Assembly (NCBI GenBank): GCA_903970405.1
Contig: CAJCIT010000023.1
Coordinates: 1-60,319 of the forward strand
Direction: 5' to 3'
DNA length: 60,319 bases
From: Acidobacteriaceae bacterium
GTDB lineage: Bacteria; Acidobacteriota; Terriglobia; Bryobacterales; Bryobacteraceae
The position numbers and the translations under genes are program-made. Every line of letters begins with the position of its first letter. The first letter of the stretch is position 1. The notes under the pieces are model-generated. The model saw only the letters and a list, made by a program, of their open reading frames with translations, did not search any database and had not been told where the DNA came from. Positions 1 through 60,319 of this stretch are shown here, one piece after another.

Positions 1-2
1 GT

Positions 3-79
<77 letters not shown>

Positions 80-159
80 TTTCTTTCAATCGTTTTCCCA
101 GCCTTTGATCGAGATGATTGTCACCTCGTTTTCACCGGTACTACAGATAGAGGCAACGC

Positions 160-472
160 GTGACCGCCACTTTCGCAACACAAATCGAGCTTGACAATCG
201 GGGTATCGCCTGGATTGCCGGAACGAAAGTTAAGCTCACTGAGGTTGTGTTGGACAGGATCGCTTTACGGGTCAAGTCCTGAAGAAATCCACTTTCAACA
301 TCCTAATCTTTCATTGCCTCAAATCCACGGCGCGCTGACCTTTTATTATGAGAACCAGGATAAGCTCGATGAGCAGATCAGGCGAGGATTGGAAGAATCC
401 GACAAGCTTGCCGTGGGTCTTTCCGACGCGGAATTCCGCCGCAAGTTACTCGCGCTGAAGCGATCTCGTTGA
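160..472 (+). pseudogene. DUF433 family antitoxin-like protein, frameshifted
   Basis: Starting at GTG 160, just after AGAGG (150-154), the frame reads an N-terminus ending in GIAWIAGTKVKLTEVVLDRIA and then stops early. From about 268 another frame continues perfectly with YGSSPEEIHFQHPNLSLPQ and runs to the stop at 470-472. Removing one T from the run at 266-268 (GCTTTACGG to GCTTACGG) joins the two into a roughly 103-residue protein typical of DUF433, a small winged-helix family often paired with PIN-like toxins. No partner toxin follows. Either the gene is dead or the extra T is a sequencing error. The shorter frame from 191 alone would lack the domain's first strands. Confidence 0.75.
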
Positions 473-595
473 GCATATCGCTTCAGCAGTGCGAGCTTGA
501 GGCGGCTGTCAAGCTCGGGCGCCAGCCTGTGGAAAACCCGTAATCGTGTCAACTGTTCGGCGGCACTCGCGTTAAATGAAGTGAGGCCGAACTAG

Positions 596-2662
596 ATGTC
601 GAAGGGAATAGCGGTGCTGAAGACCAGACAAGCCGTCTCCGTGGGAGTGGCGGTCTTGCTCGCGGGGGCGTGTCTCGCCGCCAGCAAACCGAAGACACAC
701 AAGGCGGTTCTCAAAGCGAATCCACCGCAATATGCCGCCTTCGCGCAGCCTCTCTCAAACGAGCAGCAGATTAACCATGCGCTGGAGCGGCTGACGTTTG
801 GCGCGCGCACTGGCGATGATGCCGCGGTGGCACGTCTGGGAGTGGCCAAATGGGTGGACGCCCAGCTCCATCCGGAACGGATCCCCGAAGAGCCAACGCT
901 TGATGCGCGGCTGAAGCCCTTTGAATCGTATGAAATGAGCCCTCGGCAGGCGTATCTGCGCTTTCCTTCGCCGCAGTTGATTGCGCAGGTGGCCCGCGGA
1001 AAGGCGCAGCCGCCCGACGATCCTGAGTTGCGGGCCATCGTTTTGGAACTGGCTGAGCGCTACCGGGTCAAACAAGAAACCAAAGGCGCCGCTCCCGTTC
1101 AGAGCACTCCGGCCAAAATGCTGGACACCTCCACCGGCGCCATTGACCTCAATCCCTCTCCCCAAGCCCTAAAAGCCATGGCGGAGGCCGATGCCAAGAA
1201 GCCCGGCGACAACGACGATTCCGACCTCGAGCCGCGTATTCCGCTCACCGACGTATTGACGCAGGCCCAGATCGACACCCTGCACCACGGCAAGCCCGAA
1301 GAGAAGACCGCGTTGCTCTCCTCAATCCCGGAGAATAAGCTGAACGATTTCGTCTTCGCGCTGAACCGTCACGAGCGGCAAAGCCTCTTCAACGTGGCGC
1401 CGACAGAGCTCCGCCGCAAACTCATGCGTTCAGTCAATCCGCAGCAAGTGGTTGCGGAGGACCTGTTCCAGCAGAAGATGCTCCGCGCCATATACTCGAA
1501 CCGCCAGTTGAATGAACTCCTGGTTGACTTCTGGTTCAACCACTTCAACGTCTATCTGAACAAAGCCGCCGACCGGTACCTGGTGCCAACCTACGAACGT
1601 GAGGCGATTCGCCCGCATGTATTCGGCAAGTTCTATGACCTGTTGCTGGCCACGGCGAAGAGTCCGGCCATGCTGGTCTATCTCGACAACGCGCTCTCCG
1701 TTGGGCCTGATGCCGCGGCAAGACAGCAGCAGAAGAATCCTTTCAATAAGCAGCAGCGCTCCGGCTTGAATGAAAACTACGGCCGCGAGCTGCTTGAGCT
1801 GCACACGCTAGGCGTCGACGGCGGATATACGCAGCAGGATGTCATCAATGTGGCGCGCTGCTTCACCGGTTGGACGGTAAGCGCTCCGAAAAAAGGCGCC
1901 ACCTTCGAATACAACGACAAAGTGCATGACAAAGGCGACAAGATAGTGCTGGGCCACGCCATCAAAGGTGGCGGCGGTATGGACGACGGGTTGAAGGTGC
2001 TGGAGATTCTGGTGCATCAGCCCGCTACCGCGCACTTCATTTCGTTGAAACTGGCTAAGCGCTTTGTAGCCGACGATCCTCCTCCCTCACTGGTGGACCG
2101 CATGGCGAAGACGTTCGCCGAATCGGACGGCGACATCCGCGCCGTGGTGAAAACGATGTTGGACTCGCCCGAATTCTGGTCGCAGGGCGCCTATCGCGCC
2201 AAGGTGAAGACGCCGTTCGAAATGGTGGTGAGTTCCGTGCGCGCTTCAAACGCGCAGGTGGATTCCTCGGTGCAGCTGGCGGGTGAAGTGCAACGCTTAG
2301 GTGAGCCGCTGTATCGCAAGGTTGAGCCGACGGGCTATTCAAGCGCGAATGCCGAGTGGATCAGTTCGGCGAGCCTGCTGGAGCGAATGAACTTCGCCAT
2401 CGGTCTGGCGCATAACAAGGTGCAAGGCGTTACGGTGGATCTGGAGAAATGGAATGCGCAGGCTAAGGAAGACCCCTTCGCGATTGCGCGTGACATCTTG
2501 ATGCAAGATCCGTCCGAGCAAACCCGCCAGGCGATATCGAAGGCCCTCAACGACCCGGCCATGCAGCAGCAACTGGCGGCAAGCGCCAAAGTAAACAAGC
2601 CGGAGACGTCAAGCCTCATCGCCGGCCTGGTGATTGGATCGCCGGAATTTCAACGCCGTTGA
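596..2662 (+). CDS. DUF1800 domain-containing exported protein
   Basis: This 688-residue protein has a signal peptide of about 29 residues (basic start, hydrophobic core ending LLAGACLAAS). DUF1800 features are clear: the opening HALERLTFGARTGD, then LLVDFWFNHFNVY, MLVYLDNALSVG and ENYGRELLELHTLGVDGGYT followed by VARCFTGWTV. The biochemical role of DUF1800 is not established. It almost always sits beside a DUF1501 gene, as here (54 bases downstream), and such pairs are abundant in Acidobacteria, Planctomycetes and Bacteroidetes. GAGG lies about 9 bases before the ATG. The residue 160-230 stretch is a charged linker rich in K, P and D. Confidence 0.92.
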   Translation: MSKGIAVLKTRQAVSVGVAVLLAGACLAASKPKTHKAVLKANPPQYAAFAQPLSNEQQINHALERLTFGARTGDDAAVARLGVAKWVDAQLHPERIPEEPTLDARLKPFESYEMSPRQAYLRFPSPQLIAQVARGKAQPPDDPELRAIVLELAERYRVKQETKGAAPVQSTPAKMLDTSTGAIDLNPSPQALKAMAEADAKKPGDNDDSDLEPRIPLTDVLTQAQIDTLHHGKPEEKTALLSSIPENKLNDFVFALNRHERQSLFNVAPTELRRKLMRSVNPQQVVAEDLFQQKMLRAIYSNRQLNELLVDFWFNHFNVYLNKAADRYLVPTYEREAIRPHVFGKFYDLLLATAKSPAMLVYLDNALSVGPDAAARQQQKNPFNKQQRSGLNENYGRELLELHTLGVDGGYTQQDVINVARCFTGWTVSAPKKGATFEYNDKVHDKGDKIVLGHAIKGGGGMDDGLKVLEILVHQPATAHFISLKLAKRFVADDPPPSLVDRMAKTFAESDGDIRAVVKTMLDSPEFWSQGAYRAKVKTPFEMVVSSVRASNAQVDSSVQLAGEVQRLGEPLYRKVEPTGYSSANAEWISSASLLERMNFAIGLAHNKVQGVTVDLEKWNAQAKEDPFAIARDILMQDPSEQTRQAISKALNDPAMQQQLAASAKVNKPETSSLIAGLVIGSPEFQRR

Positions 2663-2680
2663 CATTTCAACGCCGTTAAC
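2647..2680 (+). repeat. 17-bp tandem duplication across a stop codon
   Basis: Two adjacent copies of ATTTCAACGCCGTTGAC / ATTTCAACGCCGTTAAC lie at 2647-2663 and 2664-2680 and differ at one base. The first copy contains the last codons and TGA stop of the DUF1800 gene. The duplication therefore leaves the protein end unchanged and lengthens the spacer before the DUF1501 gene. Confidence 0.85.
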
Positions 2681-2715
2681 CATGCGCCCAGAGAGTTAAA
2701 CACAGGAAGTAACAC

Positions 2716-3954
2716 ATGTCCACCCGCCGAATGTTCTTGAAAAGCTCAGCCCTCGCCATGTATGGCATTGGGTCCGTACCGCTGTGGCTATCGCGCGCCC
2801 TCTACGCCAAGGATGCCCCGGCGCAGCGGAAGAAGATTCTCATCGCCATCTTCCAGCGCGGCGCGGTGGACGGGTTGAACGTGGTGGTGCCCCATGGCGA
2901 ATCCCGTTATTACCAACTGCGCCCAACCATTTCCGTGCAGCGGCCGGATGGCACGCCCGATTCCGCCATCGACCTGGACGGCTTCTTCGGCCTGCATCCT
3001 TCGCTCAGCTCGCTGAAGCCCCTGTGGGACAAGAAGCAGTTGGCGATCATCGAAGCAGTAGGTTCGCCTGACCCCACCAGATCGCACTTCGATGCCCAGG
3101 ACTATATGGAATCGGGCACGCCCGGCAACAAGGGAACCGTGGACGGCTGGTTAAACCGCGCCTTGTGCCCGGACGCTCATCCGTCGCCGGTGCGGGCAGT
3201 GAGCCTCAGTCCGGATTTGCCGCGTTCCCTGCGCGGGTCGCATGAGGCGCTTGCCATCGCCAACCTCAATGATTTTCAAGTGAAGGATGCCCGCGTCGCG
3301 AACACCTTCGAAGCCATGTATGGCACGTCGGCGGACCAGATCCTCAATGGGACCGGACGCGAGACCTTCGACGCGGTCCGCATGATGCAGTCGATTCAAA
3401 AGACGCCTTACACGCCGGCGAATGGCGCGAGGTATCCCGGCGGCGCGCTGGGCCAGCGGTTGCTTCAGATTGCGCGAATCATCAAAGCCGATGTCGGCCT
3501 GGAAGTGGCCTTCACCGATGTGGGCGGCTGGGATACACACGTGAACGAAGTAGGGGCGAAAGCCTCTGTGGGTCAACTGCCGAACCTGTTGCGCGAGTTC
3601 GGCGATTCATTGGCGGCGTTTTCTTTGGACATGGGCGACCGCATGGCCGACATCAATTTGGTGACCATGTCTGAATTCGGCCGCACTGTGAAAGAGAACG
3701 GGAACCGCGGCACTGACCATGGACATGCGAACGTGATGTTCGCCCTCGGCGGCGATGTCAAGGGCGGCAAGATCTACGGCCACTGGCCGGGCCTCGCGCA
3801 GGAGCAGCTCTACGAAGGGCGCGACCTTGACCTCACCACCGACTTCCGCACCGTGCTTTCGGAAGTGGTCACGCGCCATATGGGAAATCGTGAAGTGGCA
3901 ACCGTGTTCCCCGGTTTCGAAGAAGCGAAGTTTCGCGGATTCTTAACCGCGTAG
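2716..3954 (+). CDS. DUF1501 domain-containing Tat-exported protein
   Basis: This 412-residue protein starts with a Tat-like signal (STRRMFLKSSALAMYGIGSV), suggesting export in folded form. The DUF1501 body, related to the alkaline phosphatase/sulfatase superfamily, shows FQRGAVDGLNVVVPHG, SHFDAQDYMESGTPG, VGGWDTHVNE and MSEFGRTVKENGN followed by GTDHGHANVMFALGGDV. The conserved D, H and E residues in these motifs resemble metal ligands of that superfamily. It follows the DUF1800 gene by 54 bases with AGGAAG ahead of the ATG, so the two are likely one transcript and act on the same envelope process. The substrate is unknown. Confidence 0.92.
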   Translation: MSTRRMFLKSSALAMYGIGSVPLWLSRALYAKDAPAQRKKILIAIFQRGAVDGLNVVVPHGESRYYQLRPTISVQRPDGTPDSAIDLDGFFGLHPSLSSLKPLWDKKQLAIIEAVGSPDPTRSHFDAQDYMESGTPGNKGTVDGWLNRALCPDAHPSPVRAVSLSPDLPRSLRGSHEALAIANLNDFQVKDARVANTFEAMYGTSADQILNGTGRETFDAVRMMQSIQKTPYTPANGARYPGGALGQRLLQIARIIKADVGLEVAFTDVGGWDTHVNEVGAKASVGQLPNLLREFGDSLAAFSLDMGDRMADINLVTMSEFGRTVKENGNRGTDHGHANVMFALGGDVKGGKIYGHWPGLAQEQLYEGRDLDLTTDFRTVLSEVVTRHMGNREVATVFPGFEEAKFRGFLTA

Positions 3955-4033
3955 ACTCCGCGGTATTCGATTCGCCCGGCCGCGCCCGGAAACAAGTTGC
4001 AACGTTTCTCCGTCCGGCCCATCTCAAGGGCTG

Positions 4034-5080
4034 ATGCCTCAACTCGAACTTAAGTATCGGCTTCTTGGCCGAAGCGGTCTCCGCGTCTCCGAACTCTCAC
4101 TGGGCACCATGACCTTTGGGGAGGATTGGGGCTGGGGCGCCTCCGAAGAAGAAGCGAAGAAGATCTACATGGCCTACCGGGACGCCGGCGGAAATTTCCT
4201 GGACACCGCCAATATCTACACAAATGGCGCGAGCGAGCGCTTTGTGGGCGATTTCATTGCCGGCCACCGCTCCGATGTTGTGGTGGCGACCAAATACACC
4301 AACGCCGCGCCGGCCAAGAGCGCCAATGCCGGCGGGAATCAGCGAAAGAATATGATGGAGTCCGTCGAAGCCAGCTTGAAGCGGCTGAAGACTGACTACA
4401 TCGATCTTTACTGGCTTCACGTCTGGGATCGATTGACGCCAGTCGAGGAAGTGATGCGCGGCTTTGACGATCTGGTGCGGCAGGGCAAGATCCTCTACGC
4501 TGGCGTTTCAGACGCGCCGGCATGGTGGGTTTCGCAGGCTAATACGCTCGCGGACTTACGCGGGTGGACGCCTTTTATCGGATTGCAAATCGAATACTCG
4601 CTCACCGAGCGCACGGTTGAACGCGAACTCATTCCCATGGCCAAATCGCTGGGCCTCACGGTGGCGGCATGGTCACCGCTTGCGGGCGGCTTGCTTTCTG
4701 GCAAATACCGGAAGGACACGCCGCCGGATGCGCGCTACGCCTCTGAAATGATGAAGTCTTTCCGCGCAGGTGAAGACCGGCTGCCGGGCATTCTCGACGC
4801 TTTGGAAACGGTTAGTGCTGAGGTGGGTAAGTCGATGGCTCAAGTGGCGATTGCGTGGCTGCTCCATCGCTCCGTGGACGTAATTCCGATCATCGGCGCA
4901 CGCAAACTGTCGCAGTTCGAGGATAATCTCGCCGCGGCGGCCTTGGTGCTCACCAGCGAGCAGGTGAAGAAGCTGGACGATGCCAGCGCGATTGAACCGG
5001 GCTTCCCGGAACGTTTCTACCAGAACGAGTTTGTGAAGGGGCTGGTCTACGGCGGTTTTCGCGATCGGATACTTGCGTAG
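4034..5080 (+). CDS. aldo/keto reductase family protein
   Basis: The 348-residue protein is an NADP(H)-dependent (beta/alpha)8-barrel reductase. The catalytic tetrad can be placed: D57 and Y62 in NFLDTANIYTNGASE, K87 in VVVATKYTN and H129 in DLYWLHVWD. The late NADP-binding region IPIIGARKLSQFEDNLAA is present. It most resembles the AKR11/12-like bacterial branch (YhdN/Tas type), which reduces varied aldehydes and sugars, so the substrate cannot be called. It lies 79 bases after the DUF1501 gene and converges on the glycosyltransferase gene to its right, with a hairpin repeat between. Confidence 0.93.
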   Translation: MPQLELKYRLLGRSGLRVSELSLGTMTFGEDWGWGASEEEAKKIYMAYRDAGGNFLDTANIYTNGASERFVGDFIAGHRSDVVVATKYTNAAPAKSANAGGNQRKNMMESVEASLKRLKTDYIDLYWLHVWDRLTPVEEVMRGFDDLVRQGKILYAGVSDAPAWWVSQANTLADLRGWTPFIGLQIEYSLTERTVERELIPMAKSLGLTVAAWSPLAGGLLSGKYRKDTPPDARYASEMMKSFRAGEDRLPGILDALETVSAEVGKSMAQVAIAWLLHRSVDVIPIIGARKLSQFEDNLAAAALVLTSEQVKKLDDASAIEPGFPERFYQNEFVKGLVYGGFRDRILA

Positions 5081-5102
5081 GTTAGTTACTGGGCATGCCA
5101 TC

Positions 5103-5120
5103 GCCAATCTCCTGATTGGC
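5103..5120. repeat. 18-bp hairpin repeat, copy 1
   Basis: GCCAATCTCCTGATTGGC forms a 6-bp perfect stem (GCCAAT/ATTGGC) with a 6-base loop. It lies between two convergent genes (stops at 5080 and 5154), where it could end transcription from either side. An identical copy lies at 8773-8790. Confidence 0.8.
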
Positions 5121-5153
5121 CCAAAGCGCGGATCTTGGCGCCCGGCACGCCAG

Positions 5154-7754
5154 TCAGGTCATCGGCTCTCCCAAGGGGGGCCGAAGCCGGTCGAACGGGC
5201 GCGCATACCGCTCAAAGTGGGGATTGTAGTAAGGATCGGCAATCTCACCCGCGCCCCATCGCGCGCGAAAAGCCGCCGCCTCGGCGCGATGCCGAACCTG
5301 CTGCGACTCTGAGATCTCACGCCCGCGTGACTTCGATTCGAAGTGGTAAAGGACGGCGAAGGGATTGTACACAATTCGATAACCCGCCTCCCGCACTCTC
5401 ATGCAAAAGTCGACGTCGTTAAACGCCACTTTCAGATTCACCTCGTCAAATCCATCGAGCGCCAGGAAGAGTGACCGCCTGGTGGCAAGGCACGCGCCGG
5501 TCACCGCCGCCGCGCTCCGCAGTAAATGAGTGCGGCCAAAATACCCCCCGTCCGCGGTGGGATCTCCCACGGCCTCATGTCCCGCCACGCCTTCCACGCC
5601 CAGCAGCACGCCGGCGTGCTGAATGGTGCCATCCGCATACAGAAGCCGCGCGCCAACGGCTCCCACATCCTCGCGAAGCGTATGGGCCGCCAATTCCACG
5701 CACCACTCCTTCGTGAGGACAACCGTGTCATTGTTCAGAAAGATCAGCACTTCTCCCGACGCCGCTTGCGCGCCGGCATTATTGATAGCGGACCAGTTGA
5801 ACGGGCCTCGAAAGCGAATCAGCCGCACCGAGGGAAGGCCGGACAAGGTTTCAAAGTAAGCCAGAGTCGCCGCTTCGGCGCTGTCATTGTCCACCAGCAG
5901 AATTTCAGCGGACCCTGGATAAGACTCAATGGAGTTCGACACGCTCTCGATACAAGGCCGCAATAAATCGAGCCGGTCGCGCGTGGCGATCACAATCGAG
6001 ATTTTTGGCGCCGGAGATGGCAGGCGCCACCGGACCCGGTTGGCGAACTGGCGGGACGGGCCCACAGGATCCTCATGCGCCTCAACTTTGGCCGGCAGGT
6101 GGAGCTGTTCGAGATGCTCCTGGACTACGGCGGTAATATTCTTTTGAATCTCTCCGGCCAGCGCCGGCGTGGCCGACACGGAACCAGGCGTTACGCGCCA
6201 ATGGTAAAGAATTCGCGGCACATGCCGAATGTCTTCTACCGCCAGGGAGGACATGGCGCGAAGCAGGAGGTCGTGGTCCTGCGCGCCTTCAAAGCCGCTG
6301 CGTAAACCGCCGATGGCGGCGATCAGATCGCGCCTCACCACCACAAGATGGCAAATGTAATTGATGGCCAGCAGCAAGTCTGGATCGAAGTCCGGTTTAA
6401 AAAAGGGCGTGTGATGAACAGTGCGCTCGAAGTCCTGCTGTTCGATGCGGTCTTCGTCCGAATAGAGTAAGGCGTAGCGGCGCTCTTGCAGCGCCAGGAC
6501 CATTTGATACAAGGCGTCCGGCGCCAATTCGTCGTCATGATCGAGGAACGCAACGTACTCTCCGCGGGCGGCTGCAACCGCCCGATTGGTATTCGCGGCG
6601 ATGCCCTCGCGGCTGGCCGACTCCATCCATCGGATTCGCGGCTCGCCGCCGTAACGTCGCAGTGAACTCCTCATCTCATCACGGTCCGAGGCATCGTCGC
6701 TAATCACTAGTTCCCAGCAATCGTATGACTGCGCCAATACGCTGCCCACCGCTTTTTCCAGAAACCGGGTATCGCTGCGCCAGGCCGGCAGCACGACGGA
6801 GATGGAGGGGCGATAAGCGAATCGCTGGCTTCGTTCGCGTTGGCCGCACAGAACGTCGGGCGAGAGCTGGTAGAACCGGCGCCAGTACTCGTCATAGGCT
6901 TCAATCGGGATGCTGGCCATGCGCCCGATCTCCGGCAGCCGCGACTCGATCCGCTCCAGAATCTGCCGCACCTGGGCAAGTTCATTACGCGCCGCACCGA
7001 TCGCATCCCAGCTTTGGGCGGCATCGTCATAAACGATCGTGCTCACTCCCACTCGATCGCGCGTTACGGAATCGATGGCAAAGAGTGTGCGGCCCCGGGC
7101 GAAGCTCGCGCGGTGCGCCGTCGAGATTTTGAACCGGTAACCGAAGTTGCCATCGCCACCAACGATGTCCCGGACATCGGGCCTGGATTCGCTGCACGTA
7201 ACGGTTCCGAGGAAAATCGTGTCCGCATAAAACTCCAACAACACAGGTTTCGACCTGTCACACAAGTCCACCGCCCAACCATTGATTTCAAACGCCGAGG
7301 CGGCGTCGACTACGCCAATCACGGATCGTTTGCATCGCGCCCACGGCTCCTCTTCGAGCCGCGTGCGCAACACTTGGTCCACCTCGGCGGCAACCAGATG
7401 AGGGGCGGCGGCAACCAATTCGCTGTCCGAAAGCAACAGCTCCAGGATCTGTGCCCAGTGACGGACCCCTCCCAGGGCGCGGCGCGTGGCGGCGCTTATC
7501 GGCAGTGTGCGCTGTGCCCAGTCGATCATCCCTAATGGCATGCCGCCGTCCAGCCGGCCGTGCGGCAGAGTCTCGCGAAGCAAGAGGGGGCGAAGGAGCG
7601 AGGTCTGGAACTCCTCGTCCTCAAGAATGCCGCCGAGTAATGCCCGGATGGTGCTTGTGTCGAAACCGTCATCGGGAGCATGAGGGCCGGCATGAGCCGG
7701 CATTCTCCCCAGAAACAAAATGAAGCAATTCTGCACGTCGCGGGAATCTAGCAT
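5154..7754 (-). CDS. glycosyltransferase with two GT2 domains and a DUF4214-like N-terminus
   Basis: From ATG 7754 the protein has 866 residues. It begins with a DUF4214-like segment (RDVQNCFILFLGRMP, later ILEDEEF), then a beta-rich stretch, a short coiled coil (ARNELAQVRQILERIESRL) and two GT2 catalytic domains. Domain 1 has ISVVLPAWRSD, the nucleotide-binding DDASDRD and the DXD-type FLDHDDELAPDAL. Domain 2 has ISIVIATRDRLDLLRPCIES, LLVDNDSAE and FLNNDTVVLTKEW. Such tandem GT2 proteins build rhamnan, O-antigen or capsule chains. I chose ATG 7754 because GGAG lies 6 bases upstream. The frame stays open to a TTG at 7886, but that start would overlap the divergent neighbour. Confidence 0.88.
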   Translation of the reverse strand: MLDSRDVQNCFILFLGRMPAHAGPHAPDDGFDTSTIRALLGGILEDEEFQTSLLRPLLLRETLPHGRLDGGMPLGMIDWAQRTLPISAATRRALGGVRHWAQILELLLSDSELVAAAPHLVAAEVDQVLRTRLEEEPWARCKRSVIGVVDAASAFEINGWAVDLCDRSKPVLLEFYADTIFLGTVTCSESRPDVRDIVGGDGNFGYRFKISTAHRASFARGRTLFAIDSVTRDRVGVSTIVYDDAAQSWDAIGAARNELAQVRQILERIESRLPEIGRMASIPIEAYDEYWRRFYQLSPDVLCGQRERSQRFAYRPSISVVLPAWRSDTRFLEKAVGSVLAQSYDCWELVISDDASDRDEMRSSLRRYGGEPRIRWMESASREGIAANTNRAVAAARGEYVAFLDHDDELAPDALYQMVLALQERRYALLYSDEDRIEQQDFERTVHHTPFFKPDFDPDLLLAINYICHLVVVRRDLIAAIGGLRSGFEGAQDHDLLLRAMSSLAVEDIRHVPRILYHWRVTPGSVSATPALAGEIQKNITAVVQEHLEQLHLPAKVEAHEDPVGPSRQFANRVRWRLPSPAPKISIVIATRDRLDLLRPCIESVSNSIESYPGSAEILLVDNDSAEAATLAYFETLSGLPSVRLIRFRGPFNWSAINNAGAQAASGEVLIFLNNDTVVLTKEWCVELAAHTLREDVGAVGARLLYADGTIQHAGVLLGVEGVAGHEAVGDPTADGGYFGRTHLLRSAAAVTGACLATRRSLFLALDGFDEVNLKVAFNDVDFCMRVREAGYRIVYNPFAVLYHFESKSRGREISESQQVRHRAEAAAFRARWGAGEIADPYYNPHFERYARPFDRLRPPLGEPMT

Positions 7755-7885
7755 CACGTTCTCCAGAATAGAAACGTCCGGTTTCAGAACTCCCTGTAAC
7801 GGCGGCAGATGCGGGAAGAAGTTTCGGCCACGATATTCTTGTTCATTATCCGAAATCGGGGCGACTGACTTCTGCTGGGGTGGCA
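7755..7885. promoter_or_regulatory. divergent intergenic region between two glycosyltransferase genes
   Basis: If the start at 7754 is right, these 131 bases must carry both divergent promoters. I see no convincing -35/-10 pair on either strand. The call rests on gene geometry only. Confidence 0.35.
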
Positions 7886-8758
7886 ATGAGGGTAGCGGTT
7901 ATCTGCTTGGCTTATCTGGGGAACCCTTCGGGCGCTTCCCTCTTGTCGAAGTACTTCTCCCATCTGGACGCTCATCTATTCCTGCATGTTGACGCCAAGG
8001 TGTCCGCCGCGCCGTATGAATGCTTGAACGGAGCGCCTAACGTTACACAGTTGCCGGATCGGCACGAGATCTTCTGGGGCGGCTTCAATACCGTTCAAGC
8101 CGCGGTCAGCGCCATCGAGTTCGCGCAAACGATGACGGATTTCGACATGTTTATCTTCACCACCGAAGATTCTGTCCCTTTACTAAGTCCCGCCGAGATG
8201 GATTCCCGCCTTTCAATGGATATTGACTGGATAGCCATCCATGCTCCCAACCCCCCCTGGGTTTGGGAGCGCTATGAACGATTTTTCTTCTTTGACAGCC
8301 GCGCGACGAGTTTTCGGTACTTCGAAGCCGGGGAGCGCTTCATTACCGAGCAGGATTTGCGGCGGCTGGACCGCATGCGGCGGCGCATGGCTGAAGGAAA
8401 GATACAGCTACCCGAGTTGTATCACGGCAGCGGCTGGTGGGCTCTTTCCCGTGAAACCATCCATACAATTCTGGAGCGCTACCACGCCGATGGCGGCCTG
8501 CGAGAGTCTTTCGAGTTTTCCGCCATACCGGAGGAACAATACTTCCATACCATCATCGGGTTATCCAATATAAAGCGGACTAACAAGTACTTCATGTACG
8601 TCGACTGGGAGAGAGACCCTACTGTGAAGCCTTATGTGTTTAGCCAGCTTTCTGAATTGCAGATCGTACGCGATGAAAATCCCGAGTTACTCTTTGTTCG
8701 AAAGATAGACCTGCAAAGCGAAGAAGTCGAGGTCTTTGTGGACGAGCTATTGCGGTAG
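7886..8758 (+). CDS. Core-2/I-branching-type (GT14-like) glycosyltransferase
   Basis: This 290-residue protein matches the bacterial beta-1,6-N-acetylglucosaminyltransferase (GT14-like) pattern: VAVICLAYLGNPSG at the start, HLFLHVDAKVS, IFWGGFNTVQAAVSAI, FIFTTEDSVPLLS, YHGSGWWALSR and IPEEQYFHTI. The GSGWWALSR and PEEQYF(H)T motifs are typical of this family. I prefer ATG 7886 over the in-frame GTG at 7880, because GGGG at 7877-7880 then sits at a usable ribosome-binding distance. It is divergent from the tandem-GT2 gene, and the two probably serve one surface polysaccharide. The acceptor is unknown. Confidence 0.88.
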   Translation: MRVAVICLAYLGNPSGASLLSKYFSHLDAHLFLHVDAKVSAAPYECLNGAPNVTQLPDRHEIFWGGFNTVQAAVSAIEFAQTMTDFDMFIFTTEDSVPLLSPAEMDSRLSMDIDWIAIHAPNPPWVWERYERFFFFDSRATSFRYFEAGERFITEQDLRRLDRMRRRMAEGKIQLPELYHGSGWWALSRETIHTILERYHADGGLRESFEFSAIPEEQYFHTIIGLSNIKRTNKYFMYVDWERDPTVKPYVFSQLSELQIVRDENPELLFVRKIDLQSEEVEVFVDELLR

Positions 8759-8772
8759 GGTCGCCTGGGAAC

Positions 8773-8790
8773 GCCAATCTCCTGATTGGC
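8773..8790. repeat. 18-bp hairpin repeat, copy 2
   Basis: Identical to the sequence at 5103-5120 and placed 15 bases after the GT14-like gene. The two copies bracket the divergent glycosyltransferase pair at both 3' ends. Confidence 0.8.
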
Positions 8791-8881
8791 GCCGTGCGGG
8801 GCGGTAGCTTATTGGGTGCACGGTTTCCTTACCGTCACGTAGACTGGGTGTACCACGTACGGCGCGTGCAGGAGCAAAGTT

Positions 8882-9043
8882 GTGCTACCCGGTGGCTTTC
8901 GAATCGAGGATGAGTCGAAAATCGCGTTTTGGGATGCGCTGATCGTCGCCGCTGCGATATGGGCCGGCGCAGATCGAATCTTGTTAGAGGATCTAAATGC
9001 GGGGCAAACGATTTCCGGTGTGCGGATTGAAAACCCCTTTTGA
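8882..9043 (+). pseudogene. PIN-domain (VapC-like) toxin, C-terminal remnant
   Basis: The frame from 8894 encodes a stretch containing AFWDALIVAAAIWAGADRIL then LEDLNAGQTISGVRIENPF and a TGA at 9041-9043. This is the classic C-terminal third of a VapC-type PIN ribonuclease, where the D of FWDALIVAAA and the D of LEDLNAGQ belong to the acidic active site. An in-frame stop at 8840-8842 and the absence of the N-terminal acidic residue show that the first two thirds are gone. No antitoxin gene lies upstream. It is best read as a decayed toxin-antitoxin module. Confidence 0.8.
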
Positions 9044-9381
9044 CCGGAGGAAGTGCTTCGACGATAGTTCACGCAAGATCGTCAAATGGCGCCCTTCCGG
9101 ACGGCGGGGGAAATGACATGGCGCCCGGCCCCCTGTGTTACTCGCTCATGCGCGCCGGTCCGGAAAATAGTAAGCGCTTAGCAGAAGGGGCGCGATGCGA
9201 AGAAGACCGCCAGGGACCGGTGGCGCTAGAAAGCCATGCGCAAGCCCATTCACGTCCGCGCGGCAACCTCCGTCGAGACTGGCGAAACCACAACACCTAA
9301 GCTTGTAGAAAGAACCGCCATGCCAGACAACGACACACCTGAAGACCTCTTGCCCAACACACCCTCGCAACAGACGCCCGC

Positions 9382-9531
9382 ATGGACCGCGTCGAAGAGC
9401 AAATGAGGCAGACGGACGCCCGGCTCAAAGAACTCGGCGAAGCCACCGACGCCCGCGTCGCCGCCCTCACCGGCGCAATCGGCCAGTACATCCGCGAAAT
9501 GCACGAGCGCGACCAACGCCGCCCAAACTGA
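9382..9531 (+). CDS. small coiled-coil protein, hypothetical
   Basis: ATG 9382 opens a 49-residue frame rich in E, R, Q and A, with a heptad-like pattern (RVEEQMRQTDARLKELGEAT then ARVAALTGAIGQYIREMHER). The amphipathic helix pattern is better than chance, but no good ribosome-binding site is seen. A neighbouring frame opens at ATG 9320 (MPDNDTPEDLLPNTPSQQ) and stops at 9406. The two together could be one gene split by a frameshift. No function can be assigned. Confidence 0.4.
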   Translation: MDRVEEQMRQTDARLKELGEATDARVAALTGAIGQYIREMHERDQRRPN

Positions 9532-9580
9532 CCGGCGGGTGAAACAATGGTACACGCCGGATAAGGAGCAAATCAATCCC

Positions 9581-10003
9581 ATGACACCTTTGGAAGCAGC
9601 GGCCCCTCTCCTTGGGACGTGGAGGCTCGCCAAGTGTGAAACCTCCCGGCCGGACCTGCCTCAGCCCACATCGTTACTCACAAAGTTTGCCTTTGAAGGG
9701 GGCGCCATTCACTACAGCAATGACTCAGTCTGGTCAGACGGACGGGTGTCAAAGGTGAGCGCCGTCCTTCAGATGGACGGCAATTGGTACCCGGTGGAAG
9801 GCAGTCTCTTAAGCGACTCTCTCAGTCTTCGACGGCTGGAGGATGGCTCCTTTGAGGCGAAAACCAAGAAGGGTCCGGCGCATGTGGGCGCCACCCGCTA
9901 CACGGTCTCCGCGGACGGACAAACCTTGCTCGGACATTGGGACGTGACGGGCCCAGGTGGCGGAAAGATTATCTGGGACGCGACGTCGGAACGGTTACCC
10001 TAA
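9581..10003 (+). CDS. hypothetical protein, possible lipocalin-like beta-barrel
   Basis: The 140-residue protein begins TPLEAAAPLLGTWRLAKCE, and the LLGTWRL motif is typical of lipocalin-like (DUF1579/YodA-type) small barrels. It ends with GQTLLGHWDVTGPGGG. There is no signal peptide or membrane segment. The start is uncertain: a GTG at 9539 would add 14 residues, while ATG 9581 has AAGGAG about 12 bases upstream. Its stop codon overlaps that of the permease gene on the opposite strand by 4 bases, with no room for a terminator. Confidence 0.7.
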   Translation: MTPLEAAAPLLGTWRLAKCETSRPDLPQPTSLLTKFAFEGGAIHYSNDSVWSDGRVSKVSAVLQMDGNWYPVEGSLLSDSLSLRRLEDGSFEAKTKKGPAHVGATRYTVSADGQTLLGHWDVTGPGGGKIIWDATSERLP

Positions 10004-11487
10004 CGGGTTGCAGCTGGATCCTTCACGTCCACGGTGTTCAGCTTACTGTGGCTGCGCGAATAGAGGAAGTAGACCAAAAAGCCGATCAGCATCCAGCCGA
10101 GAGCCGTGAGCTGGGTCTGGCGGTCTCGCGATACGATCATCGCGCCGCACACAACCACTCCGAGAATCGGCACCAGCGGGACCAGCGGCGTGCGGAAGGG
10201 ACGCGCAAGATTCGGCTCTCTCTTGCGGAGAATCCAGATACCGAGCGAGACCAGCACAAAGGCAAAGAGCGTTCCGATGGAGGTGAGGTCGCCGGCAAGC
10301 GATTCCGGAATGAAGCCCGCGAAGGCGCCGACGAAGAAGAACAGAATAATGTTGGATTTGTAGGGAGTCCGGCAAGTGGGGTGGAGGTCGGAGAAGAGCT
10401 TGGGCAGGAGCCCGTCGTTCGACATCGAATAAAACACCCGGCTTTGGCCCAACAGCATGACCAGAATCACTGAAGAGAAGCCGGCCAGAATCGCGATGGA
10501 GACGGCCGTGGCCAGCCAGCCATAACCAGGCATAAAGTTCTGAATGGCGTAGGCGACGGAGGCTTCTTTGCCCTTAACCGCGAAATCCTTCCAATTTGCT
10601 ACGCCAGTGAGGACGTAACCGAACAAGATGTAGAGGACGGTACAAACGGCCAGGGATCCGAGGATGCCCCTAGGCATATCCCTGGCTGGATTCTTTGCCT
10701 CCTGCGCCGCGGTGGAAACCGCGTCAAAACCGATGAAAGCGAAGAAAACCGTACCTGCTCCGCCCAGAACACCCAGCCAGCCGTGCTTGAACGTACCTTC
10801 ATGCCCGATGGTTCCTTCGGGAATCAGGTAGGGCGTGTGATTGGCGGGATTGATGAACTGCCAGCCTACCGCGATAAAGATAATGACAATGGTTACTTTC
10901 ACCATCACGATGATCGAGTTCAGCGAAGCCGATTCCTGGGTCCCCTTGATCAGCACAAGGGTCAGAAGCAGGAGAATGAGGAGCGCCGGCAGATTGATGA
11001 CGCCGTGAGCGCCGGTGAAGGCTGACGTTTCCATCGGCGAATGGCACCACTGATAAGGAATGGTGAAGTGAAACAGCGAGCCAAGCAGGTTGTTGAGGTA
11101 TTCGCTCCAGGAGATGGCGACAGTGGCGGCGCCAAGGGCGTATTCGAGAATCAGGGCCCACCCAATGGTCCAGGCCGTCATTTCGCCCATGGTGGTGTAG
11201 GCGTACGTGTAGGCGCTGCCGGCGATAGGAATCATGGCGGCGAACTCGGCGTAGCAGAGGCCCGCAAAGGCGCAGCCGACGGCCGCGACAACAAACGAGA
11301 GCGTGACTGCAGGCCCGGCATTGTCGGCCGCCGCCGCCGCCGTTCGCACAAAAAGACCGGCGCCGATAATGGCGCCGATGCCGAGAGCGATCAAGCTCCG
11401 GGCGGTCAGAGTCCGCTTCAAGCGGCTTTCGCTGGCTTGCTGGAGAAGGTTGGCTAAGGATTTTCTGCGTGTTAGGCTGCCGCTCAT
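10000..11487 (-). CDS. APC-superfamily amino acid permease (cationic amino acid transporter type)
   Basis: This 495-residue inner-membrane transporter has about 12 hydrophobic segments. Family marks are SLIALGIGAIIGAGLFVRTA (first helix, with the unwound GIGAIIGAG), CYAEFAAMIPIAGSAYTYAY, the sixth-helix region FFAFIGFDAVSTAAQEAKNP and LGQSRVFYSMSNDGLLP. These are typical of CAT/YfnA-like permeases that take up amino acids with protons. ATG 11487 has GGGA at ribosome-binding distance. An in-frame ATG 84 bases further upstream adds a segment unlike the family and was not used. The gene is monocistronic. Confidence 0.94.
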   Translation of the reverse strand: MSGSLTRRKSLANLLQQASESRLKRTLTARSLIALGIGAIIGAGLFVRTAAAAADNAGPAVTLSFVVAAVGCAFAGLCYAEFAAMIPIAGSAYTYAYTTMGEMTAWTIGWALILEYALGAATVAISWSEYLNNLLGSLFHFTIPYQWCHSPMETSAFTGAHGVINLPALLILLLLTLVLIKGTQESASLNSIIVMVKVTIVIIFIAVGWQFINPANHTPYLIPEGTIGHEGTFKHGWLGVLGGAGTVFFAFIGFDAVSTAAQEAKNPARDMPRGILGSLAVCTVLYILFGYVLTGVANWKDFAVKGKEASVAYAIQNFMPGYGWLATAVSIAILAGFSSVILVMLLGQSRVFYSMSNDGLLPKLFSDLHPTCRTPYKSNIILFFFVGAFAGFIPESLAGDLTSIGTLFAFVLVSLGIWILRKREPNLARPFRTPLVPLVPILGVVVCGAMIVSRDRQTQLTALGWMLIGFLVYFLYSRSHSKLNTVDVKDPAATR

Positions 11488-11748
11488 GAAGGTGTTCCCA
11501 TTATTCCGTATTGAACGATCGATTACCGTTTCGCCGGCTGAGAAAGGCCGGCCGCAAGGCGACGAACGCACTGCGGACAGGGGCCGTGACGGGGCTCTTT
11601 ACGGACGAAACAAATTGCCAACAATAGCACAGATTAGCGGTGGCCGCTGGCGGAATTTGGCCGTATAACACACCTTGTTAAGCTGAGCGGGCCGGTGCCC
11701 AACACCGCCAGGCGACATACAGTCCGCCGGGGACATACAGTAAGGAGG

Positions 11749-12600
11749 ATGAGAACTCGTTCCCCCATGTTCCTGGTCCTGCTGTCTGTGGCGGCGTTAA
11801 GCCCCGCGCCGTCCGGGCTCTCACAAACACCGGCTGGGCCGTCACAAGCAAAGTCCCTGTCCGACGCGAAGAAGCTGACGCTGGTCTGGCAGGATGAGTT
11901 CGAGGGGCCGGCGGGAACCGCGCCCAACCCGTCGAACTGGACTTACGATCTGGGCGCCAACGGTTGGGGCAACCAGGAGTTGGAGAACTATACAGATTCC
12001 CGGGAGAACGCCGCCTTGAACGGCCAGGGGCAACTCGCGATTACAGCGCGCCGGGGCTCCTCGGGCGGCTACACGTCCGCGCGGCTCAAAACGCAGGGCA
12101 AATTTTCTTTCACTTATGGCCGCGTGGAGGCGAGGATTCGCGCGCCCAAGGGGCAGGGCATCTGGCCGGCATTCTGGATGCTGGGCGATGACGTTACGAC
12201 GGTGGGCTGGCCTGCCTGTGGCGAACTCGACATCATGGAGAACATCGGAAAGGAGCCGCGCATAAACCACGGCAGCGTTCATGGGCCTGGTTACTCGGGC
12301 GGCCACGATATCACGGCGCAGATTGAGCCGCCCGGTACGGCGGCCCTGGCGGACGATTTTCACGTCTATGGGCTCGATTGGTCGCCAAACCGGCTGGAGT
12401 TTTTCTTCGACGGGCAGGTCTACCACACGGTGACCCCGGCCGCACTGCCAGCCAACAAGAAATGGGTATTCGACAAGCCAATGTTCGTATTGTTGGATTT
12501 GGCGGTTGGCGGAATGTGGCCGGGTAACCCGGACCAGACGACGGAGTTTCCGCAGACGATGCTGGTGGATTATGTTCGCGTCTACCGCTGGCAACAGTGA
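11749..12600 (+). CDS. glycoside hydrolase family 16 (beta-glucanase/laminarinase-like), exported
   Basis: The 283-residue precursor has a signal peptide (MFLVLLSVAALSPAPSGLSQ region) followed by a GH16 jelly-roll: LVWQDEFEGPAG, WGNQELENYTDSRENA, YGRVEARIRAPKGQGIWPAF and the catalytic GELDIMENIG (E159 nucleophile, D161, E164 acid/base), ending DYVRVYRWQQ. Such enzymes cut beta-1,3 or beta-1,3-1,4 glucans outside the cell. The start is doubtful: AAGGAGG (11742-11748) directly abuts ATG 11749, while ATG 11767 is 18 bases away from it. The 10-mer GACATACAGT occurs twice just upstream. Confidence 0.93.
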   Translation: MRTRSPMFLVLLSVAALSPAPSGLSQTPAGPSQAKSLSDAKKLTLVWQDEFEGPAGTAPNPSNWTYDLGANGWGNQELENYTDSRENAALNGQGQLAITARRGSSGGYTSARLKTQGKFSFTYGRVEARIRAPKGQGIWPAFWMLGDDVTTVGWPACGELDIMENIGKEPRINHGSVHGPGYSGGHDITAQIEPPGTAALADDFHVYGLDWSPNRLEFFFDGQVYHTVTPAALPANKKWVFDKPMFVLLDLAVGGMWPGNPDQTTEFPQTMLVDYVRVYRWQQ

Positions 12601-12621
12601 CCGGCGGGTACCAAATTATTC

Positions 12622-14811
12622 ATGCGACGATTGCTGGCATCCTGGGTTTGCCTCATCCTTGCGGCGGCCGCTCTGTTTGTGGGCGCGGTTTCGTTTGTCG
12701 CGGCGCACAATCTATTCGATTCGCGGGTGTTCGGCGATCGCGCCGCCCAGAGCCTGCGCGATCCGAAAGTGGCGGCGTATGTCTCTGAGCGCATCGCCGA
12801 TGAGGCGATTCAGAGCCGTCCCGACCTGATCGCTTACCGCCCGCTGATTCAGGTGACCGCAAACGCGGTGGTGTCGTCGCGGGCCTTTCAGTCTGTCTTT
12901 GCGCCAGCGGCGCGGCGGGCTCACGAAGCCGCCTTTTCCCGGCAAACGCGGCGGGCAGTGCTGGCGCTGCCGGACCTTCAGATTCTGGTGCGCGACGCGT
13001 TGAAGCAGGCAAGCCCGGAAGTGGCCGCGAAGATCCCGCCCCAAGTGGGCAAAGCGCTCAATAAGATGGGCGACAGCCGCAACGGGCAGTATCTGCTGCA
13101 GCTCTCACGAACGGGGACCAGCTTACGCTGGTTGTGGCTCGCTTTGCTGCCCGCATCGCTGGTGTTGTTTGTTTTATCCCTGCTGCTGGCGCCCGACAAG
13201 CTGCGCGGCTTGCTGCGCACTGGAATTGCTTTGCTGGTGGCCGGAGCGTTTGTTGCGGCGCTGCTGCCGGCCGGCGAACTGGCGGCTAGGCTCATCCCTA
13301 ATCAACTGGAACGCGGCTTCGCGCGCGGATTGTGGTGGGCGTATCTGGGCGACCTTGTCCATTGGGCCTTGCTGTTTGTAGGTCTTGGCGTAATTGTGAT
13401 GGCGGGCGCAACGTCGCACCTGGACGCGTGGGAGCCAATGGAACTCGCCCGGCGTGGCGGACGGTTTCTGACGCAACCGCCCCCGGGGCCACAAAGGCGT
13501 CTGTTGCGAGGAGTGACGCTCTCGGTAGCAGGAGTTCTCACGGCAGTTTTTCCACAGCCGGCGGTTCTGGGGGCTGCGGCCGTGGCGGGCGTTTGCGCCG
13601 CATTCCTTGGTACGCGGGAGCTATTCCGCGTCTTTGTGGAGCGTTTCAGAAGCGTTGGCCCAAACCAGGCGAGTGAAACGGCGCCGGCGTCGTCGTCGCA
13701 TAGGGTTCGGGGCGCGGTCTTCGCTTTGATGGCGCTCTGCTTACTGGTCGGCGGCGCAGCGTGGTATTTCTTCGTTCACTCGTCGTCATCGGCGGTTGCG
13801 ATCGACGCCTCTTCGCCCGAGTTTTGTAACGGCTACGCGCAGTTGTGCGATAAGCATTTGGATGAAGTTGCCTTCGCCGGAACACATAACTCGATGTCGA
13901 ACGAGGATATGCCTGGCTGGCTGTTTCCGCAGCAGGAAGCGAGCATTCCGAAACAGCTTTCAGACGGTATTCGCGCCCTGCTGATCGATGTGCATTACGG
14001 TTTTCCAGGCGGGGCACGCGTGAAAACCGATCTATCGACTGAGAAAAACACGGCGGCGATCAAAGCGGCCGTGGGGGAGGAAGGCTTCGCCGCGGCAATG
14101 CGCCTTCGCACCAGTCTGGTGGGTGTGGATACTGGCCAGCGCCGTCTCTACCTATGCCACGGCTTTTGCGAGTTAGGCGCCTATGAACTGGAGCCGGAGC
14201 TGCGGCAGATCCGCGCCTTTCTGGTGGGGAATCCGGATGAGGTGATCGTTCTGGATATTGAAGATTATGTAAAGCCGCAGGATCTGGCAGCGGTTTTCGA
14301 AGCATCGCGGCTCAGCGACTTCGTCTACAAGGGTCCCACTGGCCCTCCTTGGCCGACGCTGCGGCAGGCCATCGCCAGCGGCCAGCGCGTCTACGCATTT
14401 ATAGAATCGGGCCTTCCCGGTGTCGATTGGCTCCGGCCCGCTTACCCCACAATGCGCGAGACGCCGTACTCATTTCACAAGGCTGACGAATTTTCCTGTA
14501 ACGCGAACAGGGGCGGTAATACGGGATCGCTTTTCCTGCTCAACCACTGGATTGAGACGACGCCGACTCCGAAGCCTTCGAACGCCGCCATCGTGAACGC
14601 CTATCCGTTTCTGCTGAAGCGCGCCGAAGAGTGCGCGGCGGAGCGTCATCATATGGTAAACATCGTGGCGGTGGATTTCTATCGAACCGGCGACCTGCTT
14701 CGCGTGGTGAACCGCCTGAACGGAGTGGGGGGAGACGAAACCGAGTCCGCTCTCCCCGCCGTCAAGACGGCGATGGCGAAAGGCGATTCAGGGGCGCCGC
14801 CAAACCGCTAA
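12622..14811 (+). CDS. multi-spanning membrane protein with C-terminal PI-PLC-like phosphodiesterase domain
   Basis: A 729-residue protein. Residues 1-30 form a signal anchor and about five to six further hydrophobic spans lie between 165 and 390. Residues 410-700 resemble a PLC-like phosphodiesterase TIM barrel of the PI-PLC X type: VAFAGTHNSMSN (H422), DGIRALLIDVHYG, LYLCHGFCELG (H513), VIVLDIEDYV and RVYAFIESG. The two histidines match the general acid/base pair of PI-PLC. The final span should place the catalytic domain outside the inner membrane. It begins 21 bases after the GH16 gene and may share its transcript. The lipid or polyol-phosphate substrate is unknown. Confidence 0.85.
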   Translation: MRRLLASWVCLILAAAALFVGAVSFVAAHNLFDSRVFGDRAAQSLRDPKVAAYVSERIADEAIQSRPDLIAYRPLIQVTANAVVSSRAFQSVFAPAARRAHEAAFSRQTRRAVLALPDLQILVRDALKQASPEVAAKIPPQVGKALNKMGDSRNGQYLLQLSRTGTSLRWLWLALLPASLVLFVLSLLLAPDKLRGLLRTGIALLVAGAFVAALLPAGELAARLIPNQLERGFARGLWWAYLGDLVHWALLFVGLGVIVMAGATSHLDAWEPMELARRGGRFLTQPPPGPQRRLLRGVTLSVAGVLTAVFPQPAVLGAAAVAGVCAAFLGTRELFRVFVERFRSVGPNQASETAPASSSHRVRGAVFALMALCLLVGGAAWYFFVHSSSSAVAIDASSPEFCNGYAQLCDKHLDEVAFAGTHNSMSNEDMPGWLFPQQEASIPKQLSDGIRALLIDVHYGFPGGARVKTDLSTEKNTAAIKAAVGEEGFAAAMRLRTSLVGVDTGQRRLYLCHGFCELGAYELEPELRQIRAFLVGNPDEVIVLDIEDYVKPQDLAAVFEASRLSDFVYKGPTGPPWPTLRQAIASGQRVYAFIESGLPGVDWLRPAYPTMRETPYSFHKADEFSCNANRGGNTGSLFLLNHWIETTPTPKPSNAAIVNAYPFLLKRAEECAAERHHMVNIVAVDFYRTGDLLRVVNRLNGVGGDETESALPAVKTAMAKGDSGAPPNR

Positions 14812-15328
14812 CAGGCTATCTCCGATCTGAACACGCTCTTTTCGCGAGGCGACGTCATTTCGAGCAACAAGCTCCAGCGCCAAATCGCGCTTTTCCCAAA
14901 TCCATCTTTGCCGCTTCCGATCATGGGGATGGCATGCACCAAAGAATGAATCGCGTTTCGGTAGCCACAGCTTTGGCAAGCTGCTGGCCGCGAGGCGTGT
15001 CGAGATCTCGATGAACGGATACAGGCTTCCCACGCACAGAACGATCAGGCGCTCGCCGCGTTGGGGGGTTAGAAGGGCAAGCGGTGCTGACCAGGCACGC
15101 GGGTGGAAACAATCACGCCAAGCCTGGTGCCCTAGGCTTCAGCCCGGAAGGCGATGCCAAACGAGGATCGGCAATAGGGAACCGGGAGTCCATGCCTTCG
15201 TTTACCAAAATGGGACAAGGCCTGTCCGGAGAGTCGTTTGTGGCGTTTTTTCGATTGAGAGAGACCGGCGGAAACAGCCACTCAATGTTTAGACCCGTAA
15301 TGCCGATAAGGGATGCGAGTCAACTAAT
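14812..15328. other. 517-bp intergenic region, no gene recognised
   Basis: Short frames exist on both strands, the longest at 14788-15033 on the minus strand, but none shows a recognisable motif or ribosome-binding site. A motif CCTAGGCTTCAGCCCGG at about 15130 resembles short dispersed hairpins elsewhere in the window. The right end must hold the promoter of the LuxR-type gene. Confidence 0.5.
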
Positions 15329-15994
15329 ATGGAAACGCCTCTCGCAAAGCACCTCGTCAGCGTTTGTGAAACCCAGCCCATTACGGTGAAGGGGCTACAA
15401 CAGCTCCTCTTGGAAACGGAAACGTTTGAGTTGTTGAGTAACCACAACTCTCCGGCTGAATGGATGATGAGCAGCGTGGCGGAGCGGGCGGACGTCCTGA
15501 TCATCGATAAAGGCCTGGGAGCGCACCTGGTGCTGGAGGCTTTGAACCGGCTGCCCTCGGCGCGCAAGGGTCAAGGAGTTCAGAGGCCGGGTGTGATTAT
15601 CTGGGGGATGTCGATCACCGAGGCCGAGGCGCTGCGTTTTCTGCAGTCGGGCGCGCGGGGCATCGTGCGGAAGTCGGCCGATCTGGATTCGCTGCTGGCG
15701 TGTTTGCACGCAGTGGCGGCCGGCCGCAGTTGGATGCAGGACTCTGTCTTTCGCGAAGCCGTGCCGCAGGACTCGCCGCTGCGTTCGGACCTCACGCCGC
15801 GCGAACAACAGGTGATGGAACTAGTGGAGCAGGGATACAAGAATCGCGAGATTGCCCAGGAACTGGGCATCCGGCCAGGTACGGTAAAGATTCACCTCAA
15901 GCACATCTTTGAGAAGACCGGCGTCCACGGAAGGCATGGATTGGCCTTGACCGGACTGCGTCAAAAGGGCGTCATTACGTTGCTGTCTCAGTAA
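15329..15994 (+). CDS. LuxR/NarL-family transcriptional regulator with receiver-like N-terminus
   Basis: The 221-residue protein has a response-regulator-like first half (residues 7-125) and a LuxR-type HTH (residues 155-210: LTPREQQVMELVEQGYKNRE, then ELGIRPGTVKIHLKHIFEKT). In the receiver-like part, DVLIIDKGLG supplies a possible phospho-acceptor aspartate. The N-terminal acidic pair is replaced by ETQ, and the switch region reads IIWGMSITEAEALRFLQSG. Phosphorylation is therefore doubtful and the domain may be atypical. There is no histidine kinase nearby. It faces the TldD operon 107 bases downstream and could control it, but no operator was identified. Confidence 0.88.
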   Translation: METPLAKHLVSVCETQPITVKGLQQLLLETETFELLSNHNSPAEWMMSSVAERADVLIIDKGLGAHLVLEALNRLPSARKGQGVQRPGVIIWGMSITEAEALRFLQSGARGIVRKSADLDSLLACLHAVAAGRSWMQDSVFREAVPQDSPLRSDLTPREQQVMELVEQGYKNREIAQELGIRPGTVKIHLKHIFEKTGVHGRHGLALTGLRQKGVITLLSQ

Positions 15995-16101
15995 GGTCAA
16001 GAATGCCCCGAATGGCATACCCGGAATGGCATATGTGGCATGGCCAGTTGCCAACCGGGGCGTTCGGCGCGTGCAGGCGGCTCACGTTGCTATCCTGAAG
16101 T

Positions 16102-17832
16102 TTGCCACTGAATCAGGCCCGCCTTCGCTTCCTCCCCACTCTCCCGATCTCGGCGCTTTTCCGCCCCACGTTTCTGTCGATTGCCGCGGGATTCGCGCTG
16201 GCCGCGGCAGCCTCCGCGACGCCGCTCACCTCCATCCTCAAGGCCGAACTGACCCGCAATTTCTCGGCTCTCGCTAAGACCGATCCCGCTCCTTATTTCA
16301 TGGCCTATGCGGTGACCGAGCAGGAGACGGACTCCATCAGCACCACCATGGGAGCGGTGCTCTCTCAGGGCCACTCGCGCGGGCGGGGCGTCGACACCAC
16401 CATTCGCGTGGGCGATTACCGCTTCGACAACTACCATCCTTATAAAGGGAATAGCGGGAACTTCACAGTGTTCACACAGCTCAGCCTGGACGATGACGCG
16501 AACCAGATCCAGCGCACACTGTGGCTTGAGACCGACCGGGTCTACCGGGCTGCGTCGCGGCGCCTGCTGCAACTGAGGACCGATCAGCAACTGCTGGCTG
16601 AGCAGGGCGAGCAAGCGGCGGACTTTTCGCATGAGAAGCCCGAGTCGGCATCCTCCTTGCCGGAACGATATAAGTTGGACACCCTGGGATGGACTGCCAA
16701 GCTCCGCGCCTGGTCGGAAGAGTTTAATAAGTACCCCCAGATCTTGATCTCAGGGTTGAACCTGACTGGCCGACGCGAGATCCGGACGCTGGTTGACACC
16801 GGCGGGACGTCCGTGGAACACGGGAACAACCTTTACCGGTTCGAAGTATCGGCATCGGCGCTGGCGCCGGACGGGATGGACCTTTCGACGTTCGCCGCCG
16901 CAGAAGCCTCTGAGCCGAGCCGCTTGCCCGACGATGCCACCCTGCAAACGATGGTGAAGAAAGTAGCCACCCAGCTTGTGGCATTGATCAAAGCGCCGCC
17001 TGCTGAACCGGCGGTTTGTCCGGCCATCCTTTCCGGCCGTGCCTCCGCCGTGTTCTTCCATGAGATTTTTGGGCACCGCGTGGAAGGGCACCGGCAGAAG
17101 GATGTGGCGGAAGGGCAAACCTTCACCAAGATGCTGAATGAGCCGGTTCTGCCCACCTTCCTGAGCGTGGTGTTCGACCCGACGCTCAAGCAGATTGAGG
17201 GTGTGGATTTAAATGGCTACTACGACTACGACGATGAGGGCGTGAAGGCGAGGCCAGTGAAGGTAGTGGAACAGGGCATTCTGAAAACGTTCCTCCTGTC
17301 GCGCTCGCCGGTGGGGACGTTTGAGCATTCGAATGGGCATGGCCGCCGACAGCCGGGGCACGAGATTGTGTCGCGGCAATCGAATCTGCTGGTGCAATCG
17401 TCGAATCAGGTAAGCGACGCGGAATTGCGGAAGCAACTGATCGCGGAGATCAAGCGGCAGAACAAACCGTACGGGCTGTACTTCGACGAGGTGTCGAGCG
17501 GTTACACGACGACGCGGCGGCAGGGTTTGCAGGCCTTCACGGTGGTCCCGATCGTGGTTTACAAAGTCTACCCGGATGGACGGCCCGACGAGCTGATTCG
17601 TGGAGTGGATATCGTGGGAACGCCGCTGGCGAGTTTCCGCAAGATTTTGGCGACGTCGAACCGGCTGGAAGTCTTCAATGGCTATTGCGGAGCGGAATCC
17701 GGCACCGTGCCTGTCTCGGCCGTTTCTCCCGCGATCCTGGTTTCCGAAATAGAGATCGAGAAGAAGAAGAATCCCCAGCAACTGCCGCCGCTGCTTCCGC
17801 GGCCCCCTTTTGAGACGCCTACCGCTGAATAA
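16102..17832 (+). CDS. TldD/PmbA-family metallopeptidase, exported, intact active site
   Basis: This 576-residue protein contains the TldD zinc motif HEIFGH (H320, E321, H325) in AVFFHEIFGHRVEGH and the later cysteine ligand region GYCGAESGTVPVSAVSPA. It is thus predicted to be an active metallopeptidase. Cytosolic TldD proteins are about 480 residues; this one has extra N-terminal sequence with a hydrophobic segment (FLSIAAGFALAAAASATPLT) that looks like a signal peptide. TTG 16102 is used as the start and no nearby ATG precedes the hydrophobic stretch. It lies 11 bases upstream of a second TldD-like gene, so the two are surely co-transcribed. Confidence 0.88.
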   Translation: MPLNQARLRFLPTLPISALFRPTFLSIAAGFALAAAASATPLTSILKAELTRNFSALAKTDPAPYFMAYAVTEQETDSISTTMGAVLSQGHSRGRGVDTTIRVGDYRFDNYHPYKGNSGNFTVFTQLSLDDDANQIQRTLWLETDRVYRAASRRLLQLRTDQQLLAEQGEQAADFSHEKPESASSLPERYKLDTLGWTAKLRAWSEEFNKYPQILISGLNLTGRREIRTLVDTGGTSVEHGNNLYRFEVSASALAPDGMDLSTFAAAEASEPSRLPDDATLQTMVKKVATQLVALIKAPPAEPAVCPAILSGRASAVFFHEIFGHRVEGHRQKDVAEGQTFTKMLNEPVLPTFLSVVFDPTLKQIEGVDLNGYYDYDDEGVKARPVKVVEQGILKTFLLSRSPVGTFEHSNGHGRRQPGHEIVSRQSNLLVQSSNQVSDAELRKQLIAEIKRQNKPYGLYFDEVSSGYTTTRRQGLQAFTVVPIVVYKVYPDGRPDELIRGVDIVGTPLASFRKILATSNRLEVFNGYCGAESGTVPVSAVSPAILVSEIEIEKKKNPQQLPPLLPRPPFETPTAE

Positions 17833-17843
17833 GAAGCCGTACC

Positions 17844-19688
17844 ATGCCATTGCTTGCTCGATTTCACACGGCTGTCGCCGTCGCTGCCGCTTCCGTGATG
17901 CTGCTCTGCTTCCCGACCGCGGCCGCGGATAAGACGCCGCCGGCTGCGCCATCCACTGACCCGGATGTGATTCTGCGCGCCATGAAGGATGAGCTGAACA
18001 GAACCAGGACGCTTCAGCTCAAAGAACTGCCCAAGCCGTATTTTGTTTCCTACAGCGCGGACGATACTTACATCTTTGAAGCAAGCGCCAGTTTGGGCGG
18101 GCTGCTGTCGTCAGGGATGGGCCACCTGCGTCCCACGTCCGTGCAGATCCGCATTGGAGACTACAGCCAGGACAACCTGAACTGCACGTTCTCCGGGCTG
18201 ATGCATGCGGGGCAGTTGCCCATTGACGACAATTACTCGACGATGCGGATGAGCTTTTGGTTCACCAGCGATCAGATCTACAAACGCGCCACCGAAGAGC
18301 TGACTCTGAAACGCAACATTCTGCGGGACGCGCAGAACCCGGACACGGCGCCCGATTTCGCTCCCGCGCCCGCTTATGTGAAGTTGGAGCCGGCCACAGT
18401 TTTAACCGGTCTGGACCAGAAGAAATGGGTGGAGGAGACGAAGCGGCTTTCGGAGCGGTTCGCGAGTCACGGCGCTATTGCCTGGTCAAGCGTCGCGGCG
18501 CGCGATATCTACTCCACATTCCGGCTTGTCAATTCAGAGGGAAGCGTAGTGCGCGTTCCGGAAGTCTTCTCCGATCTTGCGGTGCGGGCGCGCGCCATTA
18601 CGAGTGACGGCGAATACTTGCATGACGCCGTGACGTTCCCGGCGCGTCACTTGAACGATTTGCCGGACGAAGCAGAACTGGCGAAGCGCGTGGATCGACT
18701 GGCCAGCGAGTTGGAGGCGGCCATCAAGGCGCCTGTGACCGACGATTATGCGGGGCCGGTCTTGTTCGAAGGGGAGGCGGCGCCCGCCATGCTGGCGCAG
18801 GTTTTCGAAGACGCTCTCCATCTGGCCCGGAAGCCCATCAGCCAGCCCGGCCAGGACGAGGGCGCGCTTGAAAGCGTGTGGGGCAGCCGGCTGGGATCGA
18901 AGGTCTTGCCGGAGTGGGTCAACGTGATTGACGATCCCACGCGGACGGAGTTCCATGGGCAGGCCTTGCTCGGTTCGTACCTCTCCGATGAGGAAGGCGT
19001 TGCGCCGGGAAGGCTGTCGATTGTTGAAAAGGGCGTCCTCAGATCCTTTTACCTGACGCGGACCCCGGTTCGCGATTATCACGAATCGAACGGCCACGGA
19101 CGGTTGCATGGACCCTACGGCATGATGAATCCGGCCATCGGGAACTTGATTTTCCAGGCGGCCGAGACTGTGACGACGGAACAAATGAAGGCCAAGCTGT
19201 TGGAGATGGTGAAAGCAAATGGCCTGAAGTATGGCATTGCCATCCGGCGTCTGGATTTTCCGACGACACTGGGCCTGTCCGAACTTGAGGACGTTCTGAA
19301 GCAAATTGGCAGCACCGGCGCATCGCGCACCATTACGCCTCCCATTCTGGCCTATCGGGTCTATCTGGATGGACATGAAGAGATGATCCGCGACGTCCTG
19401 TTCAAGGAGTTCAGCGCGAAGGATTTGCGGAATATTGTGGCCGCCTCCGATACGCCGTACGTCTTCAATTACATGAACAACGGGGCGCGGTTTGGATGGC
19501 CGGAGGCGACTTCCGAAGCTGTGACCTCGGCGGTGGTGGCGCCGGCGTTGCTGTTCGATATGGTTGAACTCATCAAAGCGCGGCACGATACGAACAAGCC
19601 GCCCGTGGTTCCTCCGCCGGCGCTGACGGCGGACTCCGGCGCGGTTTCTGCGAATAGCGGCGCGGCCCTAAAGGACGCCGTCCGCTAG
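17844..19688 (+). CDS. TldD/PmbA-like protein, exported, metal site lost
   Basis: The 614-residue partner has a clear signal peptide (VAVAAASVMLLCFPTAAA) and the same overall layout as the gene before it (KPYFVSYSADDTYIFEASAS, VEKGVLRSFYLTRTPVRDYH, PILAYRVYLDGHEEMIRDV). Where the HExxxH motif should be, it has MLAQVFEDALHLARKP, and the CGxxxG region reads NYMNNGARFGW. All zinc ligands appear to be missing. In TldD-TldE complexes one subunit is catalytic and the other is not, so this may be the inactive partner of an envelope heterodimer. The next gene starts 10 bases downstream. Confidence 0.87.
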   Translation: MPLLARFHTAVAVAAASVMLLCFPTAAADKTPPAAPSTDPDVILRAMKDELNRTRTLQLKELPKPYFVSYSADDTYIFEASASLGGLLSSGMGHLRPTSVQIRIGDYSQDNLNCTFSGLMHAGQLPIDDNYSTMRMSFWFTSDQIYKRATEELTLKRNILRDAQNPDTAPDFAPAPAYVKLEPATVLTGLDQKKWVEETKRLSERFASHGAIAWSSVAARDIYSTFRLVNSEGSVVRVPEVFSDLAVRARAITSDGEYLHDAVTFPARHLNDLPDEAELAKRVDRLASELEAAIKAPVTDDYAGPVLFEGEAAPAMLAQVFEDALHLARKPISQPGQDEGALESVWGSRLGSKVLPEWVNVIDDPTRTEFHGQALLGSYLSDEEGVAPGRLSIVEKGVLRSFYLTRTPVRDYHESNGHGRLHGPYGMMNPAIGNLIFQAAETVTTEQMKAKLLEMVKANGLKYGIAIRRLDFPTTLGLSELEDVLKQIGSTGASRTITPPILAYRVYLDGHEEMIRDVLFKEFSAKDLRNIVAASDTPYVFNYMNNGARFGWPEATSEAVTSAVVAPALLFDMVELIKARHDTNKPPVVPPPALTADSGAVSANSGAALKDAVR

Positions 19689-19698
19689 CTTTTTCGCA

Positions 19699-22050
19699 AT
19701 GCGGATTCTGAGCAGGACCATCTTTCGAGAGATACTCGGCAGTGCCGCACTGGGCGCGGTCCTCTTTACGTTCGTTCTGTTTCTGAGAAATCTGGACCGC
19801 CTGTTCGCGCTGCTGGTGCGTAGTTCGGCCACTCCGCTGGTGGTGGCGAAGCTGTTCCTGTTCGCGATTCCGGCCACCATTCCGTTCAGCCTGCCGTTGG
19901 GGGTTCTGGTGGGAGTGTTGATCGCTCTCAGCCGCATGTCGGCGGACGGCGAGATCACGGCAATGCGCGCCGCGGGAGTCCCCAGCCTTTCGGTGGTCCG
20001 TCCGGTGCTGGCCTTCTCAACCTTCGGGCTGATCGTCACCGCCATTGCCTCGCTTTGGATTGCGCCGCTGACCCTGAAGCTGACGTCCGACATCGCGAAA
20101 AACCTGGCGGCGGCGCAACTCACCACGGACATTCAGGCGCGCATCTTCGAGGAACAGTTTCCCAATACCGTGCTGTACGTGGATGAAGTTGTAACGGGCG
20201 TGCAAGTGGTGTGGCGCCGGATGATGCTGGCCGATGTCACCAGCGCCGAAGATCTGGAAGCGCAGCATCGGGACCGCGGCGAGGGGCCGAAGATCACCAT
20301 CGCCGAAGAAGCCATGGTGACGCCCGATCCCGAGAACAACCGCATTCAGCTCAATATGAAGGGCGTCCACACCACCTACCGGGACAAGGACGGACACATC
20401 ATTTCCGAGGTGACTCCGGAAGGAGTGCTGGCGCTGGAGGCGCAGAAGCCGAGCGACCTCCACTTGAATCACGAGGTCAGCGAAGTGGACACGGGGCCGC
20501 TCTATAAGCGTGTCTATAGGAACCGCAACACGCTGACGCACGACGAGTGGGTGGAAGCGGCCATCGAATTCCACAAGCGATTCGCGATTCCGTTCGCGTG
20601 CATTTTGCTGGCGCTGGTCGGAATTCCGCTGGGAGTGTCATCGCGGAAAGGCGGTAAATCCACGGCTTTCGTGCTCACTTTGCTGCTGGCATTTATTTAC
20701 TACACGGGATTGATCAGCCTGATCGGGCTGGCGAAGAAAGGCACACTGACTCCGGCGTTGGCGGTGTGGCTTCCGGATGCGATCTTCGCCGTGACGGGCT
20801 TAATCCTGCTGATGCAACTGGAACGGCCTGGCGATGGGGATATTATCGGCGGCGCCCGTGCGCTGGTTGCGGTTATCGCCGCCAAGTTCAAGAGAAAGAA
20901 GGGCGGGGCAGCCGGGCGGTTTAGTCTCTCTCTGGTTTCCCTGCGGCGATTCGGGCTGCGCCCCATGCTGATCGACGCCTATGTGCTGAACGGCTTTGTC
21001 TTTTATTTCGTGATGGTGCTGGCGGCGTTGGTGCTGCTGACTGAGGTCTTCACCTTCTTCGAGCTGGTAAGCGACATGATCAAGAACCAGATCGCGATGT
21101 CGAAGATGCTCGATTATCTGTATAACCTGGCGCCGAAGCTGATTTACGATGAGACGCCGCTGAGCGTGGTCATGGCGTCGCTGATCTGTTTCACTGTGTT
21201 GACGAAGAACAACGAGGTGACGGCCTTCAAGGCGGGCGGCATCAGCGTCCACCGGCTGACGGCGCCGGTGTTATTCGCGGCGGCAGTGATCAGCACGTTG
21301 TTGTTTGCGTTCGATCACTATTACATCCCCGGCGCGAACCGGCGGCAGGAGGCATTGCGCAGCGAGATCAAAAAGAAGCCGATTCAGACTTATCTGCGGC
21401 CTGACCGCCAGTGGGTGTACGGAATGGGTCCGCGCATTTACAACTACCGTTATCTGGACCCGCGGGAAGCCATCATGTCCAAGGTGAATATTTACGAGTT
21501 CGGCGGCCGGGACTTCCGGCTGGTTCACCAGATCTCCGCCGATCGCGCGATGTGGGAACCGAACCTGAAGACCTGGATTTTCGTGAAGGGGCTCAGTAAC
21601 ATCACCGACGCGCACAACAACGAACATCCGGCTCTGTTTGAGGAATCGTCATTCAAAGAGCTGGTTGAACCGCCGTCGTGGTTTGTGAAGGAGGAGAAGC
21701 AATATAAGGAAATGAATTTCCAGGAGCTTGCGCGCTACATCCGGGAGCTGAAGGCGAGCGGGCTGGACACTATTCGATTGCAGGTGCAGTACCACAAGAA
21801 ATTCGCGGTGCCGCTGTTCGCGTTGATCATGGCCGTGCTGAGCACCCCATTTGCCTTCGTGGCCGGGACCCGCGGCGCGATGACGGGCGTTGGCATCAGT
21901 CTCTGCATCACCATCGCCTACTTCACCGTGGGGACGCTGTTTGAACAGATCGGGAATCTGAATCAGTTGCCGCCGGCAATGGCGGCATGGTCGCCGGATG
22001 TAATATTTCTGCTGGCGGGACTGTATTTTATGGCGAGGATGAAGACGTAA
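19699..22050 (+). CDS. LptF-LptG fusion, LPS-transport ABC permease
   Basis: At 783 residues it is twice the usual length of LptF or LptG and holds two YjgP/YjgQ domains in one chain. Half one (1 to about 385) has ILSRTIFREILGSAALG, MSADGEITAMRAAGV, a periplasmic beta-jellyroll region and RFAIPFACILLALVGIPLGV. Half two (about 415 onward) repeats this with MLIDAYVLNGFVFYFVMVLA, NEVTAFKAGGISVHRL and KFAVPLFALIMAVLSTPFAF. Each half carries six predicted membrane spans. With the ATPase LptB, such permeases pull lipopolysaccharide from the inner membrane toward LptC/LptA. It ends the TldD operon with a 10-base spacing. Confidence 0.92.
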   Translation: MRILSRTIFREILGSAALGAVLFTFVLFLRNLDRLFALLVRSSATPLVVAKLFLFAIPATIPFSLPLGVLVGVLIALSRMSADGEITAMRAAGVPSLSVVRPVLAFSTFGLIVTAIASLWIAPLTLKLTSDIAKNLAAAQLTTDIQARIFEEQFPNTVLYVDEVVTGVQVVWRRMMLADVTSAEDLEAQHRDRGEGPKITIAEEAMVTPDPENNRIQLNMKGVHTTYRDKDGHIISEVTPEGVLALEAQKPSDLHLNHEVSEVDTGPLYKRVYRNRNTLTHDEWVEAAIEFHKRFAIPFACILLALVGIPLGVSSRKGGKSTAFVLTLLLAFIYYTGLISLIGLAKKGTLTPALAVWLPDAIFAVTGLILLMQLERPGDGDIIGGARALVAVIAAKFKRKKGGAAGRFSLSLVSLRRFGLRPMLIDAYVLNGFVFYFVMVLAALVLLTEVFTFFELVSDMIKNQIAMSKMLDYLYNLAPKLIYDETPLSVVMASLICFTVLTKNNEVTAFKAGGISVHRLTAPVLFAAAVISTLLFAFDHYYIPGANRRQEALRSEIKKKPIQTYLRPDRQWVYGMGPRIYNYRYLDPREAIMSKVNIYEFGGRDFRLVHQISADRAMWEPNLKTWIFVKGLSNITDAHNNEHPALFEESSFKELVEPPSWFVKEEKQYKEMNFQELARYIRELKASGLDTIRLQVQYHKKFAVPLFALIMAVLSTPFAFVAGTRGAMTGVGISLCITIAYFTVGTLFEQIGNLNQLPPAMAAWSPDVIFLLAGLYFMARMKT

Positions 22051-22211
22051 GGGAGCGCAACCGTCAGAACGTGTGAAAGAACCGGCGCCCTTCGTTCGCG
22101 TTCCGCACGACGAGGGCAGTGTGAACGGAAACCATCCAGCCGGCGAGCAAAAAACCCTACTGTTGCAAACCCAAACTGACGATAGTAAACCAGCCAGCCG
22201 CGTGACACCTT

Positions 22212-22568
22212 ATGTCTACTCCAGAACAGAGCCCGTTCGCCCGCTTACCCGAAGTTCAAAGGCTCATTCGTCAGGCAGTCGAAGACAGGAACTACGCCTG
22301 CGTCCTCACTTTGGTCGAGGAGCAGCAGGCGATGTTTCGCGCTGCCGGGCGGGGTCACCCTGAGATCTCGCGTTTCGCTAGAGTTGCTCACGAACTCACC
22401 CTTTGGGCGTTGACTATGGTTCGACTCCAGCGCGCCCACACCGAATCTGCGATTCGTCATCTCTCCACGGCAAAACGGATTGCGGACAGCTACCGGCAGT
22501 CATCCATCGATCCGGCTACCGCATTCGGCGACAGACTCGGCGGCGCGCCGATCGTTGTCCAAGGCTGA
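22212..22568 (+). CDS. hypothetical protein, helical
   Basis: ATG 22212 opens a 118-residue frame predicted to be largely alpha-helical (PEVQRLIRQAVEDRNYACVL, then ISRFARVAHELTLWALTMVR and SAIRHLSTAKRIADSYRQ), with no signal or membrane span. It does not match a family I recognise. The helical-bundle look recalls small export chaperones, but nothing nearby supports that. There is no good ribosome-binding site. Codon use fits the neighbours, so it is probably real. Confidence 0.6.
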   Translation: MSTPEQSPFARLPEVQRLIRQAVEDRNYACVLTLVEEQQAMFRAAGRGHPEISRFARVAHELTLWALTMVRLQRAHTESAIRHLSTAKRIADSYRQSSIDPATAFGDRLGGAPIVVQG

Positions 22569-22639
22569 CCGCCGGCCGGCTTGTCTGACCCGCCGCCTCT
22601 TGGCACCGACGGGCCTGCGGACCGGCACCCCGGATTTCT

Positions 22640-22876
22640 CTAATTCATATTCATGCCGCACATTCCGGCCTGGCAAGCCGGACCGCCGCATCCGCCGCTC
22701 GGCTGCGAAGCGGCCTTCTGTCCGCCCCCGGCGTGTGCGGCAAATGTCGAATACTGGGTTGTCAAGTGATCTGTCCCGCAACTGGGGCAATTCACGGCCT
22801 CGGCCTCGGCAGACCGGCGAACAAGCTTCTCAAACTGAGTTCCGCAATCGTCACACTTGTACTCAAAGATCGGCAT
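22640..22876 (-). CDS. FmdB-family zinc-ribbon protein
   Basis: From ATG 22876 the 78-residue protein begins MPIFEYKCDDCGTQFEKLVR, the signature start of the FmdB regulatory-protein family. It continues with a second CxxC (VNCPSCGTDHLTTQYSTF), so four cysteines form a zinc ribbon. The tail is glycine- and cysteine-rich (GGCGGPACQAGMCGMN). FmdB-like proteins are small putative nucleic-acid or regulatory proteins with no firm function. The frame extends 40 residues further upstream without family-like sequence, so the inner ATG is used. Confidence 0.9.
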   Translation of the reverse strand: MPIFEYKCDDCGTQFEKLVRRSAEAEAVNCPSCGTDHLTTQYSTFAAHAGGGQKAASQPSGGCGGPACQAGMCGMNMN

Positions 22877-23027
22877 ATCTTCAGTGTAAACGCAAATCCG
22901 CTGGTTTGCTTTGTTGCTGGTCGTAACCGCCCGGAACGTTTGAGCGAACATAATGAATAGAGCGGGGCACAAGCGGGCCCCAGCCAGTCCGGCCAATGCA
23001 CGGAATGAATAAAGCCGAGGAGATAAA

Positions 23028-23570
23028 ATGGACAGACGACAGTTTTTTGTGAAAGTGAGCGGCTTCGCTGCCGGCGCCGCCGGAACCGCCGCCTGGCTTC
23101 ACGCGCGCCCCGCGAACGGTTCTAAGATGGTCAAAATAGTCGAGTTCTCAAACACCGGTGAGCGAACAGGCGTGGTGACGGTGGAGAAAGTGGTCAAGAC
23201 GAATGAAGAGTGGCGTAAACAACTGACCCATGAACAGTTTGAAATCACCCGCCGCGCCGGTACCGAACGGCCGTTCACTGGGAAATACGCTGAGACCCAT
23301 GACCGCGGACTCTATCGCTGCATCTGTTGTGCCAATGCCCTCTTCCTTTCTGACACCAAGTTCGAATCCGGTACCGGTTGGCCCAGCTTTTATCAGCCCA
23401 TCGCCAAGGAAAACGTCATCAACAAGCTCGACACCAGCTTTGGCACCCGCACAGAAGTCTTATGCGCAAAATGCGATGCCCATCTCGGCCACGTCTTCGA
23501 CGATGGGCCTCGTCCCACCGGACTGCGCTACTGCATGAATTCGGCTGCGCTCGATTTCGTAAAGTTCTGA
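23028..23570 (+). CDS. msrB: peptide-methionine (R)-S-oxide reductase, exported
   Basis: The 180-residue protein reduces methionine-R-sulfoxide in proteins. The catalytic cysteine is C169 in [11 protein letters not shown], zinc is held by CICC and CAKC, and [13 protein letters not shown] and LGHVFDDGP are hallmark motifs. Unlike cytosolic MsrB it starts with a Tat-type signal ([19 protein letters not shown]), so it should repair oxidised proteins in the periplasm. ATG 23028 is preceded by GAGGAG at 23016-23021. A strong UUCG hairpin lies about 90 bases downstream. Confidence 0.95.
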
Positions 23571-23660
23571 TTGCCTTATTTCCAGCCAAATAGCGGTGAA
23601 AAGAAAGGCTGCCACGGAGGCCATCGCCAAGTCTCCGTGGCGCGGCCTTTTAGGCTGCTG

Positions 23661-23680
23661 AGCCGACATTCGTGTCGGCT
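23661..23680. terminator. UUCG-loop hairpin downstream of msrB
   Basis: AGCCGACA TTCG TGTCGGCT is a perfect 8-bp stem with a UUCG tetraloop, followed by GCTCTTTCG. A second, weaker inverted pair CCACGGAG/CTCCGTGG (23612-23619/23633-23640) precedes it. The hairpin is well placed to end msrB transcription, but the T-run after it is short. It may instead be a dispersed repeat. Confidence 0.55.
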
Positions 23681-23773
23681 GCTCTTTCGTTTCAAACGTA
23701 ACCGGGCACAGCAGAGTTGACTCGCGACCGGGAAGTCTAAAGTCTGGTTAAAGCTTTGGCTTGAGCGGGCTGC

Positions 23774-23941
23774 ATGCCATTGGCCACCGAAAACCCAAAT
23801 CGCCGCCAACCAGGCGAATGCACGGTACTCAACCGGCCCCACCAACGACGCTGGAAAAGCCAAGTCCTCCCTCAACGCCGCGAAATCCGGCTCACTGGCC
23901 GCACGGTCCTGATGCCCACCGAAGGAACCTATCTCCGGTGA
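23774..23941 (+). pseudogene. remnant of a small conserved STGP...GKA..S..NA family protein
   Basis: One frame from ATG 23774 starts MPLATE. A shifted frame then reads AANQANARYSTGPTNDAGKA KSSLNAAKSG. The first frame resumes with LTGRTVLMPTEGTYLR and a stop at 23939-23941. Read together, they match the N-terminal block (ANxxNAxxSTGPxTxxGKAxSxxNAxxxGLT...VLxPxE) of a hypothetical protein family that I recall as common in Acidobacteria and Planctomycetes. Two compensating frameshifts and a missing C-terminal half mark it as dead. Confidence 0.6.
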
Positions 23942-23985
23942 TTCGCGAACGCAGGTAAACCCCTTCGCGTCAGATACTTCGGAAG

Positions 23986-24005
23986 AAAAGGGACAGACCC
24001 CTTTT
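23986..24005. repeat. short palindrome AAAAGGG-N6-CCCTTTT
   Basis: A 7-bp perfect inverted repeat with 6-base loop lies about 70 bases upstream of the esterase gene. Similar AAAAGGGxxAGACCCCTTTT hairpins are frequent dispersed repeats in soil Acidobacteria (recollection). No function is evident. Confidence 0.5.
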
Positions 24006-24074
24006 GCGCGGACGCCCTGGCAGGAACGCCAGCCCTTATGCTGCAAAGGGCAGCCCACGCATATAATCAGAAGA

Positions 24075-24995
24075 GTGCTTCAAGAAGCGTCGCGCCCATC
24101 GCGGCGGTTGTTTGACGGCTGGCGCCAGGCACTGTGGCAAACTGTCTCAATACCTTTTCGAAAAGGGCGTGTTCCGAGTGACCCTCCCTATCAGGAATCA
24201 GGTGCCAATTTGGTCCACACGCTCACCGGGAACATCCAGCTTCACCGTTCGTTCCACTCCCGCCACTTGCCGGACGACCGCGACGTTATTGTTTATCTGC
24301 CTCCCGGCTATGGTGACGACCCCTCGCGCCGGTATCCCGTCCTCTATCTTCAGGACGGCCAGAACCTGTTCGATTCGGCAACCGCGTTTCTCGGTGTCGA
24401 ATGGGGCCTCGACGAAGCCGCCGAGTCGTTGATCGAACGCGGTGAAATTGGTCCACTCATCATTGTCGGCATCTATAACGCGGGCGTCAGGCGCGTTAGT
24501 GAATACACCCCCGTTCGGGACCGCCGCGGCCGCGGTGGCATGGCTCGGCGCTATGGCCGCATGATTGTGGAAGAGTTGAAGCCTTTCGTCGATCGGCGGT
24601 ACCGCACTTGCACGGGGCCGGCGGACACTGGTTTGGGCGGTTCGTCCCTGGGCGGTCTGGTGAGTCTGTTTCTCGGTTTGCAATACCCCGAAGTCTTCGG
24701 CAAGCTGGCCATTATGTCGCCATCCGTGTGGTGGGCAAACCGCGATATTCTTCAGCGCGTTCGGCGCCTCAAGCGGCGCCCCGCTGCGAAAATCTGGCTC
24801 GATATTGGGACGGCCGAGGGTAGTAGCCCTTTCGCGGTCCAGCGCGACGCCCAGGAACTGAAGGACGCGCTAGTGGAGAAGGGCTGGCAACTGGGCGTGG
24901 ACCTCGCCTTTCATATAGACGAAGGCGCCGGCCACGACGAGAAGGCGTGGGGTTACCGCATCCAGTACGCGCTCAAATTCCTGTTTCCCGCGTAG
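24075..24995 (+). CDS. alpha/beta-hydrolase esterase (Fes/IroE-like putative esterase family)
   Basis: The 306-residue protein matches the putative esterase family (PF00756 type). It has the opening beta region RDVIVYLPPGYGDDPSRRYP, VLYLQDGQNLFD, the nucleophile elbow GGSSLGGLVS (central serine), IMSPSVWW and a late histidine in EGAGHDEKAWGYR. Family members cleave enterobactin, acyl or feruloyl esters. The substrate here is unknown, and there is no siderophore gene nearby. GTG 24075 is the assumed start; the first 45 residues are not conserved, so a later start is possible. No signal peptide is evident. Confidence 0.9.
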   Translation: MLQEASRPSRRLFDGWRQALWQTVSIPFRKGRVPSDPPYQESGANLVHTLTGNIQLHRSFHSRHLPDDRDVIVYLPPGYGDDPSRRYPVLYLQDGQNLFDSATAFLGVEWGLDEAAESLIERGEIGPLIIVGIYNAGVRRVSEYTPVRDRRGRGGMARRYGRMIVEELKPFVDRRYRTCTGPADTGLGGSSLGGLVSLFLGLQYPEVFGKLAIMSPSVWWANRDILQRVRRLKRRPAAKIWLDIGTAEGSSPFAVQRDAQELKDALVEKGWQLGVDLAFHIDEGAGHDEKAWGYRIQYALKFLFPA

Positions 24996-25058
24996 ATTCG
25001 CGATCTGCCGTCCACGCCCTCGGAACAAATCCATCCCCTTGTTCGTTACTATGTCGGC

Positions 25059-25961
25059 ATGGCTTTTTGTACGAACTGTGGCGCCCAGTTGAAGGATGGC
25101 GCCCGCTTCTGCGTGAATTGCGGAACCCCGTTTGCGGGCGGTCCTCTCCCGGTAACAGGATACGCCCCGCCTCCCGTTACCGTAACGCCGCTCAAATACG
25201 ACATTGAAGGCCACAACCTCCAGATCGCGCGCGTTCACCTCGAACCCGGTCAGGAGATCTACGCTGAAGCCGGCAAAATGATCTACAAGTCCGTCCAGGT
25301 GGACTGGCAAACGAAGATGACCGGCCAGACCATCGGCGACAAGCTCCTGGGCGCCATTAAGCGCAAACTGATGGGCGAGTCGCTGTTCTGGACCTTTTTT
25401 CGCGCTAATAATGGACCCGGCGAAGTCGGTTTTGCCGGCCACTATCCCGGCAAGATTCAGGTCTTCGAGCTGGCCGCCGGGCAGCAGATCATGGTCCAGC
25501 GCGATGCCTTCCTGTTCGCTCAATCCAGCGTCAATGTCGATATCGCCCTGGTTCGCAAGCTAGGGGCGGGTCTGCTGGGCGGCGAAGGCTTTATTCTGCA
25601 GAAATTGACTGGGCCTGGCGCCGTCTTTATCCACGCCGGCGGCGATCACGTCGATTTCACACTCCAGCCGGGAGAAATCCTCCAGGTGCAAACGGGCCAT
25701 TTGGTGGCCTTTGAGCCGGCCATTCAGTACGACATCCAGATGGTTGGCACCATCCGCAATGCCATCTTCGGTGGAGAAGGGTTGTTCCTTGCTACTTTGA
25801 CCGGTCCCGGCCGGGTGCTGCTGCAAAGCATGACGCTGGAACGTCTCCGCCATGAGCTATCGCCGAGTGAGCATCCGCACGCCGGCGAATCGCAGAATCC
25901 TCTCAGGGCCGTCACTGGCGGGATCGGCGGCCTGGGCAGCTTCTTCGGTACCGACGATTAG
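25059..25961 (+). CDS. AIM24 (TIGR00266) family protein with N-terminal zinc ribbon
   Basis: Residues 1-28 form a zinc ribbon (FCTNCGAQLKDGARFCVNCG). From about residue 45 the protein is an AIM24-family beta-prism: LKYDIEGHNLQIARVHLEPG, IYAEAGKMIYKS, GEVGFAGHYPGKIQVFEL, KLTGPGAVFIHAGGD and GEGLFLATLTGPGRVLLQSM. AIM24 is needed for mitochondrial inner-membrane organisation in yeast; the bacterial role is unknown. The ribbon-AIM24 arrangement occurs in other bacteria. The gene is followed after 34 bases by the propeller protein gene. Confidence 0.9.
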   Translation: MAFCTNCGAQLKDGARFCVNCGTPFAGGPLPVTGYAPPPVTVTPLKYDIEGHNLQIARVHLEPGQEIYAEAGKMIYKSVQVDWQTKMTGQTIGDKLLGAIKRKLMGESLFWTFFRANNGPGEVGFAGHYPGKIQVFELAAGQQIMVQRDAFLFAQSSVNVDIALVRKLGAGLLGGEGFILQKLTGPGAVFIHAGGDHVDFTLQPGEILQVQTGHLVAFEPAIQYDIQMVGTIRNAIFGGEGLFLATLTGPGRVLLQSMTLERLRHELSPSEHPHAGESQNPLRAVTGGIGGLGSFFGTDD

Positions 25962-25995
25962 AGCAACGCCGAAATTTCTCGCTACCGGCGAACGG

Positions 25996-26955
25996 ATGTC
26001 ACACACGGGCCACCTTTGGCTGACTGCATTCTCCTTGATACCGGTGTGGGCATCTTGCAGCGCTCAGCCCGCGCCGCCGCCACCCGAGTATCGCGAGTTC
26101 GCCGGTCCCGAGCGCGTGATCATCGCCGGTTATTCCGGCGACGCGATGGAACCTTTCCTGACCCCGGATGGCCGTTATCTCCTCTTCAATAATTTGAACG
26201 ACCCGAAGGTGAATACCGACCTTCATTACGCCGAGCGCATCGACGATCTGCACTTCGGCTACCGCGGCCCGATAGAGGGGGTCAACACACCCGCCCTCGA
26301 AGGGGTGCCTTCCGTGAGCTGCGATGGAGTGCTCTACTTCGTCTCGCCCCGCAGCTATGAGAAGACGTTCTCAACCATTTACCGGGCTCGCTTCGATAAT
26401 GGACATGCTCACGACGCTGAACTGGTTTCCGGCATTTCGCGTGGCATTCCTGGATTCGTGAACTTCGACGCCGAGATCAGCGCCGATGGCCAGACGCTGA
26501 TTGCGGTGGATGGCCATTTCGGGCGACAGGGTTCTCCCGATCGGGCGATCCTCTTCGAGGCCAAAGCCAGCGGCCTATCGGCTTCCACCCTTTTCGTTCG
26601 TTCACCAGATAGCGACGCCATCTTTCGGCTGGTTAACAAAGCTGCGTCTGACGGCGCCCTGCAATACGCGCCATCTCTGTCAAGCGACGGTCTGGAACTG
26701 TTCTTTACCCGTGTCGGCCCGATTCGGCCCGGCGTCGAACCACACATTTGGCGGGCGGTTCGCTCAACGGCTCAGGACCCATTCGGCGAACCGGCACTTA
26801 TCCCGGCCATCGACGGCTTTGCCGAAGGTCCCACGCTGTCCCCCGACGGACTCTCGCTCTATTACCACAAGAGGCAAAATGGCACTTTCTCCATTTTCCG
26901 CGTCACCCGGCGGCCTTCCTCCGAGGTCCACTCCCACTCCTGCCGGCCAAATTAA
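25996..26955 (+). CDS. exported PD40/WD40-like beta-propeller protein
   Basis: The 319-residue precursor has a signal sequence (LTAFSLIPVWASCSAQP), possibly a lipoprotein signal with the cysteine of ASC, although tryptophan at -3 is unusual. The body shows TolB-type PD40 repeats: EPFLTPDGRYLLFNN, GVPSVSCDGVLYFVSP, DAEISADGQTLIAVDG, APSLSSDGLELFFTRV and GPTLSPDGLSLYYHK. These make about five propeller blades that usually bind ligands or partner proteins. The frame opens earlier, inside the AIM24 gene, but ATG 25996 fits the signal peptide. No catalytic residues are evident. Confidence 0.85.
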   Translation: MSHTGHLWLTAFSLIPVWASCSAQPAPPPPEYREFAGPERVIIAGYSGDAMEPFLTPDGRYLLFNNLNDPKVNTDLHYAERIDDLHFGYRGPIEGVNTPALEGVPSVSCDGVLYFVSPRSYEKTFSTIYRARFDNGHAHDAELVSGISRGIPGFVNFDAEISADGQTLIAVDGHFGRQGSPDRAILFEAKASGLSASTLFVRSPDSDAIFRLVNKAASDGALQYAPSLSSDGLELFFTRVGPIRPGVEPHIWRAVRSTAQDPFGEPALIPAIDGFAEGPTLSPDGLSLYYHKRQNGTFSIFRVTRRPSSEVHSHSCRPN

Positions 26956-26961
26956 ACCTGT

Positions 26962-27705
26962 CTATACCAGCATCCCGCCGTCCACCCCCAGCACTTGACC
27001 GGTGACGTACGAGGCCATGTCGCTCGCCAGGAACACAATGGCATTGGCCACCTCCTCCGGAGTGCCGACCCTGCCCATCTTGATACTTGCTACGCGCTGG
27101 TCGCGCTTGTCGGGCGGAAGCTGCCGCGTCATCGCGGTATCGATGAAACCGGGCGCCACCGCGTTCACCCGCACATTCTTCGGTGCCATCTCTTTAGCGG
27201 CCGCCAGCGTCATCCCGATCACGCCCGCCTTCGCAGCGGCATAGACCGTTTGCCCGTCGTTCCCAAACCTTCCGATGATGGAGCTTAGGTTAACAATGGA
27301 ACCAGCCCGGTTCCGGCTCATCAACCGGGCAGCCTCCTGTAGATGAATGATCGCGCCGGTCAGATTCGTATCGAGTACCGCGCGCATATTCGCCTCCGAA
27401 ATCATGCCCAGCAGAGCATCCTGCAAGACGCCGGCATTGTTCACCAACACGTCCAGCCGGCGGAAACGGCGAAAGATCTCCTGATAGCACGCCTTCACCC
27501 CGGCCATGTCCGTGACGTCGGCCGCCAAGCCCACCACCGTTCCCGAGAACTCATCGGCCAGCTCCCGGCACCTGTCATCGAGGGCTGCGCCCGCGGCACG
27601 GCCGTTCAGGATCACAATCGCACCGTGGCGGGCAAACTCGCGCGCCGTCGACCAGCCGATACCGCGGGTAGAGCCGGTAACGAAACAGACTTTGTCTTTC
27701 AACAT
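26962..27705 (-). CDS. SDR-family oxidoreductase, FabG-like
   Basis: The 247-residue protein is a classical short-chain dehydrogenase. It has the cofactor motif TGSTRGIG near the N-terminus, DVTD, LVNNAGV, catalytic S in NLSSIIG, YxxxK in YAAAKAGVIGM, RVNAVAPGFIDT and the C-terminal VTGQVLGVDGGM. This pattern fits 3-oxoacyl-ACP reductase, but single FabG-like genes act on many alcohols. The start is ambiguous: ATG 27705 (MLKDKVCFVTG) matches the family, while ATG 27714 and TTG 27723 are also open and GGAG lies near them. It converges on the propeller gene. Confidence 0.9.
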   Translation of the reverse strand: MLKDKVCFVTGSTRGIGWSTAREFARHGAIVILNGRAAGAALDDRCRELADEFSGTVVGLAADVTDMAGVKACYQEIFRRFRRLDVLVNNAGVLQDALLGMISEANMRAVLDTNLTGAIIHLQEAARLMSRNRAGSIVNLSSIIGRFGNDGQTVYAAAKAGVIGMTLAAAKEMAPKNVRVNAVAPGFIDTAMTRQLPPDKRDQRVASIKMGRVGTPEEVANAIVFLASDMASYVTGQVLGVDGGMLV

Positions 27706-27851
27706 TAAATACATCGACTCCAAGCATGCCCCCCGAAGCGCTTATCGGCAGGTCTTCATAACCGTTTGTAACACTGCCGCACTCGCGAAGAAACTTCCGT
27801 CAATAGACTTGACTCTGGCCAAGATGCGTTCATGCTATCGAGAGGAGGTGT

Positions 27852-28607
27852 ATGCGGCTTTCAATCTTGCGTCTTATAACAGCACTGATAACCGGTTTCG
27901 GAGTGCAGTTTGCGTTCGGACAGGCGAATCACGCGTGGGGGTATGACAAGGAACATGGTCCGGCAAAATGGGCGGGCATGGATCCTGCGTTTTCCACCTG
28001 CGATACGGGCCGCTTACAATCGCCCATCGACATCACGGGAGCCGTCAAGGAAAAGCTTCCAGAGATTGAATTCAACTACCATCCGGCGCCATTGAAAGTG
28101 ATCGACAACGGGCACTCAATTCAGGTGAATTACACCGAAGGAAGTTTCATCACCGTGAGCGGCCAGACCTATCCGCTCATCCAGTTCCACTTCCACCGGC
28201 CCAGCGAGAACATGTACAACGGCAAGCAATACCCCATGGAAGTCCACCTTGTACACCGGCGCGCCGATGGCCACCTTGCCGTGGTTGGCGTGTGGCTTGC
28301 GGCCGGCAAGCCGAACCCGGTCCTGGAGGCGGCCTGGCCGAATCTGCCCAAGGAGAAAGGCAAGGAAGTGACCGTTCCCGGCGTCACCATCGACGCGTCG
28401 CAACTGCTGCCTGCGCAGCGGACTTATTATTCTTTCGTTGGTTCGCTCACCACGCCGCCTTGCTCAGAGGGCGTGCACTGGTTCGTGATGAAGGAGGCCA
28501 CCAGCGTCTCTCAGGCAGAGATCGCCCAGTTTTCGAAGCTTTACCCGGACGACGCCCGCCCCACCCAGCCGCTGAACAACCGCCCAATCAGCGAGAGCAC
28601 CCAGTAG
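27852..28607 (+). CDS. alpha-carbonic anhydrase, periplasmic
   Basis: The 251-residue precursor has a signal peptide (LRLITALITGFGVQFAFG) and all marks of an alpha-class carbonic anhydrase, which interconverts CO2 and bicarbonate. It has the early HAWGYD and QSPIDI, zinc ligands H113 and H115 in LIQFHFHRPSE plus the third histidine in PMEVHLVH, and TTPPCSEGVHWFVM. The two cysteines (STCDTG and PPCSE) probably form the usual disulfide. ATG 27852 follows a strong GAGGAGGT. It stands alone and converges on the esterase gene 10 bases away. Confidence 0.95.
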   Translation: MRLSILRLITALITGFGVQFAFGQANHAWGYDKEHGPAKWAGMDPAFSTCDTGRLQSPIDITGAVKEKLPEIEFNYHPAPLKVIDNGHSIQVNYTEGSFITVSGQTYPLIQFHFHRPSENMYNGKQYPMEVHLVHRRADGHLAVVGVWLAAGKPNPVLEAAWPNLPKEKGKEVTVPGVTIDASQLLPAQRTYYSFVGSLTTPPCSEGVHWFVMKEATSVSQAEIAQFSKLYPDDARPTQPLNNRPISESTQ

Positions 28608-28617
28608 CCCTCTCGTC

Positions 28618-30132
28618 TCACTTTGCTTCCGTCTCCGGCCATGCGAAGGGCGATGCCGGCAAACCCGCGCCATTGAACAGGCTGGCCGCTGGCGCGCTCT
28701 TCCACGCATACCGCACTGCCACCGGCCGGTCCACCCGCGGGCTCGAAACACGGACGGTGGTTCCCTCGATCGAAGCGAGGGCGCCCACAAATTTTCCGTC
28801 TGCGCCCGCGACTTCAAACCCGCTCAGATCGCCGCGCGCCACCAAGCCGCCCTCCGTGTGATGGAGGGCGATCACCAGCTCGTGGCCCTGCGACATGACC
28901 GAATTGACGGTGGGCCCAGAGTATTCGAGCGATTCTCCATAGACGACCGCGCGCGCCGCCAGCGCCAGCCGCAGCCCAACGTCCTGCTTGTTCTTCGGGT
29001 GAATGTCCCCAACCTCGCCGATATCGATGGTGACGGCCATGCCGGTATTGCGCAGAGCCAGTGCCTCGCGCTGCTTCTCGCGGAGGAGGGGCCAATAGTC
29101 GTTGCCCTTGTAGTTGGCGATCTGCACAAAGAGAAACGGCAGATCTTCTTGGCCCCATGCTCGCCGCCAGTCGCGGATCAAAGCCTGGAACAAACGGCCA
29201 TAGAGATAGGCGTGTTCGGCATCGGCGTTGCTCTCGCCCTGGTACCAAATGACGCCGCGAATGGGATACGGCGTCAGCGGCGCGATCATGGCGTTGAAGA
29301 GGCCGGCGGGCGACCAGGAGAGCCGGTCATTCGGAGACCACGGGATAGGCGGCGCGGGACGTCCCTCCGCTTTCGCTTTCGCCTGTTCCGCGAGCGCCAT
29401 TTCGCGACGAATCTGCCCGGCACTGAAGCTGTCGGCCATCTTGCCCCAGGAGGCAAACACCGGCATCAGGGCGGCATCCGATCCCAGACCGTCCATGCTG
29501 GTCCAGGCCTCGGCGGGCGTTCCGCCCCAGTACGTGCCGATCAAACCGATTGGCACATGCTCATGCTCCTGAAGCTGCAAGCCGAAGAAATAAGCCACGG
29601 CAGAGAAATCCTTCGCGCTTTCGGGTGAGCAGGCCGTCCAACTGCCGGCTTTGAGATCGGCCAGCGGATACGCCGACACCTCGCGATTCACGGAAAACAG
29701 CCGGATCTGGGGGCGATCCGCGCGCGCAAGCTCCTCGCCGGCATGAATCGCCTGTTTGGTTGTGAACTCCATGTTGGATTGCCCGGAAGCCACCCACACA
29801 TCCCCCACCAGCACGTCTGAAAACTCAATTTCGTTCCTGCCCTTCACGATCAGCGTGAACGGACCGCCTGCTTCACCGGGCGCCAGAAAGACACTCCACT
29901 GGCCCAGCTCATCTGGCGTTGCCGTCGCGGTCTGGCCGCGAAAGGAAACGGTGACCGCTTCGCCTACATCCGCGCGCCCCCAGACATGCACCGGACGGCC
30001 TCTTTGCAGAACCATGTGATCGGTAAGCACCGCCGGCAGATGGACTTCGGCGAAGGCTGGCCCCGCCAGCGCCATGCCCCCGGCGAGAATCAACAGTTTC
30101 CGACACGTCAGAATGATCATCCGCACGATCAT
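28618..30132 (-). CDS. sialate O-acetylesterase-type (SASA) esterase, exported
   Basis: The 504-residue precursor begins with a signal peptide (LLILAGGMALAGPAFAEVHL). The SASA domain shows the nucleophile ASGQSNMEF, GLIGTYWGGTPAEAWTS, GVIWYQGESNA and the D-x-x-H dyad in DIGEVGDIHPKNKQDVG. Family members remove acetyl groups from sialic acids or from plant hemicelluloses; in a soil bacterium with GH16 and GH42 genes, deacetylation of plant or microbial glycans is more likely. An in-frame ATG 75 bases upstream is open but adds sequence without signal character. Confidence 0.9.
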   Translation of the reverse strand: MIVRMIILTCRKLLILAGGMALAGPAFAEVHLPAVLTDHMVLQRGRPVHVWGRADVGEAVTVSFRGQTATATPDELGQWSVFLAPGEAGGPFTLIVKGRNEIEFSDVLVGDVWVASGQSNMEFTTKQAIHAGEELARADRPQIRLFSVNREVSAYPLADLKAGSWTACSPESAKDFSAVAYFFGLQLQEHEHVPIGLIGTYWGGTPAEAWTSMDGLGSDAALMPVFASWGKMADSFSAGQIRREMALAEQAKAKAEGRPAPPIPWSPNDRLSWSPAGLFNAMIAPLTPYPIRGVIWYQGESNADAEHAYLYGRLFQALIRDWRRAWGQEDLPFLFVQIANYKGNDYWPLLREKQREALALRNTGMAVTIDIGEVGDIHPKNKQDVGLRLALAARAVVYGESLEYSGPTVNSVMSQGHELVIALHHTEGGLVARGDLSGFEVAGADGKFVGALASIEGTTVRVSSPRVDRPVAVRYAWKSAPAASLFNGAGLPASPFAWPETEAK

Positions 30133-30363
30133 ACTGCAAGCGCGCCGCAGCCGGTTCGATCGCGGCGCTTCGCACATTGCTGAACGGCCCAGGGCATATC
30201 GCGTCACAGATTGATTTCATGCCGGCTTGTTCACGAAGAATTCACCCGATCGCCACCAAGCCCAAACCACGCGCGCCGTACAAACAAATTAATCGCAATC
30301 TGTTTGATGCCGCCGTCGGCTCGGTGTGGCCCACCATCATTCTGCCCCCTAAGAGGATTTCTC

Positions 30364-30795
30364 ATGTCTGTCTTGGAATGTCTGAGCGCCATCTGGCGCA
30401 ACCCGGTCGAAATGCTGTTGCGCCGCTGAAACTGGAAGTCGGCTATCTTCAGCTCGCTGATTCGAGCCGCGATTTTCTTCCTCACCAATTTGGCGGCCGG
30501 CTGGCGCGCCGCCACCGGCGCGATGGTGGCGGAGTTCCTGTACCGGGCCATCACCGCCGGCTTTTATGGGGCGCTGACGCAGGCCTTCGGCGAGGTTGAG
30601 CCGGAGTGGGCGGCCGGCATCGCCGTCAGCGTGCTGCTCCCTCTTTACATAAGCATCGTCAGGTCCGTCTGCTTTACGGTTGTCTCGACGCTCTTCAATC
30701 AGTATGCGATTTCGAAGGCGGTCGGGCGGACCGGCATCATCCTTCGCCCGTCTCCAGCAAACCGGCGCGCGATAGCACTCTCCGGACTTTCTTAG
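30364..30795 (+). pseudogene. membrane protein gene interrupted by an in-frame TGA
   Basis: ATG 30364 follows AAGAGGA (30351-30357). The frame encodes MSVLECLSAIWRNPVEMLLRR, then TGA (30427-30429), then continues without other stops as NWKSAIFSSLIRAAIFFLTN, LAAGWRAATGAMVAEFLYRA and a hydrophobic LYISIVRSVCFTVVSTLF, to a stop at 30793-30795. A single TGG-to-TGA change would explain this. The last 59 bases overlap the opposite-strand TPR gene. A restart at ATG 30522 (MVAEFLYRAI) could still give a short membrane protein. The intact protein's function is unknown. Confidence 0.65.
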
Positions 30796-32515
30796 GTGAA
30801 ATCGAGAGACGCCGGGCCACCCGGGCGATCTTCCTATCCTCGCGCTCCCAGATCTTCGGGATGATGAATTCGGCGAACTCTTCGGTGATCTGACGGAAGC
30901 TCTTCGCGCCCACTGCGCCCTGTGACCAGGCGCGCAGGGTTTCATCCACATTGCCGCCCCGCAGCACGCGGGCCTTTAAGGTCTTCAGGTCGTCCCAGTG
31001 CGGCTGGTAGGGATCCGCCTTCATGAATGAGAGAGCCAGGTTCAATGAGGTGCGGGCATCCTCCAGGTTGTTGAAGTATTCGCTCGATTGCGTGAGTCCC
31101 AGCCAGATGTAAGCCCGTGAGAGCAGTTGCTGGTTCTGGGTGTGTTTGGCGGCCTCAACGGCCTCAAGGCCATACCGTTCGGCAAGCTGAGCGTGACGCG
31201 GCGAATCAAGCGCAAGATCGCTGTCATCCTGCTTAACTTCCTCCGGCAGGCCCTCTTCGATCTTGGCGTTTTCGATCATGCAGCCTAAGAGACGGGCGCG
31301 GGCGACCAGAATCGAGTCGTTCTTGTCGCGGCCGTGTTCGTAGGCTGCCAAAGCCTCCCGTTCGGCGCGTTCGAAGTCGCCGTTGTCGAGGAAGATGTGT
31401 CCGTACGTAATGCGCAGATTGCCTTCGCCGCGGCTCTGACGGACCTTTTCGCCGTCGTTCGCCCCATTCGCCGCGGCGTCGCGTTCCCGTGCAAAGATAG
31501 CGGCGGCCTGATCGAGGTGGGCCAGGGCCTCGGCCTGTAACGCCTCAAACTGGGCTCTGATCCGCGGCACTGAGGGCTTGTTGTCGGCCGCCCTGCCGGG
31601 AGCCACTTGTTGCGGTACCATCTTCCCCGGCAGCGCGCGGCGTTGCGCCACGCTCGAATCGATCCGCCGCCGCAGGTGCCGCGCCATGATGCGTTTCACA
31701 TAAGCCAGATTGCCGAGCGAACGTGCGACGTTGCGGTGAAACGGGTCGGCCTTGGCGATTTCATCGATCGAGGCGGCGAACCACCGGACTGCCTCATCGT
31801 AATCGCCGTCAGCCTGGGAGATGCGTCCGTAAGCGGAGAAGATATTTCCCAGCGTGACGTAGTCGTCGGTCCGGCGAAGCACCTCTTCGGCCTGCCTTAA
31901 GATCTGGGTTGCTTCTATCAGGCGGCCGTTCTGAAAGGCCAACCAGCCTTCCAGCGCCCGCATCATGGCAGCCAGTTCCTCACGGCCGCGCGTCTCGGCA
32001 TGCATCCGGCCTTGCGCTACCGCAACAGCTGCGGCATCGTACTCGCCGCTCTTGCGATGACACTGGGCCTTCCAGAAATAAGCCATCGCCATGAGGTCCG
32101 GATCGTCGAATTCAGGCTCGAGCGAGAGAACGAAATCCAGGTGGCGAATCGCCTCCGCCAGCGCTTCTTCCTTCATAGCCACGAAACTTTGCGCCATCCG
32201 CAACTGCACATAGTCCGACAACGGAAGAGTGGAGCGGTGATGCCGGGAGAAGCGCGAAAGAAGTTCCTTGATGAGAGCCAAGCCGCCAAAGCCGGAGTCG
32301 GCCCAGAGCGCGCACAGTCCCACCAGCGCGCCGGCAACCGGCCAACCGGGTTGGAGCCAGCGGATGGCTTCAAATTTCTCTTCGAGCGTCCGCAGCCCAC
32401 TCCCCACGCGGCGCCGGATCAGATCCTCGCGAAGGCTATCGAGCAAGCCAGCCCCCAGCACCTCTGGCTGTGCGGTAACGGCGAACGCGCCAAGGATCGG
32501 GCTTTGCATGCTCAT
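30737..32515 (-). CDS. TPR-repeat protein with C-terminal Fis-like helix-turn-helix
   Basis: The 592-residue protein is almost entirely helical, with several tetratricopeptide-like hairpins (LAEAIRHLDFVLSLEPEFDD, AYFWKAQCHRKSGEYDAAAV, GNIFSAYGRISQADGDYDEA, ITYGHIFLDNGDFERAEREA). The last 45 residues form a helix-turn-helix resembling Fis/NtrC tails: PKIWEREDRKIARVARRLSI then SPKKVRRVLSRAGL. There is no receiver, AAA+ or sensor domain. It may be a DNA-binding regulator with TPR-mediated partner or peptide sensing. It is transcribed away from adk; the 190 bases between must hold both promoters. Confidence 0.8.
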   Translation of the reverse strand: MSMQSPILGAFAVTAQPEVLGAGLLDSLREDLIRRRVGSGLRTLEEKFEAIRWLQPGWPVAGALVGLCALWADSGFGGLALIKELLSRFSRHHRSTLPLSDYVQLRMAQSFVAMKEEALAEAIRHLDFVLSLEPEFDDPDLMAMAYFWKAQCHRKSGEYDAAAVAVAQGRMHAETRGREELAAMMRALEGWLAFQNGRLIEATQILRQAEEVLRRTDDYVTLGNIFSAYGRISQADGDYDEAVRWFAASIDEIAKADPFHRNVARSLGNLAYVKRIMARHLRRRIDSSVAQRRALPGKMVPQQVAPGRAADNKPSVPRIRAQFEALQAEALAHLDQAAAIFARERDAAANGANDGEKVRQSRGEGNLRITYGHIFLDNGDFERAEREALAAYEHGRDKNDSILVARARLLGCMIENAKIEEGLPEEVKQDDSDLALDSPRHAQLAERYGLEAVEAAKHTQNQQLLSRAYIWLGLTQSSEYFNNLEDARTSLNLALSFMKADPYQPHWDDLKTLKARVLRGGNVDETLRAWSQGAVGAKSFRQITEEFAEFIIPKIWEREDRKIARVARRLSISPKKVRRVLSRAGLLETGEG

Positions 32516-32706
32516 TAGCCACTAGCGTAGCGGGACTGGCGCAGGTGGGTCAAATTGACCTATTGGCGGGGCCAAACTGGGCTGATCTCCCCTCTCGGTT
32601 TTGACGGGAAAGGTTAAATGAGATCCGGTAGGTCAAAACGTCCCACTGGCTGATTCGGACTGGGACATTTGTGCCTCGATGCGATTCGCCTTATTCTATA
32701 GTTCCT

Positions 32707-33378
32707 ATGGAACACGGAAACGTGATCGTCCTCCTGGGACCACCGGGTGCCGGAAAAGGGACGCAGAGCATCGTTCTGCAACGCGAGTTGGGCATTCCCG
32801 CCGTCTCGACGGGCGAGGTGTTGCGGGCCGAAATTGCCGCCGGCACGCCGCTGGGGTTGAAGGTGAAGGAAACCATCGCGAGTGGACAGTTGGTGGACGA
32901 CGATCTGGTGAACCAAGTGGCGGCGGCGCAGCTCAGCCAGCCGTCCTTCACGAAGGGGTTCGTGCTGGATGGGTACCCCAGGACAGTGAAACAAGCCGGC
33001 TTTCTGGACCGCTTGCTGGCCGCGTTAGGCTTCGGCGAGCCTCTGGCGCTGCACCTGGAAGCCTCCACGGAGACGATTCTGGCGCGGCTGGTGGCGCGCC
33101 GCCAGTGCCCTTGCTGCGGCCGCATTTACAATCGGATTCTCCGGCCGTCTAAAGATGGCGTCACTTGCGACGTCGACTCGACGCCGCTGATCGTTCGTGA
33201 GGATGATCGTGAGGACGTGATTCTCGATCGCATTCGCGCCTATCGCGAACAGTCGGAGCCGGTGATCGCGCTCTATACGGACCGCAACTACTTGCGTGTG
33301 GACGGGAACCTGCAACCGGAGGAGTTGTTCCCAATGCTGAGTTCGCGTCTTACCCAACCGGCGCCGCTCCGGACGTAG
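32707..33378 (+). CDS. adk: adenylate kinase
   Basis: This 223-residue enzyme converts ATP+AMP to 2 ADP. It has the P-loop LLGPPGAGKGTQ at residues 10-20, the AMP-binding VSTGEVLRAEI, GFVLDGYPRT with its signature arginine, and the lid region RRQCPCCGRIYNRI followed by a cysteine in GVTCDVD. The lid thus has the cysteines of a zinc-binding type lid (C-x-x-C, then C-x-x-D as possible ligands). ATG 32707 is the usual start. The frame extends 12 codons upstream without family similarity. Confidence 0.95.
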   Translation: MEHGNVIVLLGPPGAGKGTQSIVLQRELGIPAVSTGEVLRAEIAAGTPLGLKVKETIASGQLVDDDLVNQVAAAQLSQPSFTKGFVLDGYPRTVKQAGFLDRLLAALGFGEPLALHLEASTETILARLVARRQCPCCGRIYNRILRPSKDGVTCDVDSTPLIVREDDREDVILDRIRAYREQSEPVIALYTDRNYLRVDGNLQPEELFPMLSSRLTQPAPLRT

Positions 33379-33390
33379 AGCAACGCCGAT

Positions 33391-33588
33391 TCAGACCGGC
33401 TTCAAATCGAGCGGGTCGAGCCACCTCACACCGCGAAAGCGCAGAAAGTCGGTGTCCGCCGTCTGCAGCGTTGCGTTCGCCTCAACAGCCAAGGCCGCAA
33501 GATGTGCGTCGGTCGTCAGGTTTCCGCCCTTTCCCTCCGCGCGAAGAAAACGGAAAGCGAGCTCCGCATGGCGCGGTCCTGGATTCAA
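33391..33588 (-). pseudogene. PIN-domain (VapC-like) toxin, C-terminal remnant
   Basis: The minus-strand frame encodes PGPRHAELAFRFLRAEGKGG then NLTTDAHLAALAVEANATLQ TADTDFLRFRGVRWLDPL. This is the second half of a VapC-type PIN nuclease, including the conserved TDAHLAALA and the D-x-DF acidic pair. The N-terminal acidic residue and the first strands are absent, and a stop precedes the segment about 60 bases further upstream. No antitoxin is seen. A TTG at 33588 is the only nearby start, so expression is doubtful. Confidence 0.75.
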
Positions 33589-33674
33589 GGTGCGCGCCCT
33601 CGGCCGCCCAGCTCCGCCGACTACGTCAAACAGGCGTCAGCCCCCCGGCCGGCATTACGTTAGTCTTGAATTTT

Positions 33675-34547
33675 ATGAAGTCTTCGCGGCGTCATTTCCT
33701 GCAAGGCGCGGCTGCGGCCGGAGTCTCCGCGTTCGGACTCCCGCTCGCCGCCGGTCAGGTGTTTAACCGGAAAGAAAAGATACACCTTGGCGTTCCTGAC
33801 TGGAGCCTCCAACTGGGGGCGAATCCGGATGCTGTGGCCCTTGCCAAGCGCATCGGCTTTGAAGGCGTGCAAGTTTCGTTCGGGCGCAAGCTTGTGGACG
33901 GGAAGATGCCGCTGGATCAGCCCGGCGTGGCGGAGCATTATGTGAGCCTCGCGAAGGAGAACAACATCTCGATTTGCGGCACGTGCGTGGACCGGCTGCA
34001 TGACAACGGATTGAAGAGCGACAAACTGGCCGTGAAGTGGGTGGGCGATAGCATTCGCCTCACCAAGGCTTTCGAAAGCAAGGTTCTGCTGCTGCCGTTC
34101 TTCGGCCCGTGGGCGTTGACCAACGATGCGGAGAAGCAGTACGTCGGCGACGCGTTGCGCGAGTTGGCGCCGGAAGCCGAGAAGGCGGGCGTGATCCTTG
34201 GCCTTGAAGACACGATTTCAGCCGAAGACAACGTACGCATCATGGACCGGTCGCAGTCAAAGCATGTAAAGGTCTACTACGACGTAGGCAATGCCACGCA
34301 GGCCGGCTTCGATCCGGTGAAGGAGATCCGCTGGCTGGGCAAAGACCGCGTCTGCCAATTTCACCTAAAGGACAATCCGAATTTTCTAGGTGAGGGCGAC
34401 ATCGACTTCGTGCCGATTATGCACACCATTCGAGACGAAGGCTTCTATGGCTTCTGCAACCTCGAAACCGATGTGCACTCTGATTCCGTTGAGGCAGACA
34501 TGCGGAGGAATCTGCTGTTTATCAAAGATGTGATGAAGCGGGCGTAG
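33675..34547 (+). CDS. sugar phosphate isomerase/epimerase-like TIM-barrel protein, Tat-exported
   Basis: The 290-residue protein starts with a Tat signal (MKSSRRHFLQGAAAAGVSAF). The rest matches the xylose-isomerase-like TIM barrel (AP_endonuc_2): AKRIGFEGVQVSFG, GTCVDRLHDNG, GVILGLEDTISAEDN, VKVYYDVGNATQAG, CQFHLKDNPNF and CNLETDV. The E, D, H and E of these motifs form the usual metal site. Exported members act on sugars or inositols outside the cytoplasm. The frame opens 204 bases earlier, but those residues are not family-like and overlap the PIN remnant, so ATG 33675 is used. Confidence 0.9.
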   Translation: MKSSRRHFLQGAAAAGVSAFGLPLAAGQVFNRKEKIHLGVPDWSLQLGANPDAVALAKRIGFEGVQVSFGRKLVDGKMPLDQPGVAEHYVSLAKENNISICGTCVDRLHDNGLKSDKLAVKWVGDSIRLTKAFESKVLLLPFFGPWALTNDAEKQYVGDALRELAPEAEKAGVILGLEDTISAEDNVRIMDRSQSKHVKVYYDVGNATQAGFDPVKEIRWLGKDRVCQFHLKDNPNFLGEGDIDFVPIMHTIRDEGFYGFCNLETDVHSDSVEADMRRNLLFIKDVMKRA

Positions 34548-34554
34548 CGGGCAC

Positions 34555-35181
34555 TCAATACTCGTTACCCGGCTGGGGCCAGATGGGCGTGAAAAGTCCC
34601 AGACGAGCGACGGTTCTGGTGAGACTGGCGGATCTTTGAGCGGCTTCAACGGGGTCCCAGGACCCGCGAACGAATTCTGACAGGCATGCGTTGTAGTCGG
34701 GACCTTGCTTGGCCGTACTACCCTTCTTCGGCACCAGTCGCGAACGCGTTGCTGACGAGCGAGACTCCTTCGCGATATCGATCAGCGTACGCTTCGGGTC
34801 GGGCAGACTGTCGGGCTCTTCGGGCATCTTAGTTACTCTGCAACTCAGATGCCTCGCCAAGTTAGCCTGATCGCCGAGCAGCCAAGCCTCCACCTCCCTT
34901 ACGGCGACCCGAAGGATAAGATTGTGACGTTTTGGTGCGGTGAGCCAATCATCGATAAGTGTTGGCGCACAGTCCGCCTTATCGAGGTCGGTCAAGACGA
35001 TAAAAGGTCTGCCTTTCGCCGCGCTGTTCCACCCGTTGATATTCCTCCGAAGATAGCCAAAGCCGCCGTGGCCATATACGGTTCCGACTTCATACCCGCG
35101 CTGAGCGTCATTGAGTAGACGCCTAAGCACGTACTCGCTCAGCTCGTCCTCGACAGCCAAATTGACCGGAATAACACTCAT
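34555..35181 (-). CDS. TOPRIM-like (DUF4276-like) protein, partner of the ATPase gene
   Basis: The 208-residue protein starts MSVIPVNLAVEDELSEYVLRRLL, where VEDELSEYVLRRLL has the form of the TOPRIM glutamate motif (usually VEGxxDExFL). It continues with PFIVLTDLDKADC (DxD) and REVEAWLLGDQANL, as in DUF4276 proteins, a TOPRIM-like nuclease family. Its ATG overlaps the stop of the AAA gene by 4 bases (ATGA), so expression is coupled. ATPase-plus-TOPRIM partnerships occur in anti-phage systems such as OLD, Gabija and PARIS. Function as an effector nuclease is inferred from motifs and context, not shown. Confidence 0.78.
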   Translation of the reverse strand: MSVIPVNLAVEDELSEYVLRRLLNDAQRGYEVGTVYGHGGFGYLRRNINGWNSAAKGRPFIVLTDLDKADCAPTLIDDWLTAPKRHNLILRVAVREVEAWLLGDQANLARHLSCRVTKMPEEPDSLPDPKRTLIDIAKESRSSATRSRLVPKKGSTAKQGPDYNACLSEFVRGSWDPVEAAQRSASLTRTVARLGLFTPIWPQPGNEY

Positions 35182-36323
35182 TGAAACAGGTCGATCTGAG
35201 AGAGCCCCGTTGGCGCGGTGCTGGGCAAGGCTGCATCCGCGACACTGAGTCCAGCTTCAAGCATCGCGCGGACCTCATCGGTGGATGACGCCAATGCGGC
35301 TCGGGTGCCCTCGGGGCGGGGAGTCAGCAGCACCACTTCCTCACCGCCGATGCCTTTCTGGGACAGCAACTCCCAGCTATGAGTGCTGACGAAGATCTGG
35401 CGATGGGCTCGTCTCTGGAGGCGGTAGAAAATTCCCGGAAGCTTTGCCACGATTCCTGAATGAAGGGATAGCTCCGGCTCTTCCAGCAAGAGCGGAGCGT
35501 CCCCATCCAGGAGCGACCAGAAGAGACCGATCAGCCGTAGCGTTCCGTCAGAGAACTGGTCTTCGCGCTGCCGTCCGGCATTTGGGCGCCAGTGTTCGTA
35601 GACCGCTTCAAGATGTGGAACTCCAGCTTCATCCTTAGTGTCATTTAAGTTCTTGAGCTGAGGAACTGCTCCTTGCAACGCCGCTTGGATCTTGCGCAAT
35701 CGTGACCTCCTGGTCTTCTCGGGTGTCTTGGCCACGATCTCAAGGAAGTTTCTGCCGAATGGATCATCCCCGGAAGGAGAAACTTGAAACGATTCCGGGT
35801 GTCTCAGCAACTGAGGGATGAGATGCAGGTAGCGGACCGATTCGAGGAATTTGGCGATCTCACGAAACCCCCCATTCGCGCTGATCTGTTCTAAGTGTGT
35901 CTGAGTAAGGCGCAATTCGTCGTCTTTGTCATTCCTATTGGGGCGTTCGAGTATGAGTTCGCCGTTACTCCACACTTTCTCGTAACGAAGCAGAGGCTGG
36001 CGGTATCCTCTGACCTGTTGAGTCATGCCGATCGCGTAGCGCCAAATTGCTTCCCCTTTTGCGTCTGAGAGGGTGACGTCGATTCCGACGTCAGGTTCCT
36101 TTCGCGCCGCAAGGCATCTGATTTTTGACAGGCCGCCACGCTGGGTGATCGCTCTCTGCAGGCCGCCGCCAGGCTTCGCGATGTCACGCAGGAACCTTAT
36201 TGTGTCGAGGAGGTTCGACTTACCCGAAGCATTCGGCCCCACGATAAAGACTCGTTCGGAGAGCGAGAGTTCAACGTCTCTGAAGTTTCGCCAGTTCTGT
36301 AGAACGAGCTTCGAAATAATCAT
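35178..36323 (-). CDS. AAA/ABC-type ATPase (RecF/OLD-like, AAA_15/21 class)
   Basis: This 381-residue ATPase begins MIISKLVLQNWRNFRDVELS with Walker A at about residues 29-37 (GPNASGKSN). It has a signature-like region REDQFSDGTLRLIGLFWSLL, Walker B plus D-loop in PLLLEEPELSLHSG and a switch histidine in IFVSTHSWELL. This is the SMC/RecF-like architecture used by OLD-family, Septu and PARIS ATPases. There is no coiled-coil arm long enough for an SMC protein and no C-terminal TOPRIM in the same chain; that part seems to be supplied by the overlapping downstream gene. A repeat element lies 128 bases upstream. Confidence 0.9.
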   Translation of the reverse strand: MIISKLVLQNWRNFRDVELSLSERVFIVGPNASGKSNLLDTIRFLRDIAKPGGGLQRAITQRGGLSKIRCLAARKEPDVGIDVTLSDAKGEAIWRYAIGMTQQVRGYRQPLLRYEKVWSNGELILERPNRNDKDDELRLTQTHLEQISANGGFREIAKFLESVRYLHLIPQLLRHPESFQVSPSGDDPFGRNFLEIVAKTPEKTRRSRLRKIQAALQGAVPQLKNLNDTKDEAGVPHLEAVYEHWRPNAGRQREDQFSDGTLRLIGLFWSLLDGDAPLLLEEPELSLHSGIVAKLPGIFYRLQRRAHRQIFVSTHSWELLSQKGIGGEEVVLLTPRPEGTRAALASSTDEVRAMLEAGLSVADAALPSTAPTGLSQIDLFQ

Positions 36324-36450
36324 CCGTGTCTAACATTCTACGCATGCCTGTCCAAATGATTGCCCTCGAGGTCCTGTTTCCCGGAGCCTGTAAGTGTCCT
36401 TGAAATCCCAAGCCCATCATTGAACAGAGTGAGCCTCGAGAGCTAGCAAC

Positions 36451-36678
36451 CCTTCCGAGCCGCGACCGTCAGGGAGCGACCGGTTGCCCCGACAAGACTT
36501 GCTTACCGCGGTCGCCGCCTCGGAAAAACCTGAGTCTCCGGAAGTGACTGCGGCATGGAAGCACTGCGGGTTTACCCGCTTGCTTACATTACGCGTGCGG
36601 TCCAGAAGGGGGCGTCGGGTTGATCTGTGAACGTCGGGACCAGCACCGGTCGCTCCCTCACGGTCGCGCCTCGGAAGG
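36451..36678. mobile_element. MITE-like element with terminal inverted repeats (repeat family copy A)
   Basis: The left end reads CCTTCCGAGCCGCGACCGTC then AGGGAGCGACCGGTTG. The right end, read on the other strand, gives CCTTCCGAGGCGCGACCGTG then AGGGAGCGACCGGTGCTGGTC. The terminal inverted repeats span about 35 bases with three or four differences and enclose about 155 bases without a gene. I see no clear target duplication. Related ends occur at 41.0, 48.3 and 52.3 kb. It lies between the ATPase gene start and the GH42 gene end. Confidence 0.75.
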
Positions 36679-36714
36679 CTCACGCTCAACGTTACGGGCA
36701 TGCCCGGCTGTAAA

Positions 36715-38826
36715 CTACCTCCAGATCGCAACTCCGCCCGCCGGGATGGTCCTTCCGCCGCTCACGAAGGTCGCATTCGGCGCCGCCGGAACTGGCTGGT
36801 CGGTGTCAGTAAAGTTAGTCGCGGCCCAGAAGCCGTCTCGCCAGTCAATCATCAAGTTCAGCGGATAGCTCGCCGGCTTGGCGCCCGCCGATTGATAAAC
36901 GGAATGCAGCAAGTCGGCTTCGAGTTGGCCGTCCTCGCTATCGACGCCAATATAGATCACGTGGCCCTTGCCGACCTTGTGCCCTGTGGCGGCGGCCGTG
37001 CCTTTGTAGAATTGGTCGGCGTAACGGGCTAATACTTCGGTCCCCGGCCGTGGTTCGAGTAAGTCAGCCCAAACGCCCCACGCGTATTCCTTGCCGAATG
37101 CCGTCACTTTGCCGTCGCGGCCGGGAGGCAGCACGTCGTAACGCGGGATGGCCGAGCCGATCAGATCATAAATCGGCTCGGCCCAGAGCGTCTCCCAAAT
37201 GTGGCCGCGGCGATCCTTCTGGCCCGTGCGGCACGTCAGCACCAGGGTACCGCCATTTTCCGCATACTTAGTAAGCCGGCCGATAAAGTCCTTGTCGACC
37301 AACTGTCGAGCGGGCGAGACCACGAACGGGTATTTGCCGAAGTCTTTCGCGTCAGTAATAACATCGACGGGGGCGCCTAATGACTTGATGGCCCGGTAAT
37401 ACTTCAGCCAATGGCCGGTTGTGTTCCAGCGCGTAGTCTGCCTGTGATTCTCCATGTCCCATCGGCTATCCCAATCGATGAGCAAGGCGGTGCGGCGCGC
37501 TTCGTAATCCTGGGGCGGCATTGCGTGGGGTGTATACAAACTGCGTAGCTTCCGCACGTCCTCGATGGATTCGACGAATTCCTTGCCGCCCGGAGCGAGC
37601 GTGACGCCGTCAGGTTCAACCATCGTCTTGTGATAGAGCTCATCGCCGTAAGCGGGCTGGCGATAGCGATAGACGCAAACGAAGCGGCCGCCCAGCGCGA
37701 AGGCGCGTGAAATCCAGGCATGGACCACGCCTGGCTGGGGCAGGGGATTGACGGGCGCCCAATTCACCTGGCCGGGCTGCAATTCCATCGGCCCTTCAAT
37801 GCCGCTGCCGAGATTCCGCAAGTAGTCATGCGTGAAGGAGACGTGCGCAGGGTCGCCCATGCGGAACCCCAGATTGCCGCGAAAGAGGCCGCCGCTCACT
37901 GGATACATGGTGAAGCTTAAGATGTCGAGATCGTTCTGGGAAAGGGCCGGATCGATCAGCTCATAATTCATCATGAAGTTAGTGGTGATCCACTGGTTCT
38001 TCACGTGGCGGCGCAAGACACCGGCCTGAAAGCGCAGATAGGCGGCGGCTTCATGGGCGAACCAGCGATGCAGATCGAGCATGGCGTGCGGATTGACGCC
38101 GGCGATCAGTTCCGTCTGATTGGGCATCTCGACTTGCGAGAAATCGTTGTAGCGCTGTGACCAGAATGCGGCGCCCCAATCGTCGTTCAAACGGTCAATG
38201 GCGCCATACTTTTCGCGAAGCCATTCGCGGAACTTGGTTTGCGAATCGGGCGCGTACGACATGCCCTGGCCGTAGTGCGAAAGTTCGTTGTCGAGCTGCC
38301 AGCCCCACACGGTGGGATTCGCTCCATACCTCTCCGCCATCCTCTCGTCGATTTTTTCAACGTAATCCCGATAGACCAGCGAACTCCAATCGGCCTGTTC
38401 GCGGGAGCCGTGATTCATCCGGGTTCCCTGCGCGTTAATCATAAGAATCTCGGGATGCTTGCGAGCGAGCCAGGCGGGCGGCGTTGCGCTGGGCGTGCAG
38501 AGGATCACCTTGAGGCCGTACTTCGCGGCCAGCGCAACTGTTTTGTCGAGCCAGCCGAATTCGAAATGCCCCTCTTCGGGCTCCATGAAACTCCACGCGA
38601 ACTCGGCGACGTGGATGTACTCAAAGCCGAATTTCTTGATGTTGGCGATGTCCCGCTCCCATTGCGACTCAGGCCACGCTTCGGGGTAATAGTACACGCC
38701 AATGGTCATCAACTGTTCGGGAGGAAACCAAGCCTTCAATTGCGCAGGGCTGGCTGGGGGCGGAGTCGTTTGGGACATTGACACAAAGACAAGAATCGGC
38801 AGCGATGCAAGGAGGCGTTTGAGCAT
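36715..38826 (-). CDS. glycoside hydrolase family 42 beta-galactosidase, exported
   Basis: The 703-residue precursor has a signal peptide (LLASLPILVFVSMSQTTPPP). GH42 marks are IGVYYYPEAWPESQWERDI, FAWSFMEPEEGHFEFGWLD, PSATPPAWLA, the acid/base glutamate in VWGWQLDNELSHYG, the nucleophile glutamate in EGPMELQPGQVNW, and a later trimerisation-type domain around ALLIDWDSRWDMEN. GH42 enzymes release beta-galactose from oligosaccharides and are usually cytosolic. Export suggests use on galactan or arabinogalactan outside the cell. The length fits the family. The gene is monocistronic. Confidence 0.93.
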   Translation of the reverse strand: MLKRLLASLPILVFVSMSQTTPPPASPAQLKAWFPPEQLMTIGVYYYPEAWPESQWERDIANIKKFGFEYIHVAEFAWSFMEPEEGHFEFGWLDKTVALAAKYGLKVILCTPSATPPAWLARKHPEILMINAQGTRMNHGSREQADWSSLVYRDYVEKIDERMAERYGANPTVWGWQLDNELSHYGQGMSYAPDSQTKFREWLREKYGAIDRLNDDWGAAFWSQRYNDFSQVEMPNQTELIAGVNPHAMLDLHRWFAHEAAAYLRFQAGVLRRHVKNQWITTNFMMNYELIDPALSQNDLDILSFTMYPVSGGLFRGNLGFRMGDPAHVSFTHDYLRNLGSGIEGPMELQPGQVNWAPVNPLPQPGVVHAWISRAFALGGRFVCVYRYRQPAYGDELYHKTMVEPDGVTLAPGGKEFVESIEDVRKLRSLYTPHAMPPQDYEARRTALLIDWDSRWDMENHRQTTRWNTTGHWLKYYRAIKSLGAPVDVITDAKDFGKYPFVVSPARQLVDKDFIGRLTKYAENGGTLVLTCRTGQKDRRGHIWETLWAEPIYDLIGSAIPRYDVLPPGRDGKVTAFGKEYAWGVWADLLEPRPGTEVLARYADQFYKGTAAATGHKVGKGHVIYIGVDSEDGQLEADLLHSVYQSAGAKPASYPLNLMIDWRDGFWAATNFTDTDQPVPAAPNATFVSGGRTIPAGGVAIWR

Positions 38827-38861
38827 GACAAGACCTGAGTAGACAGTATGTCAAAGCGGCC

Positions 38862-39245
38862 CTACAAGGCCTGGTATTCGAGAAAAGTGACGCAGACGCC
38901 GTTCGGGTCAATGACCGTGAATTCGATTGTGCCCCATGGCGTCCGGTGCAGGGAACTGTTCGGATGTAACGTTCCGCCGCGGCTCTGAAATTCAGCTAAG
39001 TAAGCTTCGATGCCTTTCACGGCGATTCGAACCATTGTCTGATCTCCGACTGTCTTTGCCAGAGCCTTGTCAGTTATGCCGGCAATATGGAGGATCGCGT
39101 GGCCGCGGCGAATGCCTGCATAGGAGGGCGGTGTGGCGTCACGGAATCGCTCTTCGAACCCGCACACCTCCGTCCACCATTTCAGCGATTCCGTTGTGTC
39201 CCTAGCGGGCAGAACGGGAATGGCCACTCTGAACGTCGATTCCAT
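38862..39245 (-). CDS. VOC/glyoxalase superfamily protein
   Basis: The 127-residue protein has the two beta-alpha-beta-beta-beta modules of the vicinal oxygen chelate fold: FRVAIPVLPARDTTESLKWW, YAGIRRGHAILHIAG, VRIAVKGIEAYLAEFQSRGG and WGTIEFTVIDPNGVCVTFLE. The closing DPNGxxxxFLE is typical of bleomycin-resistance/glyoxalase-like proteins. Of the metal ligands, the glutamate near the end is present. Substrate and metal cannot be called. The order and spacing suggest it might be co-transcribed with the TetR gene 53 bases upstream. Confidence 0.88.
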   Translation of the reverse strand: MESTFRVAIPVLPARDTTESLKWWTEVCGFEERFRDATPPSYAGIRRGHAILHIAGITDKALAKTVGDQTMVRIAVKGIEAYLAEFQSRGGTLHPNSSLHRTPWGTIEFTVIDPNGVCVTFLEYQAL

Positions 39246-39298
39246 GGTTCGAAGTATAGGGCGTTCTTATCGAGCCGTACAAGCCGCGGAAAGGCTCG

Positions 39299-39961
39299 TC
39301 AATTTTCCCGGTTCTGGAGAGAGTCGGTTGGACGCAGCCCGGAGAGGAGGATCTCAGTTGAGACCTTCATGTATTCGCTGCCGGCGCTGCCGGGTTCAAA
39401 GCCGACAAAAATCCTTAGAACACTGATACCGTGCACCGCGGACCAGATGAACGAGGCAAGCAGCACCGGATCGCCGGGACGCACGTCGCCCGACTGCTGG
39501 CCTTCGCGGACCACGTCAACCAGAATGTGAAACGACCGGGCAGACTCGGCCGCTTTCCACTGCTCTGGATTCTCGCCCACAAAGCCGGAGCCGAACATGG
39601 CTTCAAAATGAGCGCGATTCTCCGCTGCGAAACGGACATAGGCCAGGCCCATAGCGCGCAGGCGGGCGGCGAAGCCTGGTTCCGCCCCGTCGCGAGCCTC
39701 CGCCAGCGCATTCGCAAACCGTTCGAAGCCCGCCTGACAAATCGCGGAGAGGAGCGCGTCCTTGTCGGCAAAGTGCCGGTAAGGCGCGGAGCGGGAGACG
39801 TTCAGCCGGCTCCCCAGTTCGCGAAGAGTCAGGCCATGAACGCCTTTTTCCTGAATCAGCCGCAGGCCTTCGTCGAGTAGCGCGTCCCGAAGGTCGCCGT
39901 GATGGTAGGGAGCCCGGGCGGGCGGCTCGGGTGAATCGGCGTGCTGAGCGGAAGAGGTCAC
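39299..39961 (-). CDS. TetR-family transcriptional regulator
   Basis: From GTG 39961 the protein has 220 residues. The N-terminal TetR DNA-binding domain is clear: ALLDEGLRLIQEKGVHGLTL, RELGSRLNVSRSAPYRHFAD and KDALLSAIC. The C-terminal helical ligand-binding domain includes YVRFAAENRAHFEAMFGSGF and is of the TetR_C_33/WHG type. It is divergent from a membrane protein gene with two 15-bp palindromes between them. It very probably represses that gene and itself. The frame also opens at TTG 39997, but that start lies inside the first palindrome. Confidence 0.92.
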   Translation of the reverse strand: MTSSAQHADSPEPPARAPYHHGDLRDALLDEGLRLIQEKGVHGLTLRELGSRLNVSRSAPYRHFADKDALLSAICQAGFERFANALAEARDGAEPGFAARLRAMGLAYVRFAAENRAHFEAMFGSGFVGENPEQWKAAESARSFHILVDVVREGQQSGDVRPGDPVLLASFIWSAVHGISVLRIFVGFEPGSAGSEYMKVSTEILLSGLRPTDSLQNREN

Positions 39962-39983
39962 CAACCCACTGTTGCAGAAAGAT

Positions 39984-39998
39984 GTTGACAGTGTCAAC
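39984..39998. promoter_or_regulatory. TetR operator 1 (predicted)
   Basis: GTTGACAGTGTCAAC is a perfect 15-bp palindrome (7-1-7). It contains the -35 hexamer of the predicted rightward promoter and sits directly upstream of the TetR gene start. The half-site GTTGAC recurs in operator 2. Confidence 0.75.
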
Positions 39999-40014
39999 TG
40001 CCCGGCCTTATATT
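39985..40014 (+). promoter_or_regulatory. predicted sigma-70-type promoter for the membrane protein
   Basis: TTGACA (39985-39990, full consensus) and TATATT (40009-40014) are 18 bases apart. The -35 lies inside operator 1 and transcription should begin near 40021, inside operator 2, so repressor binding at either site would block it. Confidence 0.65.
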
Positions 40015-40029
40015 GTTGACATGGTCAAC
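40015..40029. promoter_or_regulatory. TetR operator 2 (predicted)
   Basis: GTTGACATGGTCAAC is a 6-3-6 palindrome with the same outer bases as operator 1. The centres are 31 bases apart, close to three helical turns. It overlaps the ATG at 40021 and the expected transcription start. Confidence 0.72.
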
Positions 40030-41055
40030 ATCGTCATGAAAAACCCCACTGAAATTCTTCTTGTCGCTTGGCGGCGGCACAGACTGCTGACGCTGTTCAC
40101 AGTGATGCTGCTGATTGGCTTCGTCCTTTCATGTATTGGGGTCCTGGCGGACCCACGCGTCATCACGGGCGCGCCGCGGTGGCTGAAACCAGCGAAGTTC
40201 GCGATTTCCGGGGCGATCTACGCCGCGACGCTGATTTGGCTGCTGGGGCAGGTGACAGTTTGGCCGCGCATGATCAAACGCCTGATGGACGTGAGCGCGT
40301 GGCTGCTGTTGGCGGAAGTCGCGCTGATCGACTTGCAGGCGGCGCGCGGTACCACCAGCCACTTCAACGTCTCGACAGCATTCGACGCCGCGATCTTCTC
40401 GACGATGGGCGTCATGATTCTGGTGATTTGGGCGATCAGCGCGATTCTGTTCGCGGCGCTTTGCCGGCAGAGATTTGAGAGCCGGGCCTGGGGCGCGGCG
40501 CTCAGAGCCGGGGTGTTGCTGACGGTTCTGGGGTCAGGGTCAGGCGCGCTGATGACCAGTCCGACTCATGCGCAGATGCAGGGGATGAAACACGCGCCGC
40601 CAAGCACGGTCGGCGCGCATACGGTGGGCGGTCCGGATGGCGGACCGGGTTTGCCAATCACCCGTTGGAGCACTGAGCATGGCGACCTTCGAGTTCCGCA
40701 CTTTCTGGGTCTTCACGGCATGCAGGCGATTCCGCTTTTCGCCTGGCTGTTGCAAGCACTGACGCCTTGGTCCGACAACCGGCGGCGGAGGCTGGTACTC
40801 GCCGGTTCGTTCAGTTACCTGGCTCTGTTTATTCTGCTGCTGTGCCAGGCGCTGAGCGGCGCGTCCGTGGTATCGGCGAACGCCGGGAGCATGGCGGCTT
40901 GGGTGGTATGGCTTTCGTTGACGGTGACCGGATTCGCGGCGGCGGGTCTTGGCGGGTTATCTCATGCGGCGACAGAAGGCCCGGTTGTGACGGCCGCCGG
41001 CGTTTCAGGGAGCGACCGGTTGCTGGTCCCGGATGCATCCCACTCGCCCTACTGA
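40021..41055 (+). CDS. seven- to eight-span inner-membrane protein, TetR-controlled
   Basis: From ATG 40021 it has 344 residues. Hydrophobic spans include LLTLFTVMLLIGFVLSCIGV, FAISGAIYAATLIWLLGQVT, VSAWLLLAEVALI, AAIFSTMGVMILVIWAISAI, AGVLLTVLGSGSGALM, ALFILLLCQALSGASVV and AAWVVWLSLTVTGFAAAGLG. Motifs such as RWLKPAKFAIS and RGTTSHFN followed by STAFDAAIF recur in an unnamed family. Another start, ATG 40036, is possible; neither has a ribosome-binding site, so translation may be leaderless from the predicted promoter. The last 15 or so residues are encoded by a dispersed repeat. Confidence 0.82.
   Translation: MVNIVMKNPTEILLVAWRRHRLLTLFTVMLLIGFVLSCIGVLADPRVITGAPRWLKPAKFAISGAIYAATLIWLLGQVTVWPRMIKRLMDVSAWLLLAEVALIDLQAARGTTSHFNVSTAFDAAIFSTMGVMILVIWAISAILFAALCRQRFESRAWGAALRAGVLLTVLGSGSGALMTSPTHAQMQGMKHAPPSTVGAHTVGGPDGGPGLPITRWSTEHGDLRVPHFLGLHGMQAIPLFAWLLQALTPWSDNRRRRLVLAGSFSYLALFILLLCQALSGASVVSANAGSMAAWVVWLSLTVTGFAAAGLGGLSHAATEGPVVTAAGVSGSDRLLVPDASHSPY
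41006..41030 (+). repeat. partial copy of the GAGCCGCGACCG repeat family (copy D)
   Basis: TCAGGGAGCGACCGGTTGCTGGTC matches the inner part of the repeat ends at 36.47 and 52.26 kb. It lies in frame within the 3' end of the membrane protein gene. Another fragment, GAGCCGCGACC, occurs about 120 bases further on, just before the histidine leader. Confidence 0.65.
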
Positions 41056-41161
41056 ACCGCGCGTAAAGTAGGTAAAGCGGCTGACGGCAACTATTCGGAG
41101 CCAGACAGGCGCGCCCACGCCGGCTGAGCCGCGACCAGAACCCGTGTTATCCTGTGTGTTC

Positions 41162-41206
41162 ATGCGGCATGCCTTCCACCATCATCGCCATCCCTTGATG
41201 GGCTGA
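41162..41206 (+). CDS. hisL: his operon leader peptide
   Basis: ATG CGG CAT GCC TTC CAC CAT CAT CGC CAT CCC TTG ATG GGC TGA encodes MRHAFHHHRHPLMG, 14 residues with five histidines (H3, H6, H7, H8, H10). It lies 92 bases before hisI and just ahead of a terminator hairpin, the classic arrangement for ribosome-mediated attenuation of histidine synthesis. When charged tRNA-His is scarce the ribosome should stall on codons 6-10 (41177-41191). No strong ribosome-binding site is visible upstream. Confidence 0.85.
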   Translation: MRHAFHHHRHPLMG

Positions 41207-41288
41207 CTTGGCGGTGCGCTTGCTGAATGAAATCGGTTTTTGCAGTTGAGAAGAGCAGCCCGCCGTGTTGGCGGGCTCTTTGTTTTTC
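41186..41288 (+). promoter_or_regulatory. his attenuator with alternative hairpins
   Basis: Four segments can pair in the classic way. Arm 1 CGCCA (41186-41190, inside the histidine codons) pairs with TGGCG (41209-41213). The overlapping arm 2 GGCGG (41210-41214) can instead pair with CCGCC (41260-41264). That segment is the left arm of the terminator AGCCCGCC/GGCGGGCT (41257-41264/41270-41277). A ribosome stalled at the histidine codons covers arm 1, frees arm 2 and prevents the terminator from forming. Confidence 0.78.
41257..41288 (+). terminator. rho-independent terminator of the his attenuator
   Basis: A perfect 8-bp GC-rich stem AGCCCGCC/GGCGGGCT with loop GTGTT is followed by CTTTGTTTTTC. 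It ends 10 bases before the hisI start, so read-through is required for any his gene to be expressed from the upstream promoter. Confidence 0.88.
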
Positions 41289-41297
41289 AGGACACTC

Positions 41298-41684
41298 ATG
41301 GGTATTGCGCTCGACTTCGATAAACAGAACGGACTGATCGCCGCCGTTGTGCAGGACGCCGCTTCACACCGGGTGCTGATGGTGGGCTATATGAACCGGG
41401 AAGCGTTCGATAAAACCATCGCCACCGGCCACGTCACTTTCTTCAGCCGCTCGCGCCAGAAACTGTGGACCAAGGGCGAAAGCTCAGGCCACTTCCTCCT
41501 GCTCAAATCCATTTTTACTGACTGCGATGCGGACGCCCTCCTCGTACAAGCCGAACAGACCGAGCCTGGCATCTGCCATGAAGGCTACGAAAGCTGCTTC
41601 TTCCGCGCCTGGGAAGACGGCGAATGGAAGACAGCGGAACAGCGCATCTACGACCCCGCCGCGGTTTACGGGGGAACGAAGTGA
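41298..41684 (+). CDS. hisI: phosphoribosyl-AMP cyclohydrolase
   Basis: The 128-residue enzyme opens the adenine ring of PR-AMP, the third step of histidine synthesis. Seen are [50 protein letters not shown], the metal-binding DCDADALLV and EGYESCFFR. It is the stand-alone HisI form; the HisE domain found fused in enterobacteria is absent. AGGA lies five bases before ATG 41298. The stop overlaps the hisG start by 4 bases (GTGA). Confidence 0.96.
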
Positions 41685-42550
41685 AGCTCCGGCTCGGTCT
41701 GCCTAAAGGCAGTCTGGAAAACGCGACGTTTGAACTCTTCCGCAAGGCCGGCTTCAACATCACAACCAGCAGCCGCTCTTACTTCCCCGCCATTGACGAT
41801 CCCGAAATCGACTGCATGTTGATTCGCGCTCAGGAAATGGCCCGTTACGTCGAAGATGGGGTTCTGGATGCCGGCCTCACCGGGCGCGACTGGGTGGAAG
41901 AGAATGAAGCTAAAGTGGTGACCATCACTGATCTGATCTACGCGAAGCAAAGTTTCGGCCGCGTGCGCTGGGTTCTCGCCGCGCCCGAAGTCTCGCCGTT
42001 CCAGCGCGTTGAAGATCTGGAAGGCAAGGTCATCGCCACGGAACTGGTTGCCACCACCAAACGCTATCTGGCTAGCCGGGGCGTGAAAGCCAAGGTGGAA
42101 TTCAGTTGGGGCGCCACTGAAGTGAAGCCGCCCGAACTGGCAGACGCGATCGTCGAAGTCACCGAAACCGGTTCTTCCCTTCGCGCCAACAAGCTACGCA
42201 TCATTGAAACCATTCTCGAATCCAACACCCAGTTCATAGCCAATACTGCGTCCTTTGAGGATGAGTGGAAGCGCCGCAAACTCGAAGACATCAAGATGCT
42301 TCTTGAAGGCGCGATGAATGCGCAAGGAAAAGTCGGCCTGATGCTGAATGTGAAGAAAGCCGACCTCGCCACTGTCCTCTCCATCCTGCCCGCGCTCAAA
42401 AATCCAACCATCTCTCAGCTCAGCGACGAAGAGTGGGTGGCCGTCAACACAATCCTCGAAGAATCCACCGTGCGCGTGATCATCCCGCGGCTTAAGGAAG
42501 CCGGCGCGCAAGGCATCGTCGAATATCCGTTGAACAAGATCGTGCTCTAG
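41681..42550 (+). CDS. hisG: ATP phosphoribosyltransferase, long form
   Basis: This 289-residue enzyme starts the pathway by joining ATP and PRPP. It begins [20 protein letters not shown] and shows the PRPP-binding region [20 protein letters not shown]. The C-terminal about 80 residues ([20 protein letters not shown] onward) form the regulatory ACT-like HisG_C domain, so it should be the histidine-inhibited hexamer that needs no HisZ. GTG 41681 is coupled to the hisI stop and has GGGGAA upstream. Earlier in-frame starts lie inside hisI. Confidence 0.96.
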
Positions 42551-42555
42551 CCGTT

Positions 42556-43797
42556 ATGATTCGGATTCTTCCCCTTTCGGAATTCGAGAAGGTCGCCCAA
42601 CGCCGGCAGACCACGCTGGAACAAGCCGAAGCCGTGGTTGGGCCGATTCTGGAGGCCGTGCGCCGCGAGGGCGACGCCGCGCTGGTCCGTTACGCGCGCC
42701 AGTTCGATTCGCTTGGCGAACAGCCGCTCCGTGTTACCGGGGACGAACTCGCGGCAGCCGCTCTCAACATGGATCACGCCGTTTGGAACGCGGCGGAAAC
42801 CGCCCGGAACAACATTCACGCCTTTGCCGTTACCCAGATTCCTTCGGAGCGTCTCACTGAATTCTCCCCGGGCCGCAGGCTGGGCCAGATTGTCAGGCCG
42901 CTGGATGCCGCCGGCTGTTACATCCCTTCCGGCCGCTATCCGCTGCCATCCACGTTGCTGATGACCGCCGTGCCCGCACAGGCCGCGGGCGTCGCGCACA
43001 TCGTTGTCACATCGCCCAAGCCCAGCGCTGAGATCCTTGGCTGCGCTCACCTGTTGGGGCTGACGGATGTCTTTCGCATCGGCGGCGCACAGGCCATCGC
43101 AGCCATGGCCTTCGGCACCGAATCCATCCCGAAGGTCGATCGCATCGTGGGCCCAGGAAACGTCTACGTCGCCGCCGCCAAGAAACTGCTGGCGGGCGAA
43201 ACCGGCATCGACTTCATCGCCGGTCCCACCGAAATCCTCATCCTCGCCGCCGAAGGGACGCCAAGCTGGATCGCGGCTGACATGCTGGCCCAGGCCGAAC
43301 ACGATACCGACGCCACCGCCATCCTCATCACGCCATCCCGCACCCTCGCCGGCAAGGTCGCCGCGGAGATTGAGCGGCAACTCGAAACGCTTCCCACGGC
43401 CCCCACCGCCCGCATCGCTATTGACCGGAACTCCGCCATCTTCATCGCGCCCAATCTCGATGAAGCCGTCGAATTGACGAACCGCTTCGCACCGGAGCAT
43501 CTGTGCCTGCTGGATGCGTCGCTGCTTCCCAAAATCCGCCATGCCGGCGCCGTCTTCCTTGGCGAATCGTCACCGGAAGCGGCAGGAGACTATGCGGCCG
43601 GTCCCAGTCACGTGCTGCCCACCTCCGGCGCGGCGCGCCTGCGCGGCGGGCTCTCGGCGCTCGACTTCGTCAAAGTCATCGCTGTCCAACAGCTCTCTCA
43701 CCACGCCTTGCTCGATCTCGCGCCCACCATCGCCACTCTCGCCCGCGCTGAAGGTCTGGAGGCTCATGCCCGTTCAGTGGAGATTCGATTTGCCTAG
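42556..43797 (+). CDS. hisD: histidinol dehydrogenase
   Basis: The 413-residue zinc enzyme oxidises histidinol to histidine in two NAD steps. Family marks are DAAGCYIPSGRYPLPSTLLM, VDRIVGPGNVYVAAAKK, GPTEILILAAEG, the zinc and base residues in MLAQAEHDTDATAILIT and FAPEHLCLLD, and GPSHVLPTSGAARLRGGLS. Length and order of motifs are normal. It begins 5 bases after hisG and overlaps the hisC start. Confidence 0.97.
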   Translation: MIRILPLSEFEKVAQRRQTTLEQAEAVVGPILEAVRREGDAALVRYARQFDSLGEQPLRVTGDELAAAALNMDHAVWNAAETARNNIHAFAVTQIPSERLTEFSPGRRLGQIVRPLDAAGCYIPSGRYPLPSTLLMTAVPAQAAGVAHIVVTSPKPSAEILGCAHLLGLTDVFRIGGAQAIAAMAFGTESIPKVDRIVGPGNVYVAAAKKLLAGETGIDFIAGPTEILILAAEGTPSWIAADMLAQAEHDTDATAILITPSRTLAGKVAAEIERQLETLPTAPTARIAIDRNSAIFIAPNLDEAVELTNRFAPEHLCLLDASLLPKIRHAGAVFLGESSPEAAGDYAAGPSHVLPTSGAARLRGGLSALDFVKVIAVQQLSHHALLDLAPTIATLARAEGLEAHARSVEIRFA

Positions 43798-44869
43798 CTC
43801 ATCTAAGACGGCACAAGAAACCAGGCTGCAGCCTCGAAATGCCGTGCTGGAGATGGCGGCCTACCATCCGCCGAGTTCCGGCCGCCGCAACAAGCTCCGT
43901 CTCGATTTCAATGAGAACACCGTCGGCTGCCCGCCGCATGTCCTCGATTTCATCAAGCGCTACCTGACCGCCGCCGACCTCAGCATCTACCCGGAGTACG
44001 AAGCCGCCCGTGAAGACCTCGCCGTCTACTTTCGCGTCAGGCCGGAAGAGATGACGCTCACCAATGGCACCGATGAGGCCATTCAACTTGTGGTGAACAC
44101 TTTCGTGGATGACGATGACGAGGTGCTGATCCTGCGCCCGTCCTATGCCATGTATCGGTTCTATGCGCAACTGGCTGGGGCGTCGGTGCACGAAATCGAT
44201 TTCCGCGTCGAGAAACTGGCCTTCCCGCTGGAAGAGATCCTCAATCGCATCACCCCCGCCACGCGCGGTATTTTCATTAGCAATCCCAATAACCCCACCG
44301 GCACGGGCACCACCGCCGCGGCGCTCGAAAAGATTCTTCTCCACGCGCCAAACGCCGCGGTTCTGGTGGACGAAGCCTATTATGAATTCTGCGGCATCAC
44401 CATGTTGCCGCTTCTTCACAAACACCAAAACCTTTTCGTCAGCCGGACCTTCTCGAAGATCTATGGCATGGCCGGGCTGCGCTGCGGCGTCCTGTTCTCG
44501 CAAGCGGGCAACATGGGACACATCCGCAAGGCGCAATCGCCCTATAGCGTGAATATTCTGGCCGCCATGGCCGCCCGCATCGCCGTGCAGGATCACACCT
44601 TCGTCGAAGAGTTCGTGGTGGAAATCCTGGCCGCGAAGGAATTGCTCTACGTGGGTCTGGAAAAGCTTGGCATTCCCTACATTGAGAGCAAAGCCAACTT
44701 CGTACTGATCGACGCCGGCGCCCGGTCGCTGGAGATTCGCGATGAGCTCCGCAAGCGCGGCATCCTGGTTCGCGAACGCGGGTATGAATTGCCCGGCAGC
44801 GTCCGCATCACCGTCGGCACGCGCGATCAAATCCGCCAGCTTCTGGCTGAACTTCAGGAGATCTGGTAA
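43766..44869 (+). CDS. hisC: histidinol-phosphate aminotransferase
   Basis: The 367-residue PLP enzyme shows LRLDFNENTVGCPP, YPEYEAAREDLAVYF, LTNGTDEAIQLVVNTF, FISNPNNPTGTGT, VLVDEAYYEFCG and the PLP lysine in RTFSKIYGMAGLRCG. ATG 43766 overlaps hisD by 32 bases. A TTG at 43790 has GGAG at a better distance (7 bases) and gives a start eight residues shorter; both are plausible. The frame continues far upstream inside hisD, which is coincidental. Confidence 0.94.
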   Translation: MPVQWRFDLPSSSKTAQETRLQPRNAVLEMAAYHPPSSGRRNKLRLDFNENTVGCPPHVLDFIKRYLTAADLSIYPEYEAAREDLAVYFRVRPEEMTLTNGTDEAIQLVVNTFVDDDDEVLILRPSYAMYRFYAQLAGASVHEIDFRVEKLAFPLEEILNRITPATRGIFISNPNNPTGTGTTAAALEKILLHAPNAAVLVDEAYYEFCGITMLPLLHKHQNLFVSRTFSKIYGMAGLRCGVLFSQAGNMGHIRKAQSPYSVNILAAMAARIAVQDHTFVEEFVVEILAAKELLYVGLEKLGIPYIESKANFVLIDAGARSLEIRDELRKRGILVRERGYELPGSVRITVGTRDQIRQLLAELQEIW

Positions 44870-45594
44870 TGAGCCGGGCACAGCCGCTGCTTCCCAACCC
44901 TGACGTCTTCATCTTCGACATGGATGGAGTTCTTGCCGAAGTAACCGCCAGCTATCGAGAGACCATCGTTTCCACCGTCCGCCATTTCACCGGACGATCC
45001 GTGACCAATGAAACCATCCAGGCGTTCAAGAACGCCGGTGGCTGGAACAACGATTGGGAACTCTCCCACCGCCTCATTGCCGACCTGGGCCATCAGGTCA
45101 CTTACCAAGCCGTTGTTGACGCGTTCAATCGCATCTTCCTGGGCGACGGCTCAACGCCCGGACTGATCGATCGGGAATCCTGGATTCCCAAGCCCGGTCT
45201 GCTTGAAACCCTGGCGGAGACTTATCCGCTCGGCATCTTTACCGGCCGCTTGCGCTACGAACTTGATGTAACCCTGGCGCGCTTCGTTCCGGATCTGCGT
45301 TTCCACCCCACGATCACCGCGGACGATGTAGTGCGGCCCAAGCCCGCGCCCGATGGCCTTCACACGATCCAGCGGCTCTTTCCCCGCAAGACCATTTGGT
45401 ACTTCGGCGATACTGTGGACGACGCTCGCAGCGCCCGTGACGCAAGCGTCCCGTTCTTCGGCGTTGCGTCACCCGATTCTCTGCGCCGCGATGAGTTAGT
45501 CTCGCGGCTTCATGAATACGGCGCTTTGCGCGTCATCGCCAACATCAATGAAATCGGCTGTCTCCTCAAAGAAACGGAGGCGTCCGTAGCGTGA
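44869..45594 (+). CDS. HAD-superfamily hydrolase, candidate histidinol-phosphatase
   Basis: The 241-residue protein is a HAD subfamily IA-type phosphatase. Motif I is [12 protein letters not shown] (nucleophile D17, D19), motif II lies in [12 protein letters not shown], and the motif III/IV region is [11 protein letters not shown] and [17 protein letters not shown] helical cap lies between motifs I and II. It is translationally locked into the his operon (TAATG with hisC, GTGA with hisB). The operon otherwise lacks the phosphatase that makes histidinol, so this gene is the best candidate. A related HAD clade occurs near hisB in some cyanobacteria (recollection). Activity is inferred. Confidence 0.85.
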
Positions 45595-46178
45595 GAGAGT
45601 CAACGGTGGAACGTATTACCAAAGAGACTCAGATCCAGGGTTCGCTACGAATTGAAGGCGCCGGGGCCTACGATGTCTCAACCGGCATTCGATTTCTCGA
45701 TCACATGCTCGAACTCTTCTCTAAGCACGGAGGCTTCGATCTGACGCTCAAAGCCACCGGCGACCTGGAAGTCGATCAGCATCACACCGTCGAGGATTGC
45801 GGCATCGTCCTGGGGCAGCTTTTCTCGAAGGCTCTGAGGGATCGCCGCGGCATCAATCGCGCCGGTTACTTCGTCCAAACGATGGATGAAACACTCGCCG
45901 TGGCCGCGCTTGATCTCGGCGGCCGTCCCACGCTCGTCTATGACCAGCAGGTGAACGTCGTTCACGTCGGCGAGCTGCAGACCGAACTCCTCCACGATTT
46001 CTTTGAAGGCTTCGCGAACCACGCTGGCGCCAATGTCCACGTCAAGGTTCTGTACGGACGATCGAACCATCACAAGATCGAGGCGATCTTCAAGTGCTTC
46101 GCTCGCGCTCTGCGTTACGCCTGTTCCACCGACGAACGGCTCAAAGACCAACTGCCCTCCACGAAAGGACTGCTATGA
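45591..46178 (+). CDS. hisB: imidazoleglycerol-phosphate dehydratase
   Basis: The 195-residue, single-domain HisB removes water from IGP. It has [20 protein letters not shown], the manganese-binding [11 protein letters not shown] and the C-terminal [18 protein letters not shown]. The enterobacterial N-terminal phosphatase domain is absent, consistent with a separate phosphatase gene just upstream. GTG 45591 overlaps the HAD gene stop; the stop TGA overlaps the hisH ATG. Confidence 0.96.
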
Positions 46179-46774
46179 CGGTCATCGTCGACTACGGCGC
46201 GGGCAATCTCCGCTCCGTCCAGAACACGCTCGATGAACTCGGCGCGCAATACACCGTTTCGAACCAGGCGGCCGTCATCGCCTCCGCGGAAAAACTCATC
46301 CTGCCCGGAGTCGGCCACTTCGGTCAGATGATGACCGCGCTTGACAATCTTTGCCTGCGGGATCCCATTCTCAATCGCATCTCTGCCGGTATTCCAGCCC
46401 TTGGCATCTGCCTCGGTCTCCAGAGCCTGTTTGAGCGCAGTGAGGAAGCGCCGCAGATCAAGGGCTTCGGCATTTTTCCCGGAACGGTGAAGCGCTTCGA
46501 AGGCGACGTCCGCGTGCCGCACATGGGTTGGAACTCGCTCGATGCCATAAAGCCCTCGCGCCTCCTCGAAGGCCTAGGCGCACAGCCTTACGCGTATTTC
46601 GCCAACAGTTACTACGCTCCGGTCTTTCCGGAAACCGTCGCCACCACGGAGTACGTCCAACCGTTCACTTCAGTTCTCGAAGCCGGGAACATCTTTGGCA
46701 TCCAGTGCCATCCCGAAAAATCAGGGCCCGTCGGCTTGCGCATCGTGAAGAATTTCCTGGATCTGGACACATAA
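46175..46774 (+). CDS. hisH: imidazole glycerol phosphate synthase, glutaminase subunit
   Basis: The 199-residue class I amidotransferase supplies ammonia to HisF. It starts [18 protein letters not shown], with nucleophile C79 in LGICLGLQ and the H-x-E pair in [12 protein letters not shown], plus the oxyanion-strand [12 protein letters not shown] 46175 overlaps the hisB stop by 4 bases; the longer open frame lies within hisB. hisF follows after 6 bases. Confidence 0.96.
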
Positions 46775-46780
46775 CCGGCG

Positions 46781-47563
46781 ATGCTTGCGAAGCGAATCAT
46801 CCCTTGTCTCGATGTCACCGAAGGCCGCGTGGTGAAAGGCGTGAACTTCGTCGGGCTTCGCGATGCCGGCGATCCGGTCGAGCTCGCCGAACGCTACAAC
46901 GATCAGGGCGCGGACGAGCTGGTCTTCCTCGATATCACCGCCTCAAGCGACGACCGCGAAACGATGGTGGATGTGGTCGCCCGCACGGCCCGCCGCGTCT
47001 TCATCCCGCTCACCGTTGGGGGCGGCATTCGCTCGGTGGCCGATGCGCGCAAGATTCTCCTGGCCGGCGCCGACAAGGTCAGTGTCAACACCTCCGCTGT
47101 CCACCGCCCGGAGCTGATCCACGAACTCAGCGAGGAGTTCGGCGCACAAGCAGTGGTCCTGGCCATCGACGCGCGTTGTTCCGGTTACGACCGCTGGAAT
47201 GTTTTTACGAAAGGAGGCCGTCACGATGAGGGCCTTGACGCCGTGGAGTGGGCCCGCCACGGTGAATCTTTGGGCGCGGGCGAAATCCTGCTCACCTCCA
47301 TGGATACCGACGGTGTCCAAACCGGATTTGACTGCGACCTGACACGCTGCGTCGCTGCCGCCACCACCATTCCCGTCATCGCCTCCGGCGGAGCGGGCAA
47401 GCCCGAAGATTTTGTAACCGTGTTAACCACTGGCCGTGCCGACGCGGCGCTCGCCGCCTCCGTCTTTCACTACGGCAAATACACTGTGGCTGACTTGAAG
47501 GCTGTCTTGTCGAAGGCCGGCGTACCCGTTCGGCCCGCGCCCGCGCTGCCGCCAATTTCATGA
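46781..47563 (+). CDS. hisF: imidazole glycerol phosphate synthase, cyclase subunit
   Basis: This 260-residue TIM barrel closes the imidazole ring. It has [20 protein letters not shown] with the first catalytic aspartate, [32 protein letters not shown] with the second aspartate, [14 protein letters not shown] and [16 protein letters not shown]. The length is slightly above the usual 252-256. The stop overlaps hisA by 4 bases. Confidence 0.97.
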
Positions 47564-48267
47564 TTGTTCCCTGCATCGACATCATGGGCGGCAAGGTGGT
47601 CCAACTCATTCAAGGCCGTGAACAGGCGCTGGAAGGCGGCACCGTCGAAGAGATGCTGCGCCTCTTCGCCGGCTTTCAGCAGATTCAAGTCATCGATGTC
47701 GACGCGGCCATTGGCAACGGCGCCAATAACGAAATGGTGGACGCCATCTCCCAGCGCGTCACCGCGCGAGTGGGAGGCGGCGTTCGCTCAGCCCGTCGCG
47801 CCCAGGACCTGGTCGCTTGTGGCGCTTATCGCGTAATCGTCGGGACCTCGGCATTCACCGCCGGCGGGCCTAACACCACATTGCTCCGGCAATTGGCCGA
47901 CGCCGTGGGCGCCGAACGGCTGGTGATCGCGCTCGATAGCAAAGACGGCTACATTGTCGTCAAGGGCTGGCGCGAATCCACCTCCCTTCGCGCCGTCGAC
48001 ATCGTTCATGAACTCGACCCTTACTGCGGCGGCTACCTCTGCACCTATGTCGACAAAGAAGGCATGATGCAGGGCACCGACCTGGAGTGGTTCTCCACCT
48101 TGCGCCATTCAACGAACCGCGAAATCACCGCTGCCGGTGGCATCACAACGATGGAAGATGTATATGCCCTCAGCGCCATGAACATTCACTGCGCCATCGG
48201 CATGGCCATCTATACGGGCCGCTTGCCTCTCGCCGAGCTTGCGGAATTCAATGCGCGGAACAGATGA
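47560..48267 (+). CDS. hisA: ProFAR isomerase (HisA)
   Basis: The 235-residue TIM barrel does the Amadori rearrangement of ProFAR. It has [20 protein letters not shown] with the catalytic base aspartate, [40 protein letters not shown] with the second catalytic aspartate, and [13 protein letters not shown]. The sequence departs from the common bacterial pattern at several points (PCIDIMGG rather than PAIDLxxG), but both catalytic residues and phosphate-binding glycines are kept. It is the last gene of the operon and is followed by a strong palindrome. Confidence 0.92.
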
Positions 48268-48273
48268 CTCACA

Positions 48274-48353
48274 CCTTCCGAGCCGCAGTCAGGGAGCGAC
48301 CGCGGTGGTGATCCTTTTTGGCCGCCGGCCGCTCCCTGACGGTCGCGGCTCAG
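48274..48353. repeat. GAGCCGCGACCG repeat family, copy B: large palindrome
   Basis: CCTTCCGAGCCGCAGTCAGG then GAGCGACC (left) and GCCGCTCCCTGACGGTCGCG then GCTCAG (right) are inverted copies with a short spacer containing CCTTTTTGG. The RNA would fold into a hairpin of about 20 bp. It fills the 99-base gap between the convergent hisA and glycosyltransferase genes and may end transcription from both sides. Confidence 0.78.
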
Positions 48354-48366
48354 TCGGCGCTTGCCA

Positions 48367-49599
48367 TCAACCCATCCGTTCCGCAGCCCTCCGGTGCACC
48401 TCGAGTAAGCGCTTCCCCAGAATCGGCCAATCGTATTCAGCGCTAACCAACCGCCGGGCGCCGCTTACCAACCGCTGCCGAAGATCCGCATTGTCTACCA
48501 GCGACTGAAGAGCACGCGAGAACTCATCCGGCGTTTCGGCAAAGAGGACATCCTGACCCGGCGTAACGTCGATCCCCTCGGCGCCCAGGCGCGTCGACAC
48601 CACTGGCACGCCGCTTGCCATGGCTTCCAGAATCTTGAGCCGCGTGCCGCTGCCCACCCGCAGCAACACCACCACCGCCAGCGCATCGCGATAATAGACA
48701 CGCACGTCCGGCACCGTCCCTGTCACCTCAATTCCCGGTTGTTGCGCAAGCGCAACCACTTCGGGAGCGGGCTTCCGGCCCACAATCACAAATTTGCGCT
48801 GAGCGAAGGCGGGCTGCATGCGCAATAACGGCCATACCTGATTCGCGAATTCAACGGCGCCGTCGACATTGGCGTGATAATCCATCGAACCCACGAAGAG
48901 GAGATGGCCGGCCCCGGGAGCGGAAGCTGGTGAGGCAGCGGCGATGGCGTGGTCCGTGTGAAACGCTACGTCAACGCCATTGCCAATCGTCGTGATATCG
49001 GCTTTTGGCTCGCGAGCCAGCAGCCGTTCGCGTTCGCGCCCGCTCGCCACCGAGTGGGCGTCGCATTCGCGCAGCAGGCGCAACTCCATGTTTTCGATTA
49101 GGGCCGCCGTGCGCGAAGCATACGCCCGGCGCGGCAGGCTGCCCGTGGAAGAGGCGTACCTGCGCATGATCTCCGATTCAATATTGTGCCAATCGCAGAC
49201 GATTGCGGTTCTTGGGCTGAGCCTGCGAATCGTCTTCACGTACGGCAGAAGGTGTACGCCTTCGAGCTGAATGGAATCGAACGCCGCGGAAGTAAGGATG
49301 CGTTCAAGCGCGTCTGTGGCCCGAGGCGTGATGCAGTTGAGCAGCGTCACAGGCATCGGCCCGATCAGGCCGCGTATGAGTTTACCCGGCGAGAATGACG
49401 GATCCTTGTCGACAATCTGCTGCGCGTGGAGGCCTGCGGAAAGCGGAATTGTCTCCGCAGGCGGATCGTTGTGCATGCGCAGACCCAGGTAGCTCACCTC
49501 GGCGTACTGCGCTAACTGGTGGGCCAAATGGTAGTCGCGCAAGCGCGCGCCTGTGTTCAGCGGCCAGCACTCGCGGGAAGAAAAGTAAAGAATCCGCAT
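48367..49599 (-). CDS. glycosyltransferase, GT4-type (EPS/PEP-CTERM sugar transferase-like)
   Basis: The 410-residue protein has a GT-B fold with two Rossmann halves: MRILYFSSRECWPLNTGARL at the start, DWHNIESEIMRRYA, a linker, then HLLFVGSMDYHANVDGAVEF, FVIVGRKPAPEV and the nucleotide-sugar site SGTRLKILEAMASGVPVVST with AEGIDV. The layout resembles transferases of exopolysaccharide loci (TIGR03087-like). It is transcribed alone toward hisA and is divergent from a second GT4 gene, so the three glycosyltransferases here probably build one surface polymer. Confidence 0.9.
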   Translation of the reverse strand: MRILYFSSRECWPLNTGARLRDYHLAHQLAQYAEVSYLGLRMHNDPPAETIPLSAGLHAQQIVDKDPSFSPGKLIRGLIGPMPVTLLNCITPRATDALERILTSAAFDSIQLEGVHLLPYVKTIRRLSPRTAIVCDWHNIESEIMRRYASSTGSLPRRAYASRTAALIENMELRLLRECDAHSVASGRERERLLAREPKADITTIGNGVDVAFHTDHAIAAASPASAPGAGHLLFVGSMDYHANVDGAVEFANQVWPLLRMQPAFAQRKFVIVGRKPAPEVVALAQQPGIEVTGTVPDVRVYYRDALAVVVLLRVGSGTRLKILEAMASGVPVVSTRLGAEGIDVTPGQDVLFAETPDEFSRALQSLVDNADLRQRLVSGARRLVSAEYDWPILGKRLLEVHRRAAERMG

Positions 49600-49696
49600 T
49601 GCTGATGTTTGCTGTGGTGCGGTATTGCTTTGATTGTGGCATTAGAACGGAAATCCATCGTGGAACCAGCGATTCGTAACTCGCTTGCCTACTTGG

Positions 49697-49720
49697 TGGC
49701 ACAGACTTCAGCCTGTGAGC
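49697..49720. repeat. short hairpin repeat CACAG-N8-CTGTG
   Basis: GTGGCACAGACTTCAGCCTG followed by TGAG carries CACAG (49700-49704) and CTGTG (49713-49717). Elements of the form TGGCACAGxCTTCAGCCTGTG are common dispersed hairpins in soil Acidobacteria (recollection). It lies in the divergent gap between two glycosyltransferase genes. Confidence 0.45.
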
Positions 49721-49745
49721 ATCGGACTCACGCGGCAATTTGACG

Positions 49746-50894
49746 ATGCGCATCCTCGCCCTGGTAGAAGCCAATTCGATAACGGGTCCGGCCAAGAACT
49801 TGATCGAGTTCTGCGTTGCAGGCAGGTCGCTCAGGGCGCCGCTCGGCCCGCTCGATGTGACGCTCGCGACCTTTCGGCGGCCTGGACAACCCGCGACCGA
49901 CGATTTCCTTGAAGCCCTGAAAGCGCGTGGAATCCCCTGCGAAATCATCCTGCAGCGTAAAGCCTACTCCAGTGTCATCGGTCCGCTGCGTCAGTTGGTG
50001 GATCGCCTCAAACCGGATCTTGTGCAGACACACAGCGTAAAGTCCAATTTCTGGTTTGCGCTATCAGGCTTGCCGCGGCGGCTACCGTGGGTCGCCTACC
50101 ACCATGGCTACACCAAGCCCACAAAGACGCAGGAATTCTACAACTTGCTGGACCGGTTCTCGTTGCGAAAAGCTCGCGCGCTGATCACAGTGACGCCGGC
50201 CTTCGTCGAGGAGTTGAAGGCCGCCGGCGTGGCCGCGAATCGTATCGATGTTGTGGCGAACTCGATTCGCACCGATTGGGCGAGCGCCGATCAGCTGAAG
50301 GTTGCGGCGTTACGCGATCGGTTCGTAGCCGCGAGCGCAGCGGAAGCCGGTGACGCAAGAGTAGTTCTCGCCGTGGGTCGCCTTTCGAAGGAAAAGGCGC
50401 ATGCCGATGCCATTGAGGCCATAGCCTTGCTCAAGGACCTCTCCATACAAATGGTTCTGGTAGGCGATGGTCCGGAACGCGAAGCGCTGATTGCTCTCGC
50501 GCGGAACAAGGGGGTGGCGTTGACGATGGCGGGACAGATCAGCGACGTGGCGCCGTACTTCGCAGCGGCCGATGTCTTCGTGTTGCCTTCGCATTCGGAG
50601 GGCTCGCCGAATGTTTTACTCGAAGCCATGGCGGCCGGGTTGCCGGTTGTGGCGACGGCCGTGGGTGGCGTCCCCGACACGGTGACGGACGGTGAACAGG
50701 CGCTGCTTGTGCCGGCCGCGCAACCGCAAGCGATGGCGGACGCCATCCGGAGGCTGCTCACCGATGGGGACTTGGCCTTACGCCTTGGAACGTCGGCCAG
50801 AGAGCGCGCCGCGGCGCAGTTCTCGCCGGAGGCGCGGGTCCGAAGGATTGCGGAGATCTATGGGAGGGTTACCATGGGACAGCCTCTCGTGTAA
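49746..50894 (+). CDS. glycosyltransferase family 4 protein
   Basis: The 382-residue GT-B enzyme starts MRILALVEANSITGPAKNLI, with the nucleotide-free acceptor site HSVKSNFWFALSGLPR, the VVLAVGRLSKEKAHADAIEA strand at the start of the C-terminal domain, LVGDGPEREAL, FVLPSHSEGSPNVLLEAMAA (the E-x7-E region) and GGVPDTVTDGEQALLV. These are standard GT4 retaining-transferase motifs. ATG 49746 is preferred over TTG 49740. It is followed by a GT2 gene after 30 bases, probably in one transcript. Confidence 0.92.
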   Translation: MRILALVEANSITGPAKNLIEFCVAGRSLRAPLGPLDVTLATFRRPGQPATDDFLEALKARGIPCEIILQRKAYSSVIGPLRQLVDRLKPDLVQTHSVKSNFWFALSGLPRRLPWVAYHHGYTKPTKTQEFYNLLDRFSLRKARALITVTPAFVEELKAAGVAANRIDVVANSIRTDWASADQLKVAALRDRFVAASAAEAGDARVVLAVGRLSKEKAHADAIEAIALLKDLSIQMVLVGDGPEREALIALARNKGVALTMAGQISDVAPYFAAADVFVLPSHSEGSPNVLLEAMAAGLPVVATAVGGVPDTVTDGEQALLVPAAQPQAMADAIRRLLTDGDLALRLGTSARERAAAQFSPEARVRRIAEIYGRVTMGQPLV

Positions 50895-50924
50895 CGCGGG
50901 TCGATCGAATAAAACCACCCCTGA

Positions 50925-52076
50925 ATGGCACGTTTCTGTGTTGCCGCCGCCCTGTTCCTGGTGGCTGCCATCGTTTACATCATCGCTGGATACCCGCTTC
51001 TGTTGAGGCGCTTATCGCGCACCAAAGGGCGCGGGCCCCAGAAGCGCTATGAACTGAAAACCGTTTCCATGCTCATTTGCGCTTATAACGGCGAGAAGTT
51101 CATCGCCGAGAAACTGGAATCGGTGGCGTCGGTGGATTATCCGCGCGAACTGATGCAGGTGTTCGTGCTCTCGGACGGGTCCACGGACCGCACGGCGCAA
51201 ATTGCGCGCCAGTTCGAGGACCGCGGAATTCAAGTTGTGGAACTGCCCCGCGGCGGTAAACCGGCCGCGCTCAACTATGGCCTGACGCTCTGCACCGGGG
51301 AGATTCTGGTGATCACCGACGTGCGCCAAACGCTGGAGCGCGACAGCATTCGCGAACTTGTCGCCTGCTTCGCCGACCCCACCATCGGCGTTGTCAGCGG
51401 CGACCTGCCCATGCGCAAGGGCGTGGATTCCGAAGAATCGAACACATCGCTTTATTGGCGCTATGAGCGTGAGATTCGGAAATGCCTTGGCCGGCTGGGA
51501 TCGACCTTCGGCGCGACGGGCCCTTTTTATGGGATGCGCCGGTCTCTCGCGAAGCCCATGTCGCCCTCCACTCTGCTCGACGACATGTTTCTGCCGCTGA
51601 ATGCCTACTTTCAGGGCTACCGCGTGATTGTGGATGAAACGGCGAGGGCGCTGGAGTATCCGTTCACCATGAAGAGCGAGTTTACGCGCAAAGTGCGGAC
51701 GCAGGCCGGCGTTTACCAGATCATGAAGATCTACCCGGAGCTGCTGAGCCCCAAGAAGAATCCTCTGCTGTTTCATTTCGTGTCTTACAAGATCGGGCGG
51801 CTGGCCCTGCCCTGGCTGTTTCTGCTGCTGTTCATCGTGAGTTTCGGATTGCCACAGCCGCTCGCGTGGCTCCTGTTAGGCGGCCAGTCAGCGTTCTATC
51901 TCGCGGCCGCGATTGATTCCACCCTGCCGGAGGGTTTCGTGTTGAAGAAGATCACCGCCCCGGCGCGGGCCGTTGTGGTGATGCTGGCGGCAGCGGCGAT
52001 GGCGGTGCGCGTCTTCTTCGTGCCACCGGAGAAGTTATGGATCGTGACGCAGGCCCGGCATCGAGGGAAGGGCTAA
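50925..52076 (+). CDS. membrane-bound glycosyltransferase family 2 protein
   Basis: The 383-residue protein has an N-terminal anchor (VAAALFLVAAIVYIIAGYPL), a cytosolic GT2 domain (TVSMLICAYNGEKFIAEKLE, FVLSDGSTDRT, LVITDVRQTLERDS with the D-x-D-like TDV, SGDLPMRKG, LDDMFLPLNAYFQGYRV) and three C-terminal hydrophobic spans. This is the layout of IcaA- and hyaluronan-synthase-like processive transferases. The QxxRW-type motif is replaced by the KVRTQAGVYQI region. It likely polymerises or extends a surface glycan with the neighbouring GT4 enzymes. Confidence 0.9.
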   Translation: MARFCVAAALFLVAAIVYIIAGYPLLLRRLSRTKGRGPQKRYELKTVSMLICAYNGEKFIAEKLESVASVDYPRELMQVFVLSDGSTDRTAQIARQFEDRGIQVVELPRGGKPAALNYGLTLCTGEILVITDVRQTLERDSIRELVACFADPTIGVVSGDLPMRKGVDSEESNTSLYWRYEREIRKCLGRLGSTFGATGPFYGMRRSLAKPMSPSTLLDDMFLPLNAYFQGYRVIVDETARALEYPFTMKSEFTRKVRTQAGVYQIMKIYPELLSPKKNPLLFHFVSYKIGRLALPWLFLLLFIVSFGLPQPLAWLLLGGQSAFYLAAAIDSTLPEGFVLKKITAPARAVVVMLAAAAMAVRVFFVPPEKLWIVTQARHRGKG

Positions 52077-52088
52077 GGGCCTGGCAAG

Positions 52089-52222
52089 CTAATCCCAGAT
52101 CGTGCGCACCGCATATTGGCGGATCAGCGCGTCGGGCGTCGAAATCAACAAACCGTAGTCGATTCGCTTGTCCGATCAGAATCCGGTCGAAAGGGTCTTA
52201 ATGCAGCATGGGGAGTCTTGCC
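52089..52222 (-). pseudogene. PIN-domain (VapC-like) toxin, broken C-terminal remnant
   Basis: On the minus strand one frame reads RLPMLH, TAA, DPFDRILIGQA. The neighbouring frame then gives DYGLLISTPDALIRQYAVRT followed by IWD and a stop at 52089-52091. Together these match the last third of a VapC toxin of the HKDPFDRxLIAQA...D.xIxxYxVxxxW type. The lysine or arginine codon is now a stop, and a frameshift separates the two halves. It abuts a repeat element at 52238. Confidence 0.7.
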
Positions 52223-52237
52223 GCGCAACACGCTAAT

Positions 52238-52548
52238 CCGAGCCGCGACCGTTCAGGGAGCGACCGGTTGCTGGTCCTGACGTTCCGAGTTTACCCGACG
52301 TCCCTTCTGACCTCCACATGAGGCGCCCAAACGATGAAACCTCGTTCCGGCGACCACCTGGTAGGCTCCCGCCGAGACGAACGGTGCCAGCCGCGCCAGT
52401 TTCTACGCGCTCGAATCTGAGGCCCGCACCCACCTAACAGTTCGTTTCGTAGCGCCGATCCGGCGACCTGCCATGTGCCTCCATGGCTTGCTTGCGTTGC
52501 TAAGCGTTCCTCGCGCTTTTTCCATGCCTTCTGACGGTCGCGGCTCAG
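52238..52548. mobile_element. GAGCCGCGACCG repeat family, copy C, MITE-like
   Basis: The left end CCGAGCCGCGACCGTTCAGG then GAGCGACCGGTTGCTGGTC and the right end (read on the other strand) CTGAGCCGCGACCGTCAG are inverted copies about 310 bases apart. A minus-strand frame inside (52291-52563) has no recognisable domain. The element lies between the GT2 gene and lolA, beside a broken PIN gene. Confidence 0.6.
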
Positions 52549-52620
52549 AACGGTTGCGGCCACAAGGCCAGTCCGATTGAGGCCTCAGATGGTCCTTTGT
52601 TTCAGCGTTTCTGCCGCCCT

Positions 52621-53334
52621 ATGCGTCAAAGTGGAGTAGTGAGGGTTTCTGCGTTCATTTTTATGCCGGTTTTGCTGGTGGGCCTCGTCGCGGCCTCGCA
52701 GCCCCAGCCGGACAGCCATATGGGGAAACCCACGATGACGGCGATTCCGGCTGCGGCTGACGTCATTCGCCAAGTTGAAGCCAGATACAACCGAGCCCAG
52801 ACGCTGTCGCTTCATTTTGAAGAGACTTTTGAGCAGGGGCGCCCGCACCGGCCGGAATCGGGCACGTTAGTTTTGCGAAAACCGGGACGAATGCGCTGGG
52901 ATTACGAGGCGCCGCCCGGGAAGGTATTCGTTTCGGACGGGAAAATGGCTTACCTTTATACTCCGCAGGATCATCGCGTAGAGCGGTCAAGCCTCAAAAT
53001 GAGCGAGGATATTCGAGCGCCGATGGCCTTTCTGCTGGGACGGCTGGACTTGAAGCGGGAGTTCCGATCGTTTGAAACGCGGCCAGGAGATGGCGGCACG
53101 TGGTTAGATGCACTCGCCAAGAATGACCGGGTCCCCTATGAAAAGATCGAATTACTGGTGGCGCCGGATGCCTCGATTCGCCGGCTGAATGTGCGCGGCC
53201 GCGACCAGGCGGTCCTGGGATTCGTCTTTTCCGGAGAGTCATTGAACCCTCCGGTGAATGACCGGTTGTTCCACTTCGCGATTCCGGAAGGCGCCGAGAT
53301 TGTGGATGCCGTCACCACAGAGCAGGAGAATTAA
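52621..53334 (+). CDS. lolA: outer-membrane lipoprotein carrier protein LolA
   Basis: The 237-residue precursor has a signal peptide (FIFMPVLLVGLVAASQPQPD) and the LolA half-barrel: VIRQVEARYNRAQTLSLHFE, GTLVLRKPGRMRWDYEAPPG, FVSDGKMAYLYTPQDHRVER and APMAFLLGRLDL. LolA binds lipoproteins released by LolCDE and hands them to the outer membrane. Start choice is uncertain: ATG 52621, or GTG 52639 with GGAG just upstream. It heads the secretion/pilus run with 5 bases before the next gene. It may supply that machine's lipoproteins or simply share its promoter. Confidence 0.88.
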   Translation: MRQSGVVRVSAFIFMPVLLVGLVAASQPQPDSHMGKPTMTAIPAAADVIRQVEARYNRAQTLSLHFEETFEQGRPHRPESGTLVLRKPGRMRWDYEAPPGKVFVSDGKMAYLYTPQDHRVERSSLKMSEDIRAPMAFLLGRLDLKREFRSFETRPGDGGTWLDALAKNDRVPYEKIELLVAPDASIRRLNVRGRDQAVLGFVFSGESLNPPVNDRLFHFAIPEGAEIVDAVTTEQEN

Positions 53335-53339
53335 GGCCC

Positions 53340-54548
53340 TTGGCTGAGTATCTACTTAAATACGCGGACGGGCGAGGCCACATTCATGAGCAGGTCGCCG
53401 ACGCCCGCAGTGAGCAGGATGCGCGGGACCGCCTGACGCAGCAGGGGTACCTTGTCTACGCGGTCCGCGCGCGCGATCTGAGCGCCCGGCTGGGAGGTTT
53501 TCAGGTCGGCCGGAAGGGCGTCGACATGGAGAAGTTCCTGATCTTCAACCAGCAGTTTGTCACGCTGATTCGGGCCGGCTTGCCGATTCTGAAGGGGCTG
53601 GACCTGCTGGCGGACCGGCTCACCGATCCGAAGCTGGGCCGGTATATCAAGGCGGTCCGCGACGAGGTGAAGACGGGAACCGGCCTTTCCGACGCCTTCG
53701 AACATCAGGGTGTGTTCCCGCCGATTTATGTGACAACGGTTCTGGCGGGTGAGCGGAGCGGCGCGCTGACGGAGGTGTTGGATCGCTTTTTAATCTATCA
53801 GCGGCTGTCGCTCTCCGTGCGGAAAAAGCTGCTGGTGTCACTGATGTATCCGGCGCTGCTGACGGTTCTGGTGATTGCGCTGATCGTCTTCCTGGTGACG
53901 TTTGTGGTGCCGAATTTCGCGGAGCTATATAGCAGCATGCAGGCGGCTTTGCCGCTGCCGACGCGCATCCTGATCGCCATTGGAACCACAGCCCGAAACT
54001 ACGTTCTGGTGGGGGCGGCGGTTCTGATTTTGGGTGGGGTGGGGCTTTGGTTCTGGGCCCGGAGGGAATCGTCTCAGGAAACGATCGACCAATGGAAGCG
54101 GCGGACTCCGCTCTTCGGGCAGATCTGGACGAAGTTTCAGGTGGCGCAGTTCTCACGCGTGCTCAGCACGTTGTTGATCGGCGGAATTCCGCTGACGCAG
54201 GCGCTGGATACGGCCGGGCGCAGCTTGGGATCGGTGTTGCTCAAGAAGGCGCTGGACCGCACCTCGACGTCAGTGAAAGAGGGGAAATCTCTCTCGGCCA
54301 GTCTAAATGCAACCGGCATCTTTCCGTCACTTTCGATTGACATGATGGAAGTGGGCGAATCGACCGGGGCTTTGCCGCAGATGTTGAATAGCGTGGCGGA
54401 GTTTTACGAAGAGGATGTGCAGACGCGGACCGCCGCCGTCCTTTCGATGGTCGAGCCTGCCATCATGATCTTTATGGGCATCTTTGTCGCCTTCGTGCTG
54501 GTATCGCTCTATTTGCCGATCTTTTCGCTGGCTGACACCATTAAGTAA
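53340..54548 (+). CDS. type II secretion/type IV pilus inner-membrane platform protein (GspF/PilC family)
   Basis: The 402-residue protein has two repeated GspF domains. Each has helices such as FLIFNQQFVTLIRAGLPILK (first) and VAQFSRVLSTLLIGGIPLTQ (second), with GxGLSDAFEHQGVFPP and GKSLSASLNATGIFPS, GERSGAL and GESTGALPQML as paired motifs. Three membrane spans (about 170-195, 220-240 and 370-395) fit the family. It forms the platform rotated by the ATPase encoded next. TTG 53340 is the only start that keeps the full N-terminus. Confidence 0.93.
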   Translation: MAEYLLKYADGRGHIHEQVADARSEQDARDRLTQQGYLVYAVRARDLSARLGGFQVGRKGVDMEKFLIFNQQFVTLIRAGLPILKGLDLLADRLTDPKLGRYIKAVRDEVKTGTGLSDAFEHQGVFPPIYVTTVLAGERSGALTEVLDRFLIYQRLSLSVRKKLLVSLMYPALLTVLVIALIVFLVTFVVPNFAELYSSMQAALPLPTRILIAIGTTARNYVLVGAAVLILGGVGLWFWARRESSQETIDQWKRRTPLFGQIWTKFQVAQFSRVLSTLLIGGIPLTQALDTAGRSLGSVLLKKALDRTSTSVKEGKSLSASLNATGIFPSLSIDMMEVGESTGALPQMLNSVAEFYEEDVQTRTAAVLSMVEPAIMIFMGIFVAFVLVSLYLPIFSLADTIK

Positions 54549-54583
54549 CTGGATTTTCAAAGAGGAACACTCGTTAGGGAAAA

Positions 54584-56206
<1,623 letters not shown>

Positions 56207-56209
56207 GAA

Positions 56210-57181
56210 TTGGCTCTTCTTCCCAACATAGAACGCTGGATTACCGAACGGCCGCCGGACTTCCTCTTCGAAGTCAACGAGTCGGGACTTGCCTATGCAT
56301 CGCCCTCCGCCGCCGGGGCGCCGGTGAGCGAGGCCGTTCCGCCGTCGTCGCTGCTGCCTTCGCCGTCATCGCCGAATGTGCTCAATCCGGAGGCGTTTCG
56401 GGCAGCGCTGACGCGAATCGCGCCAACGGGGGGCGGGCGGAAGCCGACGGCCGGCCTGGTGCTGCCCGATTACGCGGTCCGCATGGCGATTCTGGATTTC
56501 GATCAGTGGCCTGACGATGCGGCGCAGCGAGCTTCACTGGTGCGCTTTCGATTGCGGAAGAGCGTTCCGTTCGCGATTGAGGACGCGCAAATCTCATACT
56601 CGATGCAACGGCGTCCCGCCGCGGGCGCAGGCGGCGCCGGCGCGACGGAGATTCTGACTGTGGCGATGGACCGGCGCATACTGAACGAGTACGAAGGCAT
56701 CTTCACCGACTCGGGCTTCCGGGTGGGTTTGGTGATGCCGGCGGGCGTGGCCTGCCTTTCCCTTTTCCCTGAAGCGGCGAGCGTCGCGGGAAGAGCGTCG
56801 CTCAGCCTGCTGCTGAAATTGAGCGGGGCCATTCTTACCGTTCTTTTGCTGGAAGGCGAGGCCATTCGTCTGGTTCGATGCGTCAACTTCACGGAACCGG
56901 TTGCCGTGGATGTGGAGGCTGAGGCGATTGCGCCGGCGCGGCTCTTCTCCGCGGTGGACGACACGGTGCCGGTGCTGACTCAGACCCTGGCCTATGCCGA
57001 GGATGAGATTGGGCATCGCGTGGACCGGCTGCTTCTTTCCGGATTCGGCGACGCCGCCGCTGAACTGGGATCGGTGGCGGAATTGGAGTTTCAACTGCGC
57101 TGGGATGTTTTGCGGTCGCGCTTTGCCCCCGCGCAGACATATGGCGGGCTGCTGGGTCTGCTGGAGAGGTACGCGGCATGA
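56210..57181 (+). CDS. PilM-like actin-fold protein
   Basis: The 323-residue protein resembles PilM, the cytosolic actin-like scaffold of pilus and secretion machines. It has GLVLPDYAVRMAILDFDQWP, LVRFRLRKSVPFAIEDAQIS, LTVAMDRRILNEYEGIFTDS, GFRVGLVMPAGVACLSLFPE and RVDRLLLSGFGDAAAELGSV. It differs from typical PilM in a proline- and serine-rich insert near residues 30-60. It sits between the ATPase and a PilN-like gene, the conserved order M-N-O-P. TTG 56210 follows TTAGGAA. It overlaps the next gene by 4 bases. Confidence 0.82.
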   Translation: MALLPNIERWITERPPDFLFEVNESGLAYASPSAAGAPVSEAVPPSSLLPSPSSPNVLNPEAFRAALTRIAPTGGGRKPTAGLVLPDYAVRMAILDFDQWPDDAAQRASLVRFRLRKSVPFAIEDAQISYSMQRRPAAGAGGAGATEILTVAMDRRILNEYEGIFTDSGFRVGLVMPAGVACLSLFPEAASVAGRASLSLLLKLSGAILTVLLLEGEAIRLVRCVNFTEPVAVDVEAEAIAPARLFSAVDDTVPVLTQTLAYAEDEIGHRVDRLLLSGFGDAAAELGSVAELEFQLRWDVLRSRFAPAQTYGGLLGLLERYAA

Positions 57182-57774
57182 GGAACGCTCCGGGCGCTTC
57201 GATCAATCTGGCGTCCTCGCCCTTCACAGCCGAGCGAGCAAGGACCGCGGGGGTGCTTGCCGCCTGCGCCGTACTGACGCTTTCTCTGCTGACGTTTACG
57301 GGCTTGATTCTTGGGGAAAGGCACCAGGCCTCGGCCCTGCGCAAGGTGATCGATACCCAGCGGACGGCGATGCGTTCATTGCAGCAGGAGCAGGCGCGGC
57401 TGACGGGTATACTAGCGAAACCCGAAAATGCCGATGTCTTCTCCAAGAGCGTTTTTCTGAATGAATTGATCTCGCGGCGGGCGGTGAGCTGGACGCGGGT
57501 GTTTGAAGATTTGCAGCCCGTGCTGCCCTATAACGTGCGGCTGGTTTCGGTGCACCTGCCGCAGGTGCCTCCAAGCGATACGGCGGCAACCAATCATCTG
57601 CAACTCGACATGGTGGTGGGAACGGAGCGTCCGGAGGCGGCGGTGGAGTTGCTCAGCCGGCTGATCGCTTCGCCACTGTTTGGAGCTGCGCGGCTGGTGA
57701 ATCAACAGCCGCCCACGCAGAACGATCCTCAATTCCGGTACCGCATCTCGGTGGCTTATGTTCAAAAGTTTTAG
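57178..57774 (+). CDS. PilN-like inner-membrane assembly protein
   Basis: The 198-residue protein has the PilN/GspL-C plan: a short cytosolic start INLASSPFTAERAR (compare INLLPWR in PilN), one membrane span (VLAACAVLTLSLLTFTGLIL), a coiled coil (ASALRKVIDTQRTAMRSLQQ then EQARLTGILAKPE) and a ferredoxin-like end (WTRVFEDLQPVLPYNVRLVS). ATG 57178 overlaps the PilM-like stop (ATGA). It would bind PilM through its N-terminus and the PilO-like protein in the periplasm. Confidence 0.82.
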   Translation: MRNAPGASINLASSPFTAERARTAGVLAACAVLTLSLLTFTGLILGERHQASALRKVIDTQRTAMRSLQQEQARLTGILAKPENADVFSKSVFLNELISRRAVSWTRVFEDLQPVLPYNVRLVSVHLPQVPPSDTAATNHLQLDMVVGTERPEAAVELLSRLIASPLFGAARLVNQQPPTQNDPQFRYRISVAYVQKF

Positions 57775-58405
57775 CGCGATTATTCCATTCGCGAGAAAGC
57801 AGGCAGGCAAGCAGGCCGGCCGAGGATCGGCGCTTTACCTTGAGATTGCGCTGGGCGTCCTGTTGCTGTTGAACGTGCTGGCGATTTACTTCTACTTTGC
57901 GCCGCCGGGCGGCTCGCGCGCGGACCTGGAGGCGGAATCGTCGGACTTGCAGCGTGGGATTGCCTTTGCGCGAATGGCGAACCAGCGTCTGAGCGGCGTT
58001 TCGGGAAAGGTTCAACTGGCAAACCGGCAAACGTCCGCTTTTGAGGACACGTATTTCCTGCCCCGGCGCAATGCCTATGAGAAGGTGCTGGCCGAAGTAC
58101 AGCGCTTAACCAAAGCAAGCGGCATTGCGCAAAAGGACGGCACCTACACGGAAGAGCCGATTGAAGGCTCCCGCGATTTGACCCTGGTGAACCTGTCAGT
58201 GAATCTGGAAGGCAGCTATTCGGACCTGATGCACTTTCTGTATGAGTTGGATCATTCCCCGAGCCTGCTCATTTTGGATTCGTTAAGCGCGGCGCCAGTT
58301 CAATCGACGGGCCGCCTGAATCTCAGCCTGAAGTTTCTGGCAGTACTTCGCGAGGATCCCGCCCTATTGGCGGCGCCAGTGGTTGCCGAAGGAGGGCGGC
58401 CATGA
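57758..58405 (+). CDS. PilO-like inner-membrane assembly protein
   Basis: The 215-residue protein has one membrane span (LYLEIALGVLLLLNVLAIYF), a coiled coil (SRADLEAESSDLQRGIAFAR) and a PilO ferredoxin-like domain with YEKVLAEVQRLTKASGIAQK and LEGSYSDLMHFLYELDHSPS followed by LLILDSLSAA; the GxYxDLxxFLxELxxxPxLL pattern is diagnostic of PilO. It overlaps the PilN-like gene by 17 bases and the following gene by 4 bases, which implies tight co-translation. Confidence 0.85.
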   Translation: MFKSFSAIIPFARKQAGKQAGRGSALYLEIALGVLLLLNVLAIYFYFAPPGGSRADLEAESSDLQRGIAFARMANQRLSGVSGKVQLANRQTSAFEDTYFLPRRNAYEKVLAEVQRLTKASGIAQKDGTYTEEPIEGSRDLTLVNLSVNLEGSYSDLMHFLYELDHSPSLLILDSLSAAPVQSTGRLNLSLKFLAVLREDPALLAAPVVAEGGRP

Positions 58406-59151
58406 GCGCGGCGCCCGTTCCGGCGGAGAAGGGATTCACGCTGGGAGCAGAGCCCAAGAAGGTGGGTGCGCTGCTGCTGATTATGACAATTGCCGGGGTG
58501 TTGTGGTGGCGCAATTCGTCGGACTCGTCCGCGCCGAGCAACGTGACGCCCGCTCCGGCGGTGGCGAAGCCCGGCTCTCTGGCAGCGCATCAGCAACAGG
58601 CGGCGGCACTGACCGAAACGCCTCCGGCCGGAACGCGCATTGTCCGGCGTCATGGCAACCAGAATGAGCGAAGCGTTTTCGAGATGCGTCCGATTGACCC
58701 TTCGCGGGGCGATGTAGACCCGACATTGCGGCTGGATTTGCTGGAGCGTCTAACCACCGTCAAGATGGCCGGCGGCGGCCGCAGCCTGTTTGAAAGCGGA
58801 ACGGCGCCGGTGCCGGCGATGCCGCAGGGAGGGCCTGGTTTGAAGATCCACCCTGGCCCGGAAAAGCCGGCGCCTCCGCCCCAGCCGCAACCCGCCCCGG
58901 CGCATTTCGACCCGCCGCCACCTCCTATTCCGTTGAAGTTTTATGGTTTCTTGCGGCCCGTCAATAAAGGCGATTTGAGGCGCGGCTTTTTTATGGATGG
59001 CGACGTGATTGTAGTCGCTACGGAGGGAGAGACAATTAAGCAGCGGTATCGGGTGGTGAAGTTTCTGGATACAAGCGCCACGATGGAGGACACCGTCACG
59101 AAGAATCAACAGACTTTACCGATTGTTCCGGAGGCAAGAGGTGAGAACTAA
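58402..59151 (+). CDS. single-span protein, possible PilP/GspC-like
   Basis: The 249-residue protein has a cytosolic start, one span (VGALLLIMTIAGVLWWR), a long proline- and alanine-rich linker (GPEKPAPPPQPQPAPAHFDP) and a small C-terminal beta domain (IPLKFYGFLRPVNKGDLRRG, DVIVVATEGETIKQRYRVVK). That layout matches PilP/GspC HR-type domains, which link the inner-membrane platform to the secretin. Sequence identity to known PilP is not obvious to me, so the call leans on layout and position. Confidence 0.7.
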   Translation: MSAAPVPAEKGFTLGAEPKKVGALLLIMTIAGVLWWRNSSDSSAPSNVTPAPAVAKPGSLAAHQQQAAALTETPPAGTRIVRRHGNQNERSVFEMRPIDPSRGDVDPTLRLDLLERLTTVKMAGGGRSLFESGTAPVPAMPQGGPGLKIHPGPEKPAPPPQPQPAPAHFDPPPPPIPLKFYGFLRPVNKGDLRRGFFMDGDVIVVATEGETIKQRYRVVKFLDTSATMEDTVTKNQQTLPIVPEARGEN

Positions 59152-60319
59152 AGCTTTCGAGCGCAGGTGTTTGAAGGAAAAGCCGGTGGCTGCTGCTGCT
59201 GACGGTGAGCGCGGCTCGGCGCTGTTAATAGTGTTGCTGTTTGCGGCGATGGTAGCGATCTTCCTTTACAAAGAGATTCCGGTGGTGGCGACGGAAGCGA
59301 AACGGCAGCAGGAACAGGTGCTGGTGGATCGCGGGATGCAGTATCAACGCGCCATTCAGCTCTTTTACCGCAAGATGGGCAGGTATCCGCCGACCATCGA
59401 CGCGCTGGAAAACACCAACAATATTCGCTTTCTACGGAAGCGCTACAAAGACCCGCTGACGGGCGAAGACAATTGGCGCTTACTGCACATGGGTCCATCG
59501 GGACCGATCGATTCGCTGGTGAAGCCGCTCAACCAGAACGGCAGCGGCCAGCCATTCGGGCAGAATGCCACCAATCAGGACGGCTTCGGGCAGAGCAGCT
59601 TCGGACAAGCGGGATTCGGCGCGGCGGCGCAGAACGCTAATCAGACTGGGCAGCAGCCGGGGCAGGATCAAAATGCAGGGAATGCGACTGCCGATATCAG
59701 CCCCACTCCGAACCGGCGTCCGCCTGCAGTGTCGGCGACAGGCTCCAATGGGGGCGATACGGGAGGCCAAACCGATCCAAACGAAACGGCCCCGGTTTCG
59801 GGTGGTCAGCGGCCTGCGATTGTGGCGGGAGGCAACGGCTTGCAGACGGGCGCCGATCCGAATCAGCAGCAGGCAGGCCAAGCCGGGGGACAGGCAGGCC
59901 AAGCCGGGGGACAGTCCGGGCAAAATGCCGGTCAACCCAATGGACAGCCCGGTGGGACTAGCGCCGGCGTCGACCCGAATTCGTCCGTCGCGAATCAGCT
60001 TCTGAGGACGGCCGGTCCTACCATCACTCCCCAATTTCAACAGACCTCATCAACGCCCGCGAATCCCTTTTCCGGTGGGAATCTGGGGGGGGTGGCCAGC
60101 CGCGGAAAGGGCCACTCCTTAAAGGTAATCAACGACCAGACGGACTACTCAAAGTGGGAGTTCGTGTACGACTTCCGTAAGGACACGTCGACCGGCCAGC
60201 CCGCGGCGATTCAGCCTGTTACTGGCGTTGGAAACAGTGGCGGCGCCTTTAGCGGCGCGTCCAACAACGGCGCCTCCAACAACCAGAACACCGCCTCACA
60301 GACATCGCAACCTGCAACC
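59141..60319 (+). CDS. pseudopilin-like protein with Q/G/N-rich tail, partial at window edge
   Basis: GTG 59141 has GGAGG 6 bases upstream and overlaps the previous stop. The frame is open to the window end (393 codons). The start GERGSALLIVLLFAAMVAIF LYKEIPVVATEAKRQQ resembles a degenerate type IV prepilin/pseudopilin helix, but the cleavage G-F-T-L-I-E motif is replaced by GSALLIV. Next come YQRAIQLFYRKMGRYPPTID, ALENTNNIRFLRKRYKDPLT and GEDNWRLL, typical of GspG/GspH-like proteins. After about residue 125 it becomes Q-, G- and N-rich for over 200 residues. Its end is not seen. Confidence 0.78.
   Translation, partial: MRTKAFERRCLKEKPVAAAADGERGSALLIVLLFAAMVAIFLYKEIPVVATEAKRQQEQVLVDRGMQYQRAIQLFYRKMGRYPPTIDALENTNNIRFLRKRYKDPLTGEDNWRLLHMGPSGPIDSLVKPLNQNGSGQPFGQNATNQDGFGQSSFGQAGFGAAAQNANQTGQQPGQDQNAGNATADISPTPNRRPPAVSATGSNGGDTGGQTDPNETAPVSGGQRPAIVAGGNGLQTGADPNQQQAGQAGGQAGQAGGQSGQNAGQPNGQPGGTSAGVDPNSSVANQLLRTAGPTITPQFQQTSSTPANPFSGGNLGGVASRGKGHSLKVINDQTDYSKWEFVYDFRKDTSTGQPAAIQPVTGVGNSGGAFSGASNNGASNNQNTASQTSQPAT
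59870..59911 (+). repeat. 21-bp tandem repeat in the pseudopilin-like gene
   Basis: Two exact in-frame copies of CAGGCAGGCCAAGCCGGGGG plus A (59870-59890 and 59891-59911) encode QAGQAGG twice. The repeat lies in the low-complexity Q/G-rich region and could change length by slippage without breaking the frame. Confidence 0.75.

Follow-up and report, generated by a model that had tools for sequence, protein, structure and literature searches.

Control of the his operon by attenuation is a textbook system known from the enterobacteria, and the question raised by the present locus is whether the same logic is at work in front of the his genes of a soil acidobacterium. The window, by which we mean the whole 60,319-nucleotide stretch of DNA analysed here, carries nine his-operon genes in tandem according to NCBIfam (41298 to 48267), and an earlier, sequence-only reading had pointed to a histidine-rich ORF, mutually exclusive pairings and a terminator just ahead of them. 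That reading had also guessed at an acidobacterium, and the hisI loci nearest to the one in the window do belong to the Bryobacterales, in the Acidobacteriota. We regard it as highly probable, from the sequence comparisons set out below, that the element would attenuate transcription of the his operon in a ribosome-mediated way. Its parts are as follows:

41145-41153, plus strand: putative extended -10 element of a promoter, TGtTATCCT, with a gap of 8 nt to the leader ATG (from the sequence and from relatives aligned by eye)
41162-41206, plus strand: leader peptide ORF (hisL), MRHAFHHHRHPLMG and stop, without Shine-Dalgarno; a His-rich ORF is kept here in 64 loci
41177-41191, plus strand: control codons His6 His7 His8 Arg9 His10 (CAC CAT CAT CGC CAT)
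41186-41192, plus strand: arm 1, CGCCATC, which pairs with TGGCG (41209-41213) or GATGG (41197-41201) if free of the ribosome
41197-41214, plus strand: arm 2, GATGGGCTGACTTGGCGG, predicted 5' strand of the antiterminator, overlapping the last codons and the stop (from constrained folding)
41256-41265, plus strand: arm 3, CAGCCCGCCG, common to antiterminator and terminator
41257-41287, plus strand: intrinsic terminator, AGCCCGCCG tgt TGGCGGGCT plus CTTTGTTTTT; a clean terminator lies here in 58 of 64 loci
41298-41684, plus strand: hisI, phosphoribosyl-AMP cyclohydrolase, first gene of the operon (NF000768, 148 bits, cut-off 126)
41681-48267, plus strand: hisG, hisD, hisC, a HAD-family hydrolase gene, hisB, hisH, hisF and hisA (NCBIfam)

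The names of hisA and the HAD-family gene come from best NCBIfam matches that lie under the curated cut-offs. The latter gene, at 44869-45594 between hisC and hisB, could encode a histidinol-phosphatase, going by a sub-cut-off match to TIGR01548.

Read directly from the sequence, the leader is the 14-codon, five-histidine ORF that had been claimed: ATG CGG CAT GCC TTC CAC CAT CAT CGC CAT CCC TTG ATG GGC TGA, giving M R H A F H H H R H P L M G (5 His in 14 codons), with the TGA at 41204-41206. Short ORFs with at least five His in nine codons number one in the window vs. 0.07 per dinucleotide-shuffled window. The ORF, the pairings, the terminator and hisI follow each other in the order first described; the 10-nt spacing to hisI also holds, with the small correction that the T tail ends at 41287 and the ATG stands at 41298. 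The locus thus has a short leader ORF rich in codons for the product amino acid, 5' of the biosynthetic operon, with an intrinsic terminator between this ORF and the first structural gene. The whole leader is only about 125 nt long and is filled by the ORF and the hairpins; the 3' part of the control codons (CGCCAT) doubles as arm 1, the overlap of stall codons and arm that had been noticed before.

The complementary pieces are CGCCA (41186-41190), TGGCGG (41209-41214) and CCGCC (41260-41264), so the claimed pairings CGCCA/TGGCG and GGCGG/CCGCC all exist, as does the T-tailed terminator. The terminator stem occupies 41257-41277, is followed by the tail CTTTGTTTTT and begins 50 nt after the leader stop; a terminator search returned the same stem as the best of the region. 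In constrained folding an untranslated leader gives the protector, with arm 1 paired to arm 2, alongside the terminator. Masking the His codons shifts the predicted fold from protector plus terminator to antiterminator, an outcome in favour of the sequence-only reading, which had proposed this check, and when the mask is extended to the stop codon neither antiterminator is possible in the ribosome-free part and the terminator alone is left. An antiterminator exclusive with the terminator, freed by a stall at the control codons and blocked by a ribosome at the stop, is therefore predicted. The GGCGG earlier proposed as arm 2 is usable, though only as one of two: with the A site on His10 the predicted antiterminator is TGGCGG/GGCGG (41209/41210-41214) against CCGCC (41260-41264), while with the A site on His6-His8 a stronger one is predicted, GATGGGCTG (41197-41205) against CAGCCC (41256-41261). 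Both would block the 5' arm of the terminator ahead of the synthesis of its 3' arm. The predicted sequestration of arm 3 is 0.81 for a ribosome at the last His vs. 0.23 for one at the stop codon, a contrast that is partly trivial in that more sequence is masked at the stop. In the full leader at equilibrium the terminator usually wins, so that the model needs the antiterminator to form first, as in E. coli. The fold energy of 41150-41310 is unexceptional (z -1.3); the sequence of the window alone would therefore not prove the model, and most of the weight is carried by conservation in relatives.

Loci for comparison were gathered via hisI from related genomes (59 of 61 with hisI), from 80 named loci and from a phylum-wide sample. 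A His-rich short ORF lies 5' of hisI in 64 acidobacterial loci, in most of them 60-200 nt upstream, with a clean terminator 3' of the ORF in 58; in these His-leader loci the segment after the His codons is complementary to the 5' arm of the terminator. The alignment of upstream regions proposed earlier comes out in favour of the device, the His codons being kept before hisI in several families whose sequence around them diverges. A strict pattern, TATACT-N5-9-ATG-N6-36-(His)3, matched 38 of 299 genomes of the class (reversed control, 6), and some 20 of the 30 pattern loci that were fetched proved to be His leaders directly before hisI. The distribution within the Acidobacteriota is patchy, taking in the window's family, several other families of the class and four families listed only as belonging to the same phylum (f29, f38, f51 and f63). 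Many other families of the phylum showed no His leader upstream of hisI; since hisI is perhaps not the first gene in some of them, its absence there is not proof. Three relatives (L008, L036 and L015) likewise have no His leader upstream of hisI. Two of these, L008 and L036, keep a -10 box and a terminator and have lost the leader ORF, which leaves no more than some 14-24 nt between the box and the terminator stem; the device may have decayed there, or the terminator may respond to some other input. The 39 named loci ranked last (L072-L110), almost all of which come from other phyla, showed no His leader apart from two Poribacteria. In these (L096 and L107; also L105 and L108) a leader ORF with a mixed HHWHWWWH run, preceded by a purine-rich, Shine-Dalgarno-like stretch, stands with a terminator-like hairpin before hisI, perhaps as a joint His/Trp attenuator.

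Co-variation of the stems, the other check suggested at the outset, is seen between lineages, where a change in arm 2 goes with one in the terminator arm. The Bryobacterales nearest to the window have GGCGA/GGCGG, just past the stop codon, as arm 2 and CCCGCC as arm 3; in most of the 15 relatives from the Bryobacterales the two codons for R-H, CGCCAY, pair with a GGCG further downstream. The rest of the window's family has an arm 2 of CGRCGGGC within the last codons and an arm 3 of GCCCGCCG. A third group has TGTCAGYGGGC (read as Cys-Gln-Trp/Arg-Ala) as arm 2 and GCCCGCTGAC as arm 3; in 14 of its loci a 12-bp antiterminator is 93% paired, vs. 33-45% when slid. Pairing of arm 2 with arm 3 exceeds that of dinucleotide-shuffled spacers in each of the four lineage groups (Stouffer -8.3, -8.3, -9.5 and -6.1, that of the antiterminator of group G1 being -8.3), and each locus's own duplex is stronger than swapped ones (p 0.0002 for all loci, 0.0004 within groups), the shuffle and swap statistics both being inflated by the relatedness of the loci. 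Close groups hold mainly invariant pairs or G-U variants and few classical two-sided compensations; with helices that hardly differ, counting compensatory changes in a single subgroup is uninformative. RNAalifold, applied to the Bryobacterales alignment, recovered hardly anything apart from the terminator and one short hairpin, the arms being blurred by gaps in the alignment, and per-sequence folding and duplex tests were therefore used. These elements, their conservation, their capacity to pair and their co-variation between loci are shown by the sequences.

Where transcription begins is a point that the sequence-only reading had passed over. In 51 of the 64 loci, across families, the leader ATG is preceded at a gap of 8-10 nt by a box of the form TAnnnT; TGn precedes the box in 27 of the 53 loci with a gap of 6-10 (often as TGnTATACT), and a perfect TTGACA is also present in 13 of these 53. 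Shine-Dalgarno-like tetramers (GGAG, GAGG or AGGA at -17 to -4) occur in only 4 of the 64 leaders. A -10 box immediately 5' of the leader ATG, with no Shine-Dalgarno sequence, is the arrangement of a leaderless attenuator, and together these counts make a leaderless transcript probable, one that begins no more than about 3 nt from the leader ATG, as suggested by the position of the box; the leader peptide would then probably be translated from that leaderless message. A TA-like signal about 10 bp before the start codon is an accepted mark of leaderless genes, which have been estimated at 13.3% in Acidobacteria (Zheng et al., PMC3160421). A more conventional leader, with a 5' UTR, a start further upstream, E. 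coli-like attenuation and a -10 box near the ATG by coincidence, would fit the window's own box, which is a weak match (TATCCT, 4/6) with a poor -35, the start site being read from sequence; we consider it unlikely, given the recurrence of the box at one distance across families, the scarcity of Shine-Dalgarno-like tetramers and the acceptance of such a signal as a mark of leaderless genes, together with their estimated share in Acidobacteria. A start downstream of 41288, which had been named as fatal to the whole idea, would likewise run against the conserved box before the leader ATG. Class-wide, TATACT 6-9 nt before an ATG is several-fold commoner than its reversed control, often ahead of signal-peptide-like N-termini, and leaderless genes therefore look common in the class.

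The proposed sequence of events for the leaderless attenuator, including start site, stalling, termination and the response to histidine, would run as follows. RNA polymerase would begin at the A of the leader ATG or just ahead of it, so that a ribosome would load on a leaderless transcript. When His-tRNA is scarce the ribosome would stall at His6-His10, covering arm 1 and leaving arm 2 free to pair with arm 3 as antiterminator before arm 4 is made, and the polymerase would continue into hisI and the remaining operon. With plentiful His-tRNA the ribosome would get to the stop codon and cover arm 2; arm 3 would therefore pair with arm 4 as terminator and transcription would stop before hisI. 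Arms 1 and 2 would pair if there were no translation, and the terminator would form in that case as well. Conservation, masked folds and co-variation of the arms all favour the earlier suggestion that enterobacterial logic operates here.

Other explanations of the same elements have to be weighed against this. The terminator might do no more than close a short transcript, or might act as a constitutive brake, with a peptide that binds metals, as His clusters do, or is functional in some other way; the few relatives that retain promoter and terminator without the peptide lend this some support, yet the ORF sits before his genes, the residues outside the His run vary freely while the RNA stays complementary to the terminator, and a matching aromatic version stands before a DAHP-synthase-like gene, so that we find the idea highly improbable. 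We give marginally less credence still to histidine being sensed by a T-box, a riboswitch or a protein-bound leader: T-boxes and the HisR repressor do control his genes in other phyla (PMC9413887), whereas here no Rfam family reached its gathering score in the relatives, the matches in the window were all sub-threshold, and the leader of about 125 nt is taken up by ORF and hairpins. A Trp_leader match of 22.7 bits was rejected as falling under its cut-off of 41.

Comparison with known systems bears on how new the attenuator would be. It resembles the enterobacterial his attenuator (Rfam RF00514) in its His-codon leader peptide, in the intrinsic terminator just before the first his gene and in the mutually exclusive protector, antiterminator and terminator pairings. 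It differs in that the first gene here is hisI rather than hisG, that the acidobacterial leaders have about 14-27 codons with 3-6 clustered His as against seven consecutive His, that the start is probably leaderless and the window's leader so short, and that in most acidobacterial lineages arm 2 lies within the last leader codons. Although it appears to work alike, it does not belong to RF00514 by covariance model: none of the 61 related genomes matched above the gathering score, with the E. coli control positive. The sequence-only reading had stressed a place outside the Proteobacteria; the acidobacterial attenuator is supported, but His leaders were already known in Firmicutes (PMC2965389, PMC9413887). 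Those of Bacillus hisS/hisZ, C. difficile and the Erysipelotrichales are alike in His-rich peptide and terminator, differ in phylum, genes and sequence, and are not described as leaderless in the accessible portions of these two papers. In the open literature we found neither a his attenuator nor a leaderless attenuator for Acidobacteriota, so what would be new here is a classical-type his attenuator in a phylum for which none was found described. The poly-Cys ORFs of mycobacteria are said to be leaderless attenuator leader peptides. Others are trpL of S. meliloti (PMC7298713) and leuL, trpL and ilvL of Streptomyces lividans (PMC8079986). All of these share an mRNA starting at the ATG and ribosome-mediated attenuation; they concern other amino acids and phyla, and the available parts of the sources describe no his attenuator among them.

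A sister device appears in the same bacteria. In relatives, a DAHP-synthase-like gene, assigned by eye, is preceded at about 16 of 31 loci by a leaderless aromatic leader such as MVLMSARYWFWWYPEAV, with an SFRFWFW core, a conserved antiterminator-like GAGTGGCGTTGG and a terminator CCAACCCACTC..GAGTGGGT (L194:89-230; L214, L216, L218, L219, L221, L223-L225, L228, L232, L234-L237 and L240). These leaders would make up a second attenuator family. Regions upstream of ilvB, leuA and trpE in relatives yielded no leader peptides, in a survey whose controls detected 8/8 his and 8/10 aromatic leaders. Strict Trp and Leu leader-pattern matches were set aside, being mostly N-termini of ordinary proteins, many of them signal-peptide-like.

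These observations incline us, with some reserve, to the view that leaderless ribosome-mediated attenuation is an old and standard form of amino-acid control in the Acidobacteriota, occurring in several families and apparently more than one class, serving at least histidine (the hisI operon) and aromatic (DAHP synthase) synthesis, and having an RNA architecture of its own with the antiterminator arm written into the last leader codons. The leader would offer a very small natural system for studying the coupling of ribosome and polymerase from a leaderless start, and its recurrence suggests that many acidobacterial genomes may hold very small leader genes, so far unannotated, for the synthesis of histidine and aromatic amino acids.
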